Part shown: positions 1 through 64,000 of the stretch, one piece after another
Numbering within the stretch: position 1 is the stretch's first letter
Layout of the letters: every line of letters starts with the position of its first letter
NCBI RefSeq assembly: GCF_000426705.1
Contig: NZ_KE384555.1
Location: forward strand, 62,001-126,000
Reading direction: 5' to 3'
Origin: Spirochaeta cellobiosiphila DSM 17781
Lineage (GTDB): Bacteria; Spirochaetota; Spirochaetia; DSM-17781
Length of the DNA: 64,000 nt
Translations under genes and position numbers: made by a program
Notes under the pieces: generated by a model
What the model was told of the DNA's origin: nothing
What the model saw: the letters and a program-made list of their open reading frames with translations, nothing else
Databases searched by the model: none

Positions 1-203
1 GGTATGGCCACACCTTTAAGAAACCCCGTACTGGATAGCACTTCCCTATCTGTTAAACGTTCAAGTATTTCAACCTCTGACATCTCCTCTAAGAGAGGAG
101 AACGTTTAGCTAGATAAGTGATAGCCCTGAGGACATCTTCTTTTGTGGAGGGTTTGGCATCAATTCTTATACAATTACGATCAAGGGCATCAATTATGTT
201 CAT
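1..203 (-). CDS. PTS sugar transporter subunit IIA, PtsN/fructose type (partial)
   Basis: The reverse strand from an ATG at 203 translates to 67 residues beginning MNIIDALDRNCIRIDA. It continues through EVEILERLTDREVLSSTG and reaches GVAIP at the window edge. The pattern of a short helix bundle followed by L-x-x-R-E-x-x-x-S-T-G-x-x-x-G-V-A-I-P is the start of the PTS EIIA domain of the PtsN/fructose type. The phosphorylatable histidine that normally follows GVAIP lies just outside the window, so it cannot be checked. Members either relay phosphate to a sugar permease or act as regulators (PtsN). Which applies here cannot be told from the fragment. Confidence 0.75.
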   Translation of the reverse strand, partial: MNIIDALDRNCIRIDAKPSTKEDVLRAITYLAKRSPLLEEMSEVEILERLTDREVLSSTGFLKGVAI

Positions 204-285
204 GAACCTAATGTAGTGCTGCACTCATAAATAAACAAGTAAATTTTGTGGAAAAACAAGGGAACTTATCATAAACTTCAAGAGG

Positions 286-654
286 ATGAGTAAACGAAAT
301 TTTGATAGAACAGGATTTGAATCCAGTTGCCAAATAAGCCTGGATGGACAAGTTTGGACAGGTGAGTCAGAGAACCTCTCATTGAAGGGGGTGTTAGTTG
401 AGTTTAATACAACTCACAGCTTTAAAATTGGTCAAGAAGTTACCTTTACTTTGTTTTTAAACAATCAAGAGATTACCTTAGATTTTGAAGCTACTGTTGC
501 TCATTGTTTTGATACAAAAGTGGGACTCACTTTTACTGAAACAGACTCGGAAACCTTCACCCATCTGCGTCGACTGTTGGAATGGAATCTTGCAGATGCA
601 GGTGAAGTCACTAGAGAGATAAAAGAACTTAAGTCTCATCATCCTCAGGAATAG
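286..654 (+). CDS. PilZ-domain protein
   Basis: This 122-residue single-domain protein opens with RNFDR (residues 4-8), the R-x-x-x-R arm of PilZ domains. ENLSLKGVLVEF follows at about 29-40, matching the D/N-x-S-x-x-G motif. These are the two cyclic-di-GMP contact motifs, so binding of c-di-GMP is expected from the family; the output is unknown. The rest is beta-rich, as in a PilZ barrel. The purine-rich ribosome site (AGAGG) abuts the ATG, which is unusually close, but the RxxxR motif sits correctly for this start. The last 26 bases overlap the 3' end of the convergent HU-fusion gene. Confidence 0.8.
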   Translation: MSKRNFDRTGFESSCQISLDGQVWTGESENLSLKGVLVEFNTTHSFKIGQEVTFTLFLNNQEITLDFEATVAHCFDTKVGLTFTETDSETFTHLRRLLEWNLADAGEVTREIKELKSHHPQE

Positions 655-1483
655 GTAATTGAGAAGTTCTTTCTTTAAGATAAGAACTGAATCGGAAATC
701 AGGAGCCATATGCTCATCTCGAGCTGCTATGGTTAATTCTTGACCGGTTTTAGGATTTCTTCCTAGGCGAGCCTTCCGGGCTGCTTTCTTTTTAACCGCG
801 AACTTACCCAGACGACCAATATTGATGGACTGTTGTAATAGGATGGCTGTTTCCATTGTCATATGGTAGTCATCCAACAATTGTCTCACTTGTTTTTTAG
901 TTAAACCATTCTTTTTAGCTAGATAGGAAAGTATGTTTTGTCTATTGAATTGATCAAAAGGAACTTCTTTGTTCATTGTTAGTTCCCGATTCAACTTAAC
1001 AAAGGAATTAGTCAAAAAGATAGTGGCTTCTCTCACACGCTTATCCTGCTCACCTGTATCTATGCCTTCTTTGCATACAGCAATACGATAGAGGGCAGAG
1101 GTGTTTTTGACAGGCCCACCTTTTATACTTAATGTTTGCTTGATAGTAGGAGCGCTTTCCCACTTTATGTTATCAGATAGGAGAATATCCGGGACATCAT
1201 TCCTTAATTTAATACTTGCGTATTCAAACCATCGATGAGGACCGCAACCAATACTGATAAGTGAACCAGAATAGGTTAAGATAAGCACAGCTCTCGAATC
1301 ATCTTCAGATAAAGATTCAACTTCTTCCATTCCGAGCAAACGTATTTGTTCTTCAAAGAGGATATCTTTTTGCTCCCAGGTCAATTTAATATTATCCCAG
1401 GCTCCTTCTTCCTTAGCCCAATCACCATCTGAAGTTTGAATTAATCCTTTTAGATGGTTCTCAATTTCTGTTGGTAAAGCCAT
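629..1483 (-). CDS. HU-family DNA-binding domain fused to an unknown N-terminal domain
   Basis: This is a 284-residue protein. Residues about 182-272 form a HU/IHF-like domain: a helical stretch (LAKKNGLTKKQVRQLLDDY), a GRLGKF turn, and the DNA-arm signature ARLGRNPKTGQELTI followed by FRFSSYLKER. A free HU is about 90 residues. Here it is preceded by about 180 residues I do not recognise, with a globular beta-rich look and no signal peptide. The gene lies 15 bases downstream of the tlpA-like gene and is probably cotranscribed with it and the hybrid kinase. The HU part suggests nucleoid or DNA binding; the N-terminal part may add partner binding. The DNA-binding call is firm, the biological role is not. 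Confidence 0.8.
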   Translation of the reverse strand: MALPTEIENHLKGLIQTSDGDWAKEEGAWDNIKLTWEQKDILFEEQIRLLGMEEVESLSEDDSRAVLILTYSGSLISIGCGPHRWFEYASIKLRNDVPDILLSDNIKWESAPTIKQTLSIKGGPVKNTSALYRIAVCKEGIDTGEQDKRVREATIFLTNSFVKLNRELTMNKEVPFDQFNRQNILSYLAKKNGLTKKQVRQLLDDYHMTMETAILLQQSINIGRLGKFAVKKKAARKARLGRNPKTGQELTIAARDEHMAPDFRFSSYLKERTSQLPIPEDDET

Positions 1484-1498
1484 ATACCTTCCTTTTAT

Positions 1499-2254
1499 TT
1501 ATTTTGAGTTGTATTTTAACCAATCATAACTTACAACCCCTTCAAACCTGATGGCTCGATTGTCTTTTATTATGATGGTTGTAGGAAGAGTTTCAACATT
1601 GTATAAAGCTGACAACGCTCCTGTGACATCTCTATAAATAGGATAGCCTATTTGATCAGCGATTTCAGTAAATTGTTTATTATCTTTCTCTGTTTGAGAT
1701 ACATTAATAGCTAATAATTGCCCCGGCCAATCCTCATTATAGATATTTAATTCGGGGATTTCTGCTTTACAAGGGGGACACCAACTGGCCCAAAAGTTAA
1801 GTATTACCGTATCCTGAGAAGATATAAGATCTTCATAATCAACAGCTTCTCCATCCATGGCATATAAAACAATAGTCTTGTCAGTACTAACAACTTCTTC
1901 TCTATTTATTGCCGTACTCGCTCCTATAATAGAGGCTATACCTACAAACAAAATAACATAAGAAATCAGCATTCTTTTGGATAATAAATTTCTAAAGTAA
2001 ATAGTTATTGCCCCAATACCAATAAAAGCCAATATCCAATGGGGAAGATTTCCCATCTTATACAGAACAAGTAAAGGGGAATTAATAAACTCAGGGATAT
2101 CAAAGAGTATAATACTTCCTTTTAATACCAATAAGAAACTTATGAATTGATAAAATAGAAGATCTGAATATCCTTTTCTAAGGGCTTTATCTTTTAAGAG
2201 AGGAACATAACTTAGAGCAACAACCACAGCAATCAATATCAACAGTAATTTCAC
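1499..2254 (-). CDS. Membrane-anchored TlpA-like thiol-disulfide oxidoreductase
   Basis: Of 251 residues, the first about 115 hold four hydrophobic segments (about 2-18, 35-52, 72-88 and 95-113). A thioredoxin-fold domain follows with the active site WASWCPPCK (Cys159 and Cys162) and a cis-proline segment (ETLPTTIII). This matches the TlpA/ResA family, which reduces or oxidises exported protein thiols outside the membrane. The start is GTG at 2254 with AAAGGATG upstream. It overlaps the TGA of the hybrid kinase gene by four bases, so the two are translationally coupled. The multi-pass N-terminus is longer than the single anchor usual for TlpA. No cytochrome maturation genes are nearby, so the substrate is unknown. 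Confidence 0.85.
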   Translation of the reverse strand: MKLLLILIAVVVALSYVPLLKDKALRKGYSDLLFYQFISFLLVLKGSIILFDIPEFINSPLLVLYKMGNLPHWILAFIGIGAITIYFRNLLSKRMLISYVILFVGIASIIGASTAINREEVVSTDKTIVLYAMDGEAVDYEDLISSQDTVILNFWASWCPPCKAEIPELNIYNEDWPGQLLAINVSQTEKDNKQFTEIADQIGYPIYRDVTGALSALYNVETLPTTIIIKDNRAIRFEGVVSYDWLKYNSK

Positions 2255-4251
2255 AATACATCCTTTATGACTCCTGATAATGTACTCATATCATAAGGTT
2301 TTGGCAAAAAAGCTGCTAGACCAGCATCTAAGAGACTCTGAATCTCATTAGTAGAACCAAAGCCTGAAGTTAGGACAATAGAAACCTGATTATTGATGGC
2401 ATGAATTTTATGAAAGACTTCCACTCCATTTAATTTTGGCATCTGTTGATCCAATATGACCAAAACAATGCGAAATTGTTCTCGTTTAAAGATCTCAAGA
2501 GCTTCTACTCCATCAGTTGCAGCGATCACCTGGAAACCACACTTTTCCAGAATCCCCCGGGCAACCTTCCTCATTACAGGTTCATCATCAGCCAAAAGGA
2601 CAGTTCCATGCATTACAGGCAAATTAACAACATCTCCTTTACGAATGTCGTCAGGTTGTTGATCAATAATAGGAAAAACAAGTTCAACTCGTGTTCCTTT
2701 CCCTTCATGAGAGACAATATCAACATATCCATCATGATTTTTCACAATGTTGTAGACCATAGCTAAACCTAAGCCCGTTCCATATTCTTTGTCCTTTGTT
2801 GTATAGAATGGTTCAAAGGCATGGTCTACCATATCCTGATTCATACCTATCCCATTATCTTCCACATAAAGACATAAGTAATCAGAACCATCTGGAATGG
2901 TATATTTTCGATGGGCCCTACAGTCTTTTTCAAACAATCGAACCCCTATAGTCAAAGTCCCCCCGGGACTTTCTTCTAAAGAACGCATAATAGTCATTGC
3001 ATGGGCAGCATTAATACATAAATTCAAGAGAACCTGTTCTATTTGACCTTGATCACCCAATATCCAGGGAGATGGCAAATCATTCTTCTTCTCTATCTTA
3101 ATAACTTTGGGTAGTGAAGACTCACACACTATCAAGACATTCTTTATAGCGGCTTCTATATTGACAGGTTTAAGTCTTGATTCTGATTTACGAGTGATAG
3201 ACAGTAGTCTTTTGACTATACCCGAAGCCTTATCTGCCGATTCCTTAATCATATCCAAATGATCAAATAAGGAATCTTTTGGTCCTTGACATTCATCGAT
3301 TTCATATTCAAGAAGGGATACCGAACCGGTTATACCACCTAATATATTATTCAGGTCATGAGCTAATCCTACGCTTAGTGCGCCAACCGCTTCCAGCTTC
3401 TGACTTTGTCGAAGCTGATCTTCTGTTTTTTTTCGGTCAGTAACGTCAACAAGTCGCATGACAATACCTGTAACAACCTCATTCTGTATCATAGGATAAA
3501 AGGCAATATCCCAAAAACGTTCATCCAACACCTGATATTGAAGGATTACAGGAGTACGATCAGAAATAATCTGATGAAAACGTTCTTCATATATTTGTAA
3601 AGAAGGTATGACTTCGATAAGGGGTGAAGTTAAAGCCTGTTTCTCTTCTAAATGATAGTAGGCATTCGCAAAACGATTCCATAGGGTTATCCTTAATTTA
3701 CAATCCACTGCGATAACAAACCAATCCATGGAATTCAATACAAGACTAAGAAAACTCTGTGCCTCACTAAGTCTTTTTTCATTTTCTTGAATATGGATAA
3801 GATCTCTGTAAGCACGTACACTGGATATAACGGCGGTCCGAAGCTTACTGACAGTTAGTTCTGTTTTGTCTTTGTAGTCATTAATATCATAATTAACGAT
3901 AACTTCATCCTCTGGAGCTAATCCGGATTGACCTGTTCTGAGAATAATTCTGATATTCTTGTTGCCCAGAACATCCCTAATATATTGGGTTATCTCTAAC
4001 CCACTCATCATGCTATCCATGACAACATCCAGCAATATCAGAGCTATATCAGGATATTCCTGAAGAGTATTCTTAATATCAGTTTCGTTATAGGCACTTA
4101 ATAATTTGATAGGACGTTCGTCAACCACAAAATCTGTGAGAGCCAAACGAGTGACGAGATGTACAGAATCTTCATCATCTGCAATCAAAACCTTCCAAGG
4201 TTGTTTACTTGTTTCCATCGTACTTATTGCATCTAGAGACCAATAATCCAT
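2251..4251 (-). CDS. Hybrid sensor histidine kinase: receiver-PAS-HisKA-HATPase-receiver
   Basis: This protein is about 666 residues. Order: an N-terminal receiver (about 20-150, phospho-acceptor Asp in ILLDVVMD near residue 75); a PAS-like sensor (about 165-275); a HisKA dimerisation helix with GLAHDLNNILGG (His about 298); an HATPase with N box NLCINAAHAM, DNGIGM and GTGLGLAMVYNI; and a C-terminal receiver (Asp in VILDQQMP, about 601). No membrane segment is seen, so it is cytoplasmic. A receiver before the kinase suggests it takes phosphate or signals from another system and passes it on. I chose ATG 4251 because GGAGTGGTA precedes it. An ATG at 4269 would add six residues. It is the first gene of the kinase-tlpA-HU group. 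Confidence 0.88.
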   Translation of the reverse strand: MDYWSLDAISTMETSKQPWKVLIADDEDSVHLVTRLALTDFVVDERPIKLLSAYNETDIKNTLQEYPDIALILLDVVMDSMMSGLEITQYIRDVLGNKNIRIILRTGQSGLAPEDEVIVNYDINDYKDKTELTVSKLRTAVISSVRAYRDLIHIQENEKRLSEAQSFLSLVLNSMDWFVIAVDCKLRITLWNRFANAYYHLEEKQALTSPLIEVIPSLQIYEERFHQIISDRTPVILQYQVLDERFWDIAFYPMIQNEVVTGIVMRLVDVTDRKKTEDQLRQSQKLEAVGALSVGLAHDLNNILGGITGSVSLLEYEIDECQGPKDSLFDHLDMIKESADKASGIVKRLLSITRKSESRLKPVNIEAAIKNVLIVCESSLPKVIKIEKKNDLPSPWILGDQGQIEQVLLNLCINAAHAMTIMRSLEESPGGTLTIGVRLFEKDCRAHRKYTIPDGSDYLCLYVEDNGIGMNQDMVDHAFEPFYTTKDKEYGTGLGLAMVYNIVKNHDGYVDIVSHEGKGTRVELVFPIIDQQPDDIRKGDVVNLPVMHGTVLLADDEPVMRKVARGILEKCGFQVIAATDGVEALEIFKREQFRIVLVILDQQMPKLNGVEVFHKIHAINNQVSIVLTSGFGSTNEIQSLLDAGLAAFLPKPYDMSTLSGVIKDVL

Positions 4252-4299
4252 TACCACTCCAGTATACAATCAAATTATAGAAAGTTTCTTCTCTTTTTT

Positions 4300-5184
4300 C
4301 TACCTAAACTTCTGAAACACACAAATCTTCAAGCCCTTGTTGCGATCTTGCTCATAAAAGTCATCACCAGAAGTCATTTCCTCTTTTAACTTGTATGGAC
4401 CTAAGTTTTCCACGGTCAACCTCCACTCTTCAAAACAAATATCTGGAGAATTAAGAACGGCAATCAAATAACCCTCTTCTGATACCCAGTCTGTTGATCT
4501 TCTAATAAGCTTGGGATAATCCTTTTGAGGGGAAAAAAAGCTCTGTCCGGGAGGAGGATCCATAATAACAATGTCATAAGGTCCATTTTTCCCTATCTTG
4601 GAAAAGGATTTTAAAATATCATGACCGAAATATTTTACTTTACTCAAGTCATGTCCATTCAATCGATGGTTCTCACGCCCCTTACTCAAAGATGATTTTT
4701 TCATATCCCAATTGTGTACAGACACAGCTCCTCCAGCGACCGCTGCTACAGATAAGCTGCATGTGTAACTGAATAAATTTAAGATTTTTTTATTATCGGA
4801 ATTCTTGAGAAGCCAGGTACGTAATGGTTTCGTATCCAGGAATAAACCAGAGTTCTGAGGAGTGAAGGGATTCACCCAAAAAGATAAACTCCCCTCTTGA
4901 ACAACAAAAGGCTCCTGATCTTTTAAACCAACTTCAACAGTCCAAGGGACAGATCTTCTATCTTGAACTATTATTTTTTCACAATCAACTTGATAATGTT
5001 CAACTATAGATGAGCATAACAAATCAAGAGAAACAGGAAGCTCACCATAAATGACAAACCTAATATAAGGGGGATAATACTCGATGACAAGATTCTTCCA
5101 GGGAGAGGAAAGATATCCCCTACCATGGAATAATCGCCCCAGTGATTTTAAGGGAGGAAGACTTTTAATAAAATCATTAATCAT
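4300..5184 (-). CDS. Class I SAM-dependent methyltransferase, RlmI-like
   Basis: This 294-residue protein has a Methyltrans_SAM-type layout. A lead-in strand region contains SGLFLDTKPLRTWLL. It is followed by the SAM-binding motif ILNLFSYTCSLSVAAVAGGA (motif I), an acidic turn HNWDMKKSS, and the catalytic-type loop IVIMDPPPGQSFF. That order is characteristic of the RlmI/RlmK group of 23S rRNA cytosine or guanine methyltransferases. The N-terminal PUA domain of true RlmI is absent and the catalytic loop has PPPG rather than the more usual PPS/PPA, so the exact target is uncertain. The start ATG overlaps the stop of argA by four bases, giving tight coupling. Confidence 0.75.
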   Translation of the reverse strand: MINDFIKSLPPLKSLGRLFHGRGYLSSPWKNLVIEYYPPYIRFVIYGELPVSLDLLCSSIVEHYQVDCEKIIVQDRRSVPWTVEVGLKDQEPFVVQEGSLSFWVNPFTPQNSGLFLDTKPLRTWLLKNSDNKKILNLFSYTCSLSVAAVAGGAVSVHNWDMKKSSLSKGRENHRLNGHDLSKVKYFGHDILKSFSKIGKNGPYDIVIMDPPPGQSFFSPQKDYPKLIRRSTDWVSEEGYLIAVLNSPDICFEEWRLTVENLGPYKLKEEMTSGDDFYEQDRNKGLKICVFQKFR

Positions 5185-6506
5185 TTATGGTTTAGAACCT
5201 TCGAATAGATTCTGCTCTTTCGGCCAGGATTGTAATGACTGCGTTTGGGCTCAGGTAGATCCTTGACACTTCCTAACTCAAAGCCAAGATTGATAAACCA
5301 ATCAGAAGTTTGGGTTGTTAAAAGAAAAACCTCATCAAGCCCTAATTCTTTTGCTTTGTGTATCAAATAAGCAACAATCTTTTGGCCTAAACCTAAATGC
5401 CGAAACCCGGGGTCAACAGCTATTGCAGCGATCTCCCCTTTCGTTCCATACAGGTGAAGAGCCCCACATCCATGAATAGCCCCATCCACAGCATAAACAA
5501 CAAAGTCCTTGATACGTTGAAACATATCCTTCTCAGAACGGGGAACTAATATACCCTGATCAACAAAGGGCTTCATCATACGCAGGACTTCTGATACATC
5601 TTCAGGTAACATAGGTCGAATAGACTCAAAAGGATCCTGGTGAACCATCGTACCGATTCCTTGGTTACTAAATATCTCTTTTAGTAAAACCCCTTGTATT
5701 TGCCCATCCAGAATATGAACCCGGCTAATGCCTCCCTCACATGCTTGAGCGGCTAGATCCAGCATGGACAGATCTTCAGAATTATCCATATTTTGTGTAA
5801 TAAAAGCTCTCGCTTCTTCTATGGTCATACGACTGATTCTATTCTCATTCACCACTAAAGAAAGATTTTGAACATTATAGGAATCTGTTTGAAAAGGAGA
5901 GTAATTTGTTAAGAAAAATAACTTTTCGGCTTGCAAATTAAGAGCGACCTGCATGGCTAGTTCATTACTTGATATATTATATGGTTGCCCTTTACTATTC
6001 CACCCGATACAAGGGAATATAGGAATGAACCCCTCGTCTAAAACGGTATGGATAGGAGCGGCATCAATGCGCTCCACTCTGCCGGAGAACTGATAATCCA
6101 TTCCCCCTTGAACGCCAAGGCCTCTAGCTCTAACCCAATTCCCCGTAACAGCCGTTACACTATGTCCTGCCAACATGGTCATGAGTCTATTAGAAACATC
6201 AAAAGCAGCCATCTTTATAAAAGGAATGGATTCCTGGGTACTGATCCTAATATTATTAACTCGATCCGTGTCCATTTGGAATTGCTTGAGAATTTCATCA
6301 ATACGTTCTGTAGCTCCGGGAACCAATACAATCCTGATCCCTGCTTTATGGAGAGTCGCTAAATCTTTTACCAATAAAGGGAAATAGATATGATCAAACA
6401 ATTTGTAGTTAATTTTAACCACGAATGTTGTACCTGTGAATCTATGAGTGTATTGAAATACTTCTCTAATAAGATCAATATTATCAGTTAAATACTGTTC
6501 ATCCAT
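5181..6506 (-). CDS. argA: Amino-acid N-acetyltransferase (N-acetylglutamate synthase)
   Basis: This is a 441-residue bifunctional-fold protein, the usual length for ArgA. Residues about 20-290 form an amino-acid-kinase-like domain (KINYKLFDHIYFPLLVKDLATLHKAGIRIVLVPG and later SNELAMQVALNLQAEKLFFLT). Residues about 295-440 form a GNAT acetyltransferase domain with AIAVDPGFRHLGLGQKIVAYL, the acetyl-CoA pyrophosphate loop. It makes N-acetylglutamate from acetyl-CoA and glutamate, the first step of arginine synthesis. The kinase-like domain normally senses arginine. A perfect 8-bp inverted repeat lies a few bases upstream of the start. The downstream methyltransferase overlaps it by four bases. 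Confidence 0.9.
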   Translation of the reverse strand: MDEQYLTDNIDLIREVFQYTHRFTGTTFVVKINYKLFDHIYFPLLVKDLATLHKAGIRIVLVPGATERIDEILKQFQMDTDRVNNIRISTQESIPFIKMAAFDVSNRLMTMLAGHSVTAVTGNWVRARGLGVQGGMDYQFSGRVERIDAAPIHTVLDEGFIPIFPCIGWNSKGQPYNISSNELAMQVALNLQAEKLFFLTNYSPFQTDSYNVQNLSLVVNENRISRMTIEEARAFITQNMDNSEDLSMLDLAAQACEGGISRVHILDGQIQGVLLKEIFSNQGIGTMVHQDPFESIRPMLPEDVSEVLRMMKPFVDQGILVPRSEKDMFQRIKDFVVYAVDGAIHGCGALHLYGTKGEIAAIAVDPGFRHLGLGQKIVAYLIHKAKELGLDEVFLLTTQTSDWFINLGFELGSVKDLPEPKRSHYNPGRKSRIYSKVLNHK

Positions 6507-6513
6507 ATGACCT

Positions 6514-6533
6514 GTATTCTATCCTTAGAATAC
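6514..6533. promoter_or_regulatory. Inverted repeat between argA and tatD
   Basis: GTATTCTA-TCCT-TAGAATAC is a perfect 8-bp inverted repeat with a 4-base loop, ending 7 bases before the argA start on the minus strand. It could be an operator, perhaps for an arginine repressor (ARG boxes contain TATTCA/TGAATA-like half sites). Read on the argA mRNA, it could instead be a hairpin whose loop carries AAGGAT. The repeat is direct; the role is inference. Confidence 0.4.
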
Positions 6534-6571
6534 GGGTCTGGCAATAAGGGGTATAAGAATATGAGGACTTC

Positions 6572-7309
6572 ATGGTAGATACTCACATCCATTTATCTTA
6601 CTGTAGCAATATACATACCTTACCCCATGAATGTTGGGATATGTCAGCCTCACTTATTCAATGGAAGGGGATATACAATCGAAGTTTAAAAGAAACGAAG
6701 TGTAAACCTTATTATGGAATACATCCATGGTGGGCAGAAGAATGGAATAACGAAACAAAACAACTATTAATTCAATACCTGAGCAGACAAAACAATGCCG
6801 GTGTTGGAGAAATCGGTTTGGATAAAAATAAGGGACCTTCTTTTGACTTACAAAAAAAAGCTTTTAGGCAACAATTAGACATAGCGATAGAACACAGCCG
6901 TCCTGTTAGCCTCCATTGTGTCAAAGCCTGGGGTGCCATGACTGAAATCCTGGAAGAACACAGCATGACCATACCTATTGCCTTTCATGCCTATTCAGGA
7001 AGTCCGGAATTAATCGAAAGACTTATACGAATGGGAGCCTATATCAGTTTTGCCCCTTTTAACTTAAGAGAGAATAACAAAAAAGGGAGAAAAGCACTCC
7101 AAAATGTTCCTCTTAACAGATTACTGTTAGACTCGGATTTTCCCTATAAAGAAAATCAAAGCTTTCTTGAGTATCCCCAAGTTATGGGAAAACTACTTAT
7201 ACAGGTAAGCCAATTACTTGGATTACACATACAGGAGCTGGAAAAACAACTCTCGGAGAATCTCAATCAATTCCTCAATAAGCCACATTCCAAAACTCAT
7301 CAGTCATAA
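6572..7309 (+). CDS. TatD-family metal-dependent hydrolase
   Basis: This 245-residue TIM-barrel hydrolase begins MVDTHIHL (His5 and His7 are metal ligands). It then shows GVGEIGLDK (the bridging Glu), a QLDIAIEHSRPVSLHC strand with its histidine, AFHAYSGS, and LLLDSDFPY (the last metal Asp). These are the TatD/YcfH signatures in the correct order. Family members are DNA exonucleases or related phosphodiesterases. The start is supported by GAGGACTTC immediately before the ATG. An earlier ATG in another frame leads nowhere. The last 35 bases overlap the convergent aldolase gene. Confidence 0.85.
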   Translation: MVDTHIHLSYCSNIHTLPHECWDMSASLIQWKGIYNRSLKETKCKPYYGIHPWWAEEWNNETKQLLIQYLSRQNNAGVGEIGLDKNKGPSFDLQKKAFRQQLDIAIEHSRPVSLHCVKAWGAMTEILEEHSMTIPIAFHAYSGSPELIERLIRMGAYISFAPFNLRENNKKGRKALQNVPLNRLLLDSDFPYKENQSFLEYPQVMGKLLIQVSQLLGLHIQELEKQLSENLNQFLNKPHSKTHQS

Positions 7310-8195
7310 CACTTTCATCTTTTAGCATAGCAGCCATTGCTTTTCGAGGATGGGTATTGAGAAGCCCAGAGAGAGCATAAGGAAGATGATATCCCCATCG
7401 TAACTTTTGCCTAAGAGGATTGATATGTCTTTCAATAGCTGATGCAATGGGTTTAATCTCTGTAGGGGTCTTGCCCAATTGGGTTAAAAGAAGTTCAAGA
7501 GGACAATTCCCGGCCCCTCTACCCATACCGTAAAATGTTCCATCTACATATTCAGCCCCACATTCTATAGCCATTAAAGTATTGGCCAAGGCTAATTGTT
7601 GGTTATTATGTCCGTGGAATCCAATTTTCTTAGAGGGACAACTATCTTTGTACAATTTAATTAAACCGGCTGTTTGATTCATACTTAATGATCCAAAAGA
7701 ATCCACAACATAAACAGCTTTACATGGGCTAGTCTGATCAATCAATTGTAATGCTTTTTTTAACTCCCCTTGAGAGGAAGAACTAATAGCCATGATATTT
7801 ATGAAGGTTTCATATCCTAATTGATCTAGATATAGGGAGGTTTCGATAGCTTCTTTCACTTGATCAATATAACAAGCTATTCGAAATGTCTTAATCAAAG
7901 AGTCACTCTGAGGGATGAACATATCTAGTTTAAATCGTCCTATATCTACCATAATGGACAACTTGGAATTAGAATATGAACTTGACCAAATGTCAGCCAA
8001 ATCTTCTTCCAAACTAAAACGCCATTTTCCGTATACCGTCGGATCAAAATATTCAGTACTGGCTTTATAACCAACCTCAACATAATCAACTCCAGAACGA
8101 ACAGCAGCCGAAACAACTTCTCGCACACAGGCATCATCGAACTGCCATTTATTCATTAATCCACCATCACGAATAGTACAATCAATTACTTGCAT
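7275..8195 (-). CDS. DRE-TIM-type aldolase/lyase of unknown substrate, controlled by an aromatic leader attenuator
   Basis: This 306-residue TIM-barrel protein starts MQVIDCTIRDGGLMNKW. It carries EVGYKAS and VYVVDSFGS, and GFHGHNNQQLALANT with the metal-binding His-x-His. GTFYGMGRGAGNCPLELLL is near the end of the barrel. These belong to the HMGL-like/DRE-TIM family, which includes isopropylmalate, homocitrate and hydroxymethylglutarate enzymes and hydroxy-oxovalerate aldolases. It lacks the C-terminal regulatory domain of LeuA. The substrate cannot be read from sequence. A strong GGGAGG site lies just before the ATG. The upstream leader is rich in Phe and Tyr codons, so I infer a link with aromatic amino acid or aryl-2-oxoacid metabolism rather than leucine. 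Confidence 0.8.
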   Translation of the reverse strand: MQVIDCTIRDGGLMNKWQFDDACVREVVSAAVRSGVDYVEVGYKASTEYFDPTVYGKWRFSLEEDLADIWSSSYSNSKLSIMVDIGRFKLDMFIPQSDSLIKTFRIACYIDQVKEAIETSLYLDQLGYETFINIMAISSSSQGELKKALQLIDQTSPCKAVYVVDSFGSLSMNQTAGLIKLYKDSCPSKKIGFHGHNNQQLALANTLMAIECGAEYVDGTFYGMGRGAGNCPLELLLTQLGKTPTEIKPIASAIERHINPLRQKLRWGYHLPYALSGLLNTHPRKAMAAMLKDESVMTDEFWNVAY

Positions 8196-8217
8196 TTATT
8201 ACTTACCTCCCAGGTAT

Positions 8218-8246
8218 AAAAAAAGCCCGAAGCGTTTGCTCCGGGC
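8218..8246 (-). terminator. Attenuator terminator in the aldolase leader
   Basis: On the minus strand, GCCCGGAGC-AAAC-GCTTCGGGC forms a 9-bp stem (one G-U) followed by seven U. This is a strong intrinsic terminator ending about 22 bases before the aldolase start codon. It sits downstream of a promoter and a leader ORF rather than after a gene. Its 5' arm overlaps the sequence that can pair with the leader codons. Confidence 0.85.
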
Positions 8247-8298
8247 CTGTTATTCAAAATAATTCCTCTTACTTGGAGGATCTACCGCAAACAGGCCC
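8243..8298 (-). promoter_or_regulatory. Antiterminator stem competing with the attenuator
   Basis: Minus-strand GGGCCTGTT (8298-8290, inside the leader ORF just after its aromatic codons) is perfectly complementary to AACAGGCCC (8251-8243). The second arm includes the first bases of the terminator stem, so the two hairpins cannot coexist. A ribosome stalled on the aromatic codons leaves the first arm free and favours readthrough. A ribosome that reaches the TAA at 8269 covers the first arm and lets the terminator form. Complementarity is seen directly; the mechanism follows the trp/phe attenuation model. Confidence 0.75.
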
Positions 8299-8364
8299 TG
8301 GTGCATACCATGCAAAGTAAAAGAAGAAAAAATAGCTGGTAAAATAGGATCTATTTGCGTTCAT
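8269..8364 (-). CDS. Aromatic-rich leader peptide (31 residues)
   Basis: This ORF starts at ATG 8364 and ends at TAA 8269. The peptide begins MNANRS. Residues 7-20 read YFTSYFFFFYFAWY, that is six Phe, four Tyr and one Trp in fourteen codons. It ends APGPVCGRSSK. Such a run is typical of phe-type leader peptides and very unlikely by chance directly between a promoter and a competing hairpin pair. There is no Shine-Dalgarno sequence. The predicted transcription start is at or within two bases of the ATG, so translation would be leaderless, as is known for some trp leaders. The peptide is too short to be caught by ordinary gene callers. Confidence 0.8.
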   Translation of the reverse strand: MNANRSYFTSYFFFFYFAWYAPGPVCGRSSK

Positions 8365-8372
8365 TTGCACAG

Positions 8373-8401
8373 ATTATGATAGACTTAGCTATTTCTGTCA
8401 A
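8373..8401 (-). promoter_or_regulatory. Promoter of the aldolase leader
   Basis: Minus strand: TTGACA (8401-8396), 17-base spacer, CATAAT (8378-8373). This matches the housekeeping consensus at 11 of 12 positions with the optimal spacing. The expected start of transcription is about 8364-8367, right at the leader ATG. Confidence 0.75.
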
Positions 8402-8605
8402 ACTGTTTCTATAGACAATAACAAAGGAATTTAACATAATTCTGTTAAATTCCTTACAGACATCCATATTTCTAAGTAAACTGATTATCTAATTGCTAAA
8501 GTGAAATAGCTTGCTCCCCCCTCTTCCAGTCAAATAATAGAATTAAAAAAGAACTACTTTCTCAACCTCTGTTCGTAGGACTATCAATATGACATTGTCG
8601 AACAC
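8402..8605. other. Non-coding stretch with a 13-bp perfect inverted repeat
   Basis: No gene is seen between the aldolase promoter and the end of the metalloprotease gene. AAGGAATTTAACA (8424-8436) and TGTTAAATTCCTT (8443-8455) form a perfect hairpin with a six-base loop. On the minus strand it is followed by a moderately T-rich run, so it may terminate the metalloprotease transcript. A regulatory role near the leader promoter cannot be excluded. Nothing else stands out. Confidence 0.5.
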
Positions 8606-10549
8606 TTAAAAAGCTATACTTTTTAAAGGAATTTCTTCGGCATAAGGCATACGATCATTGACAATGTCTTCTAAGTTTCTATTTGAAGTACTTCTAGAAT
8701 CAGCATAGAAATCTCTTGAAAAAGCGAATATTAGGTTAGACCAATCGTCATAGTCTTTAAGCTTAGATTTTTCTCCATTAGTAAAATTGATATCATAGGA
8801 AACTGAAGCATCAATACTTTTGTTTCCATTATAATCTAACCTTGCATTACCCTGTCCAATTCCATCATTCTCATTTATAGCTTTTTCATCTATATCGTTG
8901 CCCATACCATGACTATAGTCAAGGCTAAAGGAAGATGTATTAGGTCCATTCTCAACTCCAAAGGAAATAGGTTCCTTGGAGGAGTCACTCATTAGGGAAA
9001 GCCACCTAGTTTTTATATCAGGTTGCGCATTATTATATTGCTCTAAATAATACCTATCACCTACAGTTTCACTATTAGTATCTGGAAGCCCATATAACTG
9101 GTATAGGTAATTCATAACACTGTAGTAATTGGGTTTATAATTCTGATCCTCATCACCACCATGATGTAATCCTAAATTATGTCCTAATTCATGCATAAAA
9201 GTAGATGCTTGGAGATTTATTAATTCCTGCTTTTTTTCGTTACTATCGGTGTTTAAATCCCAAACACCACCTAAAGTAATGATAAGATCATTTCCGGCCC
9301 CATTAGTGCCCAATTCTGCAATCCCAGAGGAGCCTGCATTTCCTGCACCTTGTAAAAAGCCAAAGACACAATAATGGTATATCCATTTACCTACCATGGG
9401 AAAATACTTTGCTTTAATATCATACAAGTTAGAACTAGAACTGTAGTTACCTAAAGAAACCAATCGACTGTAAGGTATTTCATGACTTGTATTGTCTAAG
9501 TTGTACTTTTCTTTACTAAAGCTAGAACTAAATTTATTACCAATATTTATATGGAGGGAGATATTATTTGCCTCAAACACTTCAACTACCTTATTAAATG
9601 CTTCAATCTGAGGATCTACACCAGCATCATATCCCCTAGAGCCAGTGAAATAATATTCATTATTCGATTTGTTATATCCCAGTAGTTCTACTGAAGTTGG
9701 ATCCATATAGCTCACATATACAAAGATATCTTTTTTACCTGTCCTAGCTCCATAATCATACAAGGGAAGACCTCCATAGGTTCCTCCTGGACTCTCTGCT
9801 TGATCTGGAATACCATCATTATCAGCATCAGTATCATTAGTTATATCATTAATAGAGCTGGGCGTCGAAAATTTACGAAGAGCCCAATCATTATTAGAAT
9901 CGGTATCTATATACATTTCAGAACTCTGATTTCTGGATAAGGAATTACCATAATAGCCATAGTACTTATAAGACGATAAAGAGGAGGGAAACCCTTCAGC
10001 TTTACCAGAAAAATAACCACTTTGAGGCTCTATAGAACAGTTACCAAATCTAATAAAGTCATAAGTGACTCCATCCCTAACCAATTCAACATAACCTGAG
10101 TCAGACCAAAATGAATGATAGGTCACGTTTTTATAGACAACAGTGGGTATAAAATCACCTTGGGAGTGTAATGAATCAGGAGAATGGCTATTTTTAATTT
10201 TTAATACGGCATAACCATGAGGTGCCAACGTATAAGAATGTAAGGGGATTTCCATGACATATACATCATCTTGGCTATTATTAGTTCCATAACTTCGTAA
10301 CGAATAAGCCGATAAATTTACGGATACATTATTGGGATTATAAACTTCAAACCAAATAGAGCTATTCGAATAGTAGCTGGCACCCACTTCTGTAATATAA
10401 ATTTCCTTGGGTGAATAACTTGATGAATTCTGGATTATTAAATGGCCAGCTATATCATCATCAGAGGAGTTACTAAAAAACAAATTACAACTTGTTATTA
10501 AAGTTAAAAGTAATATAGGAGTAACTTTTGCTATGCTTTTTACATTCAT
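8606..10549 (-). CDS. Lipoprotein zinc metalloprotease with lamin-tail-like domain
   Basis: This 647-residue protein has a lipoprotein signal (LLTLITSC, lipid Cys21). Residues about 48-170 resemble a lamin-tail/LTD beta domain (EIYITEVGAS, WFEVYNPNN, YTLAPHGYAVL). A calcium-loop-like stretch TDADNDGIPDQAE lies at 240-252. The catalytic motif HELGHNLGLHH (453-463) fits HExxHxxGxxH, and SVMNY (477-481) supplies the metzincin Met-turn. It should therefore be a surface or periplasmic-face zinc protease; its target is unknown. The ATG follows the upstream DUF3783 gene by 6 bases, with GAGAGG overlapping that stop, so the two are probably one operon. Confidence 0.82.
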   Translation of the reverse strand: MNVKSIAKVTPILLLTLITSCNLFFSNSSDDDIAGHLIIQNSSSYSPKEIYITEVGASYYSNSSIWFEVYNPNNVSVNLSAYSLRSYGTNNSQDDVYVMEIPLHSYTLAPHGYAVLKIKNSHSPDSLHSQGDFIPTVVYKNVTYHSFWSDSGYVELVRDGVTYDFIRFGNCSIEPQSGYFSGKAEGFPSSLSSYKYYGYYGNSLSRNQSSEMYIDTDSNNDWALRKFSTPSSINDITNDTDADNDGIPDQAESPGGTYGGLPLYDYGARTGKKDIFVYVSYMDPTSVELLGYNKSNNEYYFTGSRGYDAGVDPQIEAFNKVVEVFEANNISLHINIGNKFSSSFSKEKYNLDNTSHEIPYSRLVSLGNYSSSSNLYDIKAKYFPMVGKWIYHYCVFGFLQGAGNAGSSGIAELGTNGAGNDLIITLGGVWDLNTDSNEKKQELINLQASTFMHELGHNLGLHHGGDEDQNYKPNYYSVMNYLYQLYGLPDTNSETVGDRYYLEQYNNAQPDIKTRWLSLMSDSSKEPISFGVENGPNTSSFSLDYSHGMGNDIDEKAINENDGIGQGNARLDYNGNKSIDASVSYDINFTNGEKSKLKDYDDWSNLIFAFSRDFYADSRSTSNRNLEDIVNDRMPYAEEIPLKSIAF

Positions 10550-10555
10550 GAAAGT

Positions 10556-10777
10556 TTAACCTCTCTGGGGTGGATTGTTTTGTAAATATTCGTGGTCACC
10601 TCTGACATCATGAATAAGGTCTTTGATTTTCCATTCTTTATTATTATCTGTTGTCATACAAAAAGCGATATCCTTAGGATTCTCAACTACTGACTTAACG
10701 GCCTTCATAATAGCTCTTATCTCATCAGTATTAAAACCATTTAATAATATTACCTTACCGTCTCTCATTTCTGCCAT
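10556..10777 (-). CDS. DUF3783-like small protein
   Basis: This is a 73-residue protein, MAEMRDGKVILLNGF onward. It matches the pattern of DUF3783: a hydrophobic strand ILLNGF, a helix TDEIRAIMKAVKSV, a strand DIAFCMTTDNN, a tryptophan (EWKIKDLI) and a C-terminal HEYL. The function of the family is unknown. The ATG at 10777 is chosen because AAGAGGAG lies 7 bases upstream; the frame is open for another 29 codons but without a comparable site. It sits 6 bases before the metalloprotease gene and is divergent from hisC. Confidence 0.65.
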   Translation of the reverse strand: MAEMRDGKVILLNGFNTDEIRAIMKAVKSVVENPKDIAFCMTTDNNKEWKIKDLIHDVRGDHEYLQNNPPQRG

Positions 10778-10893
10778 ATCATATCTCCTCTTATTATTTT
10801 CTCTCACTAAATTAACTAAAAAGTACGGATCTTTTAGAATATTTACAAGTGAGGATCTTTTCAACCATTAATACTTAAGGATAGAGTACTTTT

Positions 10894-11949
10894 ATGAAGA
10901 CAAGAGAAACAATACAGAACTTAATTCCCTATAGTGCTGGTGTTAAGGTACCGGGGGCTATTAAACTTTCAAGCAACGAAAACCCTCTAGGGACCTCACC
11001 AAAAGCCACTCAGGCTATGAAACAATACCTAGATCAGTCATTTATCTATCCAGATGGAGCGTATAGTGAGCTACGAACTAGATTGTCACAACATCTTGGA
11101 ACTCAGAATGATAACTTGATAATTGGAAATGGTTCTGATGAAATCATTACCCTTTTAGGGCTCACGTATCTAACTCCAAATGATGAAGTCATATTGGCTA
11201 AAGAGACTTTTAGTGAATATCTCTTTGCAACAAAAATTATGGGAGCCACTCCTATACAAGTACCTTTGAAAGAGGGATATCATGACTTAGAAGCTATGGA
11301 GGCGTCTATAACGTCCAGTACTAAGATGATCTTTATATGTAATCCCAATAATCCTACAGGAACCTATTGGCCCGAAAAAGATATCCTTAAATTTCTGGAT
11401 AAAGTACCTTCCGAAGTGTTAGTCGTGTTAGATGAAGCTTACAATGAATATGTTCGTGCAGAAGATTATCCCCATTCCGTCAATTTACTTAATAAGTACA
11501 ACAACCTCATTATTTTAAGAACATTCTCAAAGATCTATGGTTTAGCCGCTCTTCGTGTTGGTTATGGAATATCCAATAAAGATATTATTCAAGATATCTG
11601 GAAAGCAAAACAACCGTTCAATGTAGGGACTCTGGGGCAAGTAGCCGCTAAAGCGGCCCTAGATGATCGTGATTTTGTTATACAATCCTTTCAAAGTAAC
11701 AAAACGGGCCTAGCCCAATTGGAAGAGGGACTTACTTCACTTGGACTATTTTATTATCCAACTCAGGCCAATTTTATTTGTGTGAATGTTAATCAAGATT
11801 CTAAAAAGATCTTTGATAGAATGTTAAAAGCGGGAGTAACAATACGATCTCTCATAAGCTTTGGGATGCCTGAATGGATACGTATAACCATTGGAACAGA
11901 AAAGCAAAACTTAGCTGTATTAAAAGCACTCAAAGAAAGTTTAATATAA
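10894..11949 (+). CDS. hisC: Histidinol-phosphate aminotransferase
   Basis: This 351-residue fold-type-I PLP enzyme has KLSSNENPLGTSPKA at the N-terminus, FICNPNNPTGTY (about 148-158), VLDEAYNEYV (about 178-187) and LRTFSKIYGLAALRVGYG with the PLP-binding Lys213. A C-terminal arginine follows in EWIRITIGT. The N-terminal NENP and the SK-x-Y-G-L-A motifs are typical of HisC, which makes L-histidinol phosphate from imidazole acetol phosphate and glutamate. HisC-type enzymes often also accept phenylpyruvate, so a role in aromatic amino acid synthesis is possible. The gene stands alone, away from other his genes. It ends just before the tRNA promoter. Confidence 0.88.
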   Translation: MKTRETIQNLIPYSAGVKVPGAIKLSSNENPLGTSPKATQAMKQYLDQSFIYPDGAYSELRTRLSQHLGTQNDNLIIGNGSDEIITLLGLTYLTPNDEVILAKETFSEYLFATKIMGATPIQVPLKEGYHDLEAMEASITSSTKMIFICNPNNPTGTYWPEKDILKFLDKVPSEVLVVLDEAYNEYVRAEDYPHSVNLLNKYNNLIILRTFSKIYGLAALRVGYGISNKDIIQDIWKAKQPFNVGTLGQVAAKAALDDRDFVIQSFQSNKTGLAQLEEGLTSLGLFYYPTQANFICVNVNQDSKKIFDRMLKAGVTIRSLISFGMPEWIRITIGTEKQNLAVLKALKESLI

Positions 11950-11964
11950 ATTTGGTAATCACTG

Positions 11965-11993
11965 TTGACACTTTTTCGTGGAGTCATTATATT
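11965..11993 (+). promoter_or_regulatory. Promoter of the initiator tRNA gene
   Basis: TTGACA (11965-11970), 17-base spacer, TATATT (11988-11993). This is near consensus with optimal spacing. The predicted start near 12000 is about 12 bases before the mature tRNA. Confidence 0.8.
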
Positions 11994-12011
11994 ACCACTC
12001 ACAACGAACGA

Positions 12012-12084
12012 CGCAGGGTAGAGCAGTAGGTAGCTCGTCGGGCTCATAACCCGGAGGCCGCAGGTTCGAGTCCTGCCCCTGCTA
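12012..12084 (+). tRNA. Initiator tRNA-fMet (anticodon CAU)
   Basis: The cloverleaf is complete. Acceptor GCAGGG pairs with CCCTGC. The D arm AGAGC/GCTC is present. The anticodon stem has GGG facing CCC around loop CTCATAA (anticodon CAT). The T arm is GCAGG-TTCGAGT-CCTGC. Position 1 (C) cannot pair with position 72 (T). An unpaired 1:72 and three G-C pairs at the anticodon stem base identify the initiator rather than elongator tRNA-Met. The 3' CCA is not encoded. Confidence 0.92.
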
Positions 12085-12130
12085 AACTTTCATGTTTAGC
12101 AAATCTTTAATCAATAAAGATTTATGGTGT

Positions 12131-12173
12131 AAAACTCCTAATAATTGTTTATCAATTAATTAGGAGTTTTTTT
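12131..12173 (+). terminator. Terminator of the tRNA transcript
   Basis: ACTCCTAAT pairs with ATTAGGAGT, extended inward by AATTG/CAATT, and is followed by a run of seven T. The A-run before the stem would let it act on the minus strand as well. Confidence 0.8.
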
Positions 12174-12225
12174 ATGTTCATACGTTTTAGTAATTCTCTA
12201 TTTATTATAGCTAGCAATAAAATTT

Positions 12226-12915
12226 CTATTTTACTTCAAGTTTAACTCTAACAGTATCTGGGTCATATCTATTTGAATCAGACACCCAGGCAGACCATCC
12301 GCCCCCTTGTGTAGCCCAATTTGTATATCCAATATCCCCATATTGACTTGTTCCCTTATCGTCAGCCAATTGGACCAGCAGCCTAACATCAGAACATTTA
12401 AATTCTTCTATTATTCTTGTCTCAATACGTGCACGAATACCATCAAAGCCTACTAGATTAGAATCACCACCCCAATCAGACCATTCTGAATTGTTTATGG
12501 CTTCACTGGCCCATTGAGTATAAAAAATATCCCCATACTGGCTACCACCTTTGTCATCTGAACATTGGAACCCTATTCTAAAATCAATTCCATCTTTTAA
12601 AATAGTACTAGCGATTTCAAGATTCACTCTTAGAGCGTCAGGATTGTATTTGTTACTATCAAAAGCCCAAGGGGACCAGTGACTTCGCTTCTGACCTACA
12701 GAATATGTATATACTTCTTCACCAAAATTATTTCCTGTAATACCAGCATCACTTAATTGTAGCCCTACAAAAAAATCACTTACAGAACGGGATGAGGATT
12801 CCTCTTCAATCGAATTCACCTTATCTGAGGATTGTGAATCCATCATAAAGTTCTCACAGGAATAGAAAACCAAGAGCAATGCAATGAACGTACTGAACGC
12901 TATTTTTTTTCTCAT
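12226..12915 (-). CDS. Lipoprotein with three ChW-like repeats
   Basis: This is about 229 residues with a lipoprotein signal (LLLVFYSC). After a Ser-rich linker there are three related units of about 55-60 residues. Each has a Tyr-rich strand (VYTYSVG; GDIFYTQWA; GDIGYTNWA), a W-x-x-W pair (HWSPWAFDSN; EWSDWGGDSN; GWSAWVSDSN) and a closing strand (ALRVNLEI; GIRARIET; TVRVKLEV). The spacing resembles hydrophobic-W (ChW) repeats of surface proteins, but the match is by eye. AAAGGAG lies 6 bases before ATG 12915, so I prefer it to the ATG at 12921. No catalytic motif is seen; it is probably a surface-exposed binding protein. Confidence 0.65.
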   Translation of the reverse strand: MRKKIAFSTFIALLLVFYSCENFMMDSQSSDKVNSIEEESSSRSVSDFFVGLQLSDAGITGNNFGEEVYTYSVGQKRSHWSPWAFDSNKYNPDALRVNLEIASTILKDGIDFRIGFQCSDDKGGSQYGDIFYTQWASEAINNSEWSDWGGDSNLVGFDGIRARIETRIIEEFKCSDVRLLVQLADDKGTSQYGDIGYTNWATQGGGWSAWVSDSNRYDPDTVRVKLEVK

Positions 12916-13095
12916 ATTCATCTCCTTTAATTGCTAGCTTAACTAAACTATAAAAGGAAGACATTAATATAACAATAAAAAACTTACCAACCGGTCAGCA
13001 TTATTAAACAATACTATTCATTGCATGACTATATTATAAATATTTCCAGCAGAGAGATAGTTTATACTCCCAAATGCTTCACCAAACAGACCAAT

Positions 13096-14178
13096 TTACA
13101 AAAGCTCTTTAATGGTGATGTCTCCACTGGAAGCTTTAATATCTAGTTCGTAGCCCCCGCCATTGGCTTCACCTTTGATTTTACTATGTGATAGTCCAGA
13201 AATTTCTGTTAGTAACTTGAAGTCACTTTTTATTTTTCCAGAAGAGGCATTAAGACTAAAATTAAACTTTGACCCAGAGGGTAGTTCTACTAAAACGTCT
13301 CCTGAACTACTTTTAATATTCATATTCCCTTTCCAGGAATCCATACCTACTAAAACATTACCAGAAGAAGCAAAAATGTCAGAATGAGAAGAGGATAGAT
13401 GAGCAATCTTTATTTTACCAGAGGAAGCTCTTGTCATTAGATCGTCCACAGATATTTTATCCAGTTCAATTCTACCTGAACTAGCGTCAATACTAAGAAC
13501 AGAACCAAGAATGTTTTTTCCTCTAATATATCCTGAACTAGCGGAAAGGTTAGCAAGATTAACAGTCCACTGATCTATATCAATGTCACCAGACGAAGCT
13601 TTAAAATTAATCCGTTTATCCGATCTCATATCACTAGCTGTTATATCACCAGAGCTAGCATTAATTTCTACTTCAGAACTGTCCACGTCAGTAAGGAATA
13701 CATCACCAGAGCTGGAGTTTACTGTCAGACTAGCTGCTTCAATTTGATTAAGTTGAATATCATTTGAAATATCACGGACCAAAAGATCTCCCTCAAAGGA
13801 TTCAGGTAAAACAACCTCAAAGTTAAATGATCCTTTCTGAATAAGCTGGAACATGAACAGAGATTTTTTAAATATTCTAATAACCAGAACCGAATCTTTT
13901 CTCTCTACTAATAGGGAGGGAACACTCTTCTTGTTTGAGGTATCCAGAAAACCATTTAATGTAAGTTCAAGTTTGTCTTTATTCTTTCCTCCCCTTAATA
14001 GATAGGACTGCCTAGCCCTATCTATCGTTATCACACTGCTAGGACCATCTAATTCAAAGACAATGGTTTTAATTCCCTCTACATTCTCTACTTTTCTCTC
14101 ATCAATAGAAAAAGAACCAGCTATTATAGCCATGGGACATAACAGGATAAATATAAGCCCCATAAATTTATTCTTCAC
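13096..14178 (-). CDS. Exported DUF4097-type beta-repeat protein
   Basis: This 360-residue protein has a signal peptide (cleavage likely near residue 21). The remainder is beta-rich, with about eight copies of a SSGDI/SSGKI motif spaced 18-25 residues apart (NSSSGDVFL, NASSGDITA, KASSGDIDI, DASSGRIEL and others). This is the DUF4097 putative-adhesin pattern, a right-handed beta helix. Family genes often lie beside ECF sigma/anti-sigma genes (general knowledge). Here the region upstream of the start carries a copy of the ECF sigma promoter region from 47 kb. The start is GTG at 14178 with AAAGGAG 8 bases upstream. Its function is unknown; it is likely an envelope or periplasmic protein. Confidence 0.8.
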   Translation of the reverse strand: MKNKFMGLIFILLCPMAIIAGSFSIDERKVENVEGIKTIVFELDGPSSVITIDRARQSYLLRGGKNKDKLELTLNGFLDTSNKKSVPSLLVERKDSVLVIRIFKKSLFMFQLIQKGSFNFEVVLPESFEGDLLVRDISNDIQLNQIEAASLTVNSSSGDVFLTDVDSSEVEINASSGDITASDMRSDKRINFKASSGDIDIDQWTVNLANLSASSGYIRGKNILGSVLSIDASSGRIELDKISVDDLMTRASSGKIKIAHLSSSHSDIFASSGNVLVGMDSWKGNMNIKSSSGDVLVELPSGSKFNFSLNASSGKIKSDFKLLTEISGLSHSKIKGEANGGGYELDIKASSGDITIKELL

Positions 14179-14203
14179 AAAACACTCCTTTGTTTCTTAT
14201 CAG

Positions 14204-14240
14204 CTATGAACCATAGGTCCATACTTTCTATATAAATCTT
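14204..14240 (-). pseudogene. Relic of the 5' end of an ECF sigma factor gene
   Basis: These 37 bases are identical to 46968-47004, codons about 6-18 of the intact ECF sigma gene. Read on the minus strand they encode DLYRKYGPMVH and then run into a TGA. No start codon or further sigma sequence remains. It is a fragment left by duplication, lying between the copied promoter region and the DUF4097 gene. Confidence 0.8.
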
Positions 14241-14270
14241 AAAAATAAACAGATCACTTATAATGATACT

Positions 14271-14372
14271 CATCGTAATATATAACAATAATTTTTGAAT
14301 AAACTGGTACAGAGAAAGAGATAAGAGAAAGTAATAAATACTTCTGTGATTACTGCTTTATAAAATAGTATC
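14271..14372. repeat. Diverged copy (A) of the ECF sigma promoter region
   Basis: These 102 bases align without gaps for most of their length to 47054-47156, differing at roughly one position in eight. The core AATAAACTGGTACAGAGAAA is identical in both. In the other copy the block is the divergent promoter region between the ECF sigma operon and a surface-repeat gene. Here it lies upstream of the DUF4097 gene, in the same relative orientation as it has to the sigma gene. Confidence 0.85.
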
Positions 14373-14381
14373 ATAATAATA

Positions 14382-15020
14382 TCAGTATATATAACGTGCA
14401 GTGGTTACAAGATAAGCCGGCGGGGCTACCGTTTTGTAAAGGCCATGATATTCATATCCTCCATTAAAACCCAGGGCAAAGCTATCAGAGAGAGAATAAG
14501 TACTTACTATGCCTAAACGAAGAGTATCTCCCGAAGCAGAATACCACCCATCTTTGACATCCTTATAGAACCATCTTTTATAATAGTCGCTATGCTTTAA
14601 ATAAGTTACCAATTGACGATCCCAAATAAACTCCCCTCCCAAAGACCAGTTTTCAAAATAAACACCTGGGCGCATACCTAACTCCATGCCCAAGCCATGT
14701 CCTTTTACTAAAGAATTACCAAAACCACGATAGACCAGAGAAGAATGCAGGGGTATAGAAATAGACCCTGCCTCAAAGATACGCAGATCTCCCCCTACGC
14801 GCAATCGATACTCGTCCGTATCCATTTTAACAGTGGGGATGGTAAAATCTATAGAAACATCCAAATCCTTATTGATACTATGGCTGTAACCGGTTGTTAA
14901 ACTTGCCAGGCCATAATCAAAACCAAAGGCAATATAGATGGTACTATGTGAAGTCTCTGCACTTAGCGAATAGGTTAAGAGTAGGAGTAAAAAGGATGTA
15001 ATAATGATTAATCGCTTCAT
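14382..15020 (-). CDS. Predicted outer-membrane beta-barrel protein
   Basis: This 212-residue protein has a cleavable signal peptide (about 1-21, SLSAE). The rest consists of alternating-residue strands rich in Gly, Tyr and Ser, such as YIAFGFDYGLASLTTGYSHS, YRLRVGGDLRIFE and LGLGFNGGYEY-like segments. It ends in an aromatic residue (TTARYIY), as barrel proteins usually do. I do not recognise the family. The ATG overlaps the stop of the alpha/beta hydrolase gene by four bases, so the two are coupled. Confidence 0.6.
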   Translation of the reverse strand: MKRLIIITSFLLLLLTYSLSAETSHSTIYIAFGFDYGLASLTTGYSHSINKDLDVSIDFTIPTVKMDTDEYRLRVGGDLRIFEAGSISIPLHSSLVYRGFGNSLVKGHGLGMELGMRPGVYFENWSLGGEFIWDRQLVTYLKHSDYYKRWFYKDVKDGWYSASGDTLRLGIVSTYSLSDSFALGFNGGYEYHGLYKTVAPPAYLVTTARYIY

Positions 15021-16006
15021 TTTCGTGCTCCTGATAAATCAAGAGTTGCCAAATATTGATTCACGATTTTCATACTGACATCCCCCTTTGACCATGTCAC
15101 ATCGCTATGACCAGCATCCGGGACGACTTCTACCCTGGCCCTTTTAAAAAGCTGAGCTTGGTGTTTTTGAAAACCTTCGCCCATCTCTGTCGACAAACCA
15201 CCAGCTATAAAGAGAATCTCAGGTTTTACTTTTCCCAGGTTCAAAGTAAAATCGAACTCCCCATCCACCAACTCTTCAAAATAGAGAAATTGCAGAACAG
15301 AAGCACTGATTCTCCAATTAGGAGAAGGATCATTATGCCTATCAGCACCATAAGCAGGATCTCCTAAACTGATAAGGTATAGATAGTCAGCCATTTCATG
15401 ATCAGATACGGAAAAGAACTGTCTAATCCAAAGGAAATCATTAATAACTTCACTCAAGAAATTAACAGAAGAACTTTCCATTTTCCTACCTAGCGCTGTA
15501 CTAAACTCACCTGGCTCAAATAAAACGGCTCCGGCAATCCTGTCAGGATGGGCATTCATATACTGGGCAGCATACTGCCCTCCCCAGGAATGTCCAAATA
15601 ATATTACCTGTCTTCCAGGAGCAAAAGAGTCAACCAGATATTCTAAATCCGCAAGGTATTGATCTAGAGATAGTGTCTTTGGATCATTTTGTCGCTGGGA
15701 CAGCCCAGAACCTCTCTGATCCCAAAAGACAAGATAATAATTATCACTAAGACGAACGCCTTCAAACTCATCAGCTAGGCGGGTCATAGAAAGGTAGTCA
15801 TTACCTGGCCCTCCATGGAGAAAAATAATAACCGGATTATCCGGATTACCCATGGTTTCTAGATGAAGTAGTGTATCTTTCAAAGGAAAAGACGGAAGAG
15901 AAGAGTCTTGATCTACAGTAGCAGGGACAAGATTACCAGGTTGATTGGGATTCATTAAATGACAACCACACAAAAACAAAACAAAACATAGATAGATAAA
16001 GCGCAT
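15017..16006 (-). CDS. Lipoprotein alpha/beta hydrolase
   Basis: This is about 329 residues. A lipoprotein signal (YLCFVLFLCGC) precedes an alpha/beta-hydrolase domain. The oxyanion-loop motif HGGPGNDYL is followed by FWDQRGSGLS, the nucleophile elbow GHSWGGQYA and a late histidine in DAGHSDV. HGGPG with DQRGSG is typical of the proline-iminopeptidase-like group, so it may act on peptides or esters. The lipid anchor places it outside the inner membrane, unlike cytoplasmic iminopeptidases. ATG 16006 is preceded by GGAGG, while the open frame reaches 16066 without a site. It is coupled to the barrel-like gene downstream. Confidence 0.8.
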   Translation of the reverse strand: MRFIYLCFVLFLCGCHLMNPNQPGNLVPATVDQDSSLPSFPLKDTLLHLETMGNPDNPVIIFLHGGPGNDYLSMTRLADEFEGVRLSDNYYLVFWDQRGSGLSQRQNDPKTLSLDQYLADLEYLVDSFAPGRQVILFGHSWGGQYAAQYMNAHPDRIAGAVLFEPGEFSTALGRKMESSSVNFLSEVINDFLWIRQFFSVSDHEMADYLYLISLGDPAYGADRHNDPSPNWRISASVLQFLYFEELVDGEFDFTLNLGKVKPEILFIAGGLSTEMGEGFQKHQAQLFKRARVEVVPDAGHSDVTWSKGDVSMKIVNQYLATLDLSGARK

Positions 16007-16062
16007 ATCGCCTCCTAAAAAGCTAATGAGATAATCATCAACTTCCGGAAGAGAGACGACAA

Positions 16063-16078
16063 TCATGAATGTTCATGA
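16063..16078. promoter_or_regulatory. Palindrome upstream of the hydrolase gene
   Basis: TCATGAA-TG-TTCATGA is a perfect 7-bp inverted repeat in the gap between the LuxR-type regulator and the hydrolase gene. Its placement makes it a candidate operator for that regulator. No binding evidence exists. Confidence 0.35.
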
Positions 16079-16105
16079 AATTGCCAAATTAGACCTAAGG
16101 AATTG

Positions 16106-17008
16106 TCATGATTCCCAATCACGCACCTTTGAGATGAGTTCTAATTTACTAGAGACCCCTGTTTTATTGTATATATTATAGACATGAGTTTTCACAGTCC
16201 CCATAGAGACATTCAGACAAGACCCTATCTCCTTATAGGATAAGCCAGATACTAAGTGCTCAGCTATTTCCTTCTCTCGCGCACTAAGACTATAAGTATC
16301 AGCTAACTTGGCCAGTTTAATTCCCCTACCTTCACTTGGCTTTAAATAAAGACTCACTAAAATCACAATACTTAAGACATTCCAAACCAGTAAAAACAGA
16401 GGAAAAGAAAAGAAGCCATACCTATTAAGAGAAGGAAAGAGATACAGATCATCCACAGCCATTACAACAGAAAAGACAATAACAATGACAGAAGCTATTT
16501 TACCCAGGCTTCGTAATTCCTCTGCTTTCAATTTATACAAATTGATCAAGGAAAGGACTCCAAGATAGATAAGAGATCCATATCCACAGATAATCCATAC
16601 TAAAGGAGAAAAGCTACCTATAGCCGATGTTGACCATGAGCCCAGGGAGGAGATCCCCGCATAAAAGTACAGCACAGTAAAAGGAATTAACAAAGGCAGC
16701 AACTGCCTTTTATAATTTAAAGAGAGAATCCTATTCAAGTAAAAACATACGGAGTAGATCAAAAGAAGAATCAGGCAGAAATCTGACAAATACAAATAAT
16801 TGATGATTCCTTCAGGTAAATCCAATACCGGAATATCTGCTTTAAAAATATAAAGCCCATGACGGAGTATGAGAAGCAACTGAATGAAGCTGTATAAACG
16901 AAGCTTTGCACTTTTAGTGACAACAGATAAGGTCACAGTAAAGGCTAAAGATCCTAAACCAAAAAAAACAGCCATTCCATTGATAAGGAAGAAGAGACTA
17001 TCCATCAC
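16106..17008 (-). CDS. Membrane-bound LuxR-family transcriptional regulator
   Basis: This is about 300 residues. The first about 225 contain roughly seven hydrophobic segments. The last about 65 form a LuxR/FixJ helix-turn-helix (YSLSAREKEIAEHLVSGLSYKEIGSCLNVSMGTVKTHVYNIYNKTG). No receiver domain is present, so the signal is probably sensed in the membrane. The start is GTG 17008 or ATG 17005, and both overlap the racemase stop. A palindrome at 16063-16078 just downstream may be its operator for the hydrolase/barrel pair. The DNA-binding call is firm; the signal is unknown. Confidence 0.82.
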   Translation of the reverse strand: MMDSLFFLINGMAVFFGLGSLAFTVTLSVVTKSAKLRLYSFIQLLLILRHGLYIFKADIPVLDLPEGIINYLYLSDFCLILLLIYSVCFYLNRILSLNYKRQLLPLLIPFTVLYFYAGISSLGSWSTSAIGSFSPLVWIICGYGSLIYLGVLSLINLYKLKAEELRSLGKIASVIVIVFSVVMAVDDLYLFPSLNRYGFFSFPLFLLVWNVLSIVILVSLYLKPSEGRGIKLAKLADTYSLSAREKEIAEHLVSGLSYKEIGSCLNVSMGTVKTHVYNIYNKTGVSSKLELISKVRDWES

Positions 17009-17696
17009 TTAAGGCCATATCCACAGCCCACTCACTATGAAGTCGGGTTGTATCGAATAAGGGATATTCACAATCCTCTTGTTTGATTAAGAGAGGTATC
17101 TCTGTACATCCCATGATAATGCCCTGAGCTCCCTCAGTTATGAGTCTATTCATTATATTTAGATAAGCCTTTTTACTATCTTCTTTTAAGTTACCAATAC
17201 AAAGCTCTTCATAGATGACCTTATGTATCAAATCCCGTTCTTCTGCCTGGGGGAGCATAACATCAATGTCATAAACGGTCTTAAGTCTCCCTCTATAGAA
17301 ATCCTCTTCCATAGTATATTTAGTACCTAAAAGAGCCACCTTAGAGAATCCCTTCCTTTTGATGTCTTCACCAGCCGCATCGGCTATGTGGACAAGAGGG
17401 ATATCGATTTCGACTTGAACCTGATCAAAGACCTTATGCATAGTATTAGCCCCAATGAGAACCATTTGAGCCCCAGCCCTTTCTAAAGATTGGGCTGCAT
17501 TTGTCATAAACTTAGTTAATTCGTACCAATCCCCCAAGGACTGCAACCTTGCGATCTCAGCGAAGTCTACAGAATGAATGATAACTTGAGCGGAATGTAG
17601 TCCGCCCAGACGAGCTTTCACAGCTTCATTTATATATTTATAATAATCCAGAGTTGACTCCCAACTCATTCCACCAATTAAACCGATACATTTCAT
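16998..17696 (-). CDS. Aspartate/glutamate racemase family protein (YgeA/RacX-like)
   Basis: This is about 232 residues starting MKCIGLIGGMSWEST, with HSAQVIIHSVDF, LLGTKYTMEEDFYRGRL and GIIMGCTEIPLL. These resemble the broad-specificity amino-acid racemases YgeA and RacX closely. The second catalytic cysteine (MGCTE) is present. The first, expected in a CTNTMH-like motif, is replaced: the sequence reads LIGANTMHK. The family uses two cysteines as acid/base, so racemase activity is doubtful. ATG 17696 begins at the conserved Met; the frame is open five codons further to 17711. It is coupled to the downstream LuxR regulator. Confidence 0.78.
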   Translation of the reverse strand: MKCIGLIGGMSWESTLDYYKYINEAVKARLGGLHSAQVIIHSVDFAEIARLQSLGDWYELTKFMTNAAQSLERAGAQMVLIGANTMHKVFDQVQVEIDIPLVHIADAAGEDIKRKGFSKVALLGTKYTMEEDFYRGRLKTVYDIDVMLPQAEERDLIHKVIYEELCIGNLKEDSKKAYLNIMNRLITEGAQGIIMGCTEIPLLIKQEDCEYPLFDTTRLHSEWAVDMALSDG

Positions 17697-17798
17697 ACTA
17701 TTCCCCCTCATAATAAGTTACCCTTAAAAATCCTAACAAATCAACTTCTCACATTAATAAAATTGTCCCATTTCATGTAAAGTGATATTCTGGTATTC

Positions 17799-18236
17799 AT
17801 GAAGTTAACCATCAGACAGGCGACCACAGAGGATGCTCAACAGGCTTACAGAATGATCAATCTTTTAGAAGACAGCATTTTTGATGAAACACTTTTCCAA
17901 AGCTATTACACTCAATGTCTTCTTAATCCTAATCATACACTCTTAATAGGGCAAAGGGAGGATACCACCTTAGCCTTTGGCTCCATGATCATAGCCCCTC
18001 ACCTCCATCATTGCGGTTTAGTGGCAGAGATTCTAGAATTAATCGTACTCCCTGAAGCCAGAGGTTCCCACATAGGATCTCAAATGCTGTCACATTTCAA
18101 AGACATTGCGGTCACAGAAGGTTGTGTCAGTCTTGAAGTCGCCTCCAATAAAAAAAGGTTAAAAGCTCATGCCTTCTATGAAAAGAATGGGTTTACTAAC
18201 AGTCATTATAAACTCACCCAATCACTTATACTCTAA
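17799..18236 (+). CDS. GNAT-family N-acetyltransferase
   Basis: This 145-residue single-domain GNAT protein starts at MKLTIRQATTEDAQQAYRM. The acetyl-CoA loop LIVLPEARGSHIGSQML (Q/R-x-x-G-x-G/A type) lies in the middle and HAFYEKNGFTNS near the C-terminus. It transfers an acetyl group from acetyl-CoA; the acceptor is unknown. No clear ribosome site precedes the ATG. It is divergent from the racemase gene and 50 bases upstream of hrpA. Confidence 0.82.
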   Translation: MKLTIRQATTEDAQQAYRMINLLEDSIFDETLFQSYYTQCLLNPNHTLLIGQREDTTLAFGSMIIAPHLHHCGLVAEILELIVLPEARGSHIGSQMLSHFKDIAVTEGCVSLEVASNKKRLKAHAFYEKNGFTNSHYKLTQSLIL

Positions 18237-18286
18237 TAAGCAATAAAGCCTTGGTTAGGGGTCAAACTTCTGTTAAGATTCTCTTC

Positions 18287-21200
18287 ATGAAAGAATTAGA
18301 AAGTCTGGTTCGCAAAGCGCCACGACTGGAGCAATTAAGCTTACGCAAAGAACTAGGGCGATTAAAAAGAAAGAAACAAGCAACAGACGAAGAAATAGAA
18401 TCGTTAAAAAATAAAATATCCAAAGCAGAAGAACGTCGCCGGAGAAGGCAGAGGAACCTACCAAGGATCGCCAGTTATCCAGATCTACCTATAGTAGCCA
18501 AGAAAGACGAGATCATTCGAACGATAAGAAATAATCAAGTACTTATTCTCTCAGGAGCCACTGGTTCTGGTAAGACGACCCAAATCCCCAAGTTCTGCTT
18601 GGAAGCCGGTCGGGGTGTCAGTGGCCGTATAGGATGTACACAGCCCCGGCGTATTGCCGCCACGTCGGTCGCTTCCCGTATTGCAGAAGAATTAGGTCAG
18701 CCCCTTGGTAAAGACGTAGGTTTTAAAATTCGCTTTGCTGAGAACCTTAACAATGAGGGCTATATAAAAGTAATCACTGACGGGGTCCTCCTGGCCGAGA
18801 CCCAGGGAGATCCCTTCCTCAATGAATATGATACTCTTATCATTGATGAAGCCCATGAACGTAGTCTGAACATTGACTTCTTATTAGGGATTCTGAAAAG
18901 CCTACTTCATAAGAGACGAGATCTTAAGCTCATCATCACATCAGCAACTATTGATACACAGAAGTTCTCCAAGGCTTTTGAAGGGGCTCCTATCATCGAA
19001 GTATCAGGGAGAACCTATCCTGTTGATGTAAAGTATGCCCCCATTGAAGAAGAGGACAATGTAGCCGAAGCCTGTGCACTGAAAACAGCAGACATACTCA
19101 GCTCCACGAATACAGGGGATATTCTCATTTTTCTCCCGACAGAAAATGATATTAGAGAGACAGTGGATAATCTACAAGGTTTAGGATTGGGACATACAGA
19201 AGTCCTTCCCCTTTACGCCAGACTCAGTAGAAATGAACAAAACAAAGTCTTTAAACCTGGTGATTTTAGAAGGGTTATCGTTTCTACTAATGTAGCAGAG
19301 ACCTCCCTTACCATTCCCCGAATCCGTTATGTAATTGACTCAGGCCTGGCCAGGATCAGTCAATATAGTCCAGGCTCCCGAGCAATGAGCCTGCCAATTA
19401 CAAGAATATCAAGGTCCAGTGCAGATCAAAGAAAGGGACGGGCCGGCCGTGTTCAGGAAGGGATCTGTATACGTTTATACTCAGAAGAGGATTATCGAAA
19501 TAGGGAGGAATTCACCCTTCCTGAGATCCTGAGGACAAATCTATCAGAAGTTATCCTCAGAATGATCAACCTTCGTCTGGATGACATGGAAAAGTTCCCC
19601 TTTATTGACCGCCCTACAGATAAACACCTCAGGGATGGGTATAAACTTCTATTAGAACTAAAAGCCATCGAACAAATCCCTCAAAAAAAATCAGGCCATA
19701 ACCAAAGTTACCGTCTCACCACAGAAGGGAAGATCATGGCCCGCCTTCCACTCGATCCCAGACATAGTCGTATTCTGATTCAAGCAGCCAAAGAAGGATG
19801 TCTGGAAGATAGTCTTGTCATTATCGGAGCCCTATCCATACAGGACCCCAGGGAAAGACCTACAGACAAAGAGAAAGAAGCAGATCAGGCCCATCAACAA
19901 TTCCGAAGTAAAGATTCGGATATGCTTTTCTATCTAAACTTATGGACTGCTATTGAAAGGGAGAGATCTCAAGGTAAAGGAGCTGTCCGCAAATTTTGTA
20001 AAAGGAACTTCATATCTTTTAAGCGAGTCAATGAATGGCAGGATATCTACAGACAAATAAAAGAGATGTTAGAAGAGGAAAAGCTACCTGTAAAGAATCT
20101 GGGAGATCAGGAACTCCTTTCAAAATCAGAAGACTTTCCCCCCGGTTATACCAGACTGCATAGGGCTTTATTATCAGGTTTTCTGACTCAGGTTGCTAAG
20201 CAAATCATCATGGAAGCACCCAAAGGTCGCAAGCCTAATCCTAATATGTATAAAACCGTAGGTTCTAAAGAAGCTATGGTATTTCCCGGTTCAAGTCTCT
20301 TTGGTCAAGGACATCCCTGGATAATGAGTGGGCTTATGATCAAGACAGGAAGACTGTACGCCCGGGAAGCAGCCAAAATTGATCCTACCTGGTTAATAGA
20401 CCTGGCCAGTCATTTGGTAAAATACTCCTATAGTAATCCCCATTGGAATAAAAAAAGCGGACAAGTACAAGCCGCTAGAAAAACCACCTATTATGGATTT
20501 CTTCTACAAGATGGCGAACAGGCTCCCTATGGACCTATTAGTCCCGAAGAGAGTACAAATATCTTTATCCAGGGGGCTTTAATAGAAGAAGATCTATTCC
20601 CTCAGCAGAAGATAAAATTAGAGTTTCTTAAGTACAATAGTGAATTACGCCAATCCCTCGAGAATATAGAAGACAAAACGAGAAGAAAAGATCTCCTAAT
20701 CAGCGATTATGAGCTCCTTGAATTCTACAAAAAGAAGCTTAAAACCTGTTATGACTTGAACAGCCTGATTCAAAGAATCAGAGAAAAAGGGCAGGATGAC
20801 CTTATCCTACAGGAAGAGGATCTACTCCAGAAGGATAAACCAGAAGATTTAGCAGAGTTATTTCCTGATCGCTTCACCTCAGGGGGAAGTGATTTTGTTC
20901 TGGAATACAGCTTCAATCCAGACAGCCGCAAAGATGGGGTGACTCTCAAAGTACCTCTGGCCCAAAGGGATGAAGTAAGTCCCTATGAAGTGGAATATCT
21001 TGTGCCAGGTTTATTAAAGGAAAAGGTTTTAGCCCTTATCAAAGGGCTTCCCAAAGCCTATCGGATTCCTTTAGTACCAGTACCGGATAAAGTTGATCAT
21101 ATCACAAGCTTACTCACAGACCACACGACCCCTTTTCTCCAAAACTTAAGCACGATCATACTCAAAGAATATCAACACCAAATTCCCATCGATGAATGGA

Positions 21201-22213
21201 ATCAGGATAAACTCCCGGATCATCTGAAGATGAGAGTATCTCTAACAGACTCTGAAGGAAAAGAGCTCAAGACAGCCAGAAATGCAGGGGTACTCAATGA
21301 AAAGATCGCCACAAGCACAGATCTCAACAAGATCAAGAAAAAAGAAGAAATCAATATCATAGAAGATTGGATATGGGAGGAATTTCCATCAGAACTTAAG
21401 GTTACCCTCCGTAAAAAGCAGAGTATAACCCTCTATCCTGCCCTAACGAAGGAAGGAAGCAATACAGCCTTCCGGCTCTACAAAGATCCCCTTCTGGCAA
21501 AGGAGCTAATGATAGGGGGAGTAGAAAATCTTATGCTTCACCAATTATCCCATCAAGTCCAGGCGTTAAAGCGATCCTCTGAGTTAAGTAAGGAACGGCA
21601 CAATGATGCTGTATACTTCGGTGGTCGAACGGCCATAGCAGAACGTTACTGGTCTTCCCTATTAACAGGTTTATGGAATAAGCAAACCCTGACCAAAGAG
21701 GACTGGCAACGAGGCCTGGAAACTGTTAGAGATCTCTTGCCTCAACGAACAGAGCAGGCTTTCCAAATACTTGAGGACAGCATTATTCAGTATGGGGTGA
21801 CACGAAGATTCCTAGCCAAAGCAGATAGTCAAACAAAGGGTAGTTTTGTTCAGGAGAGAATGTCTGATCTGGAAACACTCTTTCCAAAGGACTTTCCCCA
21901 GGGATACTCTGTGGACGAAGTCTTTAATCTGGGGCGTTATGCCCGGGGAATTCTTAAGAGAACAGAAAGGGGAATCCTCGATCCTGTTAAAGATCATAAT
22001 AAACAGCTGGAAATAGATCCCTGGATTGAGCAACTCTATCGCTTTGATCCCAATGAGAGCTGGTCGCCGGAAAAGAGGAAGCTGTACCATGAATATAGAT
22101 GGTTTATAGAAGAATGGAAATTATCCCTCTTCAGTCCAGAAGTAAAACCTTCTATGAAGGTATCTGCCAAAAGAGCTGAAGAGAGATGGATCAGGATCAA
22201 ATCAATGTTCTAA
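18287..22213 (+). CDS. hrpA: ATP-dependent RNA helicase HrpA
   Basis: This is about 1308 residues, the usual length for HrpA. A basic coiled N-terminus precedes the DEAH helicase core: Walker A GATGSGKTTQIPKFC, DEAHERS (motif II), SAT (motif III) and QRKGRAGRVQEG (motif VI). HA2 and OB-fold regions follow, then the long C-terminal extension of HrpA proteins (DUF3418 region). HrpA unwinds RNA and is linked to mRNA processing and rescue of stalled ribosomes. I chose ATG 18287, where the homologous N-terminus begins. The open frame extends to 18251 without a ribosome site. The 3' end overlaps the convergent thioesterase gene by 12 bases. Confidence 0.92.
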   Translation: MKELESLVRKAPRLEQLSLRKELGRLKRKKQATDEEIESLKNKISKAEERRRRRQRNLPRIASYPDLPIVAKKDEIIRTIRNNQVLILSGATGSGKTTQIPKFCLEAGRGVSGRIGCTQPRRIAATSVASRIAEELGQPLGKDVGFKIRFAENLNNEGYIKVITDGVLLAETQGDPFLNEYDTLIIDEAHERSLNIDFLLGILKSLLHKRRDLKLIITSATIDTQKFSKAFEGAPIIEVSGRTYPVDVKYAPIEEEDNVAEACALKTADILSSTNTGDILIFLPTENDIRETVDNLQGLGLGHTEVLPLYARLSRNEQNKVFKPGDFRRVIVSTNVAETSLTIPRIRYVIDSGLARISQYSPGSRAMSLPITRISRSSADQRKGRAGRVQEGICIRLYSEEDYRNREEFTLPEILRTNLSEVILRMINLRLDDMEKFPFIDRPTDKHLRDGYKLLLELKAIEQIPQKKSGHNQSYRLTTEGKIMARLPLDPRHSRILIQAAKEGCLEDSLVIIGALSIQDPRERPTDKEKEADQAHQQFRSKDSDMLFYLNLWTAIERERSQGKGAVRKFCKRNFISFKRVNEWQDIYRQIKEMLEEEKLPVKNLGDQELLSKSEDFPPGYTRLHRALLSGFLTQVAKQIIMEAPKGRKPNPNMYKTVGSKEAMVFPGSSLFGQGHPWIMSGLMIKTGRLYAREAAKIDPTWLIDLASHLVKYSYSNPHWNKKSGQVQAARKTTYYGFLLQDGEQAPYGPISPEESTNIFIQGALIEEDLFPQQKIKLEFLKYNSELRQSLENIEDKTRRKDLLISDYELLEFYKKKLKTCYDLNSLIQRIREKGQDDLILQEEDLLQKDKPEDLAELFPDRFTSGGSDFVLEYSFNPDSRKDGVTLKVPLAQRDEVSPYEVEYLVPGLLKEKVLALIKGLPKAYRIPLVPVPDKVDHITSLLTDHTTPFLQNLSTIILKEYQHQIPIDEWNQDKLPDHLKMRVSLTDSEGKELKTARNAGVLNEKIATSTDLNKIKKKEEINIIEDWIWEEFPSELKVTLRKKQSITLYPALTKEGSNTAFRLYKDPLLAKELMIGGVENLMLHQLSHQVQALKRSSELSKERHNDAVYFGGRTAIAERYWSSLLTGLWNKQTLTKEDWQRGLETVRDLLPQRTEQAFQILEDSIIQYGVTRRFLAKADSQTKGSFVQERMSDLETLFPKDFPQGYSVDEVFNLGRYARGILKRTERGILDPVKDHNKQLEIDPWIEQLYRFDPNESWSPEKRKLYHEYRWFIEEWKLSLFSPEVKPSMKVSAKRAEERWIRIKSMF

Positions 22214-22591
22214 GTTCCAACCGGGTACACCTTGCTCGGGAGGAACAGGGCGACCGTTTTTGACGACAACAGCTATAACTTTAGCCGCAAGAACAAGTTC
22301 TTCTCCCCGATAGATCTTTTGATCAAAGATAATGCGAAGCCTCCCTTCCTTGCGGACCGAAAGGCTGCTAATAAATTCATCTCCACTGGTGAGAGGTCTT
22401 TTATAATCCATCTCTACCCTGGAGACCATAGGATCAATACCCTCCTGGTGGAGGGCTTTAAAATCGATATCAAGACTGCGAAGATACTCATGACGAGTAT
22501 GCTCCAGATAATTAAGGTAAACCCCATTATTAACAACCCCCTGCAAGTCACACTCGTAATCCCTCACTTTAAAGGTTATATCAAAACTCAT
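22202..22591 (-). CDS. Acyl-CoA thioesterase, hot-dog fold (YbgC/4HBT type)
   Basis: This 129-residue hot-dog protein begins FDITFKVRDYECDLQGVVNNGVYLNYLEHTRHEYL, which contains the D-x-x-G-x-V-x-x-x-x-Y-x-x-x-x-E motif of 4-hydroxybenzoyl-CoA/YbgC thioesterases. The catalytic Asp is at position 15. The rest is the usual beta sheet. It hydrolyses acyl-CoA thioesters. Its start overlaps the stop of the dehydratase/activase gene by four bases, so it is coupled to that protein and may act on related acyl-CoA compounds. Confidence 0.83.
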   Translation of the reverse strand: MSFDITFKVRDYECDLQGVVNNGVYLNYLEHTRHEYLRSLDIDFKALHQEGIDPMVSRVEMDYKRPLTSGDEFISSLSVRKEGRLRIIFDQKIYRGEELVLAAKVIAVVVKNGRPVPPEQGVPGWNLEH

Positions 22592-25500
22592 ACCTCAATT
22601 CCTTCCTTTTCTATCTGTTTTTTCTTTTCTTCCTGAACCCGTTCTTTGGCTCCCATAACCAACATCTGTAGACGATTCTCAATGTTGGCAAAGCTTGTAT
22701 CAGGATCGAAATCCAGACTAAGAATCTGAGAGTCGGGGAACTTCTTCTTAAGAGACTTAACAATCCCCCGCCCTGTTATGTGATTAGGAAGACAACCAAA
22801 GGGCTGCATAATCACAAAGCTGCTGACCCCATGCTGGGCATGATGACTGATCTCACCGGGGATAAGCCAACCTTCACCAGACGTAAAGATACGGTCTACC
22901 AAGGGATCTGAGAGACGAGCTATTTCATACAAGTCCGTATAAGGAGTAATGATTTCCGATTCTTGACGACAAATCTTATCAATCTTATCGTTAACAAACT
23001 GGATCATTTTGTCACTTATATTCACCATCATCCAATCCATGACAGGATACTTCACATGGTAATTATGAGCCTCTGCTTTTTGCTTAACAAACTCTCGACG
23101 GAAGATATCTATCATGCGGGGCATTATCACTTCCATACCATTCTTTTCCAGATAATATTCAATATTATAGTTACTGGCAGGATGGTAGTTGAGAAGATAC
23201 TCCCCTATGATAAAGACCTTTGGATAAGGTTCACTTCGATCATGGGGAACCTTTTCAAGAATGCCTATAGACTTTCGGAAGGCCTTTAGAGCCCCGCGAA
23301 CGCCCTTCTTTTCCAAAGCGGAAGAAATAATCTTCACTTGTTCTATAAAAACCTTATCCGTCTGACCAGCTGTCTTTTCATAAGGTCTGATCTTATGACG
23401 AAGGTCTTCCAGATTATCCATCATAACTAATCCCCATGCCATGTTATAGTCAAAGAGAGGATTAAGATTAAAACCTGGATGCATATTCTTAGTGTCACGG
23501 TCTGTGGTAATGATAGGAACCTGAGGATATCCTGCTTCATCCAGAGCACGACGGGCGGCTGTTGCATAATGGGCTAAACGGCAGTCACATTGATCCTTTG
23601 CCAAACCAAGAACCACCTCATCAGGGGAATAATCCGACTTTTCAATATAATCCAGGAATTCCCCAATATTAATCTGGGCAGGGAAACACATATCATTATG
23701 CACATATTTCTTACCAAGACGAAGGGCATTATCCCCTGCCAAAGGCATAGACTCTACCCGATACCCCTGCTTTCTAATAACGCTTGATATAAGGATACCA
23801 AAAGCCTCTGAGACATTAGGAACAAGGATAACCTTTTCCTTCACATCTTCCTTATGAAACTTAACTTCATAAGGATCCTTAAATGCCTTGGGAGTGGGAG
23901 GTCCCACTTTCTTTCGTTTTGTACGAATACTTTCTACAAAAGATTTCACTCTGATAGCCAGAGGTCCCGCCACATCGCTTTCGTCCATCTTAAGAACAAG
24001 AGGATCCTTATCCCCTCCATCTTTGAGAAGACGGGTAATCTCATCGGTGATAACCGCATCATGACCACAGCCAAAGCTTACGATCTGAACATATTCCAGA
24101 TTAGGATGGGTAGCCGCATACTTAGCAGCGGCCATCATTCTCACATGGAAGTTATTGGTTAATTCGGCTCTTGTAACATTTAATTCCTTTTCCCAGATGC
24201 CCGGAAGGCTATCGATGGTTAGTACGGGAATCCCCATATTACGGAACTGATTAGCCAAATCATGGTTAATAAGATTATCCGTATGGTAAGGACGACCTGC
24301 CATAAGAACAGCGAAGTCATTTGAACCTTCCAGGGAAGCCAGAACTTCCTGTCCCTGGAGAACCAGCTCTTCATGGAACGTATCCAGGGCCTTTTGGCCA
24401 ATAGTTACAGCAGCAGCAATATCCTCTTTCTTTAAACCGAAAGTCTGGGAGAAATAGTCTTGTAATTGTAAGAGACGGGTTCTATCATCGAGCCAGTGGA
24501 ACAGAGGCGTGTCAAAGGTTACTCCATATTTGGTCTGAGGTTCCAGATTCTCTCTAATCACAAGAGGATACCCCTTAACAACGGCACAGACATGTTCACT
24601 TTGAACATTCTTCACTTCCGGTGCCATACGGTTCATCATAGGGAAGAAAATACGGTCAACCTTCTTATCAATAAGATCAAGAATATGACCATGCACTAAC
24701 TTAGCCGGGAAGCACACAGTATCCGAAGGTATAGTAGGAAGGCCCTCTTCGAAACGCTTCATACTGGAAGGGGCTGATAGTTGAATCTTAAATCCAAGGG
24801 ACCTGAGGAAAGCATTCCAGAAGGGCATACTGGACCAGAATTCAAGAACCCTGGGAATACCAAGGGTAATGTCCTTAGGCTGACTAAGCTGTTTGATCTC
24901 ATAATCTTTGAATAACAGACGGCGTCGATACTCATCAAGGTTTGTTGTTTTACGAAGCTTCTTGGCTAAGTCCTTAACCTTTTGCTTATCTTCTGCAGAA
25001 TCGCCAATCACTTCTCCCCTTTCACAGCGATTACCAGTTACAAAAATCTCCCCTGATGGAAAAGTAATCAATGTTCGGGAACAGTTATTAGAACAGTAGT
25101 TACAAATAATCCCGCTCTTCTGGGTGAAACCGAACTCATGTAGATTATCAAAGCCGATAAAGGTGGAAGGCCGGCCTTGTTGTCTTTGCTTTGTCAAAAG
25201 AGCAATACCAATGGCTCCCATTTCCCCCGGATAGGGAGCACGTACAACTCTTTTGTTGGTGTACATTTCAAGGGCTCTCAGAACAGCTCTGTTTTTAAAA
25301 GTTCCTCCCTGGACCACAATAGTGTTGCCAAGAAGATCAAAGTTATTGATTCGAATAACCTTGGTGAAAACATTCTCAATAATGGACTTACATAACCCGG
25401 CTACGATATCAGAAGGGCTTTTCCCGTTTTTCTGTTCCGTAATGATACTGGAGTTCATAAAGACCGTACATCGGGATCCCAAACGGCTGGGACTCTTGGA

Positions 25501-26979
25501 CTCAAAAGCCTTGTTCTCAATATCACTTAAAGGAATACCTAAATTACTGGCAAAGTTTTCCAGAAAGGAACCACAACCTGCAGAACAGGCTTCATTAAGA
25601 GTGATACCCGTAACAACCCCTTCAGATATGGTAATGGCTTTCATATCCTGCCCACCGATATCCAGAACAAAAGAAGCTTCCGGGACATGTTTCAAAGCGG
25701 CTTCTGCATGGGCAACAGTCTCAACGGTATGGTAATCCGCACCAAAGGCTTTAGCGAATAATCCTTCTCCATAACCTGTTGTTCCAAGGCCGAGGACTTC
25801 TAAAGTGACTCCCCTATCAGCATAATACTGCTGCTTTTGAAGAAGAGCCTCTTTGACTACTTTTAGAGGTTCCCCTTTGTTAGAAGAATAAAAAGCATCT
25901 ACCACTTCTTCATCAGGAGTCATAAAGATGAACTTACTAGTGGTAGATCCGCCGTCAATACCGACATAGACTTGTAGTGTATCTCCTGCCTTTAGATCAG
26001 GAGGAGTGATTTGAGGAAGTTGATTCTGCTCAACAAAGGTATCCAATTCTTTTTGATTATCAAAGAAAGGTATGGCCTCAAAGTTATCACTTGTCTTTTC
26101 CCTTTTAACAGGATTGGCCAGGGTATCTATCCCTTTCTGTATATCAAAGGTTTGTTCTTGATCGATAAAGAGACTCTTCATACTCAAGGCAGAACCAAAA
26201 GCCATAAAGACTTCCGGATTAACAGGAATAAGAACTTCATCCTCTTCTAAGCCTAAACGCTCTTTGAATACCCGAATAAGGGTGGGGTTAAAAGTTAAAG
26301 GCCCCCCAACAAAGAGAACAGGAGGATGAATCTCCAATCCCTGAGCTAGACCACCAATGGTCTGCTTAGCTATAGCATGGAATGTGGATAAAGCAATATC
26401 AGCTTTAGACACCCCTTGATTTAAGAGGGGTTGAATATCTGTTTTAGCAAAAACCCCACATCGACCGGATATATCATAGACATCTTTCCCCTGAGAGGCA
26501 TGTTGTTCGAACTCTTCTACAGGGACCTGAAGGATTTTAGCGACCTCATCAATAAAAGCACCAGTTCCCCCAGCACAGGAACCATTCATTCTCATATCAG
26601 AGGCAATGAGTTTACCAGTGGCCTCATCATGGTGAAAATAAATGATCTTTGCGTCCTGTCCCCCCAGCTCCACAGCTACACTGGTGTTCTGATGTTTTTC
26701 TCTTACAGCCAGAGCATTGGATACAACTTCCTGGATAAAGAATACACCCAGATCATCAGCAATATCCCGCCCACCAGAGCCGCAGATAGCCATTTGAAAG
26801 GACTCGTTAGGGAAAGCTTCTTTTATTTCCTTTAATAAGACATTTACAGAATTCCTTTGATGGGCATGATGACGCAGATAGTTATGGTATAGGATAGATT
26901 CTGTATCTGGCTCCATGACAACCGCTTTAACTGTTGTAGAACCTACATCTAAACCTATGTACAGCTTGTTTTTACTCAT
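22588..26979 (-). CDS. 2-hydroxyacyl-CoA dehydratase activase/DUF2229-type giant protein
   Basis: This is about 1463 residues. Two tandem BadF/BcrA-type ASKHA ATPase domains come first (GLDVGSTTVKAV near residue 7 and YVGIDGGSTTSKFIFM near 330). Each has its cysteine-containing switch (SCAGGTGAFIDE; EACSAGCGSFLENF). A Cys-rich segment (CNYCSNNCSR, GNRCERGE) follows, then DUF2229 and HgdB-like dehydratase regions with further cysteines. Activases use ATP to push an electron from a [4Fe-4S] cluster into dehydratases. In this fused form, common in anaerobes, the substrate is unknown. ATG 26979 has AAGGAAG upstream; the frame opens at 27042. It is coupled to the thioesterase. Confidence 0.85.
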   Translation of the reverse strand: MSKNKLYIGLDVGSTTVKAVVMEPDTESILYHNYLRHHAHQRNSVNVLLKEIKEAFPNESFQMAICGSGGRDIADDLGVFFIQEVVSNALAVREKHQNTSVAVELGGQDAKIIYFHHDEATGKLIASDMRMNGSCAGGTGAFIDEVAKILQVPVEEFEQHASQGKDVYDISGRCGVFAKTDIQPLLNQGVSKADIALSTFHAIAKQTIGGLAQGLEIHPPVLFVGGPLTFNPTLIRVFKERLGLEEDEVLIPVNPEVFMAFGSALSMKSLFIDQEQTFDIQKGIDTLANPVKREKTSDNFEAIPFFDNQKELDTFVEQNQLPQITPPDLKAGDTLQVYVGIDGGSTTSKFIFMTPDEEVVDAFYSSNKGEPLKVVKEALLQKQQYYADRGVTLEVLGLGTTGYGEGLFAKAFGADYHTVETVAHAEAALKHVPEASFVLDIGGQDMKAITISEGVVTGITLNEACSAGCGSFLENFASNLGIPLSDIENKAFESKSPSRLGSRCTVFMNSSIITEQKNGKSPSDIVAGLCKSIIENVFTKVIRINNFDLLGNTIVVQGGTFKNRAVLRALEMYTNKRVVRAPYPGEMGAIGIALLTKQRQQGRPSTFIGFDNLHEFGFTQKSGIICNYCSNNCSRTLITFPSGEIFVTGNRCERGEVIGDSAEDKQKVKDLAKKLRKTTNLDEYRRRLLFKDYEIKQLSQPKDITLGIPRVLEFWSSMPFWNAFLRSLGFKIQLSAPSSMKRFEEGLPTIPSDTVCFPAKLVHGHILDLIDKKVDRIFFPMMNRMAPEVKNVQSEHVCAVVKGYPLVIRENLEPQTKYGVTFDTPLFHWLDDRTRLLQLQDYFSQTFGLKKEDIAAAVTIGQKALDTFHEELVLQGQEVLASLEGSNDFAVLMAGRPYHTDNLINHDLANQFRNMGIPVLTIDSLPGIWEKELNVTRAELTNNFHVRMMAAAKYAATHPNLEYVQIVSFGCGHDAVITDEITRLLKDGGDKDPLVLKMDESDVAGPLAIRVKSFVESIRTKRKKVGPPTPKAFKDPYEVKFHKEDVKEKVILVPNVSEAFGILISSVIRKQGYRVESMPLAGDNALRLGKKYVHNDMCFPAQINIGEFLDYIEKSDYSPDEVVLGLAKDQCDCRLAHYATAARRALDEAGYPQVPIITTDRDTKNMHPGFNLNPLFDYNMAWGLVMMDNLEDLRHKIRPYEKTAGQTDKVFIEQVKIISSALEKKGVRGALKAFRKSIGILEKVPHDRSEPYPKVFIIGEYLLNYHPASNYNIEYYLEKNGMEVIMPRMIDIFRREFVKQKAEAHNYHVKYPVMDWMMVNISDKMIQFVNDKIDKICRQESEIITPYTDLYEIARLSDPLVDRIFTSGEGWLIPGEISHHAQHGVSSFVIMQPFGCLPNHITGRGIVKSLKKKFPDSQILSLDFDPDTSFANIENRLQMLVMGAKERVQEEKKKQIEKEGIEV

Positions 26980-27092
26980 TTTATACTTCCTTAAAAGGAA
27001 AATTGAGGAGAAACTAAAATAATTCCTCCTCCTTTTAGTCAACTTTTAACTTAGGATTTTTTCTCAATAATATCAATGAGTCGACCTTTAAT

Positions 27093-28838
27093 TTAATATT
27101 TTTTCAACCATTCACTAAAGTCTTTGGATAACTTTTGCCCATTCCCCTGTGTGGAAGAAGAGATCACTTCATCCCCGTGACACAAAGTAATATTTCCCTC
27201 TAGAACCGAAGCTTCTGTCCTTTGAGAATCCCTGTGAGGAGTAGCTTTTCCATTGATGTTATCAATGATGTATTGAGAACTAAGGGGTTCTTCCGTAACG
27301 GCTTCAATCAATTGTTCAAAGCCTTTACTACTTCCCCAGAACCAAAGCTTATCTCTAAGACGTTCCCCAACAGCAGGATTATCAACTACATAGGGTAAAT
27401 TCTCATAGAAATAATGCCTTTGTTGATGTACAGCTATCTCCGCAAGAACATAACCATGATAAGTACAACTGGCATCAGCTGTAAGAAGGTGGGGAACAGC
27501 GAAGGTAGGTCGGAAGCATAGTTCGCCTCCAAACATTTCCCTTTCAGCCTCTTCGATTACCCTATGTACATAGTCAGGACTTAGCTTATCCTCAGGAATT
27601 TCATAAAGGGCTTTCTCTGCGTAACAGATAGTCATGAGGCTTAGCATCGCAACAGGCAAGGTACGAATCTTTTCCTTTTGAATCTTTGCAATTTGCTCTT
27701 CTGTGATAGAAACGCCCTCTAGTGTCTTGCCATATACACGAAGCCAATTAGGATCGGTAATAAAGCTGTCAGCAAACATGGATTGGCTTTCCGCTAATGC
27801 TGCCGAAGTTGGGGGAAATTCCTGGCTAAAGACAGGAGCCTTCTGACGGACATTAGCAAAATGTGCTGCATGTCCTCCTTCGTGGAAGAGGGTTTCTATG
27901 GCTTTTAAACCGGAACCAGCCTGTCCTGGTAAGGCATTGGCTGTGAAATTAATACGGGCAGGAACCCATCCCTTGGGACCCACATAGGGAGGAAGGGGGG
28001 CATGCATAAAACCATTAGAATATTTTTCATCCCTGGCTATAAGGTCAATGTTGATCTGGGCACCGGCAAAACCATATCCCATTCTACTAAAAGATTGTCC
28101 CCACACATCCAGGGAGGTCTCTAAAGGAACAAAGGGATCGATAAGGTTGTTGAGCTCTCCCATATTTTCGTAAGCCATATTCCATGCCGTCCTGGGACTG
28201 AGATGCTTAATAGCCGCTTCCTTAAGAGAATCTAAATAATGAAAGATTTGATCTTTACTCATTCCTTCATACATTTGGCTCTTGTAATCATAATAATCGG
28301 AGTACCCCAGTAAACGAGCCATTTGATTACGCTTCTTCACAACTTCAAGGAATCCAGCCTCATAATATTGATGCTCTAATGCTCGTAGAGCTTCCCAGGA
28401 AGCCTTTCTCACTTCTTCACTAGGATCGGTTTTAACAAGAACGAGAAGCTTACTAACGGGATAGCTTTCTTCCCGGCCTGTCCTAGGATTGACGAATTGG
28501 GCCTTATAGTTTTTCCGTACTTTTAGAAGCCTCTCGACCATAGGAAGTAATTCCTTTGTGATAGCAAGAGCCCTGGGATGATCGATCCGATTAACTTGAA
28601 AGAATTTCTTCCAACCTTCCAAGACAAATCTTTCGCTATCTTCCAAATTATGATTAAGGGCTTCCCTGATTTTATCCAACCATTGGGGATCGTTCACAAA
28701 GTCGAGGTATTCCTCTTCTTTTTGTTCAAGTGTGCCCTCTACATAAGAACTAAGTCCCATGTAGGACTCCCAAAAAGCTTCCTCTTTGGGAGTATGGTAG
28801 GATAAATAGGTTTGAGTTATTTGTTCATTTAATGTCAT
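27093..28838 (-). CDS. M3-family zinc metallopeptidase (oligoendopeptidase type)
   Basis: This is a 581-residue, mostly helical peptidase. The zinc motif HEGGHAAHF (HExxH) lies in ETLFHEGGHAAHFANV, with downstream LAESQSMFADSF supplying the third ligand region. Tyr/His residues of the M3 fold follow near HGYVLAEIAVHQQ. The length and N-terminal coiled helices suit PepF/thimet-type oligopeptidases, which clip short peptides in the cytosol. No signal peptide is seen. It lies between the alarmone synthetase and the dehydratase genes on the same strand, with gaps of about 50 and 110 bases, so cotranscription is possible. Confidence 0.85.
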   Translation of the reverse strand: MTLNEQITQTYLSYHTPKEEAFWESYMGLSSYVEGTLEQKEEEYLDFVNDPQWLDKIREALNHNLEDSERFVLEGWKKFFQVNRIDHPRALAITKELLPMVERLLKVRKNYKAQFVNPRTGREESYPVSKLLVLVKTDPSEEVRKASWEALRALEHQYYEAGFLEVVKKRNQMARLLGYSDYYDYKSQMYEGMSKDQIFHYLDSLKEAAIKHLSPRTAWNMAYENMGELNNLIDPFVPLETSLDVWGQSFSRMGYGFAGAQINIDLIARDEKYSNGFMHAPLPPYVGPKGWVPARINFTANALPGQAGSGLKAIETLFHEGGHAAHFANVRQKAPVFSQEFPPTSAALAESQSMFADSFITDPNWLRVYGKTLEGVSITEEQIAKIQKEKIRTLPVAMLSLMTICYAEKALYEIPEDKLSPDYVHRVIEEAEREMFGGELCFRPTFAVPHLLTADASCTYHGYVLAEIAVHQQRHYFYENLPYVVDNPAVGERLRDKLWFWGSSKGFEQLIEAVTEEPLSSQYIIDNINGKATPHRDSQRTEASVLEGNITLCHGDEVISSSTQGNGQKLSKDFSEWLKKY

Positions 28839-28888
28839 GTTGTCTAATGTAATGTGTGTCCTGGTAAAGATCCATACTTTTTCCTTGA

Positions 28889-30016
28889 TTAGGACTTTTT
28901 CGGTTCCACAAATTCAATCTGGTTCATTAAGTTTTTCACATGACCATCTGATAAAAATCGGTTAAGCTTCTCTGGATTACCCAGTATCTGAAACAATTCC
29001 TTCTGAGCATTCTCCATAATAGCAAAGTCTTCCTCGGACACTTCAATGGGCTGGAAACCTTCTGATTGAACGATTTTCTCCAATTGATGGCTTAGGTTCT
29101 TGAACAGGGGCGAATCCATAAAGGAATCTAACCAGAGATATTCCTGTTTTGGTTTTTTAATATTCTGCTTCGTACCTTCGAGAGCATCCAAACTGTTCGT
29201 CAAGCTTTGAAGTTGATTTTCATCCAAAGTTAGTTGATTGATCTGTTGGCGAAGGCTGTCAATGATTTGGTTTTTACTTTCGATCTCCTGTTGATGGGAA
29301 GCCTCAACTTGATCATTGTAGGTTTTAAAATAACGCATGTAGGTTCCCAGTTCGTCTGCATCACCAGCCAAGCGATTAAGAATGGATGATAGACGGACGA
29401 GCATATCCTTATCCTTATGATAGGGATAGCGGACAACATGATCGATTTCTCCCCAAGCTTCTTCAAATATAGTGCGTACCTGGACTTCCACCTTGAGTTT
29501 TTCTTTGCCCAATCCTGCTTCAATAAGGTAGTGAACAGAACGATACCCAAAGGGATGTTCCTCTACTTCACAGTCCTTTTCCTTATAGTACTCGATGATT
29601 CTGGGAGAATCCCCATGCCGGACATAGGCCTTTGGAGGTTCAGCAAGATTCCAACTATCCATCATAAACTCATGGATAGCGCTCCAATCTTCCTTAAATA
29701 AATGTAAAGCTCTAACTCCCACAAGGTCAGTGATTTGTTCTTGATAGTTATCGATTCTAATTCGACGACAGGGATCAGCAATAGTCTTACGAATGATTTT
29801 CTCTATGAGATGTTCATTGTCCTTTACCCTGTAATTAATGGAATGAACGTTTTTACACTTGAGAATACTTTCTACGGCGAACTTGCCCACAGCGGCTAAA
29901 TCAGGTTTGATTGTATCGTAATGGGTGCTGATAGCCAGAAGATCTTCCCACTTTAGTCCGCTTTGATCAAATTTGAGTGGGTTTATATTGAATTTCTTAA
30001 AAAAGTCTTGTTGCAT
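28889..30016 (-). CDS. RelA/SpoT-domain (p)ppGpp synthetase-like protein
   Basis: This is 375 residues. Positions about 60-230 form a RelA/SpoT nucleotidyltransferase domain: RIRIDNYQEQITDLVGVRALHLF, HPFGYRSVHYLIE and VEVQVRTIFEEAWGEIDHVV are the conserved synthetase motifs. There is no HD hydrolase, TGS or ACT domain, so it is not a full RelA. The C-terminal about 140 residues include a likely coiled coil (NQIIDSLRQQINQLT) and an acidic tail. It resembles small alarmone synthetases with an extra C-terminal domain, making pppGpp/ppGpp from GTP/GDP and ATP. What regulates it is not evident. Confidence 0.8.
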   Translation of the reverse strand: MQQDFFKKFNINPLKFDQSGLKWEDLLAISTHYDTIKPDLAAVGKFAVESILKCKNVHSINYRVKDNEHLIEKIIRKTIADPCRRIRIDNYQEQITDLVGVRALHLFKEDWSAIHEFMMDSWNLAEPPKAYVRHGDSPRIIEYYKEKDCEVEEHPFGYRSVHYLIEAGLGKEKLKVEVQVRTIFEEAWGEIDHVVRYPYHKDKDMLVRLSSILNRLAGDADELGTYMRYFKTYNDQVEASHQQEIESKNQIIDSLRQQINQLTLDENQLQSLTNSLDALEGTKQNIKKPKQEYLWLDSFMDSPLFKNLSHQLEKIVQSEGFQPIEVSEEDFAIMENAQKELFQILGNPEKLNRFLSDGHVKNLMNQIEFVEPKKS

Positions 30017-30215
30017 TATCTTCCCTTTTTATGTGCTGGGTCTTCTACCTGAATATACACATTAATAACGCAAATGTTTCAATAATCCTGCCTTTCCCGT
30101 GCAAGACTCAAGGCTCCCCTTCTCTTTTTTTTCAGAATCATTGTTAAAAAGCTGAACCGTGCTAAATTACTAACCAACCAGTCATTTATGAATTATGTAA
30201 GTAAAGGAGTATGAA

Positions 30216-30872
30216 TTGAGAAACAAAATGGTAGGCATATTAAGCCTTTTAACCCTGACCAGCATTATAGTCATGGCGGGATGTAGTGAAGCAAGCGCTG
30301 GAGGAGGTGGTTCTTCTGATGGATATTCCGAGGAAAATGGTTCTTCTGATGGATATTCCGAGGAAGACGGTTCTTCTGATGGATATTCCGTGGGAGATAC
30401 AGGCCCAGCAGGGGGTGTTATCTTCTATGTAGCAGCGGATAATTCTGCAGGATGGCAGTATTTGGAGGCAGCCCCAAGTGATATTGGTTCATCTGTTGTT
30501 ACTTGGGATTCAAGTACACCATCCCCAACAACCAGTGGGTTATCCTTTGATATGGGAAAAGGATTAGAAAATACAACATTAATCATAGCATCCTATAATT
30601 CCAATAATTTAGGAAATACAACTTTTCTAGCCAAAACTTGTAATAATCTTAGTATCAATGGTTACTCAGACTGGTTCCTACCTTCATTATATGAGATGAA
30701 AGAAATCTATAAAAACAAGTCTGCTCTTAGTAATTTATCGAGCTCTGGACGTTATTGGGTATCATCGGATTATGGTTCTACTGAGGCCCGATACATTGAC
30801 ATGTCAAATGGAAGCAATGGACTAATCAATCAAGCTAGCGCAGGTAGAGCCAGAGCTGTACGACGTTTTTAA
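30216..30872 (+). CDS. DUF1566 lipoprotein with tandem Gly-Ser repeats
   Basis: This is a 218-residue protein. A lipoprotein signal (IIVMAGCS) is followed by a linker made of three near-identical 10-residue units (GSSDGYSEEN/D, last GSSDGYSVGD). A DUF1566/Lcl_C domain follows (DTGPAGGVIFYVA, WYL-like WFLPSLYEM, RYWVSSDY, RARAVRRF). The start is TTG at 30216: GGAG lies 6 bases upstream, and the nearer ATG at 30211 stops after two codons. It is probably a surface protein; DUF1566 domains are common in spirochaete and proteobacterial surface proteins of unknown function. Confidence 0.8.
   Translation: MRNKMVGILSLLTLTSIIVMAGCSEASAGGGGSSDGYSEENGSSDGYSEEDGSSDGYSVGDTGPAGGVIFYVAADNSAGWQYLEAAPSDIGSSVVTWDSSTPSPTTSGLSFDMGKGLENTTLIIASYNSNNLGNTTFLAKTCNNLSINGYSDWFLPSLYEMKEIYKNKSALSNLSSSGRYWVSSDYGSTEARYIDMSNGSNGLINQASAGRARAVRRF
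30309..30398 (+). repeat. Three tandem 30-bp repeats inside the DUF1566 lipoprotein gene
   Basis: Three head-to-tail 30-base units begin GGTTCTTCTGATGGATATTC and differ only in the last bases of each unit. The repeat length is a multiple of three, so copy-number changes would lengthen or shorten the linker without a frameshift. Confidence 0.9.
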
Positions 30873-30881
30873 GATTTAAGC

Positions 30882-30919
30882 AGATATCCCTCCTTCTTTT
30901 TTAAGAGGGATATCTTTTT
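30882..30919 (+). terminator. Terminator after the DUF1566 lipoprotein gene
   Basis: AGATATCCCTC and GAGGGATATCT form a perfect 11-bp stem with a T-rich loop, followed by a T-run. An A-containing flank would also allow some function for the convergent TPR gene. Confidence 0.8.
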
Positions 30920-30934
30920 ATACTCAGAAGAAAG

Positions 30935-31810
30935 CTACTGACTGATCCCTTGAATTCTTTTTTTCAATAGTTCTTTATGTTGAGAGTTTGTTGCGTTATC
31001 CAAAGCAGACTGATAATATTTTTTAGCCATTTCCTTTTCTCCCAAAGCTTCATAAACCAAGCCCATGTTGTACATCACAATATAGTCTTTTGGATTGATT
31101 TCAAGAGCACGATTATACATATTAATAGCTTTGTTCCTGTTTCCCAAATCATCATAAAAGTTTCCTGCAATGTTTAGGAATATTATGTTATCAGGATAAA
31201 GGGCTAATTCAGCATCGATAATTTTTTGTATATTGTTCTTATTGTTTACAGGATTTCTATTCATATACTGCAACCGATCTTTTACAGAAGAAACGAGGAC
31301 ATCCTCAACAGTTCGACCAATAGAAGATAGTGGCTTATTATTTGTCCATAGCCAGTTAGGTTGATCTTCTTTTTGTGTGTTCAACATTTTCAGAATGGAT
31401 TCTGTCATCAAATCTGTATCATGAATCAAATCCAACATGTAATTCTTACCAAGATAGATGTCGAGACGATAAGGTGCGAGGGTTAGAGCTTCGTCTAAAT
31501 AGCTGACAGCTTTGTGTATATCATCAACATCCCATATAACATGAAGATAGGCAGCATAGTATTTACCATCTTCAGGATTACGCCCCATTGAAGGATTCTC
31601 TTGCCTATTAACATTGCAATAATAATTACCATATCCGATAAGCATTTCAATATCATTTGGCTCAGCTTTCTCCCATTCCTTGAGAAGAACTAATCCTTCT
31701 TCATACCTTCCTTCACCGATTAATTCATTGAACTGTATTTGGTAATGAGATTGGCTGTATACAGTAACACCTAAGATTAAGAGATAGATCAAAAATAATT
31801 GTTTTTTCAA
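30935..31810 (-). CDS. Exported TPR-repeat protein
   Basis: This 291-residue protein has a signal peptide (ILGVTVYSQS). Helical TPR-type repeats follow, clearest in the C-terminal half: FLNIAGNFYDDLGNRNKAINMYNRALEINPKDYIVMYNMGLVYEALGEKEMAKKYYQSAL. Such repeats mediate protein contacts in the periplasm or at the membrane. The start is TTG at 31810 with AAGGAG upstream. It stands alone, so no partner can be inferred. Confidence 0.78.
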   Translation of the reverse strand: MKKQLFLIYLLILGVTVYSQSHYQIQFNELIGEGRYEEGLVLLKEWEKAEPNDIEMLIGYGNYYCNVNRQENPSMGRNPEDGKYYAAYLHVIWDVDDIHKAVSYLDEALTLAPYRLDIYLGKNYMLDLIHDTDLMTESILKMLNTQKEDQPNWLWTNNKPLSSIGRTVEDVLVSSVKDRLQYMNRNPVNNKNNIQKIIDAELALYPDNIIFLNIAGNFYDDLGNRNKAINMYNRALEINPKDYIVMYNMGLVYEALGEKEMAKKYYQSALDNATNSQHKELLKKRIQGISQ

Positions 31811-32021
31811 TTTTATTTTCTCCTTTTTACAACTATTTACCTACCTTTTACATTATAATAGGCTACACGTAACAAATCCTGCCCTATTCCCGTATCATCT
31901 CCCCCTTTCTACCAAAGAATGAACGTTCTGATGAAAGACGGGATCATTAATCTTTAGCGCCCTACTTACTTCTATTGATACATAACAACATATACAGATA
32001 AAGCTAGTGGGAAAAACAATA
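31811..32021. other. Intergenic stretch upstream of the TPR gene
   Basis: The first about 50 bases hold the ribosome site and presumed promoter of the TPR gene. I see no ORF, tRNA or conserved RNA here. Together with the repeat array and terminator it makes up the 393-base gap before the TonB-dependent receptor gene. Confidence 0.4.
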
Positions 32022-32106
32022 TTAGAAAGGCCTTCTAAAACTTTTAGAAGGGCCTTCTAATATCTTTAGCTAGTCCTTCTAACTTTTTTAGAAGGGCCTT
32101 CTAACT
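32022..32106. repeat. Cluster of CCTTCTAA repeats forming hairpins
   Basis: CCTTCTAA occurs four times on the + strand and its complement TTAGAAGG or TTAGAAAGG three times within 85 bases. CCTTCTAAAA-C-TTTTAGAAGG is a perfect 10-bp inverted repeat, and CCTTCTAA-CTTTT-TTAGAAGG a second hairpin; each is followed by GCCTTCTAA. It lies between the 3' ends and promoters of two minus-strand genes. It may be a multi-site operator or an mRNA-stability hairpin pair; the role is unknown. Confidence 0.7.
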
Positions 32107-32163
32107 TTGATTCTTATGTTGAAAAGTGGAGAAAGCTGATAAGGACATGCAGGGAATAGGCAT

Positions 32164-32187
32164 AAAAAAGCCCCTCCAAAGAGGGAC
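32164..32187 (-). terminator. Terminator after the TonB-dependent receptor gene
   Basis: On the minus strand GTCCCTC-TTTG-GAGGGGC is followed by six T, a typical intrinsic terminator 17 bases beyond the receptor stop codon. Confidence 0.85.
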
Positions 32188-32203
32188 TGTAATGTTTTAC
32201 TGA

Positions 32204-34339
32204 TTAGAAAGATAGGTGACTTTGAAGGAGGACTCTTCGGCCTTCACCGTAGAATATATAATCACCTTCACCGGCATAGTAGGTCGTATCCAATAGGTTA
32301 GTAACAGAGAGATTGAGTCCCCAATTATCCCTATTATAATGCAGAGAAGCATCATATAAGGTGTATCCAGGGATTTCTAATTTATTGGCAGTATCTGCAA
32401 AAGTTTCACTTTGATATCTAATACCACCACCAAATCCTACACCTTTAAAAGTACCCGATTGAAAAGTGTATTTGGGATAAAGGGAAGCTATTACCTCAGG
32501 GGCAAATAAGGGACGATTTTCTTCTATACTAGAATCCTTATCTTTAACAATCACAATGTCCTGTAAAGTTAGTGCTGCTGTTAAGTCCAAGCCCATTAAC
32601 GGACTTACCTTAGCATCCACTTCCCACCCTCTAGACCGGACTTCACCATTACGGACATATTTTGTCCCGATCTTTTGAAGAGTGTCTCTTTTTGTTATTT
32701 GATAAAGGGATGTCGTTAAGAAGGTATTAAAAATATCAGATTTATACTTTAATCCTGCTTCATATTGTTCACCAGTTTCCGGGATTAATGCCTCATCATC
32801 AGCGGCAGGAACCATTTGTGGATTAAAGAATCTATTTGCACTGATATAAGGATTAATACCCCACTTACTTTGGTATATTAAACCAGCTTTGCCACTAAAG
32901 GCCTGATCCAGAGTATTAGCGTTATCCCGTGTACTTCTGTTCTCATAATCAATACCAAAAAGATCATAACGGCCATTAACTGTCGTTAAGAATCCATAAC
33001 CTAAATCCATTTGATCCTGTAAATAGAAACCAAGTTTATTCAAATAGAATAAATCTTTTTCTACTCTTTCAACATCTGTATTATTGGTATAAACGGGATT
33101 ATCGACATTCAATGGATCAGCTGCAGCGTAATTTTGAGCTGCATCATGATTATAATACTGATAATTTATGCCAGCCATTGCCTGATGAGAAATACTTCCT
33201 GTATTAAAATCAAAGAGGGCATTATTATCACTTTCAAGAATGAGGCTAAAAACGTCAATGTTATATCGTGCTCGATTAAGAACATTATCAGTATGATCTG
33301 TATCATACACAAAATCATATTTTTCCTGTCTGTGTAGATAAGCAAACCTTGTGTGAGAATGAAGCACCAGATGATCATTGAGGACTTGCTCTCCTTCGAT
33401 ACCTGTAAGTACTTGATTATTAAGAAACAGATCTTCATCAGGATCACCGGCGGTATATAAATCGCGAGGGATATAACCATAGGAAGCTTTCTTCACAGTT
33501 CCTACATAAGGAAAGAATCCATTTCCATGATTCTGATTATCATATTGATAACTACCATACAACTGAACACGGGTACGATCAGTTGGTTGATATAGTAGAC
33601 TGGGCGCCACTAAACCTCTAAAGTTATAGGCATATTCAACCTGGGTGTTACCCCCTTTGATTTTTGTTACTAATCGATAACTCCAAGGACTATCAGCACC
33701 AAACGTATCTCCCATATCAAAAGCAACATACCCATTTGGATCTAGTGTCCCCCCTAGATCCAGCTTACGGATTCGTTGTCCATTGGCTCTTTTGCTGACA
33801 CTATTCACTAATCCACCGGGACTTGATCCACCATACAGAACAGAGGAAGGCCCCTTGAGAACCTCTATTCGTTCAGTCAAATAAGAATCAATCATGGGAA
33901 CGGCGAATCCAAAACTGAGCATCTGTAATCCGTCCAGATAGAGACCAGTCTCTCGGGCGTTGAAACCTCTCATATAAAACCATTCTGAATCCGTATCTGT
34001 ATAAGTCTGAGTAACAACACCAGCAGTGTATCTCAAAGCTTCATCAATCTTCTGAACACCCCGGTCCTTAAGCTCTTCCTCTCCAATAACAGAGATGGCT
34101 TGAGGTATTTCTTCGATAGGTGTAGCGACTTTTGCACCAGCACTTACTTCATTAGGGACATATCCGTCCATATCATTAGGATTGGTAATCCCATTATTAC
34201 TTTCCTGTTCTCCCTCAACAATGATGGTGGGAGCTTCTGATTCTGTGTCAGAATCTTCGGCCATCAAGGGACTTACGACACACAATAAGGTGCCAATAAC
34301 CATGATAGCCAAGCGAAAACGTTCTCGCCAAAAAGACAT
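32204..34339 (-). CDS. TonB-dependent outer-membrane receptor (siderophore type)
   Basis: This is 711 residues. A signal peptide ends near residue 27 (VVSPLMAEDS). A plug domain follows (about 70-180: ATPIEEIPQAISVIGEEELKDRGVQKIDEALRYTAGV and RIEVLKGPSSVLYGGSSPGGLVN). A 22-strand-type barrel ends in Phe (LLQSHLSF). The FhuA/FpvA-like siderophore-receptor signatures IPQAISV and GPSSVLYG suggest ferric siderophore uptake; the ligand is unknown. TIIVEG near residue 38 may be a TonB box. ACTAGGAGAG precedes the ATG. The gene is divergent from exbB-exbD-tonB, its likely energy supply. Confidence 0.9.
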   Translation of the reverse strand: MSFWRERFRLAIMVIGTLLCVVSPLMAEDSDTESEAPTIIVEGEQESNNGITNPNDMDGYVPNEVSAGAKVATPIEEIPQAISVIGEEELKDRGVQKIDEALRYTAGVVTQTYTDTDSEWFYMRGFNARETGLYLDGLQMLSFGFAVPMIDSYLTERIEVLKGPSSVLYGGSSPGGLVNSVSKRANGQRIRKLDLGGTLDPNGYVAFDMGDTFGADSPWSYRLVTKIKGGNTQVEYAYNFRGLVAPSLLYQPTDRTRVQLYGSYQYDNQNHGNGFFPYVGTVKKASYGYIPRDLYTAGDPDEDLFLNNQVLTGIEGEQVLNDHLVLHSHTRFAYLHRQEKYDFVYDTDHTDNVLNRARYNIDVFSLILESDNNALFDFNTGSISHQAMAGINYQYYNHDAAQNYAAADPLNVDNPVYTNNTDVERVEKDLFYLNKLGFYLQDQMDLGYGFLTTVNGRYDLFGIDYENRSTRDNANTLDQAFSGKAGLIYQSKWGINPYISANRFFNPQMVPAADDEALIPETGEQYEAGLKYKSDIFNTFLTTSLYQITKRDTLQKIGTKYVRNGEVRSRGWEVDAKVSPLMGLDLTAALTLQDIVIVKDKDSSIEENRPLFAPEVIASLYPKYTFQSGTFKGVGFGGGIRYQSETFADTANKLEIPGYTLYDASLHYNRDNWGLNLSVTNLLDTTYYAGEGDYIFYGEGRRVLLQSHLSF

Positions 34340-34774
34340 ATATTACTCTCCTAGTCAGTTAATATGTATTAATCCTGGTTAATTTATTAGAAGAAATGTT
34401 AATTATTCAAGTAGGCGCGCTAATATTTCTTATCTTTTATTTATTTACATTTTTCCCGTAATAATCACATCTTTGAGATCAATAATGAAATAAATCCCCC
34501 TATAAAGAGTGTAGATCGTCCCCATTTCTTATTATTAATTATTATTAAAATAATCAGACAAATAATTCTATAGGCAACAATTAAATTAGCTCCCATTAAC
34601 TATACAATTCTCTATTCACCTGGTTAGCAATACTTGAACATAAGGATATATAGATAATATTCCTATGTTAAATAACATCTTATAGTCTTTTATTACGACA
34701 TTGACACACTATTCCCATATATGTCATAAGAATTAATCTGTATTTACTATATAGACATCACTATGAGGTTTTTT
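34340..34774. other. Divergent promoter region between the receptor gene and exbB
   Basis: This is 435 bases of A+T-rich DNA without an ORF. TTGACA at 34701-34706 with CATAAG 18 bases on (34725-34730) is a candidate exbB promoter. An A+T-rich partial palindrome at 34529-34556 (containing ATTATTAAAATAAT) is a possible site for a Fur-like iron regulator but is not close to consensus. AAGGATATATAGATAATATTCC at 34640-34664 is another imperfect inverted repeat. No RNA gene is recognised. Confidence 0.4.
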
Positions 34775-35344
34775 ATGTCATTATTTTCATTAATTCAGAA
34801 GGGCGGAGTCATTAACTATGTTTTGGTTGCCCTTCTCTTTTTGGCATCAGTTATCGTCCTGGAACGCATCCTGTTTTTTATTATTACCAGTTATAATCGT
34901 AAACATATCACCATGGAGGGAACCCAATTAAACAAAAGATCTCAAGCAAAACAGATCATGAACCAATACCATATTAGCAAATATTTACCTCAGAAGCAGT
35001 ATAATGCTTCACTGGATAAAGCCAATGCCCTTCTAATTGATAAAATGGAGCAGGGCTTATGGATATTATCCTGTATCATGACCATTGCTCCTTCACTTGG
35101 ATTATTAGGAACCGTTACAGGTCTAATCAAAGCCTTCCAGCAAATGGCCAATGCAGGGGCTTCGGTCGATATTGGACAGTTATCTGGAGGAATATGGGAG
35201 GCAATGTTGACCACAGCTTTTGGGCTAGTTGTGGCGATTCCCTCTCTGGTATGTTTACGGATATTCAAAAAGATCATCACAGATAGAACTTTAGATATGC
35301 AAATAGCGATTTTAACCTTGGAAGAATCGAATGCCACTGAATAA
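34775..35344 (+). CDS. exbB: Biopolymer transport protein ExbB/TolQ
   Basis: This is about 189 residues with three transmembrane helices: one near the N-terminus (INYVLVALLFLASVIVLERILFF) and two after a cytoplasmic loop (GLWILSCIMTIAPSLGLLGTVTGLIKAF and AMLTTAFGLVVAIPSLVCL). The APSLGLLGTVTG and T-T-A-x-G-L-x-V-A-I-P motifs are those of ExbB/MotA. It forms the proton channel that energises TonB. TGAGG lies 6 bases before ATG 34775, preferred over the ATG at 34763. It overlaps exbD by 14 bases. Confidence 0.9.
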   Translation: MSLFSLIQKGGVINYVLVALLFLASVIVLERILFFIITSYNRKHITMEGTQLNKRSQAKQIMNQYHISKYLPQKQYNASLDKANALLIDKMEQGLWILSCIMTIAPSLGLLGTVTGLIKAFQQMANAGASVDIGQLSGGIWEAMLTTAFGLVVAIPSLVCLRIFKKIITDRTLDMQIAILTLEESNATE

Positions 35345-35738
35345 AATCAAGGCCTATCATCAATCTGAAGAGGATATCAATATCATGCCCCTTATTGATG
35401 TCATCTTTATCTTACTTATCTTCTTCATGATTGCCTCTGAATTTAACAAGTCTATATTGCCTATGGACTTACCTCAGGCAACCACAGGAGAACAACAAAA
35501 GACTCACATTAGCCTATCCGTTGGGGAAGATGGTAGAATCGCCGTTGATGACCAAATCGTGGAATTAGAGGAAATCAGCCCTATCATATCAACATGGGTG
35601 GCTAGTACACCTGAAGGAACTATTAGCATCGCCAGTGATGAACAGGTTGATTTTGGGATGTTTGTCAAAGTCCTGGATGAAATACGTAAGGGCGGCGGGG
35701 AGAAAATAGGAATTCAATATGAATCGTCTGGTCCTTAG
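35331..35738 (+). CDS. exbD: Biopolymer transport protein ExbD
   Basis: This 135-residue protein has one transmembrane helix near the N-terminus (INIMPLIDVIFILLIFFMIASEF). It includes the essential aspartate in MPLIDV (about residue 23) and a periplasmic domain. This is the ExbD/TolR pattern. It partners ExbB in proton-driven activation of TonB. The gene overlaps both neighbours, exbB by 14 bases and tonB by 20, as expected for a coupled operon. Confidence 0.9.
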   Translation: MPLNKIKAYHQSEEDINIMPLIDVIFILLIFFMIASEFNKSILPMDLPQATTGEQQKTHISLSVGEDGRIAVDDQIVELEEISPIISTWVASTPEGTISIASDEQVDFGMFVKVLDEIRKGGGEKIGIQYESSGP

Positions 35739-36309
35739 TATTACTGTAAATGCTGTTCTATGGGGAGGAGCCTTCTTCTTTGCCCCAGATAAGACTGTGG
35801 ATAAATTTGTTCCCAGCTCTATGGATAAAAAGGTTACAGAAGTAAGTCTAGTGATTCCTCCCAAAGCACCTGAACCTATTAGAACAAAACCTCAACCAGA
35901 GCCCCCTATTCCTAAAGAGCTTCCTAAACCAGAACCGGTTAAAGAGGAAGCTCCTATCATTGAGGAAGTCCTCCCCCAGAAGGAGGATCCCATTACAGAG
36001 CCGGAGCCAGAACCTCAAGTATCACCAGCTTTTGTGAATTATCAGAATATGGTTCTCACTGAGGTAGGACGTAATAAACTCTACCCGAAGGCAGCCCAAC
36101 GGCGTAATCAAACAGGGAAAGTAAAGATTCGTCTGGTAATCAACGCCAAAGGGAAGTTAGCCCAATGCCTCGTCCTTGAATCATCAGGTTATCCCTTGTT
36201 AGATAAAGGGGCTATGGTCAGTGCCAAAAGGGCGGCACCCTTTCCTCCTCCCTATACAGAGAATGGTGAGTTTACCCTAGAATTTTATATTGAATATCAG
36301 CTCTCGTAG
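35719..36309 (+). CDS. tonB: Energy transducer TonB
   Basis: This 196-residue protein has an N-terminal membrane anchor (VLSITVNAVLWGGAFFFA). A Pro/Glu/Lys-rich rod follows (about 45-105, rich in PEP and KPEP), then a TonB C-terminal domain (GRNKLYPKAAQRRNQTGKVKIRLVINAKGKL and FTLEFYIEYQL). It spans the periplasm and opens outer-membrane receptors. It is the last gene of exbB-exbD-tonB and the natural partner of the divergent receptor. The start ATG lies inside exbD with AGGA upstream. Confidence 0.9.
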   Translation: MNRLVLSITVNAVLWGGAFFFAPDKTVDKFVPSSMDKKVTEVSLVIPPKAPEPIRTKPQPEPPIPKELPKPEPVKEEAPIIEEVLPQKEDPITEPEPEPQVSPAFVNYQNMVLTEVGRNKLYPKAAQRRNQTGKVKIRLVINAKGKLAQCLVLESSGYPLLDKGAMVSAKRAAPFPPPYTENGEFTLEFYIEYQLS

Positions 36310-36312
36310 AAC

Positions 36313-37260
36313 TTAAACATGATTTAACAAGCCCAATTCAATGGGATGGGGATTTAAGAACCTTTGGCTTAAGAGGTACTCTTCTTTGTAAATAAGAGAG
36401 TAATGACGGATTAAGGTTAAAGGAACAACCAGAGGAACATAACCTTTGTGGTACTGATCACAGACCTGTAGTAATTCCTGTTTTTCTTCAGGTGATATCT
36501 TCTTCTTAAAATATCCCAGCATATGAAGGAGAACATTGTAATTATTATTTAAGGATTTCTGCTCTCCCACCATCTTAACAAGTAAAGCCAAGTATTCAGA
36601 ACGAAGGCTATCCAGATCTTTTTGACCTAAGGAAGCCACAAGAGCTCCCATTTCTTTAAGTAAAGAAGGACTATGAGCCATAAAGGTGTATTTGTGTCGA
36701 CTATGAAAATCAACAAGGTCCCTGGCCTTTTTCCCTTTCACATGCTTACGCCAATCTTGCATGGTAAAAAGAGCTTCTATAAAGCGTTCTCTGAGACCAG
36801 GATCATGAAGTCGTCCTTCCTCTTCGACAGGAATATCCGGGAATCTTCGGGCAAAGGCTTTGGCGAATAAACCTTGTCCCTTATGACTAATGGTAACGCC
36901 CTCTTCATTATATACTTTTACATTATAGAAACCGGAAGAAGGACTTTTTGATTTGAATATAAAACCCACAATATCCGACTGGGCCAATTGATCCAGTTTA
37001 CCCGGAATCCAGGACTGCATCTGTTCTGTTTTATCCAGCTTCGTTTTACCAGTTAACAAGAGGGGATTTTCAGGATCACCTACTAAACGCATAGACTCCC
37101 GGGGAATGGTCATTCCACATTCCACTTCAGGACAGACGGGAACAAAGTCGAACCATTGGCTGAGAGTCTCTGTAATATAACGATCCCATTTATGTTGCCC
37201 GTCATAGCGAACCTGATTACCAAGCAAACAACTGCTAATACCTATCTTTATCTTATCCAT
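36313..37260 (-). CDS. DUF523/DUF1722 (YbgA-like) protein
   Basis: This is 315 residues. The first about 150 form a DUF523 domain: GISSCLLGNQVRYDGQHK, FVPVCPEVECGMTIPRESMRL and SPSSGFYNVKVYN, with the conserved cysteines. The second half is DUF1722 (FHSRHKYTFMAHSP, LLHMLGYFKKKISPEEKQELL). The family includes YbgA and is often associated with DNA photolyase or thiol chemistry; its activity is unsettled. It is convergent with tonB, three bases apart, and is preceded at the other end by an acetyltransferase gene on the same strand. Confidence 0.85.
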   Translation of the reverse strand: MDKIKIGISSCLLGNQVRYDGQHKWDRYITETLSQWFDFVPVCPEVECGMTIPRESMRLVGDPENPLLLTGKTKLDKTEQMQSWIPGKLDQLAQSDIVGFIFKSKSPSSGFYNVKVYNEEGVTISHKGQGLFAKAFARRFPDIPVEEEGRLHDPGLRERFIEALFTMQDWRKHVKGKKARDLVDFHSRHKYTFMAHSPSLLKEMGALVASLGQKDLDSLRSEYLALLVKMVGEQKSLNNNYNVLLHMLGYFKKKISPEEKQELLQVCDQYHKGYVPLVVPLTLIRHYSLIYKEEYLLSQRFLNPHPIELGLLNHV

Positions 37261-37264
37261 AATA

Positions 37265-37747
37265 TTAACTGATAACAGTACTTCTCCGTTCTAAAATGAT
37301 TGTGTCCTTCCACACTCCGTCTAATTGAGCGATTTTTTCTCTTCTGCCGATCACTCTAAAACCAAAGCGCTCATGAAGCTTTAAGGAAGGGATGTTTTCG
37401 GGAAAGACACTGGAAAACAATGTCCAAATACCTTCCTGCTCAGAAGACTCTATTGTCTTTTCTAATAATTTCGTTCCAATTCCCTTGTGGCTATACTCAG
37501 GATCTACATAGATACTAAGCTCACACACACCTCGATAAACGTCCCTTTTGGACACAGGCGATAGGGCAGACCAACCCTTTACCTCACCATCTGCTTCATA
37601 GACAAAGCAGGAATGGTGGTGATGGCCTGTCCACCACTCTTCCCATGGGGGAACTTCTGTTTGAAAGGTAGCAATGCGAGCATCCAAACCTTTTTTGTAC
37701 ACATCCAGGACTCCTGGACCATCTTTTTCTATCATTGTCCTTATCAT
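37265..37747 (-). CDS. GNAT acetyltransferase, phosphinothricin-acetyltransferase-like
   Basis: This is 160 residues. IRTMIEKDGPGVLDVYKKGLDARIATFQTEVPPWEEW matches the N-terminus of the PAT (Bar/YncA) subgroup. LSIYVDPEYSHKGIGTKLLEKTIE is the acetyl-CoA loop and HERFGFRVIGRREKIAQLDGVWKDTIILERR the PAT-type C-terminus. It probably acetylates amino-acid-like amines such as methionine sulfoximine; the natural substrate is unknown. It lies just downstream of the DMT exporter gene on the same strand (20-base gap). Confidence 0.83.
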   Translation of the reverse strand: MIRTMIEKDGPGVLDVYKKGLDARIATFQTEVPPWEEWWTGHHHHSCFVYEADGEVKGWSALSPVSKRDVYRGVCELSIYVDPEYSHKGIGTKLLEKTIESSEQEGIWTLFSSVFPENIPSLKLHERFGFRVIGRREKIAQLDGVWKDTIILERRSTVIS

Positions 37748-37767
37748 AAAAGTATAATGTCACAAGA

Positions 37768-38667
37768 TTATTTTTTTGTCCCTGTTTTTTGCTTTTGTGC
37801 TGATTTATTCTCACCTACCCCCAGGAGAAAGGTTCCTATCAGAGCAAGAATGGTTCCTCCCATCTCAAGGAAGGAAATGCTTTCCTTTAAAATGATATAA
37901 CCAGATAGGGTGGCTATGATAGGGGCCACATATAACCATCCAGAAGCGAATAAGGGCCCCGCTTCCTTCACAAGTACCATCACAGCAGTGTGGGCTATAA
38001 TAGAACCGGCAATGATAAGATACAGAAGAGGTAGTATGGCCTTTGCCGGGAAGGCAGTCTGCCCTGCTATATAACTTAATCCCAGTAAGAGAAGCCCTCC
38101 TATCAAGGACTGAAGGGCATTAATAGTAACAGCACTTTCCTCTTTTTTAAATAAAAGGGGATACAGGACATTACCCACAGCATAGAGAATCACACATCCC
38201 CAAGCTGCGATAAGATACATAATAGGATGGGTAGCACTTGAAGGAGCGGCAATCAAGAATGATCCCATCGTTCCTAATAATAAAGCAATATAGTGATAAG
38301 GATTCAGTCTTTTATGCAAGAATAGTGAAGCAAACAGAGCTGTGAATATAGGTCCTGTAGCATCCAGTCGAGCCATAAAGCCGGAATCAACTTTTGTCTG
38401 AGCTATAAACATTAAACCAAAAGTTCCTACCACGAGAAAAAGGGATAGAAAGGCTGATCTCAGACATAAGGATTTTAATTGTTGAATAGATACTTTTCCT
38501 GTGAGTAACATCACCATAATCATGATAAAACCAGCGGCTGTGAACCGTATTCCTCCATATAACAGAGGAGAGGCCCCTGCTTTCAATCCCAGACTGATGG
38601 CGAGAAAAGTATTACCAAAAATGGCACAGACAAGGATAAATAAAGAGTATTTCTTTACATTATTCAT
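37768..38667 (-). CDS. EamA/DMT-family exporter
   Basis: This 299-residue, ten-helix protein carries two EamA repeats (PLLYGGIRFTAAGFIMIMVML in the first; LLYLIIAGSIIAHTAVMVLVKEAGPLFASGWLYVAPIIATLSGYIILKE in the second). It ends in a short basic tail. DMT exporters of this type remove amino acids or related metabolites from the cytosol. It is divergent from a MocR regulator and followed by a PAT-like acetyltransferase. I infer an amino-acid or toxic-amine export and detoxification set under that regulator. Confidence 0.87.
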   Translation of the reverse strand: MNNVKKYSLFILVCAIFGNTFLAISLGLKAGASPLLYGGIRFTAAGFIMIMVMLLTGKVSIQQLKSLCLRSAFLSLFLVVGTFGLMFIAQTKVDSGFMARLDATGPIFTALFASLFLHKRLNPYHYIALLLGTMGSFLIAAPSSATHPIMYLIAAWGCVILYAVGNVLYPLLFKKEESAVTINALQSLIGGLLLLGLSYIAGQTAFPAKAILPLLYLIIAGSIIAHTAVMVLVKEAGPLFASGWLYVAPIIATLSGYIILKESISFLEMGGTILALIGTFLLGVGENKSAQKQKTGTKK

Positions 38668-38707
38668 GGCTAACTCCTTGATAGCAGGTTAGATAAATAC
38701 CTAAAAA

Positions 38708-38746
38708 GGGTACAGATACAGATTGTGTATTTATTATGGGTACAAT
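38708..38746. promoter_or_regulatory. Candidate MocR operator between exporter and regulator genes
   Basis: GGGTACA occurs at 38708-38714 and 38738-38744, a direct repeat exactly 30 bp apart. Between them ATACA-GATTG-TGTAT (38716-38730) is an inverted repeat. TACAAT at 38741-38746 may be the -10 of the regulator gene, putting its start of transcription very near the ATG. Paired direct repeats are the usual operator form for MocR proteins. Confidence 0.5.
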
Positions 38747-38757
38747 AGAATAAAAAG

Positions 38758-40191
38758 ATGAAGAAGTATGAGCAGCTTTACCACAATGTAAAGAATCAGA
38801 TAACAGGAGACTATTTTGATCAGGGAGAGCGCTTATTATCCCTTAGGGAACAAGCCTCCCAATCGGGATATTCACTGAATACTGTTATCAAAGCCTATGA
38901 TCTGCTTGTAGATGAAGGTTTTATTAAAACCACAGAGAGAGGTGGGTATTATATTAATCAGAAAGCTCTCCCTATGACACAGCAGGGTATAGGAACGCCC
39001 CATCCCCTCCCCGACAGATATGTAACAGAAGCTAGAAAAAGTGGTCAACGTTTAGACCAGTTATATGCTCAGCTGATAACCATTGATCCTACCTTCGCCT
39101 GTGCCGCTCCCGAGGATGATATTCTCCCTGGTGAACTTCTTAAAAAGCTGATGTTAAAACTGGATCATTCCTGGCTCAATTATGGAGACCTGGAAGGGGA
39201 TACACGTATGAAACAGCGTATAAGCTTACAATATAGAAACGTTAGTCCCGGTATAAATCCTGATGACATTCTTATAACAAATGGAGCCACAGAAGGCTTA
39301 GCTTTAGTCCTTCAGCAACTATTGGAGGACGGAGATACTTTGGTGGTGGAATCCCCCACTTACCATAATTATTTCCATCAATTATCCAGACGTCATGTCA
39401 AAATCATTGAAGTTCCCGTTGGAGAAAAGGGACTGGATCTGGATATACTTCAAGAGGAACTTATACACAATAAAGTAAAAATGGTCATAGCACAGCCGAA
39501 TGTTCATAATCCTACTGGTATTACAATGGCGGAAGATGAGAAGAAACGTTTAGTAAATCTGGCTATAGAATATCAATTTTATCTCCTTCAGGATGATGTC
39601 TATGGAGATCTTTCCTTTAACAAAGTACGACCAACAAATCTATGTTATTACTCTGATTCTCCCCTTATCATTACCCTATCTTCCTTTTCCAAATCCATTG
39701 CCCCCGGTATCAGATTGGGATGGATACATGCTAAAGGTCGGATAAAAGAATTGGCTGAAGCAAAATTAGCCCTATCTATGGAATCGAATCACCTATCTCA
39801 GGAACTGATGAAACAATTTGTGGCGACAAAGGCTCACCGCCAGCATTTGCTGGGCCTAAGATCGGCCCTGGAAAAGAGAATTGATGATCATATCCAATAC
39901 TTATCTGAGGTTCTGCCCCCAGGCAGTTACATAAGAAAACCTTCGGGAGCCTGTCTATTATGGGTAGCCTTACCTGAGGATATCGATGGAACCAAGGTCT
40001 TCGAGAAAGCAGCTGGTAAAGGGATTATTGCAGCACCAGGAGCACTGTTTTCAACAAGTCATCATTTTGATCATTATATCCGACTTAATGTAGGACACAA
40101 ATTAACAGAGTCACGCAAAAGAGCATTAACCGTTCTGGGTCAGACAGCACAAGAGCTCAGGACTGGCGAATATCATAAGGATTGTCACTGA
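38758..40191 (+). CDS. MocR-type transcriptional regulator (GntR HTH + aminotransferase fold)
   Basis: This is 477 residues. The first about 70 form a winged helix of the GntR type (GERLLSLREQASQSGYSLNTVIKAYDLLVDEGFIKTTERGGYYI). The rest is a fold-type-I aminotransferase with VIAQPNVHNPTG, FYLLQDDVYGDL and the PLP-lysine motif TLSSFSKSIAPGIRLGW. MocR proteins bind PLP or an aldimine and control nearby genes. Here the divergent DMT exporter is the obvious target. There is no ribosome site before the ATG and the predicted transcription start is very close, so the mRNA may be leaderless. Confidence 0.88.
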   Translation: MKKYEQLYHNVKNQITGDYFDQGERLLSLREQASQSGYSLNTVIKAYDLLVDEGFIKTTERGGYYINQKALPMTQQGIGTPHPLPDRYVTEARKSGQRLDQLYAQLITIDPTFACAAPEDDILPGELLKKLMLKLDHSWLNYGDLEGDTRMKQRISLQYRNVSPGINPDDILITNGATEGLALVLQQLLEDGDTLVVESPTYHNYFHQLSRRHVKIIEVPVGEKGLDLDILQEELIHNKVKMVIAQPNVHNPTGITMAEDEKKRLVNLAIEYQFYLLQDDVYGDLSFNKVRPTNLCYYSDSPLIITLSSFSKSIAPGIRLGWIHAKGRIKELAEAKLALSMESNHLSQELMKQFVATKAHRQHLLGLRSALEKRIDDHIQYLSEVLPPGSYIRKPSGACLLWVALPEDIDGTKVFEKAAGKGIIAAPGALFSTSHHFDHYIRLNVGHKLTESRKRALTVLGQTAQELRTGEYHKDCH

Positions 40192-40287
40192 AGTAGAAAA
40201 GTTGTCCTCCTTTCAAGCGCTATCTTTGTAGAACAAATCCTATAAAGCATTATAATATAGTTTGTAATTTCAGTGAGGGAGGAAATA

Positions 40288-41073
40288 ATGTTCACAGAGA
40301 ATAGTTTCGATTTGACTGGCAAAGTAGCTTTAGTTACTGGTGCATCCTATGGAATAGGTTTTGCCATGGCTAAGGGTTTTTCTAAGTACGGTGCCAAAAT
40401 CGTTTTTAATGACATTAACCAAGATCTAGTAGATAAGGGTATGGCTTCTTACAAAGAAGAAGGAATAGAAGCTTACGGATATGTGGCTAACGTTACTGAC
40501 GAAGCCCAAATGAAAGAATTGGTAGAAAAGGTTGAAAAGGAAGTAGGACCTATTGATATTCTTGTTAACAATGCAGGAATCATCAAGAGAATCCCTATGC
40601 ATGAAATGAGTGCTGATGAATTCCGACAGGTTATTGATGTTGACTTGAACGGTCCTTTTATCTGCGCGAAGGCTGTTCTACCTTCTATGATGAAACGACG
40701 ATCTGGTAAAATTATCAATATTTGTTCAATGATGAGTGAGCTTGGACGGGAAACCGTATCTGCTTATGCAGCTGCCAAAGGTGGTCTTAAAATGCTTACT
40801 CGTAACATAGCTAGTGAGTATGGAGAATACAACATCCAATGTAATGGTATTGGACCTGGTTATATTGAAACTCCACAAACAGCACCTTTAAGAACACCAG
40901 AGCATCCTTTTAATAAATTCATCATTTCTAAGACTCCAGCAGCACGTTGGGGAATTCCTGATGATCTTATGGGTCCTGCGGTATTCTTGGCTTCCAGTGC
41001 CTCTGACTTTATTAATGGTCACGTACTATATGTTGATGGTGGTATCCTGGCTTACATTGGTAAACAACCATAA
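40288..41073 (+). CDS. SDR dehydrogenase, gluconate 5-dehydrogenase/KduD-like
   Basis: This is about 261 residues. The NAD(P) site TGASYGIGFAMA and the NNAG motif are present. So are the catalytic Ser in INICSMMS, the YAAAK pair (SAYAAAKGG) and the PG motif GIGPGYIETP. Length and sequence style fit gluconate 5-dehydrogenase or 2-deoxy-D-gluconate 3-dehydrogenase (IdnO/KduD) of sugar-acid pathways. Substrate assignment is by general resemblance. ATG 40288 follows GGGAGG, so it is preferred over 40273. It is monocistronic and closed by a terminator. Confidence 0.82.
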   Translation: MFTENSFDLTGKVALVTGASYGIGFAMAKGFSKYGAKIVFNDINQDLVDKGMASYKEEGIEAYGYVANVTDEAQMKELVEKVEKEVGPIDILVNNAGIIKRIPMHEMSADEFRQVIDVDLNGPFICAKAVLPSMMKRRSGKIINICSMMSELGRETVSAYAAAKGGLKMLTRNIASEYGEYNIQCNGIGPGYIETPQTAPLRTPEHPFNKFIISKTPAARWGIPDDLMGPAVFLASSASDFINGHVLYVDGGILAYIGKQP

Positions 41074-41093
41074 ACCACTAATTAAGGAAAAGA

Positions 41094-41130
41094 GAGCTGT
41101 TGCATAGATTATTGTAACAGCTCATTTTTT
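41094..41130 (+). terminator. Terminator after the SDR gene
   Basis: GAGCTGTT pairs with AACAGCTC, with a 14-base loop, followed by six T. Confidence 0.75.
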
Positions 41131-41189
41131 GGATATTTGCGTTAAGTAATAAATGAGCTGGCCATATAAATATTACCAGCTCGTCATAT

Positions 41190-42155
41190 CTAGTTAAAAC
41201 TGTCCATTTCAGCTTTTGTGTTTTTCATTCGTTTTAGTTCATTAACAGCTTTCTTATTCATAGTTGATCTTGCTAAGGCTTCCATGTCTTCCATGGCCTT
41301 ATCAATGTCTCCCAGAACTTCTGTAAGGATAGCCCCATTATAACCGGCAGCAAAGTTACCAGTATCACTATATATGAGCTGATAGAGAACAAGGGCATCT
41401 TTGTAAAAACCATTTTCTACATATTCTTTGGCTTGTTCCATTCGCTCGTCTTTCATTTTGTCTTTTGCCAAAGTACGATAAGCAGTATAATTCTCTGGTA
41501 GTAAGTTATCAGAAATGATTTCAACCAGTTCTTCGATAGCTTCTTTGTGTAGTTTTTCAAAGCTTTTTAGATCAATACTATGTTCTTCTTTACTTTCTAC
41601 AGTGGCTTCCGAGGTTTTGGAACTGATTATTACATTGTCATTATCAATGATGTAATAATTAACCTGGATAACAGATGATCGTGTTGTATAGGAAACCATT
41701 CGAGTTTGCTCAACACCTTGATCGTCTGTATAAGTTTCAGATTCCTTTGATTCAATATCCCGATCTTCAATACTGGTTATTTTGCCTGATATATATACTT
41801 CAATTTGATCCCTTTTGCTTTCTTCATTTAATGTCTCAAAGGGAATGTAGGAAAAGAAACCGGAATTAGCGACATTATTGCCCAATTCCTGGGTTAAAAG
41901 CTTTGTTAATTCACTATAATCTTCATTGTTCTGACTACCACTTAAGGCTGAAAGGATCTTTTCTAAAAAACCTTTACCTTCAATGATACTTTTGGTGTTT
42001 TCTTCATCATATTCAAAAGGAATCACAGAAACATAGTTAAATTTCTGTAACCCCATGGGACTAGGCCTCTTCATTTTTACCGGAATGGATGTGGCACAAC
42101 CACTTACCAATAAGGATAGGAGAAGAAAAATTCCTAGTAACTTAATAGTTTTCAT
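41190..42155 (-). CDS. Lipoprotein with CsgG/LpoB-like N-terminal region
   Basis: This is 321 residues with a lipoprotein signal (LLSLLVSGCATS). The first part (KFNYVSVIPFEYDEENTK, LLTQELGNNVANSGFFSYIPFE, VYISGKITSIEDRD, YYIIDNDNVIISSKTSEATVESKEE) has the alternation of CsgG/LpoB-like periplasmic domains. The C-terminal part is helical and TPR-like (AKEYVENGFYKDALVLYQLIYSDTGNFAAGYNGAILTEVLGDIDKAM). I do not recognise a specific family. It is presumably inner-leaflet or outer-membrane anchored and involved in envelope assembly. It is flanked by unrelated genes. Confidence 0.65.
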   Translation of the reverse strand: MKTIKLLGIFLLLSLLVSGCATSIPVKMKRPSPMGLQKFNYVSVIPFEYDEENTKSIIEGKGFLEKILSALSGSQNNEDYSELTKLLTQELGNNVANSGFFSYIPFETLNEESKRDQIEVYISGKITSIEDRDIESKESETYTDDQGVEQTRMVSYTTRSSVIQVNYYIIDNDNVIISSKTSEATVESKEEHSIDLKSFEKLHKEAIEELVEIISDNLLPENYTAYRTLAKDKMKDERMEQAKEYVENGFYKDALVLYQLIYSDTGNFAAGYNGAILTEVLGDIDKAMEDMEALARSTMNKKAVNELKRMKNTKAEMDSFN

Positions 42156-42211
42156 TAAATCCTCCCTTTTCTTCTCCTATTATATATAAGAAATATTCTT
42201 TTGTAATAATT

Positions 42212-43240
42212 TTAACTTCGCCACTTACCTCTTTCGTACTGTACTGGCCATTGGTGTTCTTCTTTTAATTTATGGGCCGCTTCCATCGGCCAATAGGGAT
42301 TACGTAATAGCTCTCTACCAAGAAAGATCATATCAAGCTTTCCATTTCTGATAGCTTCTTCCCCTAATTCTGGGGTCGTTATTAATCCTCCCCCTATGAC
42401 AGGAAGCTGAGTCTGTTCTTTTATATGTGTTGCCATGGCGAGCTGATAACCTGGATAGACTGTGGGAACAGCATCAACAACAGCACCGGAACTTACATTA
42501 ATAGCCTCAATACCTAAATCTTTAACCATATTGATGATTTGGGCTAAGTCTTCTGGGTGGTTTCCTTCTTCGACGTAATCCTCTGCTGATACTCTTAGGA
42601 TAATAGGTTTTTCCAGAGGCCATTCTCTACGAACAGCTCCCAGGACATCTTTTAGGAACCGGGCTCTGTTCTCAAGGGTTCCCCCATACTGATCAGCTCT
42701 TTTATTCGTTAAAGGAGACAAGAACTCATTGAGCAAATAGCCATGAGCCCCATGTAATTCGATAACATCAAAACCTGCCTCATGTGCTCTTCGAGCCCCC
42801 TCTGCAAAAGCCTTTATAACGGCTTCAATATCTTTTTCCTCCATAGCTACTGGAGTTTTGTAGTCATCACTGAAGGGAATCGCACTGGGAGCAATTATGG
42901 CTTCCTCAGTAGTTGCCGATTTACGACCTGCATGGGCTAATTGGATTCCTACTTTGGCACCCAAGCTATGACAGGAATCTACAATCTTTTTAAGACCTTC
43001 TATATGGTCATCCGACCATATACCAAGGTCATTCACAGTAATTCTTCCTCTTGGTTCAACTCCTGTAGCTTCAAGAATAATTAATCCTGTACCACCTGCT
43101 GCTCTGGTTGAATAATGGACATAATGCCAATCAGTAACTTTACCATCAGGACCAGCACTAAACATACACATAGGGGCCATCATGATTCTATTCTTGAGAT
43201 TCATATTTTTAATGTTAAATTCAGAAAAAAGCTTCGCCAA
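42212..43240 (-). CDS. namA: NADPH dehydrogenase NamA-like (old yellow enzyme)
   Basis: This is about 342 residues in an FMN TIM barrel. KNRIMMAPMCMFSA is at the N-terminus, GLIILEATGVEPRGRI follows, HAGRK holds the substrate histidines' neighbour, and GFDVIELHGAHGYLLNEFLSP and PVIGGGLITTPE complete the barrel. This is the YqjM/NamA branch of ene-reductases, which reduce alkenes of unsaturated carbonyls. The TTG at 43240 gives the family N-terminus and has AGGAG ten bases upstream. An in-frame TTG at 43264 has no site. It is a stand-alone gene. Confidence 0.85.
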   Translation of the reverse strand: MAKLFSEFNIKNMNLKNRIMMAPMCMFSAGPDGKVTDWHYVHYSTRAAGGTGLIILEATGVEPRGRITVNDLGIWSDDHIEGLKKIVDSCHSLGAKVGIQLAHAGRKSATTEEAIIAPSAIPFSDDYKTPVAMEEKDIEAVIKAFAEGARRAHEAGFDVIELHGAHGYLLNEFLSPLTNKRADQYGGTLENRARFLKDVLGAVRREWPLEKPIILRVSAEDYVEEGNHPEDLAQIINMVKDLGIEAINVSSGAVVDAVPTVYPGYQLAMATHIKEQTQLPVIGGGLITTPELGEEAIRNGKLDMIFLGRELLRNPYWPMEAAHKLKEEHQWPVQYERGKWRS

Positions 43241-43320
43241 AGTATCTACACTCCTAATAATCAAGATAATTGAATATAGCTAAATTACTAATTTAGATTT
43301 AGCCGGTCAACTTTTATGAG

Positions 43321-45795
43321 TTAGTAGGATAACCCCAAAAAGAAACTAGGATAAAGCTTAATACCGATGTCAATCGCTTCTACTACAGCATAATTACTTT
43401 GGTTTTCATCATTAATAACCCTTCTATTGTTTTGATTAATATCAAAACCGATACCACCAAAGGCGGACAGCTTATCCAGAACATCAAGGGATAGCTTCGT
43501 TCTCCAATAGGGTGCTGTTTTCCAAAAGGAAGAACTATAATCCCCAAGATGAATCTTAGCCGATACATCACTTGATAGATCAAAGAGTCCGATTTCCCAA
43601 GTATAACCAAGCCCTATTCCAAGAATAGCATGGTTCAATTGGTTATTAACTAATTCATCGTTGTATAAACCACCATAGTAGATATTGTAGACCTTCTTAT
43701 TCTGCGTTTTCAGTCCTACATAGGTATTTTGATGATCATCTATCCAGGTAATGGCGTGATACTTGGTATTACCCCCAATACTTACTAAACCAAAAGCAGG
43801 ACCTTCTAAGTTCTTTGCAATATTGATAAGCCCGAATTGACGTCCTTCCATGCGACCAGCAGTATTAATGATACTGATTTGTGTTCCCTTAAGTGTACCC
43901 GCAATATTCAAAATCGAAGATATTTGAATACCAGACATATCATCACCAGAATAATTCATAATAGCGGCAACCTGAGCGCCAGAAGCATCTTTGGAAGCAA
44001 AGTTAAACAACCCGGCAAATTGTGCACCTTTAAAAGAACCCATATGGTAATTTGAAAGTCCTCCAAATTGGGCTATCTGACTGTCATTCCTGGAAAAGTT
44101 AAACAAGCCGCTCCCCTGAAGCCCATTAAAACTATCTCCTGCCACATTGAGCAAGCCTGATAGCTGCATACCAACGCTTTCATCCCTTACGACAGAGAAG
44201 ATCCCTGATAGCTGAATCCCCCTATTGGAACCATTATGATAACCAAATAATCCTGATAATTGAACCATTGAACTATCATCACTGGAGATGTTGTACAAAC
44301 CTCCCGCCTGAATGCCATGAACAGAACCCAAAGAGTGATTAAATAGCCCACCTAATTGAATACCTTTCAGATTCCCGGCGATATTGAATAACCCAGAGGC
44401 CTGTATAACTGCTAATTGACCACCATTGATATTAATCAGACCGGATAATTGTCCTCCCTGAACATCCTTTCCTACATAGGAGCCGAAAACACTCAGCTGG
44501 CTACCTCTAAGATTTTCCTCCACATGGGAGATAAAACCGATACTGGCACCTTCAACACGATAATTCTTAGCATAAAGACCTAATTTAATGCCTTGATACA
44601 CTTCCTTATCAATGTCTTCATCCTTATTGATATCCACAGTACTTTGAAAAGTATATATTTGGTTAAGAAGTTCTTCTGTTGTTTTAACAATCTTTTGTTC
44701 GAAGTCTTCATCCTCATTAGAAGTCCCTGATGGAGCACCAGTTCCTCTCACGACGGTAGCTTCTCTTGTTTCTTTCTTAAAGTCAGCTAACGACAAATTC
44801 TCAATTCGTCCTTTTTTCAGGTTAACCCTGCTGCTGAGCAAAGTATTTCCTAAATCAAGACTAATAAGGTAGATTTGAGAGGGAAGTGCTAAATTAACGG
44901 TAGTTCCCTGATCTTTTCTAAGTTCAGCTAAAACCCGTCCTGTCTCTTCCTGAACAAAAACTCTGCCCATGACATCTTCTGTTAATATGAGCTGGCTTCC
45001 ATCTTGCTTAATATTGGTAAGAATAAGGTCCCCAGAACCATTAAGTTGAATTTCATAGTTAGGGTGTTGTGGTCCTGCCTGAGTATTAATAGTTCTAGCT
45101 AAAGTTTCATCAAAGGCATAACGGTAAGCTTCATTGAGAGTTACTTTATTATCTCCGGAATAATCTGCAGCACCTCGTAGTCCGGTAATCAGATAATACG
45201 TAAAAAAACTTCCACCAATACTATCAGACTCCTGTGCAGACTCGTTTTCAGAACTGGAGGTAAGAAAGGCATGTCCTTCCGTCCTTGTTGCTTCATCAAC
45301 TATAAAAGGTGAACTTTTGCGTCCCCCCTTTGTTCTGGTAAAAGCACCAGAGGCACAACTATCCAAAATGGCTACTTGAACATCAGAATCGATATTCTTG
45401 ATAGCAGATCTTAAATGAGAATATTGATAGGTCTCATCCCCTAATAAAAGGCCTTGTTCATCAGAATGACCGGAATAATAGAGAAAAAGTTCCGTATGAT
45501 GACCTTTAGACTTAGCCTTATCAACACGCGTTTTTATTAAGGATATTGAGTTATCGATCTCCTTGATGTCAGGATCCAATAAGATGATACGCTGGTTGGA
45601 TACAATCCCGCCAATCTCTTCCATAACATCTGCAACGCCTTTGGCATCATCACCTGCATAACGCAGAGTGCTTCTTCCTGGCCCCCCCTGATTGGATCCT
45701 ATATAAAGAGCAAACCTTGATATCTCTGAATTCTGAGCATCTGCAAAGAAAGCTAATGTTAATAAAAGTATTCCTGTAAATATTTTTCGGCACAT
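43321..45795 (-). CDS. Exported caspase-like protease fused to LA_2272-type surface repeats
   Basis: This is 824 residues. A signal peptide (about 1-20, AFFADAQ) is followed by a caspase/C14 domain (about 27-250) with the catalytic pair His110 (YYSGHSD) and Cys147 (LDSCASGAF). A linker of unknown fold follows (about 260-405). About a dozen repeats of roughly 20 residues (about 410-675) follow the pattern G-x-Q-L-S-G-L-x-N-x-x-G/S. A beta-rich C-terminus (676-824) ends GLSY, like a barrel protein. The repeats resemble the spirochaete LA_2272 surface-repeat type. The protease therefore appears exported and tied to the envelope. GTAGGGAG precedes the ATG. The gene follows the ECF sigma and anti-sigma genes in an operon. 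Confidence 0.82.
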   Translation of the reverse strand: MCRKIFTGILLLTLAFFADAQNSEISRFALYIGSNQGGPGRSTLRYAGDDAKGVADVMEEIGGIVSNQRIILLDPDIKEIDNSISLIKTRVDKAKSKGHHTELFLYYSGHSDEQGLLLGDETYQYSHLRSAIKNIDSDVQVAILDSCASGAFTRTKGGRKSSPFIVDEATRTEGHAFLTSSSENESAQESDSIGGSFFTYYLITGLRGAADYSGDNKVTLNEAYRYAFDETLARTINTQAGPQHPNYEIQLNGSGDLILTNIKQDGSQLILTEDVMGRVFVQEETGRVLAELRKDQGTTVNLALPSQIYLISLDLGNTLLSSRVNLKKGRIENLSLADFKKETREATVVRGTGAPSGTSNEDEDFEQKIVKTTEELLNQIYTFQSTVDINKDEDIDKEVYQGIKLGLYAKNYRVEGASIGFISHVEENLRGSQLSVFGSYVGKDVQGGQLSGLININGGQLAVIQASGLFNIAGNLKGIQLGGLFNHSLGSVHGIQAGGLYNISSDDSSMVQLSGLFGYHNGSNRGIQLSGIFSVVRDESVGMQLSGLLNVAGDSFNGLQGSGLFNFSRNDSQIAQFGGLSNYHMGSFKGAQFAGLFNFASKDASGAQVAAIMNYSGDDMSGIQISSILNIAGTLKGTQISIINTAGRMEGRQFGLINIAKNLEGPAFGLVSIGGNTKYHAITWIDDHQNTYVGLKTQNKKVYNIYYGGLYNDELVNNQLNHAILGIGLGYTWEIGLFDLSSDVSAKIHLGDYSSSFWKTAPYWRTKLSLDVLDKLSAFGGIGFDINQNNRRVINDENQSNYAVVEAIDIGIKLYPSFFLGLSY

Positions 45796-45811
45796 TAAAT
45801 AGACTCCCTAC

Positions 45812-46537
45812 TTATTTATTTAATAGAACACTTTTATACTCTAAGGGAGCTGGAAGTTTAAGAGCCCCATGAGTACCAGCGGATTTTGCTTCATCAATGA
45901 TTGAATCAAAAGAGAAGTTTTCTTTGCCATAGACAAAATAAAATCTTTCGAATTGAGGAGCATCATCAAGAATATAGGAATAGCTTAACTCTACAGAACC
46001 AGCATCCAGTAACACAGCCTCTGTGCCATCCTCAGGATAATGTAAAGTCGCGATACCTCTTCCATCAATGGAAAAGATAACCCCGTATTGTCCCTGATCA
46101 GCAGAATAAGACAATTGAAGCTTATCCCCTTCTTTTACTTTGTCACCAGAAAAAAGTAAGGTAGCTTCTCCCTTCATTTGCTTATATATCTTTAGTTGAG
46201 TTGATCCTTTCAGACGGATACCCTGTTCTGTAGGGATTAAACTATTATCTCCTTTTTCTGTAGGCAGTATGAGAAACAAACAAAGAGCTGCTGCCGCTAA
46301 AGGTACAAGAGTCACCAAAGTCTTAAATCCTCTCCGATGTTCTTTTTGACTTTTCTTTAGCTTTTCCTCAACGAAAATAGAAGAAGGTTTACTCCAAAAG
46401 GCTTCATTATCTCTTTGAATCGCTTCTAATTTAGCTTTTGCCTCAGGTCTCTTGAGTAAATCCCGAGCCAGGTCATCATCCAATTCCCCTAAAGCTAATT
46501 GCTCCCAATACAAATCTGGGACTCTATCATCCATCAT
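45812..46537 (-). CDS. Membrane anti-sigma-like protein with DUF4384-like domain
   Basis: This is 241 residues. An acidic N-terminus (VPDLYWEQLALGELDDDLARDLL) resembles the sigma-binding segment of membrane anti-sigma factors without a zinc motif. One transmembrane helix lies at about 92-110 (LVTLVPLAAAALCLFLIL). An extracytoplasmic domain follows (KVKEGDKLQLSYSADQGQYGVIFSIDGRGIATLHYPEDG, FERFYFVYGKENFSFDSII) like DUF4384. The start abuts the sigma stop, with AAGGAG inside the sigma gene, so the two are coupled. It probably holds the sigma factor until an envelope signal is sensed; the caspase gene follows 16 bases downstream. Confidence 0.75.
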   Translation of the reverse strand: MMDDRVPDLYWEQLALGELDDDLARDLLKRPEAKAKLEAIQRDNEAFWSKPSSIFVEEKLKKSQKEHRRGFKTLVTLVPLAAAALCLFLILPTEKGDNSLIPTEQGIRLKGSTQLKIYKQMKGEATLLFSGDKVKEGDKLQLSYSADQGQYGVIFSIDGRGIATLHYPEDGTEAVLLDAGSVELSYSYILDDAPQFERFYFVYGKENFSFDSIIDEAKSAGTHGALKLPAPLEYKSVLLNK

Positions 46538-47020
46538 TTATTTCTCCTTAAGCCTTATTCCACGATCTTTTAATAAGCGAAGACGTTTTTGAATTCCCGA
46601 TACGGACATTCCCACCATTTTGGCCGTTTCCTGGAGAGTAAAGCCATCCACATAGTGCAGAACCGCTATCGTTTGAGTAGAAGATTTCTCTTCAGTAAAC
46701 AATTGTTCCAAAAAATGTTTAGTCAGAACCTGCTCTTCTGTTCTATCTGAGGCGGCTACTGTCAATACAACTTGATCTCCATCATATATTTCCAAGGATC
46801 TCTTATCCTTTCTCATAATATTCAGACATACATTTGTTGCCATGGTATAAAGAAGACTGGATAAACCTTTATCTTCCAATTTGTTCTCCTTTCTAACTAA
46901 TAAAAGAAAAACATCCTGGGTGGCATCTAAAGCCCGATCCTCATCTTTAAGGAGGGCCAAACAACGTCTATGAACCATAGGTCCATACTTTCTATATAAA
47001 TCTTCAACATTAATAGGCAT
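46538..47020 (-). CDS. ECF-family RNA polymerase sigma factor
   Basis: This is 160 residues: sigma region 2 (MPINVEDLYRKYGPMVHRRCLALLKDEDRALDATQDVFLLLVRK, with the D-A-x-Q-D-V-F motif) and region 4 (VLHYVDGFTLQETAKMVGMSVSGIQKRLRLLKDRG, a helix-turn-helix). Regions 1 and 3 are absent, as in ECF factors. GAGGTGAT precedes the ATG. It is first in the operon with the anti-sigma and caspase genes and divergent from a surface-repeat gene. Its 5' end and upstream DNA were copied to 14.2 kb. Confidence 0.88.
   Translation of the reverse strand: MPINVEDLYRKYGPMVHRRCLALLKDEDRALDATQDVFLLLVRKENKLEDKGLSSLLYTMATNVCLNIMRKDKRSLEIYDGDQVVLTVAASDRTEEQVLTKHFLEQLFTEEKSSTQTIAVLHYVDGFTLQETAKMVGMSVSGIQKRLRLLKDRGIRLKEK
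46968..47004. repeat. Intact source copy of the sigma-gene relic
   Basis: These 37 bases near the start of the ECF sigma gene are identical to 14204-14240. Confidence 0.85.
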
Positions 47021-47053
47021 ATCACCTCACCTTAAGTCCCTTCTAAATATACC

Positions 47054-47156
47054 CATCATAATATATAACAATGACTTATGAATAAACTGGTACAGAGAAA
47101 GAGATAAAAAAAAGTAATAGATACTTCTGTGATTACTGTTCTATTAAGTAGTATAG
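47054..47156. repeat. Divergent promoter region of the ECF locus (copy B)
   Basis: This block lies between the sigma operon and the divergent surface-repeat gene and aligns to 14271-14372. It should contain promoters in both directions. TATATATTATGAT is the likely -10 zone on the sigma side. The conserved AATAAACTGGTACAGAG core may be an ECF promoter or an operator. It is the only part of the region kept in both copies besides the sigma codons. Confidence 0.7.
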
Positions 47157-47170
47157 TTAAGGAAGGGATT

Positions 47171-48346
47171 ATGATGAAAAAAAATATCTTATTTGCTATG
47201 GCCTTATCTTTTATATTTATGTCACCCCTGTGGGCACAGGAGAATACAACAGACACACAGGAAGATCCGGATTTTGATATTTTCTATTGGGAATGGCTAT
47301 CCACACCGATGTTAGGCCCCAGTGATCAGGATGCCCTCATGGGAATGGGTCTTCTTTTCAGCAATGTTAATCGCTTATACTCCTTTCAAGCCGCCCCTTT
47401 ATCTGCAACGACCTCCGGCCGTGCGATTGGTTGGCAATTATCGGGAATACTATCCCATGCCAGAAATGACTTCTATGGAGTTCAATTATCAGGGATTATT
47501 ACAAACGTTCAACAGGACATGTTTGGCCTCCAGGTATCTGGAGCCGTAGCCTATGTAGATGGAAACTTTAAAGGAATTCAACACTCAGGATTCTTGAGCA
47601 TTGTCCATGGAAATGTCTCGGGGATTCAATCGACTGGATTGATCAATATTATCATGGGACAGCAAACGAAAGGTTTGCAATTATCAGGTATTATTAATTC
47701 AGCCCATGATTTCTCAGGAGCACAATTTGGCGGCTATAACAGAGCGGACAAATTAAAGGGATTACAATTCGGCTTTGTTAACAAAGCCACAGAGACTAAT
47801 GGGATGCAAATTGGACTGGTTAATTTTAACAAACATCAGAAAGGATTCAATCTGGGCCTTATTAATATTAGTGAAGATGGAATCTTCCATCCAACCTACT
47901 GGATGGATCAAAATCAGTACTCTTATATAGGTTTTCAACAGGGGACGAAACATTTCTACACAATAGCCTATGCAGGAATGCCCAATGAGGATCTCTTTGA
48001 ACAGACGGATTATGCCATTCTGGGTGTCGGTTTAGGAATAAGAGAACAATACAAACAAATCTTCCTGGAAACAGATTTAAGCGCCCAAACGATCGCTATC
48101 AAACAAATCCCTTTCGAAAGCGATAACTATCATCTATCAGAACACAATGTATATCCCTCTTACAGAATACAAGGTGGTTTTTATCTGACAAAACGCATTG
48201 CCCTATATGGAGGAGCTAATTGGATTGCTTCCATTGACGATGTCACTTTCGAAAGTGAAATATTTGAAGGAGATTTTGAGCAATTATCCTGGAAAGGAAC
48301 TGATTTTAAACTCTATCCTCGATACTATTTTGGTATAAAACTCTAA
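47171..48346 (+). CDS. LA_2272-type surface-repeat protein
   Basis: This is about 391 residues. A signal peptide ends near SPLWAQ. An Asp/Glu-rich segment and ten or so repeats of the G-x-Q-L-S-G-I type follow (AIGWQLSGILSHARNDFYGVQLSGI, GLQVSGAVAYVDGNFKGIQHSGF, GLQLSGIINSAHDFSGAQFGGY). A beta-rich C-terminus contains YWMDQNQYSYIGFQQGTKHFYTIAYAGMPNEDLF and ends in FGIKL. The C-terminal part parallels the last 150 residues of the caspase protein. It lacks any protease domain. AAGGAAGGGATT lies before ATG 47171; ATG 47174 follows at once. It is divergent from the sigma operon and probably under the same control. Confidence 0.75.
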   Translation: MMKKNILFAMALSFIFMSPLWAQENTTDTQEDPDFDIFYWEWLSTPMLGPSDQDALMGMGLLFSNVNRLYSFQAAPLSATTSGRAIGWQLSGILSHARNDFYGVQLSGIITNVQQDMFGLQVSGAVAYVDGNFKGIQHSGFLSIVHGNVSGIQSTGLINIIMGQQTKGLQLSGIINSAHDFSGAQFGGYNRADKLKGLQFGFVNKATETNGMQIGLVNFNKHQKGFNLGLINISEDGIFHPTYWMDQNQYSYIGFQQGTKHFYTIAYAGMPNEDLFEQTDYAILGVGLGIREQYKQIFLETDLSAQTIAIKQIPFESDNYHLSEHNVYPSYRIQGGFYLTKRIALYGGANWIASIDDVTFESEIFEGDFEQLSWKGTDFKLYPRYYFGIKL

Positions 48347-48777
48347 CGCTCTACTTTTCCTAATTTATCCGCCCATTCTTCAGGGTAATGAGAATAATAA
48401 GAACTCTTTAACCTGGAATGGGCTATACGATACAGAACAGCCCAAAAGAAGGACGGGATCCCGACCACTAATAAATAGGCAGGTCCTAAACGAAGGTTCT
48501 GCCTAAAATGTCCCCATTCATGACGATCTAATTGAGTTTGAATAGTAAAAGGATTCTTTCCTGCTCGCTCATAATCATAGGAAAAAATAAAGCATCCCAA
48601 TGCTAATCCGCCACCCAAGGCATTAGTACGAACCATACGCGTAGACCTGAGATAAGGATAGTGATAGGACTTTCTATCGAAGATTCTAATAAGAAGAAAG
48701 ATAAAAAAACCAAGAAGACTTTGGGGTAAACACCAAGTCCACAGGATGATTGGATAAATAATTCGGTTATACTTCAT
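48343..48777 (-). CDS. Membrane protein with an HEWGH motif
   Basis: This is about 144 residues with two or three hydrophobic segments (YPIILWTWCLPQSLLGFFIFLLIRIF, NALGGGLALGCFIF, YLLVVGIPSFFWAVLY). An H-E-x-x-H sequence (LDRHEWGHFRQ) sits between them. The motif may bind zinc, but such short proteins are seldom active peptidases. I do not recognise the family. ATG 48777 has GGGAG six bases upstream. Its end overlaps the convergent surface-repeat gene by four bases. Confidence 0.6.
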   Translation of the reverse strand: MKYNRIIYPIILWTWCLPQSLLGFFIFLLIRIFDRKSYHYPYLRSTRMVRTNALGGGLALGCFIFSYDYERAGKNPFTIQTQLDRHEWGHFRQNLRLGPAYLLVVGIPSFFWAVLYRIAHSRLKSSYYSHYPEEWADKLGKVER

Positions 48778-48969
48778 TGTGTGCTCCCAAACATGCCCCA
48801 AGCATAGGATTCACACAGGAAGATAGCAAGAGGTAAATAAAATATTTACCCCAAGCTACGCCATCAGTCAAACAAGGATAACCCTACAACTTTACATTTA
48901 AGCCAATCGTCATGATTGAAAACCAAAGAAGGAAGGGCTGTCCTTTCCTACTTATAAAGTTTATGGAAC

Positions 48970-49863
48970 TTATCGATTCTGAAGCTTGTCAGTCACAAGC
49001 TTATTTATCCAGGTCATAGCAATAATGATCAGGAATAATATCCAGGCAATACTGGATGCTTTACCGAATCTATTAAAACTAAAACCAGTGGCCATTAAAT
49101 AATAGGCACTTGTTAAACCAGCGTTATTAGGTCCCCCCATATTTTTATATCCCCCAAAGAGAATAAAAGGTTCTTCAAATAGTTGCATTCCGCCAATAAT
49201 ACTCATTGAGACAGCAAAGAAGATAATAGGTAACAAGAGGGGCAAAGTGATTTTAAAATGAGTCTGCAATTTAGAAGCCCCATCGATTTCAGCGGCTTCG
49301 TAGAGTTGTTTATCAATAGATTGTAACCCAGCTAAATAAATAACCGTATTCCATCCGATAAATCGCCAGTTAACCATAGCAGAGACACTTACCCTCATGG
49401 CTATAGGCTCCTGTAACCATTTGATTTTTTCCATATGGAAGACTTTTTCTAATATAAAGTTTAACCAACCATAGTTTGTGTCATAAAGCTGACTAAAGAT
49501 CATCCCTATAACAACAGTACTGGTGATGTATGGCAAAAAATACAGAATCTTATAGAAAGTCTTGCCCCTTACTTTATTATTATTCAACAGGATAGCTAAA
49601 GGAATGGCAAATACATGCTGTAATAAAGATCCCCATATAAGAAGGAGAAAAGTTGTCCACAAAGAGCCTCTAAAAAAAGGATCTACCGTAATGAGTTTAA
49701 TATAGTTAGATACCCCCCTGAACTCCTGAGGACCATTAACAGTCCATTTAAAAAAGGACATCACAAGAGAATATCCAATAGGGAAGATTCCAAAGATCAA
49801 AAATAAAATAAAGAAAGGACTAATAAAGGCATAAGGAGCCCATCTTTGTTGCTTTGATATCAT
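48970..49863 (-). CDS. Sugar ABC transporter permease, MalF/UgpA type
   Basis: This is 297 residues with six transmembrane helices and the EAA loop YEAAEIDGASKLQTHFKITLPLLLP, the contact site for the ATPase. The N-terminus FISPFFILFLIFGIFPIGYSL is typical of CUT1 permeases. It pairs with the MalG-type permease whose stop lies 2 bases before this start. No ATPase gene is in the window; CUT1 systems often share one encoded elsewhere. Confidence 0.88.
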   Translation of the reverse strand: MISKQQRWAPYAFISPFFILFLIFGIFPIGYSLVMSFFKWTVNGPQEFRGVSNYIKLITVDPFFRGSLWTTFLLLIWGSLLQHVFAIPLAILLNNNKVRGKTFYKILYFLPYITSTVVIGMIFSQLYDTNYGWLNFILEKVFHMEKIKWLQEPIAMRVSVSAMVNWRFIGWNTVIYLAGLQSIDKQLYEAAEIDGASKLQTHFKITLPLLLPIIFFAVSMSIIGGMQLFEEPFILFGGYKNMGGPNNAGLTSAYYLMATGFSFNRFGKASSIAWILFLIIIAMTWINKLVTDKLQNR

Positions 49864-49865
49864 GA

Positions 49866-50690
49866 CTACCCCTTCACACTTCCAGCTGTCAGACCAGCAA
49901 TGATTTGTTTATTGAATATGATAAAGACGACCATAAGAGGCAGGACGGCTAAGACAGTCCCCGCCATAAGACCTCCCCGATCCCCATCCATTTGCAAAAA
50001 TAACTTTGACAGGGCCACAGGCAAGGTAGTGCTCTCCGTATTAGGAAGCATAACCAGTGCGCCCATAAAGTTGTTCCAGCTATTAATAAAAGTCACAATT
50101 CCCAGGACGGCGATCCCGGATTTGGACAAAGGGAATCCAATATGCGTCAAGATTTTCAATTCGCTTAATCCGTCAATACGTGCGGCATCCATAAGTTCAT
50201 TAGGGATAGAATCCTTCATAAATTGTGTCATCAGAATGATTCCAAAGGCATTAGCCATATTTGGTACGATTAAAGGAAGCCATGTACCATACATATGGAA
50301 AGTTACCATCATCTTAAAAAAAGGAATGATATTTAAAAAAGGTGGAATAGCCATGGTACTTAGGATAAAAAGAAAAACAAGTTTTTTGCCCTTAAACTCA
50401 TATTTGGAGAGGGCAAAGCCTCCCATCGTACAAAAAAAGATTACAGAAGCTGTAGAGAGAACAGCAATTCCTACACTATTAAAGAAGTTCACCAGAAAGG
50501 GTAAATCTTCAAACAAAGCCTTTATATTAGTAAACAAGGATGTTTTAAAAAAGATATGTGGTGGATACTGATATATCTGTGTTCCCGGAACTGTTGACAG
50601 TACAAGCATATAATAAAAGGGAAAGGCAAAAATAAAGGCAAAGACCACTAAGAGAAAATAAGTTAAAGACTTTGATGTTAAAGACTTCAT
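49866..50690 (-). CDS. Sugar ABC transporter permease, MalG/UgpE type
   Basis: This is about 274 residues with six helices and the EAA loop MDAARIDGLSELKILTHIGFPLSKSG. AFIFAFPFYYMLVLSTVPG is at the N-terminus and LMAGTVLAVLPLMVVFIIFNKQIIAGLTAGSVKG at the C-terminus, the classic CUT1 MalG ending. ATG 50690 follows AAGGAACC; the frame opens at 50744. It sits between a binding-protein gene and the MalF-type gene on one transcript, downstream of an internal terminator. Confidence 0.88.
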   Translation of the reverse strand: MKSLTSKSLTYFLLVVFAFIFAFPFYYMLVLSTVPGTQIYQYPPHIFFKTSLFTNIKALFEDLPFLVNFFNSVGIAVLSTASVIFFCTMGGFALSKYEFKGKKLVFLFILSTMAIPPFLNIIPFFKMMVTFHMYGTWLPLIVPNMANAFGIILMTQFMKDSIPNELMDAARIDGLSELKILTHIGFPLSKSGIAVLGIVTFINSWNNFMGALVMLPNTESTTLPVALSKLFLQMDGDRGGLMAGTVLAVLPLMVVFIIFNKQIIAGLTAGSVKG

Positions 50691-50711
50691 ATTCGGTTCC
50701 TTATAAAATAT

Positions 50712-50742
50712 AAAAAAAGATCTCCCCCTTAAGGGAGATCTC
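50712..50742 (-). terminator. Internal terminator between binding-protein and permease genes
   Basis: On the minus strand GAGATCTCCC-TTAA-GGGGGAGATC is followed by seven T. It lies 22 bases before the MalG-type start. A leaky terminator here would give more binding protein than permease, a known arrangement in ABC operons. Confidence 0.85.
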
Positions 50743-50754
50743 ATTAAAAGCTAA

Positions 50755-52053
50755 TTAGTCAGCAATGACAGCGATTTCTTTTAAGGCTTTCTGATAAGCG
50801 TCTTCAGGAGTTACTCCATTAACGATAACATCAGTAATAGCATTATTGAAAACAGCTAAAACAGCAGCATCATATTCTGTTACAGTATCACTAGGAATAT
50901 GCTTTGCAACATCCGCGTATATTTCTCTTACCTTCTGTCCTCCAAAGTAAGGCACAGGTTCGTGCATAATAGGAGTGTCATATACAGTAGTTAAGGCAGG
51001 ATAAGCATCAATAGTTTTAAAAGTAGTTAACTGAGCATTGGCTGTTGTAGTCAGGTATTTAATGATTTCCCAAGCCGCCGCTTTTTGTTCTGCAGGAACA
51101 TTTTGAGGAATAGATAAGTAAGTCCCTCCCTGGAAGGCATAAGTCTTACCGGGAAGATAGGCAACACGCCAGTCACCAGCTAAATCAGGTGCAATCCATG
51201 ATTTAAGAGAACCACCGAACCAGGCTCCATTCACAATGGCCGCTACTGTACCATCTGCGAAGGATTGAGTCCAAGGACCAGTCCAGGCTGCCAAATCCCC
51301 ATCAATACCAGCTTGTCTGATGTCTCGAACGAGTTCAAGAGAGGAGATAAACTTTTCTTTTGGTTCCAGAGCTTGTCCTTTTTTGTTGAACCAACCTGAT
51401 TTACCACCATTGAGGGGCATCATTGCCACTTCACTGGCATGGGGTATAGCAAATTTATCTACAGTACCATCACCATCACTATCAGCAACTAGTTTTTTGG
51501 ATACTTCAATAAATTCATCCCATGATTTAAGGTTATCAAAGTCAATTCCCGCTTTATCAGCCAAACTTTTTCTATAAAAAAGAACAGCAGGGGCAATATC
51601 TACAGGCATAGCCACTAAATTACCCTTTCTTGTTGTTGCATTTGCCATTGCAAACTTTACAATGTCCTTTCCTACTTCTTGACCGTTAAAAGGAGCAGAC
51701 GCTAAGTTAGTTAAGCCTCCTCCTTCTACGAACTTGGCAATATAACCTACTTCCAAAGCCTCTATATCATTAGTAGCCTCTCCAGCTGCTAATACAGTGG
51801 TTAGTCGATTGTGATGACCATCAAAATCAGCCATTTGGTATTCTATATTAATGTTAGGATATTTGGATTTAAATTCCTCTGTCTCAAAAACAGCTCGATA
51901 GGCGATTTCTAAATCCCCATAACCTCCAATACTTAAGTTATATTCCTTATTAGGGTCGAAGGCAGGAATGTCAGAATTATCCTTCTGTCCTTCGGCATAA
52001 ATAAAAGTGGTAGCCGCTATCAGAGCAAAAACGATTGCCGTGATTTTTTTCAT
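50755..52053 (-). CDS. Sugar ABC transporter substrate-binding protein 1
   Basis: This is 432 residues with a cleavable signal peptide (AATTFIYAEGQ) and no lipobox cysteine. The mature part is a CUT1 extracellular solute-binding protein: NIEYQMADFDGHHNRLTTVLAAGE, SWDEFIEVSKKL, NGAWFGGSLKSW and KAAAWEIIKYLTT are typical. It captures a sugar or oligosaccharide in the periplasm for the permeases encoded downstream. It is about half identical to the protein encoded at 52400-53680. AGGAGAGG precedes the ATG. A 21-base motif shared with the paralogue's promoter lies about 60 bases upstream. Confidence 0.9.
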   Translation of the reverse strand: MKKITAIVFALIAATTFIYAEGQKDNSDIPAFDPNKEYNLSIGGYGDLEIAYRAVFETEEFKSKYPNINIEYQMADFDGHHNRLTTVLAAGEATNDIEALEVGYIAKFVEGGGLTNLASAPFNGQEVGKDIVKFAMANATTRKGNLVAMPVDIAPAVLFYRKSLADKAGIDFDNLKSWDEFIEVSKKLVADSDGDGTVDKFAIPHASEVAMMPLNGGKSGWFNKKGQALEPKEKFISSLELVRDIRQAGIDGDLAAWTGPWTQSFADGTVAAIVNGAWFGGSLKSWIAPDLAGDWRVAYLPGKTYAFQGGTYLSIPQNVPAEQKAAAWEIIKYLTTTANAQLTTFKTIDAYPALTTVYDTPIMHEPVPYFGGQKVREIYADVAKHIPSDTVTEYDAAVLAVFNNAITDVIVNGVTPEDAYQKALKEIAVIAD

Positions 52054-52327
52054 AAACCTCTCCTAGATACTAGTTTTATTATTAAGATATAAATTATCTT
52101 GCAATGACATTAGTTAATTGTCAACAAAAACTTATAGAAATCTAAAAGGCATTCCCCAGATATATTCACCTATAAATAAATCATTATTTACCTATACAAC
52201 AAATAATTAAAATAAACTCCCAAAGAAAGCCCCACAAAATAAACAGTCCCATTTAATAGAAAGACATCCCTCAATATGTTGACATCAACAACTATCATAA
52301 TATTTATTCTACATAATAGGGGAACCT
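52054..52327. other. Intergenic region upstream of binding-protein gene 1
   Basis: This carries the promoter of the binding-protein gene. TTAATTGTCAA-CA-AAAACTTA at 52114-52134 is shared, with two changes, with 53740-53760; it contains TTGACA on the minus strand. On the + strand, TTGACATCAACAACTATCA near 52278 resembles the sequence upstream of the 53943 gene (ACAACTATCAAATAAT). Apart from the broken regulator fragment that follows, I see no gene. Confidence 0.5.
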
Positions 52328-52399
52328 ATGAATAAGATTGTACTAAAGAGACATTATATGAATAGTCTGAATGCGCAAGGGAATATAAGTGGTAGAATC
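52328..52399 (+). pseudogene. Possible fragment of a ROK-type regulator gene
   Basis: ATG at 52328, with AGGGGAACC upstream, opens a frame reading MNKIVLKRHYMNSLN then AQGNISGRILISQS. The spacing and residues resemble the N-terminal helix-turn-helix of ROK regulators (leader helix, short loop, G-x-I-S-R). The frame then runs antisense into the 3' end of binding-protein gene 2 with no further similarity. It may be a remnant of a regulator gene lost by deletion. The evidence is short and by eye. Confidence 0.3.
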
Positions 52400-53680
52400 C
52401 TAATCAGCCAAAGCTTGAATATCTTTCAACGCCTTATCATAGGCTTTTTCAGGAGTGGCGTTCTGATTCATAACATCCTCCAATGCCTTAATAAAGACGG
52501 CTGAAGCCTCATAATCATAGGGACTTATAGTAGTACGGGGAATATGCTTGACCGTATCAACCAATATCCTGTCCTGGTTCTGGTCCCCATAAAAAGAGAG
52601 AGTGCGATTGATAGAGGGATCATCATAAACGCTCTGTAATACGGGAAATTTACCTGAGAATTTATAGAATGTTAACTGTCCTGCCTCTGTAGTAGTAAAA
52701 TACTTAATTAGTTCCCATGCCGCCGCTTTCTTGTCTTCAGGAACATTACTGGGTATAGCCAAGTAGGTTGCTTGGTGAAAGGAATAGCTATTCTCAGGAA
52801 GGGATGCCATCCGCCAATCAACAAAGCCATCCAAAGAAAAGGCTTCAAGATATCCTCTCATATTGGAACCAGAAACAATCACAGGTACATTTCCATTATA
52901 TACGGCCCTGAGCCAATGATTAGAATAGATACTATACTGCCCATCAATACCTCTTGGCTTCATATAAGAAGCCAAGTTTAATCGAGAAAGGAATTTATCC
53001 CTTGGCATGAGAGCTCTCCCCTTACGATTGAACCAAACGCCTACTCCATAGTTTAGTGTTGCAAGAACCAAATCATCAGGCTTTGGGAGAAGAAAATCAC
53101 CCCCGCCGACTTCCTGAAGCTTCTGACACCCTTCTATGAATTCATCCCATGTTTTTATCTTATCAAAATCGACACCCGCTTGATCAGCTATACTCTTTCG
53201 ATAAAAAATGACAACAGGATCTATATTCAAAGGCATGGCAATCAAACGTCCCTCTCTAGTTGTAGCGTTATCCATAGCAACCTTAATAATCCCTTTTCCC
53301 GCTTTTTGCCCCCAAAAGGGACTAGTTCCTAAGTCTGTCAAACCATCAAACTCTAAGATTTTAGAAATATATTCTACTCCCAAGACTTCAATATCGTTGG
53401 TCGCTTCACCCTTTTCCAAGGCCTTAATCAGTCTGTCATGATGGGCATATTCATCAATCAGATCCAACTCTATATGAATATTAGAATACTTAGCTTCAAA
53501 ATCTTCAGTGAAAGAAAGGGCTAGAATGATTGACTGCAGGCCACCGTAGCCACCAATACTTATAGTATATTCCTTATCCGGATCAAAAGGAGGGATGTTA
53601 TTTTGTGCCTGCTGTCCTTCAGCAAAAATAAACGAACCCAAAAGGATCAACACCATTACAAGTACAACTTTCTTTTTCAA
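52400..53680 (-). CDS. Sugar ABC transporter substrate-binding protein 2
   Basis: This is 426 residues with a signal peptide (LLGSFIFAEGQ). The solute-binding fold is closely parallel to protein 1 throughout (YTISIGGYGGLQS, DRLIKALEKGEATNDIEVLGVEY, TWDEFIEGCQKL, KKAAAWELIKYFTTTEAGQLTF). Shared N- and C-terminal motifs show a gene duplication. The start is TTG at 53680 with AGGAG six bases upstream. It has its own promoter with the shared 21-base motif. Residues lining the sugar site differ, so it may take a related oligosaccharide into the same permease. Confidence 0.88.
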   Translation of the reverse strand: MKKKVVLVMVLILLGSFIFAEGQQAQNNIPPFDPDKEYTISIGGYGGLQSIILALSFTEDFEAKYSNIHIELDLIDEYAHHDRLIKALEKGEATNDIEVLGVEYISKILEFDGLTDLGTSPFWGQKAGKGIIKVAMDNATTREGRLIAMPLNIDPVVIFYRKSIADQAGVDFDKIKTWDEFIEGCQKLQEVGGGDFLLPKPDDLVLATLNYGVGVWFNRKGRALMPRDKFLSRLNLASYMKPRGIDGQYSIYSNHWLRAVYNGNVPVIVSGSNMRGYLEAFSLDGFVDWRMASLPENSYSFHQATYLAIPSNVPEDKKAAAWELIKYFTTTEAGQLTFYKFSGKFPVLQSVYDDPSINRTLSFYGDQNQDRILVDTVKHIPRTTISPYDYEASAVFIKALEDVMNQNATPEKAYDKALKDIQALAD

Positions 53681-53739
53681 TGAGAACTCCTAAAGATATT
53701 TTTACAGTATAATATGTGTTTAGCAAATAAATAAGTCAA

Positions 53740-53760
53740 TTAATTGTCAAAGAAAACTTA
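53740..53760 (-). promoter_or_regulatory. Promoter/operator motif shared by both binding-protein genes
   Basis: TTAATTGTCAA-AG-AAAACTTA lies 60 bases upstream of binding-protein gene 2. The matching site at 52114-52134 lies 61 bases upstream of gene 1. On the coding strand it reads TAAGTTTT-x-x-TTGACAATTAA, so it includes a -35-like TTGACA and could also bind the ROK repressor. Confidence 0.55.
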
Positions 53761-53942
53761 ATCAAGACCATCATTAGAAAGACCAGGAAAACCTAGAAAA
53801 TAAAAAAACATATTTACTTTATATAAAACATTTTACAGAATATATAAACAAATAATACATAATAAGGCATATTGATTGACATATAATAGGACTCATGAGA
53901 ATATGTTGCTAACAACAACTATCAAATAATTCTGGAGTATTA

Positions 53943-56900
53943 ATGTCACCCATGGATCAAAAAGAACCCAATAAGCCTGTAGAGGGCGGATTCCTACAAA
54001 AAGAAGAATGCACTTTATACAAGATAAACAATTACGACAGTATGCCTCCCTTCTTCATGACCCTGACCAATTCCAGTGATCATTGGGCCTTTATTAGTAC
54101 ATCCGGAGGTCTTACTGCAGGACGTAAAGACGCTAACAATGCCTTGTTCCCCTACTATACTGATGACAAAATAACAGAAAATGCGCCGAACACCGGACAC
54201 AGAGCTGTCCTTATCATTACTCATAAAGCACAGAATCATATATGGGAACCATTCGCCAATAAAGAATCTGATCGGCATAGGTTCACCCATAACATATACA
54301 AATCCATAGCAGGTAACAGAATCATTTTCGAAGAAACCCACACAGAACTTGGTTTGACATACCAACTGGAATGGACAACCAGTCCCGTCTATGGATTCCT
54401 CAAGAAGGTTACTTTGATCAATCAGACAGATCATGGTTACCAGATAAGTCTCTTGGATGGTATTCAGAACACCCTGCCAACCTTTATAACAAGTCAGACA
54501 CAAAATGAGTTTAGCAATCTACTGGATGGATACAAAAGAAACGAACTCCATAGAGAAACAGGTCTTGGTATATACGCCTTAAGTGCCCGATTAACCGATT
54601 TGGCTGAGCCAAGTGAGTCCCTGTCTGCAACAACATGGTGGAATTACGGGTTGGAAGTAGACAACTACCTTCTATCCAATACACAGGTGAAAACCTTTAT
54701 CCATGGTCAAGACCTAATAACTGAGGAAGAAACGAAAGGAAGAAAAGGGGCCTATCTCGTCCATAGTCATTTCTTCCTGGAACCTAAGGCAGAAAAGAAA
54801 TACTACTTCTGTGGAGAAGTGAACCAGTCCCACAAGAGCATTTTTGAACTAATCCACAAACTACAGGACAAAGAAGCTTTACACAAGGAGCTCCAGGAAG
54901 ACCTTATTAAGGGAGAGGAACAGCTCTATAAAATCATAGGACTCAATGATGGTCTCCAATGTACAAATAGTCATTTAAACACAGGTCATCATCTTAACAA
55001 CATAATGTTTAATCTCATGAGGGGAGGATATTTTGCTCATTATAATAGAATAGATATCCTTGATTTTGATAACTTCCTTGAAAATAGTAACAAACAGGTC
55101 AGATCGGAATATGGGCATTTATTCCCAAAAGGGGAGAAATTCCTGGACAAAGAAGATTTGGAACAGAAAATCATACAGACAGGCAATCCTGATTTACTTC
55201 GCTTATTCAGGGAATACCTCCCTCTCACCTTTAGTAGGCGCCATGGAGATCCCAGCCGTCCCTGGAACCATTTTGCTATTAACACACAGAAGGAAGATGG
55301 GAGTCCCCGTTTAGATTATCAAGGCAACTGGCGAGATATCTTCCAGAATTGGGAAGCCCTCTTATGCTCTAACCCCCAATATATCCTTCCTGTCATTAGT
55401 AAGTTCCTCAATGCAACCACAGCAGATGGTTATAATCCTTACCGGATATCCAAGTCCGGTATCGACTGGGAACGTCCTGAACCGGGGAATCCCTGGGCCA
55501 ATATTGGGTATTGGAGTGACCATCAGATCATCTATTTATGTAAGCTTCTTGAATTATCAGACCAGTATTATCCTCAGAAACTTGGCTCAGAGTTAGACAA
55601 AGAAATCTATGTTTTTGCCAATGTGCCCTATAAAATCAAAGCCTATAAAGACATCAAGACTAATCCCAGAGACACAATCATCTTTGACTATTCCCTTGAT
55701 GAAAGCATAAGTCATATATCCCAATCCTTAGGTTCAGATGGCAAACTCCTGCAGAAGGGAGAAAGGATAGTCCATGCGAATATGGTAGAAAAACTTCTTA
55801 TCCTTGTATTAGCCAAGATGGCGAACTTTGTTCCTGATGGGGGAATATGGATGAACACTCAACGTCCTGAATGGAATGATGCTAATAATGCCCTTGCCGG
55901 ATATGGATTATCCCTGGTAACACTTTCTTACCTCATTCGCTTCATCAAAAGACTCAGGACCCTCATGCCCAGTTCTTCTCAGACTTACCAGTTCCATGAA
56001 GAAGTAGCACTGTGGCTAGACAGACAACTTAATATACTCGAGCCATTCGAACCTACTTATACATCCCCTCTAAAAGATACCCAAAGAGCACAATTCCTGG
56101 ATCAAATAGAAGAAACAGGAAGTGATTACAGAGAGCAAATATACAAAAACGACCTGTCCTCCCCCACGACAGAAGTAGAGAGCGATTTCATCCACAAGTA
56201 TCTGGAATTATGCAATCAGGTTCTGACGAAGACCCTATCCCATAACAAAAGAGAGGATGGCCTCTTCCATTCCTATAACCGGATTCATCTCGAGAAAAAC
56301 AAAGTTGGGGTCAAGTATTTATATGAAATGTTAGAAGGTCAGGTCAGTGCTATTAGTTCAGAGGCAATCACTCCAGAAGAGGGCCTCACCGTTCTGGAGG
56401 CCTTAAAAAAGAGCTCCATTTATAGAGAAGATCAGCATTCCTATATGTTATATCCGAATAGAAGTCTCCCTTCGTTTCTCCAAAAGAATACATTAACAAG
56501 AGAGCAAATGGAATCATCGCCAGTGCTCAAAAGACTTCTGACAATCTCCCCTAACCTTCTTATTAATACAGATCTTCACGGTCAGGGACACTTTAATAGA
56601 GAATTCAGAAATGAAGAGTCCCTTATATCAGGGATAAAACAATTTAATAACACAAATCCCCGGAAGGCCTTAAGTCCTGAAGAAGAACAAGAATTGCTTA
56701 ACATTTTTGAAGGAGTATTTCAGCATAAGGATTTCACGGGACGTTCGGGAACCTTCTTTGCCTATGAAGGCTTAGGAAGCATTTACTGGCATATGGTATC
56801 CAAATTACTCCTTGCCACACAGGAACTCCTGATAAAAGCCTACGATCAGGGGGAACAGGAGCTGACAACCTCACTAATGAGACGTTATAAGAACATTAGA

Positions 56901-57365
56901 TCCGGATTAGGTTATCACAAAACACCCCAGCAATATGGAGCCTTCCCTATAGATCCTTACTCACACACGCCCTGGGGATCAGGGGCCAAACAGCCCGGGA
57001 TGACAGGGCAAGTCAAAGAAGAAATCCTAACACGATGGCTAGAGTTAGGACTACAGGTCCAAGCAGGACAAATAAGCTTCAACCCTATACTTATTGACCC
57101 ACAGGAATACCTGACGACAGAGAAGCAATGGGTTTATTATAACAGAGAAGGGGTTAAGCTTGTAAAGACACTACAGAAAGGTTCCTTTGGATATACCTTC
57201 TGTAATGTACCCATTATAGTGACAAACAATGACCCTGATAAAGGAATAGCCTATGATTATAATGGGCAAGTCATTAAGCAAAAAGAATATCAATTACCAG
57301 AGGATATTAGCGAGAATATTTTCAATAAAACGGGACAGATTAAAGAAATAATTGTCAAATTATAA
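53943..57365 (+). CDS. Large glycosidase/phosphorylase-like protein (GH94-like)
   Basis: This 1140-residue cytoplasmic protein has no signal peptide. It has an N-terminal beta-rich domain (FISTSGGLTAGRKDANNALFPYYTDDKI) and a long alpha-helical barrel region (RPWNHFAINTQ, QRPEWNDANNALAGYGLSLVTLSYLIRF, GRSGTFFAYEGLGSIYWHMVSKLLLA). A closing segment GAFPIDPYSHTPWGSGAKQPGMTGQ follows. The layout and the xWNDxNN motif recall GH94/GH36-type enzymes and proteins annotated as cellobiose phosphorylases, but I cannot assign a family. Its place beside sugar-binding proteins and a ROK regulator suggests it breaks down the imported oligosaccharide. GGAG precedes the ATG. Confidence 0.65.
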   Translation: MSPMDQKEPNKPVEGGFLQKEECTLYKINNYDSMPPFFMTLTNSSDHWAFISTSGGLTAGRKDANNALFPYYTDDKITENAPNTGHRAVLIITHKAQNHIWEPFANKESDRHRFTHNIYKSIAGNRIIFEETHTELGLTYQLEWTTSPVYGFLKKVTLINQTDHGYQISLLDGIQNTLPTFITSQTQNEFSNLLDGYKRNELHRETGLGIYALSARLTDLAEPSESLSATTWWNYGLEVDNYLLSNTQVKTFIHGQDLITEEETKGRKGAYLVHSHFFLEPKAEKKYYFCGEVNQSHKSIFELIHKLQDKEALHKELQEDLIKGEEQLYKIIGLNDGLQCTNSHLNTGHHLNNIMFNLMRGGYFAHYNRIDILDFDNFLENSNKQVRSEYGHLFPKGEKFLDKEDLEQKIIQTGNPDLLRLFREYLPLTFSRRHGDPSRPWNHFAINTQKEDGSPRLDYQGNWRDIFQNWEALLCSNPQYILPVISKFLNATTADGYNPYRISKSGIDWERPEPGNPWANIGYWSDHQIIYLCKLLELSDQYYPQKLGSELDKEIYVFANVPYKIKAYKDIKTNPRDTIIFDYSLDESISHISQSLGSDGKLLQKGERIVHANMVEKLLILVLAKMANFVPDGGIWMNTQRPEWNDANNALAGYGLSLVTLSYLIRFIKRLRTLMPSSSQTYQFHEEVALWLDRQLNILEPFEPTYTSPLKDTQRAQFLDQIEETGSDYREQIYKNDLSSPTTEVESDFIHKYLELCNQVLTKTLSHNKREDGLFHSYNRIHLEKNKVGVKYLYEMLEGQVSAISSEAITPEEGLTVLEALKKSSIYREDQHSYMLYPNRSLPSFLQKNTLTREQMESSPVLKRLLTISPNLLINTDLHGQGHFNREFRNEESLISGIKQFNNTNPRKALSPEEEQELLNIFEGVFQHKDFTGRSGTFFAYEGLGSIYWHMVSKLLLATQELLIKAYDQGEQELTTSLMRRYKNIRSGLGYHKTPQQYGAFPIDPYSHTPWGSGAKQPGMTGQVKEEILTRWLELGLQVQAGQISFNPILIDPQEYLTTEKQWVYYNREGVKLVKTLQKGSFGYTFCNVPIIVTNNDPDKGIAYDYNGQVIKQKEYQLPEDISENIFNKTGQIKEIIVKL

Positions 57366-57429
57366 CTGTCAATCGAATAAATGAATATGTTATTCTGCTA
57401 AAATAACGGCCTCTTAACAAGGAACAACA

Positions 57430-58599
57430 GTGAGAGTTGTACAAAACAGCAACAATATCATCAGAGTATTGAAAGAAATCAAAATCAAGCCAGGAATAAG
57501 CAGGATAGAAATATCCAAAGACATTGGCTTGGACAAGTCCACAGTCACCGTTGTCGCCAACCGCTTAATGGATCTAGGCTTTATTGAAGAAACGACAGAA
57601 TCCCTCACCCCTTACCAGGGAGGCCGTCGTCCCGTCGGCCTTAAACTAAAAACGGGTATCGGAATCATACTGGGCTTGGAAATTCAAACTGATTATTATT
57701 TCGCCATCCTTATCGATATGACAGGTAAGGTGTACAAAACAATGGAAGGACCTGTTAAGAATGTAGATACCTTTTTTTATACCTTTCTCAATATTTATAA
57801 GGATGTTTATAACGAGATCGAAGAATTAGGCCTACCCTTACTGGGTGTCGGCATTGGAACATCAGGTATGATCAATCCCCACAAAGGGATTATCAGTGAC
57901 TCTAATCCCCTGAATATCCATGAACCGGAAAACTTCTATGAAGAAATAAAAGCTTTTCTTCAAGTCCCTGTATTCTTGGATAACGATGCCAATTGCGGAT
58001 GTTGGGCGGTTCTCTCTGATAGCAAAGATAAGCGTCCTATTGATTCCCTTTTTGTGCTGGGAGAATTCAGACAGGCCCGAGTCAGGGCAGATATGACTCG
58101 TGTAGTGGCAGTCGGTATGGGTATCGTTATTAACGAAAGGGTTCACTATGGCCAAGAGTTCTCAACAGGGGAATACAAGAGTCCTTCATGGCAGGCCCCT
58201 AATAAAACCCAGTTCTCCTTAAGCAACGAAGAATTAAACACACTTCAATCAGACAGGGACATTATTGTAAGAATCAAAGAGGAATTGGCCAGTGATATCG
58301 CTTTTCTAACAAATATGTTAAATCTCACTACCATCACAATTGGGGGAAGTATGTCCAAGTACATAGACATATTAGAACCTCAACTTCAAATGGCTATCAC
58401 CGATAACTGGTCCTATGAAAGACCTAAGAAGGTAAACATTCAGGCGGCTCCCATGAAGGAAATGACCATAGCCTATGGAGCAGCAGCTATGCTTTTAGAG
58501 CATCTCTTTCTTACTTTTGAGACCACTTCAGAGAATCCCTGGAGCCAGAAAGTGGGTATTGATTTGTTCAACAGTTTTACAGAGACAATTAGCAAATGA
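57430..58599 (+). CDS. ROK-family transcriptional regulator
   Basis: This is 389 residues. An N-terminal helix-turn-helix (NNIIRVLKEIKIKPGISRIEISKDIGLDKSTVTVVANRLMDLGFIEE) precedes a ROK sugar-kinase-like domain (LGLEIQTDYYFAILIDMTGKV, GVGIGTSGMINPHKGIISDSNPLNI, VFLDNDANCGC). The zinc-binding C-x-C-G-x-x-G-C-x-E motif of typical ROK proteins is missing; the matching place reads GEYKSPSWQ. It is probably the sugar-responsive repressor of the neighbouring transporter and enzyme genes. The start is GTG 57430 with AAGGAAC upstream. It follows the glycosidase-like gene by 64 bases. Confidence 0.83.
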   Translation: MRVVQNSNNIIRVLKEIKIKPGISRIEISKDIGLDKSTVTVVANRLMDLGFIEETTESLTPYQGGRRPVGLKLKTGIGIILGLEIQTDYYFAILIDMTGKVYKTMEGPVKNVDTFFYTFLNIYKDVYNEIEELGLPLLGVGIGTSGMINPHKGIISDSNPLNIHEPENFYEEIKAFLQVPVFLDNDANCGCWAVLSDSKDKRPIDSLFVLGEFRQARVRADMTRVVAVGMGIVINERVHYGQEFSTGEYKSPSWQAPNKTQFSLSNEELNTLQSDRDIIVRIKEELASDIAFLTNMLNLTTITIGGSMSKYIDILEPQLQMAITDNWSYERPKKVNIQAAPMKEMTIAYGAAAMLLEHLFLTFETTSENPWSQKVGIDLFNSFTETISK

Positions 58600-58762
58600 T
58601 GACCCCCACTACAGAGTATTTACCCCTACTTCATAAAGTATGCCAACACTTAGGAATTAATCGAAATTCATTGAATTTTAATAAAGAAAAGTCGACATTT
58701 AACCTAGAAAGAGACTTGATTTATCTATGATCTGTGTTAAGTTTCTGTGCGAGAGGTGTTGA

Positions 58763-59095
58763 ATGAAAGCCGTGATTCCGGTCAAGGAACTAAAGACCGT
58801 TAGTCCCGTGGTTTGCATCAAAGATACAAAACATTTTTTCCTATTTGAGGAAAGCTCGAATGCCCTGCTAGGTATCGACCGTGATACCCTGTTAGAGGAG
58901 CATCGAACAGACAATCTATTTGAAGCGTTGGCAGAAGAAGGTGTAAACCTTGTCATCGCTCCCACCGTAAGTAAGATCATGCTATCTATGATACGAGAAA
59001 GAGGTATGGCCATATGTGCTCCTCTTGGCCGCAGCTGTGCGGAAGCCGTTAATAACATTAAAGATGGTATGGAGACACTACCAAAGGTTATTTAA
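58763..59095 (+). CDS. NifX/NafY-like (dinitrogenase FeMo-cofactor domain) protein
   Basis: This is a 110-residue single domain. The strand/helix order (MKAVIPVKELKTVSPVV, HFFLFEESSN, LFEALAEEGVNLVIAPTVSKIMLSMIRERGMAICAPLGRSCAEAVNNIKDG) resembles the Nitro_FeMo-Co domain of NifX, NafY and many stand-alone proteins of anaerobes. Those bind iron-sulfur or molybdenum clusters; no nitrogenase gene is near, so the role is unknown. GAGAGG precedes the ATG. It has its own terminator and sits between two sugar regulators. Confidence 0.6.
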   Translation: MKAVIPVKELKTVSPVVCIKDTKHFFLFEESSNALLGIDRDTLLEEHRTDNLFEALAEEGVNLVIAPTVSKIMLSMIRERGMAICAPLGRSCAEAVNNIKDGMETLPKVI

Positions 59096-59126
59096 CCTGT
59101 ATTACAATAAGCGATAAATGAAATAG

Positions 59127-59157
59127 GCTGCTGTAGAATTTACAGCAGTCATTTTTT
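59127..59157 (+). terminator. Terminator after the NifX-like gene
   Basis: CTGCTGTA-GAATT-TACAGCAG is a perfect 8-bp stem followed by ATTTTTT. Confidence 0.8.
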
Positions 59158-59179
59158 ATATTTGCTTACAAGCATTTGA

Positions 59180-59242
59180 CCTATTTGGTCTAAGGAAAGT
59201 GCTCATTTGGTCTAAGCATTTAATGCTTTTGCTTAGACCAAA
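59180..59242. repeat. Three TTTGGTCTAAG elements
   Basis: TTTGGTCTAAG occurs twice in direct orientation and once inverted (CTTAGACCAAA). The second and third copies form a 12-bp stem (TTTGGTCTAAGC/GCTTAGACCAAA) with a 13-base loop. The cluster lies just beyond the AraC gene's 3' end, about 90 bases after the NifX-like gene. It lacks a T-run, so it is not a clear terminator. Confidence 0.6.
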
Positions 59243-59263
59243 GTGAAGAAATGCTTGAACCAT

Positions 59264-60070
59264 TTATCCAATAACCTGGTAATACTTTTTACGATAGTGA
59301 GAAGGACTTAAACCTGTTAGCTGTTTAAAGACCTTGGAAAAGTGGAACTCTGAATAGAAATGCAACTTTTGACTTATATAAAAGATAGGCATATCAGAAG
59401 AGACTAACATACTGATAGCCGCCTCGATCTTTAGCTTACGATAATACTTCATAGGGGTCATGGCCATTTTCTTTTTAAATAAACGTACCAGATAAGCCTC
59501 ACTGAGTTTTAATTTAGCCGCTAGATCTACAAGGGTCATTTCATCCATAACAGCATTCTGTAGAATGCGGAGAGCCTTTTCGATATGGTGATTACTTTCA
59601 CTACCATAATGGAAATGATTAAGACCATCGGATAATTGGAACAAAAAGCTTAAAAATTGGAACTCTCCGGACTTTTTAAGTAAAGGATGAGTGGACAGGC
59701 CCTTTTCCTTGATTTCTTCAAAAAAGAAACGGTAATTCGTCCCTATCTTATGAATCCGATCCTCTCCCAGGGGACCTGTCAACAAAGCCAGAACCTCTTC
59801 CTGAGGTTCTACATTAAAAAGAAGGGCATAGTAGGAGACAGGATCATCAACATCATCCGCTATAATAGAATGCTCTGTCCCCGGGCGTGTCAGGAAAAGA
59901 GATCCCGGACTAATGGTATACCTATGGGGTGCGTTAACAAAACTCCCCCGGCCTTGAATGAAGTAATGGACTTCATATTCATACTGATCATGACTATGGC
60001 TGCGACTGTGCCAACTTATCTCATCCTGGTCTTTCATTTGATAGACAAAAACCACATCCTGAATTTGCAT
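59264..60070 (-). CDS. AraC-family transcriptional regulator (cupin + HTH)
   Basis: This is 268 residues. An N-terminal cupin-like sugar-sensing domain (WHSRSHSHDQYEYEVHYFIQGRGSFVNAPHRYTISPGSLFLTRPGTEHSI) precedes a double AraC helix-turn-helix (MTLVDLAAKLKLSEAYLVRLFKKKMAMTPMKYYRKLKIEAA and ISQKLHFYSEFHFSKVFKQLTGLSPSHYRKKY). It is divergent from xylB-xylA, so it is the likely activator of xylose use. Repeated TGTC half-sites lie in the shared promoter region. Confidence 0.88.
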   Translation of the reverse strand: MQIQDVVFVYQMKDQDEISWHSRSHSHDQYEYEVHYFIQGRGSFVNAPHRYTISPGSLFLTRPGTEHSIIADDVDDPVSYYALLFNVEPQEEVLALLTGPLGEDRIHKIGTNYRFFFEEIKEKGLSTHPLLKKSGEFQFLSFLFQLSDGLNHFHYGSESNHHIEKALRILQNAVMDEMTLVDLAAKLKLSEAYLVRLFKKKMAMTPMKYYRKLKIEAAISMLVSSDMPIFYISQKLHFYSEFHFSKVFKQLTGLSPSHYRKKYYQVIG

Positions 60071-60090
60071 AGGTCAATTATATACATGCT

Positions 60091-60121
60091 CTGTCAAATT
60101 TGTCCATTTAACTGTCCCGTT
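60091..60121. promoter_or_regulatory. TGTC-repeat operator candidate upstream of xylB
   Basis: TGTCAAATT, TGTCCATTT and TGTCCCGTT start at 60092, 60101 and 60113. Direct repeats about one turn apart upstream of a sugar operon are the usual form of AraC-family sites. They end about 45 bases before xylB. Confidence 0.4.
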
Positions 60122-60165
60122 TTCGGGCTTACCATATCCATGAAATGTTGAAAGAAGAGGTCTGT

Positions 60166-61647
60166 ATGAAAACAGTTGTCGGTATCGATAATGGAACCCA
60201 AAGCACAAAAGTCATTTTCTATGATTTTGAATCTAAGTCTATAGTGGCAGAAGGCAAGAGCTCCCATGAACTCATTGTTGGAGAGGGCGGCCGAAGAGAA
60301 CAAAAGGCTAGCTGGTGGATCGCAGCCCTGAAGGATGCCTTTAACCAGATACCAGAGGCCATCAAACAGACAGCCACAGCCATTGGAGTCAGTGGCCAAC
60401 AGCATGGGTTTGTACCTTTAAACAAAGAAGGGACTCCCCTCTACAATGTAAAACTATGGAATGATACAGAGACAGAAGAAGAATGCCGTATCATTACCAA
60501 AGCATATGGTGGTGTTGAAAAACTCATTAAAGAACAGGGAATTACGATTCTTCCAGGATTTACAGCCCCTAAGGTTTTATGGCTCAAAAGACATAAACCG
60601 GAACTTTATAGTCAACTGGCCCATATTCTCCTTCCCCATGACTATTTGAATTACTATTTGACTGGTGAAATATATACAGAACAGGGTGATGCTTCAGGTA
60701 CAGCCTATTTCAATATATATAAACGCCAATGGTCACAAGATATACTAAAAGCCATCGATCCAGATACGGACTTGTTAAACAAACTTCCCCGTCTAATCAG
60801 CAATGAAGAGGTGGGCGGTCATCTTTCAGAGGAAACAGCCCTGGAACTGGGACTGCCCGCTGGGATACCCGTTTCTTCAGGTGGTGGAGACAATATGATG
60901 GGAGCTATTGGTACAGCCGCCGTATCAGAAGGTATTCTCACTGTTAGCTTAGGGACTTCCGGTACTATTTATAGTTATCGTGAATCCCCCATGGTAGATA
61001 CAAAAGAAAGATTATCCGCTTTTTGCTCCTCTACTAATGGATGGCTCCCCCTCCTGTGTACTATGAACTGTACTGTTGCTACAGAACAGGTGAGGGATCT
61101 ATTAAAAAAAGACGTAGCCCAGATTAGTGAACTGGCGGCGACCGTGCCTCCCGGATCAGATGGAGTTATCTTTCTGCCCTTCTTTAATGGAGAACGAACT
61201 CCTAACTTTCCCCATGGAAAAGGGACCCTCTTTGGATTAAACGGTCAAAACCTGACAGAAGCTCATCTATTAAGATCAGCTATGGAATCAGCCGCCTTTG
61301 GTCTAAAACTAGGTTTGGAAGCTTTCCAGGAATATGGTCTGAAACCAAAAGCAATTCACCTAATCGGTGGTGGAGCAAACTCTCCTGTATGGAGACAAAT
61401 CTTTGCAGATATCTTTGAAGTTCCCATCGAACTACCTGTGTCATCAGAAGCCGCAGCTCTGGGAGCCGCTCTTCAAGCTCTCTGGGCTCTCACCCCTAGC
61501 AGCCCCCTTACCCAATTGGCTAAGGAACACATTCAAATGGATTCCACAAAAACAACACTTCCCAAGAGTGAACATTTTGAGGCGTACAGAGCTACTTATA
61601 AACAATATTGCCAATATATAGAGGTTGTAAGACCTCTGTATCAATAA
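60166..61647 (+). CDS. xylB: Xylulokinase
   Basis: This is about 493 residues, the normal size. The FGGY-kinase phosphate loop DNGTQSTKVIFYDF is at the N-terminus. GVSGQQHGFVPLN, the substrate region LPHDYLNYYLTGE, GGGDNMMGAIGTAAV, LGTSGTIYSY and the C-terminal GGGANSPVWRQIFADIF all fit XylB. It phosphorylates D-xylulose to xylulose 5-phosphate for the pentose phosphate pathway. ATG 60166 follows AGAGGTCT; the frame opens at 60145. It is followed by xylA 27 bases on and divergent from the AraC regulator. Confidence 0.92.
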   Translation: MKTVVGIDNGTQSTKVIFYDFESKSIVAEGKSSHELIVGEGGRREQKASWWIAALKDAFNQIPEAIKQTATAIGVSGQQHGFVPLNKEGTPLYNVKLWNDTETEEECRIITKAYGGVEKLIKEQGITILPGFTAPKVLWLKRHKPELYSQLAHILLPHDYLNYYLTGEIYTEQGDASGTAYFNIYKRQWSQDILKAIDPDTDLLNKLPRLISNEEVGGHLSEETALELGLPAGIPVSSGGGDNMMGAIGTAAVSEGILTVSLGTSGTIYSYRESPMVDTKERLSAFCSSTNGWLPLLCTMNCTVATEQVRDLLKKDVAQISELAATVPPGSDGVIFLPFFNGERTPNFPHGKGTLFGLNGQNLTEAHLLRSAMESAAFGLKLGLEAFQEYGLKPKAIHLIGGGANSPVWRQIFADIFEVPIELPVSSEAAALGAALQALWALTPSSPLTQLAKEHIQMDSTKTTLPKSEHFEAYRATYKQYCQYIEVVRPLYQ

Positions 61648-61674
61648 ATACAAAACAAATAATAGGAGGACATC

Positions 61675-63012
61675 ATGTCTAATTACTATGTTGGAAATAA
61701 AGAGTTTTACCCTGGTATTGGTAAAATCCCTTTTGAAGGACCTAAATCAGATAATCCTTTAGCTTTCAAATTTTATGATCCCGAAAAGGTCGTGGCCGGC
61801 AAAAAAATGAAGGATCACTTCAAATTCTCCCTGGCCTACTGGCATGCTTTTATGGGGGATGGTTCTGATCCTTTTGGTTCTGGTACTATTGCTCACCCTT
61901 GGGACACTAAAGATCCTATGGAAACTGCTCACAACAAAGCAGATGCTTGTTTTGAAGTAGCTACTAAACTAGGAATGGAATATTACTGTTTCCATGATAG
62001 AGATGCTTCTCCAGAAGGGGCCAGTGTTGGTGATTCTGAAAAGAATCTGGCTAAAGTTGTGGATTTGTTAAAAGAAAGACAAAAAGCCACTGGTATTAAA
62101 TTACTATGGAACACGGCGAATGCATTTAACCATCCCCGTTACAGCAACGGAGCCTCTACAAACCCTGATTTTGATGTACTAGCTCATGCGGCAGCTCAAG
62201 TTAAAGCAGCTCTTGATGCGAATGTAGCTTTAGGGGGACAAAATTATGTATTCTGGGGCGGCCGTGAAGGTTATATGAGCCTGCTCAATACAGATATGAA
62301 AAGAGAATTAAGCCACATGGCTCAGTTCCTATCATTATCTAGAGATTATGGTCGTAAGATTGGTTTTAAAGGAAACTTCTTTATAGAGCCTAAGCCCAAA
62401 GAACCAACAACTCACCAATATGACTATGATGCAGCAACTGTTGTTGGATTCCTTAAGGCCAATGGCTTGGATAAGGATTTCCTTCTTAACATTGAAGCAA
62501 ACCATGCAACCTTAGCAGGACATTCTTTTGCTCATGATCTACAGGTTGCCGCTGATAATGGAATGTTAGGATCTATCGATGCTAATAGAGGAGATCTATT
62601 CCTTGGCTGGGATACAGATCAATTCCCAACTAATGTTTATGATGCTATTGAAGCTATGCTTGTTGTATTAAGAGCTGGTGGTCTAAAGGGTGGAGGTTTT
62701 AACTTTGATGCAAAACTCCGACGTAATTCCACTGATGCTGACGATATTTTCCATGCACACATTGGGGGAATGGATACGTTTGCCCTTGGTTTGACCTTGG
62801 CAGATAAGATCATAACAGATGGTCGATTAGAAAAATTCCGAAGCGATAGATATGCCTCTTTTGACAGTGGAAAAGGTAAAGACTTCGAAGCTGGTAAACT
62901 TAGCCTGGTAGATCTTCGTGATCATGCGGCTTCTGTTGGTGAAACAAAACTAACTAGTGGTAAACAGGAATACCTTGAAAATCTCATCAACCAAGTAATG
63001 TTTGGTTGCTAA
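61675..63012 (+). CDS. xylA: Xylose isomerase
   Basis: This is 445 residues, class II length. Metal and catalytic motifs are in order: [13 protein letters not shown] (catalytic His region), [41 protein letters not shown] and [20 protein letters not shown]. It converts D-xylose to D-xylulose. AATAGGAGGACATC gives a strong ribosome site. With xylB it forms a two-gene operon ended by a strong terminator. Codon use looks biased toward common codons, suggesting high expression. Confidence 0.95.
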
Positions 63013-63022
63013 AAACAATAAT

Positions 63023-63059
63023 GAAGCCAAAGGGGTTATGCCCTTTTGGCTTTTTTTTA
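63023..63059 (+). terminator. Terminator of the xylBA operon
   Basis: AAGCCAAA-GGGG and CCCT-TTTGGCTT form a long stem around TTATG, followed by eight T. Confidence 0.9.
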
Positions 63060-63121
63060 TTTGGAATACTCAGAACTACTGTTATCAATAATATTCTAAA
63101 AACTAATAGTAGTATCTATTC

Positions 63122-63793
63122 TTAATCTTTGAAAATCCAACCATTCTTATGAGCCATGATGGCAGCATTAGTACGATCCCGCAAACCAAGAGTCGTTAAG
63201 ATATTGGATATATAATTCTTGACCGTTCCTTCGGATAAATGGACACAATCGGCGATTTCTTTATTAGTATCCCCACGGGCTAGGTATTTGAGAATTTCCT
63301 GCTCCTTTTCATTAAGGTTATTCCATAGGAGTTGACTTTGTTCATCTGCTTTGGCGTCGGATGAGGAATATTGATCTAAACGTCCAATGATGCCCCCCAT
63401 GATTTCCTTATCCATTTGATACATACCCTTCATGGCCATAAGGATAGCCTTTGCCAAATCTTCAATGGGAATATCTTTCATGAGATATCCCAGAGCGCCA
63501 GCTTTGAGAGATTTGACAACATATTCTTCATCATCAAAAGTGGTTAGCATCAGAACTTTATATCCAGGCCCTTTTTCCCTGAGAAGATGTGTAGCTGTAA
63601 TACCATCCATTACGGGCATGTTGATATCCATAAGGATGAGGTCAGGCTTAAACTGGTCCACTTTGTTAAGACAATCTCTCCCATTTTCAGCAGTCCCTAC
63701 AACCTGTATAGCGTCCTGCAGGGATAACAAAGAAGCTATGCCTTCACGGACAAGATGCTGATCATCAACAACCATAACCTTAACTTCATTCAT
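63122..63793 (-). CDS. NarL/LuxR-family response regulator
   Basis: This is 223 residues. A receiver domain with VMVVDDQHLVREG, phospho-acceptor Asp56 (LILMDINMPVMDG), the switch Thr in MLTTFDDE and the Lys in YLMKDIP precedes a LuxR helix-turn-helix (LNEKEQEILKYLARGDTNKEIADCVHLSEGTVKNYISNIL). It is partner to the histidine kinase that overlaps its start by 8 bases. The pair is of the DesK/LiaS type; targets are unknown. Confidence 0.9.
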   Translation of the reverse strand: MNEVKVMVVDDQHLVREGIASLLSLQDAIQVVGTAENGRDCLNKVDQFKPDLILMDINMPVMDGITATHLLREKGPGYKVLMLTTFDDEEYVVKSLKAGALGYLMKDIPIEDLAKAILMAMKGMYQMDKEIMGGIIGRLDQYSSSDAKADEQSQLLWNNLNEKEQEILKYLARGDTNKEIADCVHLSEGTVKNYISNILTTLGLRDRTNAAIMAHKNGWIFKD

Positions 63794-64000
63794 GCAGCTC
63801 TCCCAATAGGACTACAGGGTCTTTGGGAACACTACTTAGGATAGTAGTCCCCTTACCTATTTTCGATTTTATTGACAAAGTTCCCCGGACTAATTCCATA
63901 CGTCTATATAGACCTTTTAGGCCATAATGACCAGTACCATATTCCCAGGGAGAACTTTCCTTTATATCAAACCCCTTACCGTTATCTGTTAATTCAATAG
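63786..64000 (-). CDS. Sensor histidine kinase, HisKA_3/NarX type (partial, C-terminal end)
   Basis: The reverse strand from the window edge to TGA at 63786 encodes the end of an HATPase_c domain: IELTDNGKGFDIKESS (G1 box), a GHYGLKGLYRRMELVRG segment (G2 box) and a GTTILSSVP end. This fits kinases that pair with NarL-type regulators. The sensor and dimerisation parts lie outside the window. Its 3' end overlaps the response regulator start by 8 bases, giving coupling. Confidence 0.85.
   Translation of the reverse strand, partial: IELTDNGKGFDIKESSPWEYGTGHYGLKGLYRRMELVRGTLSIKSKIGKGTTILSSVPKDPVVLLGELHE

Follow-up and report, generated by a model that had tools for sequence, protein, structure and literature searches.

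On the minus strand of the window (the whole 64-kb stretch of DNA analyzed here), the gene of an HMGL-like (DRE-TIM) aldolase is preceded by a short open reading frame rich in aromatic codons and by an intrinsic terminator. This arrangement raises the question of whether the gene is controlled by attenuation in response to phenylalanine and tyrosine and, if so, what an uncharacterized enzyme would be doing under such control.

Organization of the leader

A previous sequence-only reading of this locus had listed a promoter (TTGACA-17-CATAAT), a 31-codon open reading frame, an antiterminator pair and an overlapping terminator with seven U, and all of these parts are found in place (Table 1). The promoter matches the consensus at 11 of 12 positions and is the top promoter-like site within 7200-8620, while residues 7-20 of the leader peptide are identical to those read earlier. 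The same reading set the first antiterminator arm some five codons past the aromatic run, which is correct for F17 but not for the last aromatic codon, Y20, located 6 nt from segment 2.

Two features were absent from that reading. The first is segment 1, which pairs with segment 2 and thereby completes the full classical set of 1:2, 2:3 and 3:4 helices in the leader. Folding of the predicted transcript showed that the aromatic codons lie within the loop closed by the 1:2 helix, which forms in competition with the antiterminator. The 1:2 helix excludes the antiterminator, and the antiterminator excludes the terminator that lies between the leader reading frame and the aldolase gene. The second feature is the start of the transcript, predicted from the promoter position at about 8364-8366, which would make the leader reading frame nearly leaderless. 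In addition, a 13-bp inverted repeat (AAGGAATTTAACAGAATTATGTTAAATTCCTT) was observed at 8424-8455, just 5' of the -35 box, which could act as an operator or terminate the upstream gene.

Table 1. Features of the aldolase locus, in coordinates of the 64-kb window
Feature	Position	Strand	Remarks
-35 box, TTGACA	8396-8401	-	TTGACA and 17-nt spacer also in three relatives
-10 box, CATAAT	8373-8378	-	17-nt spacer to -35 box; 8 nt to leader ATG
Leader reading frame, 31 codons + TAA, MNANRSYFTSYFFFFYFAWYAPGPVCGRSSK	8269-8364	-	ATG 8364-8362, stop 8271-8269
Codons 7-20, 11 aromatic codons (F 6, Y 4, W 1)	8305-8346	-	Proposed stall sites
Segment 1, CGCAAATAG, leader codons 2-5	8351-8359	-	Pairs with CTGTTTGCG at 8286-8294
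Segment 2, GGGCCTGTTTGCG	8286-8298	-	Antiterminator 5' arm GGGCCTGTT at 8290-8298; partner of segment 1 at 8286-8294
Segment 3, AACAGGCCC, antiterminator 3' arm	8243-8251	-	Overlaps terminator 5' arm
Intrinsic terminator	8218-8248	-	Stem 8223-8248, 11 pairs, 4-nt loop; U7 tract 8218-8224
Shine-Dalgarno of aldolase gene, GGGAGGT	8205-8211	-	Outside terminator
Aldolase gene, HMGL-like (DRE-TIM), 306 aa	7275-8195	-	Apparently monocistronic

A six-codon F/Y run alone is not rare in the window's genome (45 matches, versus 57 for the reversed pattern), so the argument against chance must rely on the combination of the parts and their conservation. The window contains 1228 reading frames of 12-60 codons, and no other than the leader reaches 8 aromatics in 12 residues; the leader has 9. 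Of 3000 dinucleotide-shuffled leaders, none reached 9 of 12 and one reached 8 of 12. A perfect 9-bp terminator with T6 likewise appeared in none of 3000 dinucleotide shuffles. Moreover, the leader has a minimum free energy of -51.9 (z = -3.6), and a 1:2 duplex of equal stability was obtained in 3 of 5000 shuffles. Overall, the parts of the leader stand in order beyond chance, the case resting on their combination and on their conservation.

Conservation, distribution and proposed mechanism

Searching with the window protein retrieved L004 in genome G053 (47% identity), and L004 as query retrieved L147 in G511 and L148 in G515, which are 61 and 58% identical to L004 and 72% to each other; all three genomes belong to the window's class. 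Upstream of each gene we found TTGACA, a 17-nt spacer, segments 1 to 4 and U8-U9, with leaders of 32, 33 and 33 codons, respectively, rich in F, Y and W, and a short reading frame with a run of aromatic codons is thus present in all four loci. The comparison with orthologues, which the sequence-only reading had named as its own check, therefore supports an attenuator: the three relatives keep the aromatic reading frame and the hairpins with changed stem sequences. The antiterminator arm GGGCCTGTT of the window and CCCGGGTCT of the three relatives are unrelated in sequence, but the arrangement is kept, with 4-6 nt from the last aromatic codon to segment 2, 18-23 nt from segment 2 to the stop codon and 17-24 nt from there to segment 3. 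Similarly, the ends of the peptides vary among the four leaders, while the aromatic run stays, as does its distance from the hairpins. The z-scores of leader folding range from -3.6 to -4.8 in the four loci, and each native 1:2 duplex outperforms its shuffled versions; 1:2 duplexes equally stable as the native ones occurred in 276 of 5000 dinucleotide shuffles for L004, the weakest case, and in 45 and 1 for L147 and L148. Furthermore, the -10 box ends 7-11 nt 5' of the start codon in the window, L147 and L148, so close that translation may start as on a leaderless mRNA, and three of the four leader reading frames have no clear ribosome-binding site.

The distribution of the device is narrow. 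Across 395 genomes of the class, the stem pattern of the relatives matched three times, exactly at L004, L147 and L148, and its reversed control not at all. At least 8 aromatics in 12 residues were found in only these four among 136 upstream regions scanned, and none of the other 132 carries the device, including those of the second paralogues in G053 (L014) and G511 (L152). The four leader-controlled aldolases form one clade in a tree of 96 relatives (99% SH-aLRT), this being a quick tree with the window row on a long branch. Absence from distant members and from second paralogues is as expected for a lineage-specific regulator. Terminators were also noted upstream of L051, L112, L115 and L145, where no strong aromatic leader exists; these are likely terminators of upstream genes. 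Altogether, four examples of the device were found.

Taking the sequence evidence together, we consider it highly probable that a classical leader-peptide transcription attenuator controls the single-gene aldolase. By analogy with the classical model, we infer ribosome stalling, its specificity for Phe and Tyr and the direction of regulation. With ample charged tRNA-Phe and tRNA-Tyr, the ribosome would pass the aromatic codons and reach the stop codon; by remaining there, within the 2:3 loop, or by departing and letting 1:2 form, it would allow 3:4 to form, and transcription would end. When either amino acid is short, the ribosome would stall just 3' of segment 1: the first aromatic codons, Y7 and F8, are 4 nt past this segment, and a ribosome halted there would mask it. 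Segment 2 would then be free to form 2:3, letting RNA polymerase continue into the aldolase gene. Under this antitermination model, scarcity of aromatic amino acids would lead to synthesis of the aldolase, which would probably serve their metabolism. As the Shine-Dalgarno sequence of the gene lies outside the terminator, control would be exerted at transcription. All four leaders contain Trp codons, though few, and a response to tryptophan would be secondary.

The aldolase and its possible link to aromatic metabolism

The regulated protein contains an HMGL-like domain with the conserved RD and HxH residues. R9, D10, H194 and H196 are invariant among 26 relatives, for which reason the enzyme is probably catalytically active. 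Regarding named functions, it scores far below every curated cut-off; 4-hydroxy-2-oxovalerate aldolase (TIGR03217), for instance, was rejected with 110 bits where the cut-off is 286. The nearest solved relative, both by sequence (E 6e-38) and by fold, is 3dxi (BVU_2661 from Bacteroides vulgatus, a structural genomics entry), with about 30% identity in structural alignment, and it is likewise only a 'putative aldolase'. The DmpG-type 4-hydroxy-2-oxovalerate aldolases (1nvm, 4lrt and 4jn6) come next, sharing the HMGL-like fold and the RD...HxH residues, but they are 22-24% identical to the window enzyme, whose locus has no aldehyde dehydrogenase partner gene.

The family is conserved and spread over many bacterial phyla, and its gene neighborhoods differ. 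In the leader-controlled loci, the gene apparently stands alone; in the window, its 3' end overlaps that of a convergent TatD-like gene by 35 bases (7275-7309). In 15 Bacteroidota loci, a relative is immediately preceded, in the same orientation, by a small chorismate mutase-like gene; two of these neighbors are CM_2 by Pfam, and one had PchB of salicylate synthesis as its nearest solved structure. An HMGL-like gene, perhaps of this family, adjoins one of the fusions described in a report on chorismate mutase fusions (PMC10520331). A KDPG/KHG aldolase gene is found near relatives in 34 other loci (L056-L135; 31 adjacent on the same strand), in Nitrospina, Omnitrophota and Desulfobacterota-like genomes.

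An apparent Phe/Tyr attenuator in front of the aldolase in four genomes suggests a place for the enzyme in aromatic amino-acid metabolism, and the chorismate mutase-like neighbors in Bacteroidota provide an independent link of the family to this metabolism. It is possible, if doubtful, that the attenuator is real but takes Phe/Tyr shortage as a cue to starvation or growth in general, and that the aldolase acts in an unrelated pathway, for example in the metabolism of surface sugars or 2-oxo acids. The lack of an assigned reaction, the many relatives that adjoin a KDPG/KHG aldolase and the isolation of the gene in the leader-controlled genomes would agree with this. However, a chorismate mutase-like gene accompanies relatives in a different phylum, and leader-peptide attenuators normally regulate genes of the amino acid that they sense.

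Returning to a role in aromatic amino-acid metabolism, other genes of Phe/Tyr synthesis were inspected. No such leader is found upstream of the two DAHP synthases of the window's genome (G000), nor upstream of the four DAHP synthase-prephenate dehydratase fusions of the leader-bearing genomes, so that aromatic control is oddly placed on the aldolase gene alone. In G000, the fusion (L197, G000:C1, 1228-2937) joins prephenate dehydratase to an N-terminal DAHP synthase-like domain of 24.7 bits, below the cut-off, which may be a regulatory remnant, unlike in the genomes of the three relatives, where a full DAHP synthase domain is kept. Replacement of DAHP synthase by the aldolase was ruled out, as G000 holds two intact, full PF00793 enzymes. 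Prephenate dehydratase is present in G000 and G053, and neither chorismate mutase CM_2 (PF01817) nor CM_1 (PF07736) was found in these assemblies, which are about 95-96% complete; a divergent or unassembled chorismate mutase is possible in both. Replacement of chorismate mutase is not supported as a rule, because in G511 and G515 the leader-controlled aldolase coexists with a CM_2 enzyme of this kind; it may still apply to G000 and G053. Only as a speculation, and one that we regard as rather improbable, could the leader-controlled protein and the wider family behind chorismate mutase-like genes in Bacteroidota catalyze an unrecognized step of Phe/Tyr biosynthesis or of chorismate use, perhaps standing in for or bypassing a missing one in genomes such as G000, in which neither known fold of chorismate mutase was found.

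Comparison with known regulatory systems

In Sinorhizobium meliloti, trpL is near-leaderless and its transcript acts in trans (PMC7298713). The window leader resembles it in that the transcript would begin at or next to the leader AUG, as predicted from the promoter position, and differs in that trpL senses Trp and controls trpE(G) (PMC7298713). Such a precedent, a near-leaderless reading frame on a short terminated RNA, together with the strong hydrophobicity of the leader peptide, would be compatible with the peptide or the terminated RNA acting in trans, as a hydrophobic peptide or a base-pairing sRNA, with attenuation secondary or absent. We consider this very unlikely, since the peptide ends vary and only the aromatic run and the hairpin spacing are kept, as expected for action in cis. 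Least credible of all is a tRNA- or metabolite-binding element (T-box or riboswitch) with an incidental aromatic reading frame: a terminator/antiterminator switch would by itself suit it, but Rfam covariance models of T-boxes, riboswitches and other leader families gave no match in the window or its relatives, and the aromatic reading frame, its length and the hairpin spacing are kept in all four loci while stem sequences change.

The leader-peptide attenuator that we favor is best compared with pheL-pheA and pheM-pheST of Enterobacteria, in which a Phe-rich leader peptide is combined with mutually exclusive hairpins and an intrinsic terminator. The window leader likewise has an aromatic-rich peptide, exclusive hairpins and an intrinsic terminator before the gene. 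However, its target is an uncharacterized DRE-TIM aldolase rather than pheA or pheST, its codons mix Phe, Tyr and some Trp, and it belongs to a different bacterial group; moreover, its segment 1 precedes the aromatic run, and its stop codon falls within the 2:3 loop. Earlier work cites phenylalanine attenuators (PMC1262725). A phe-type attenuator in front of an aldolase of this family, which the sequence-only reading had thought new, has no earlier description in the open-licence literature, most subscription journals being outside it. Classical ribosome-mediated attenuation would be added, with partly near-leaderless leaders, to a group for which no report was found in open-licence papers. 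A Phe/Tyr attenuator in one lineage and chorismate mutase-like neighbors in another each point, independently of the other, to a role in aromatic amino-acid metabolism, a testable function, and the device offers a clue to what a widespread, uncharacterized enzyme family does. Altogether, the regulator is of a textbook kind, and it is the target that is not: a conserved family whose nearest solved relative is itself just a 'putative aldolase'.
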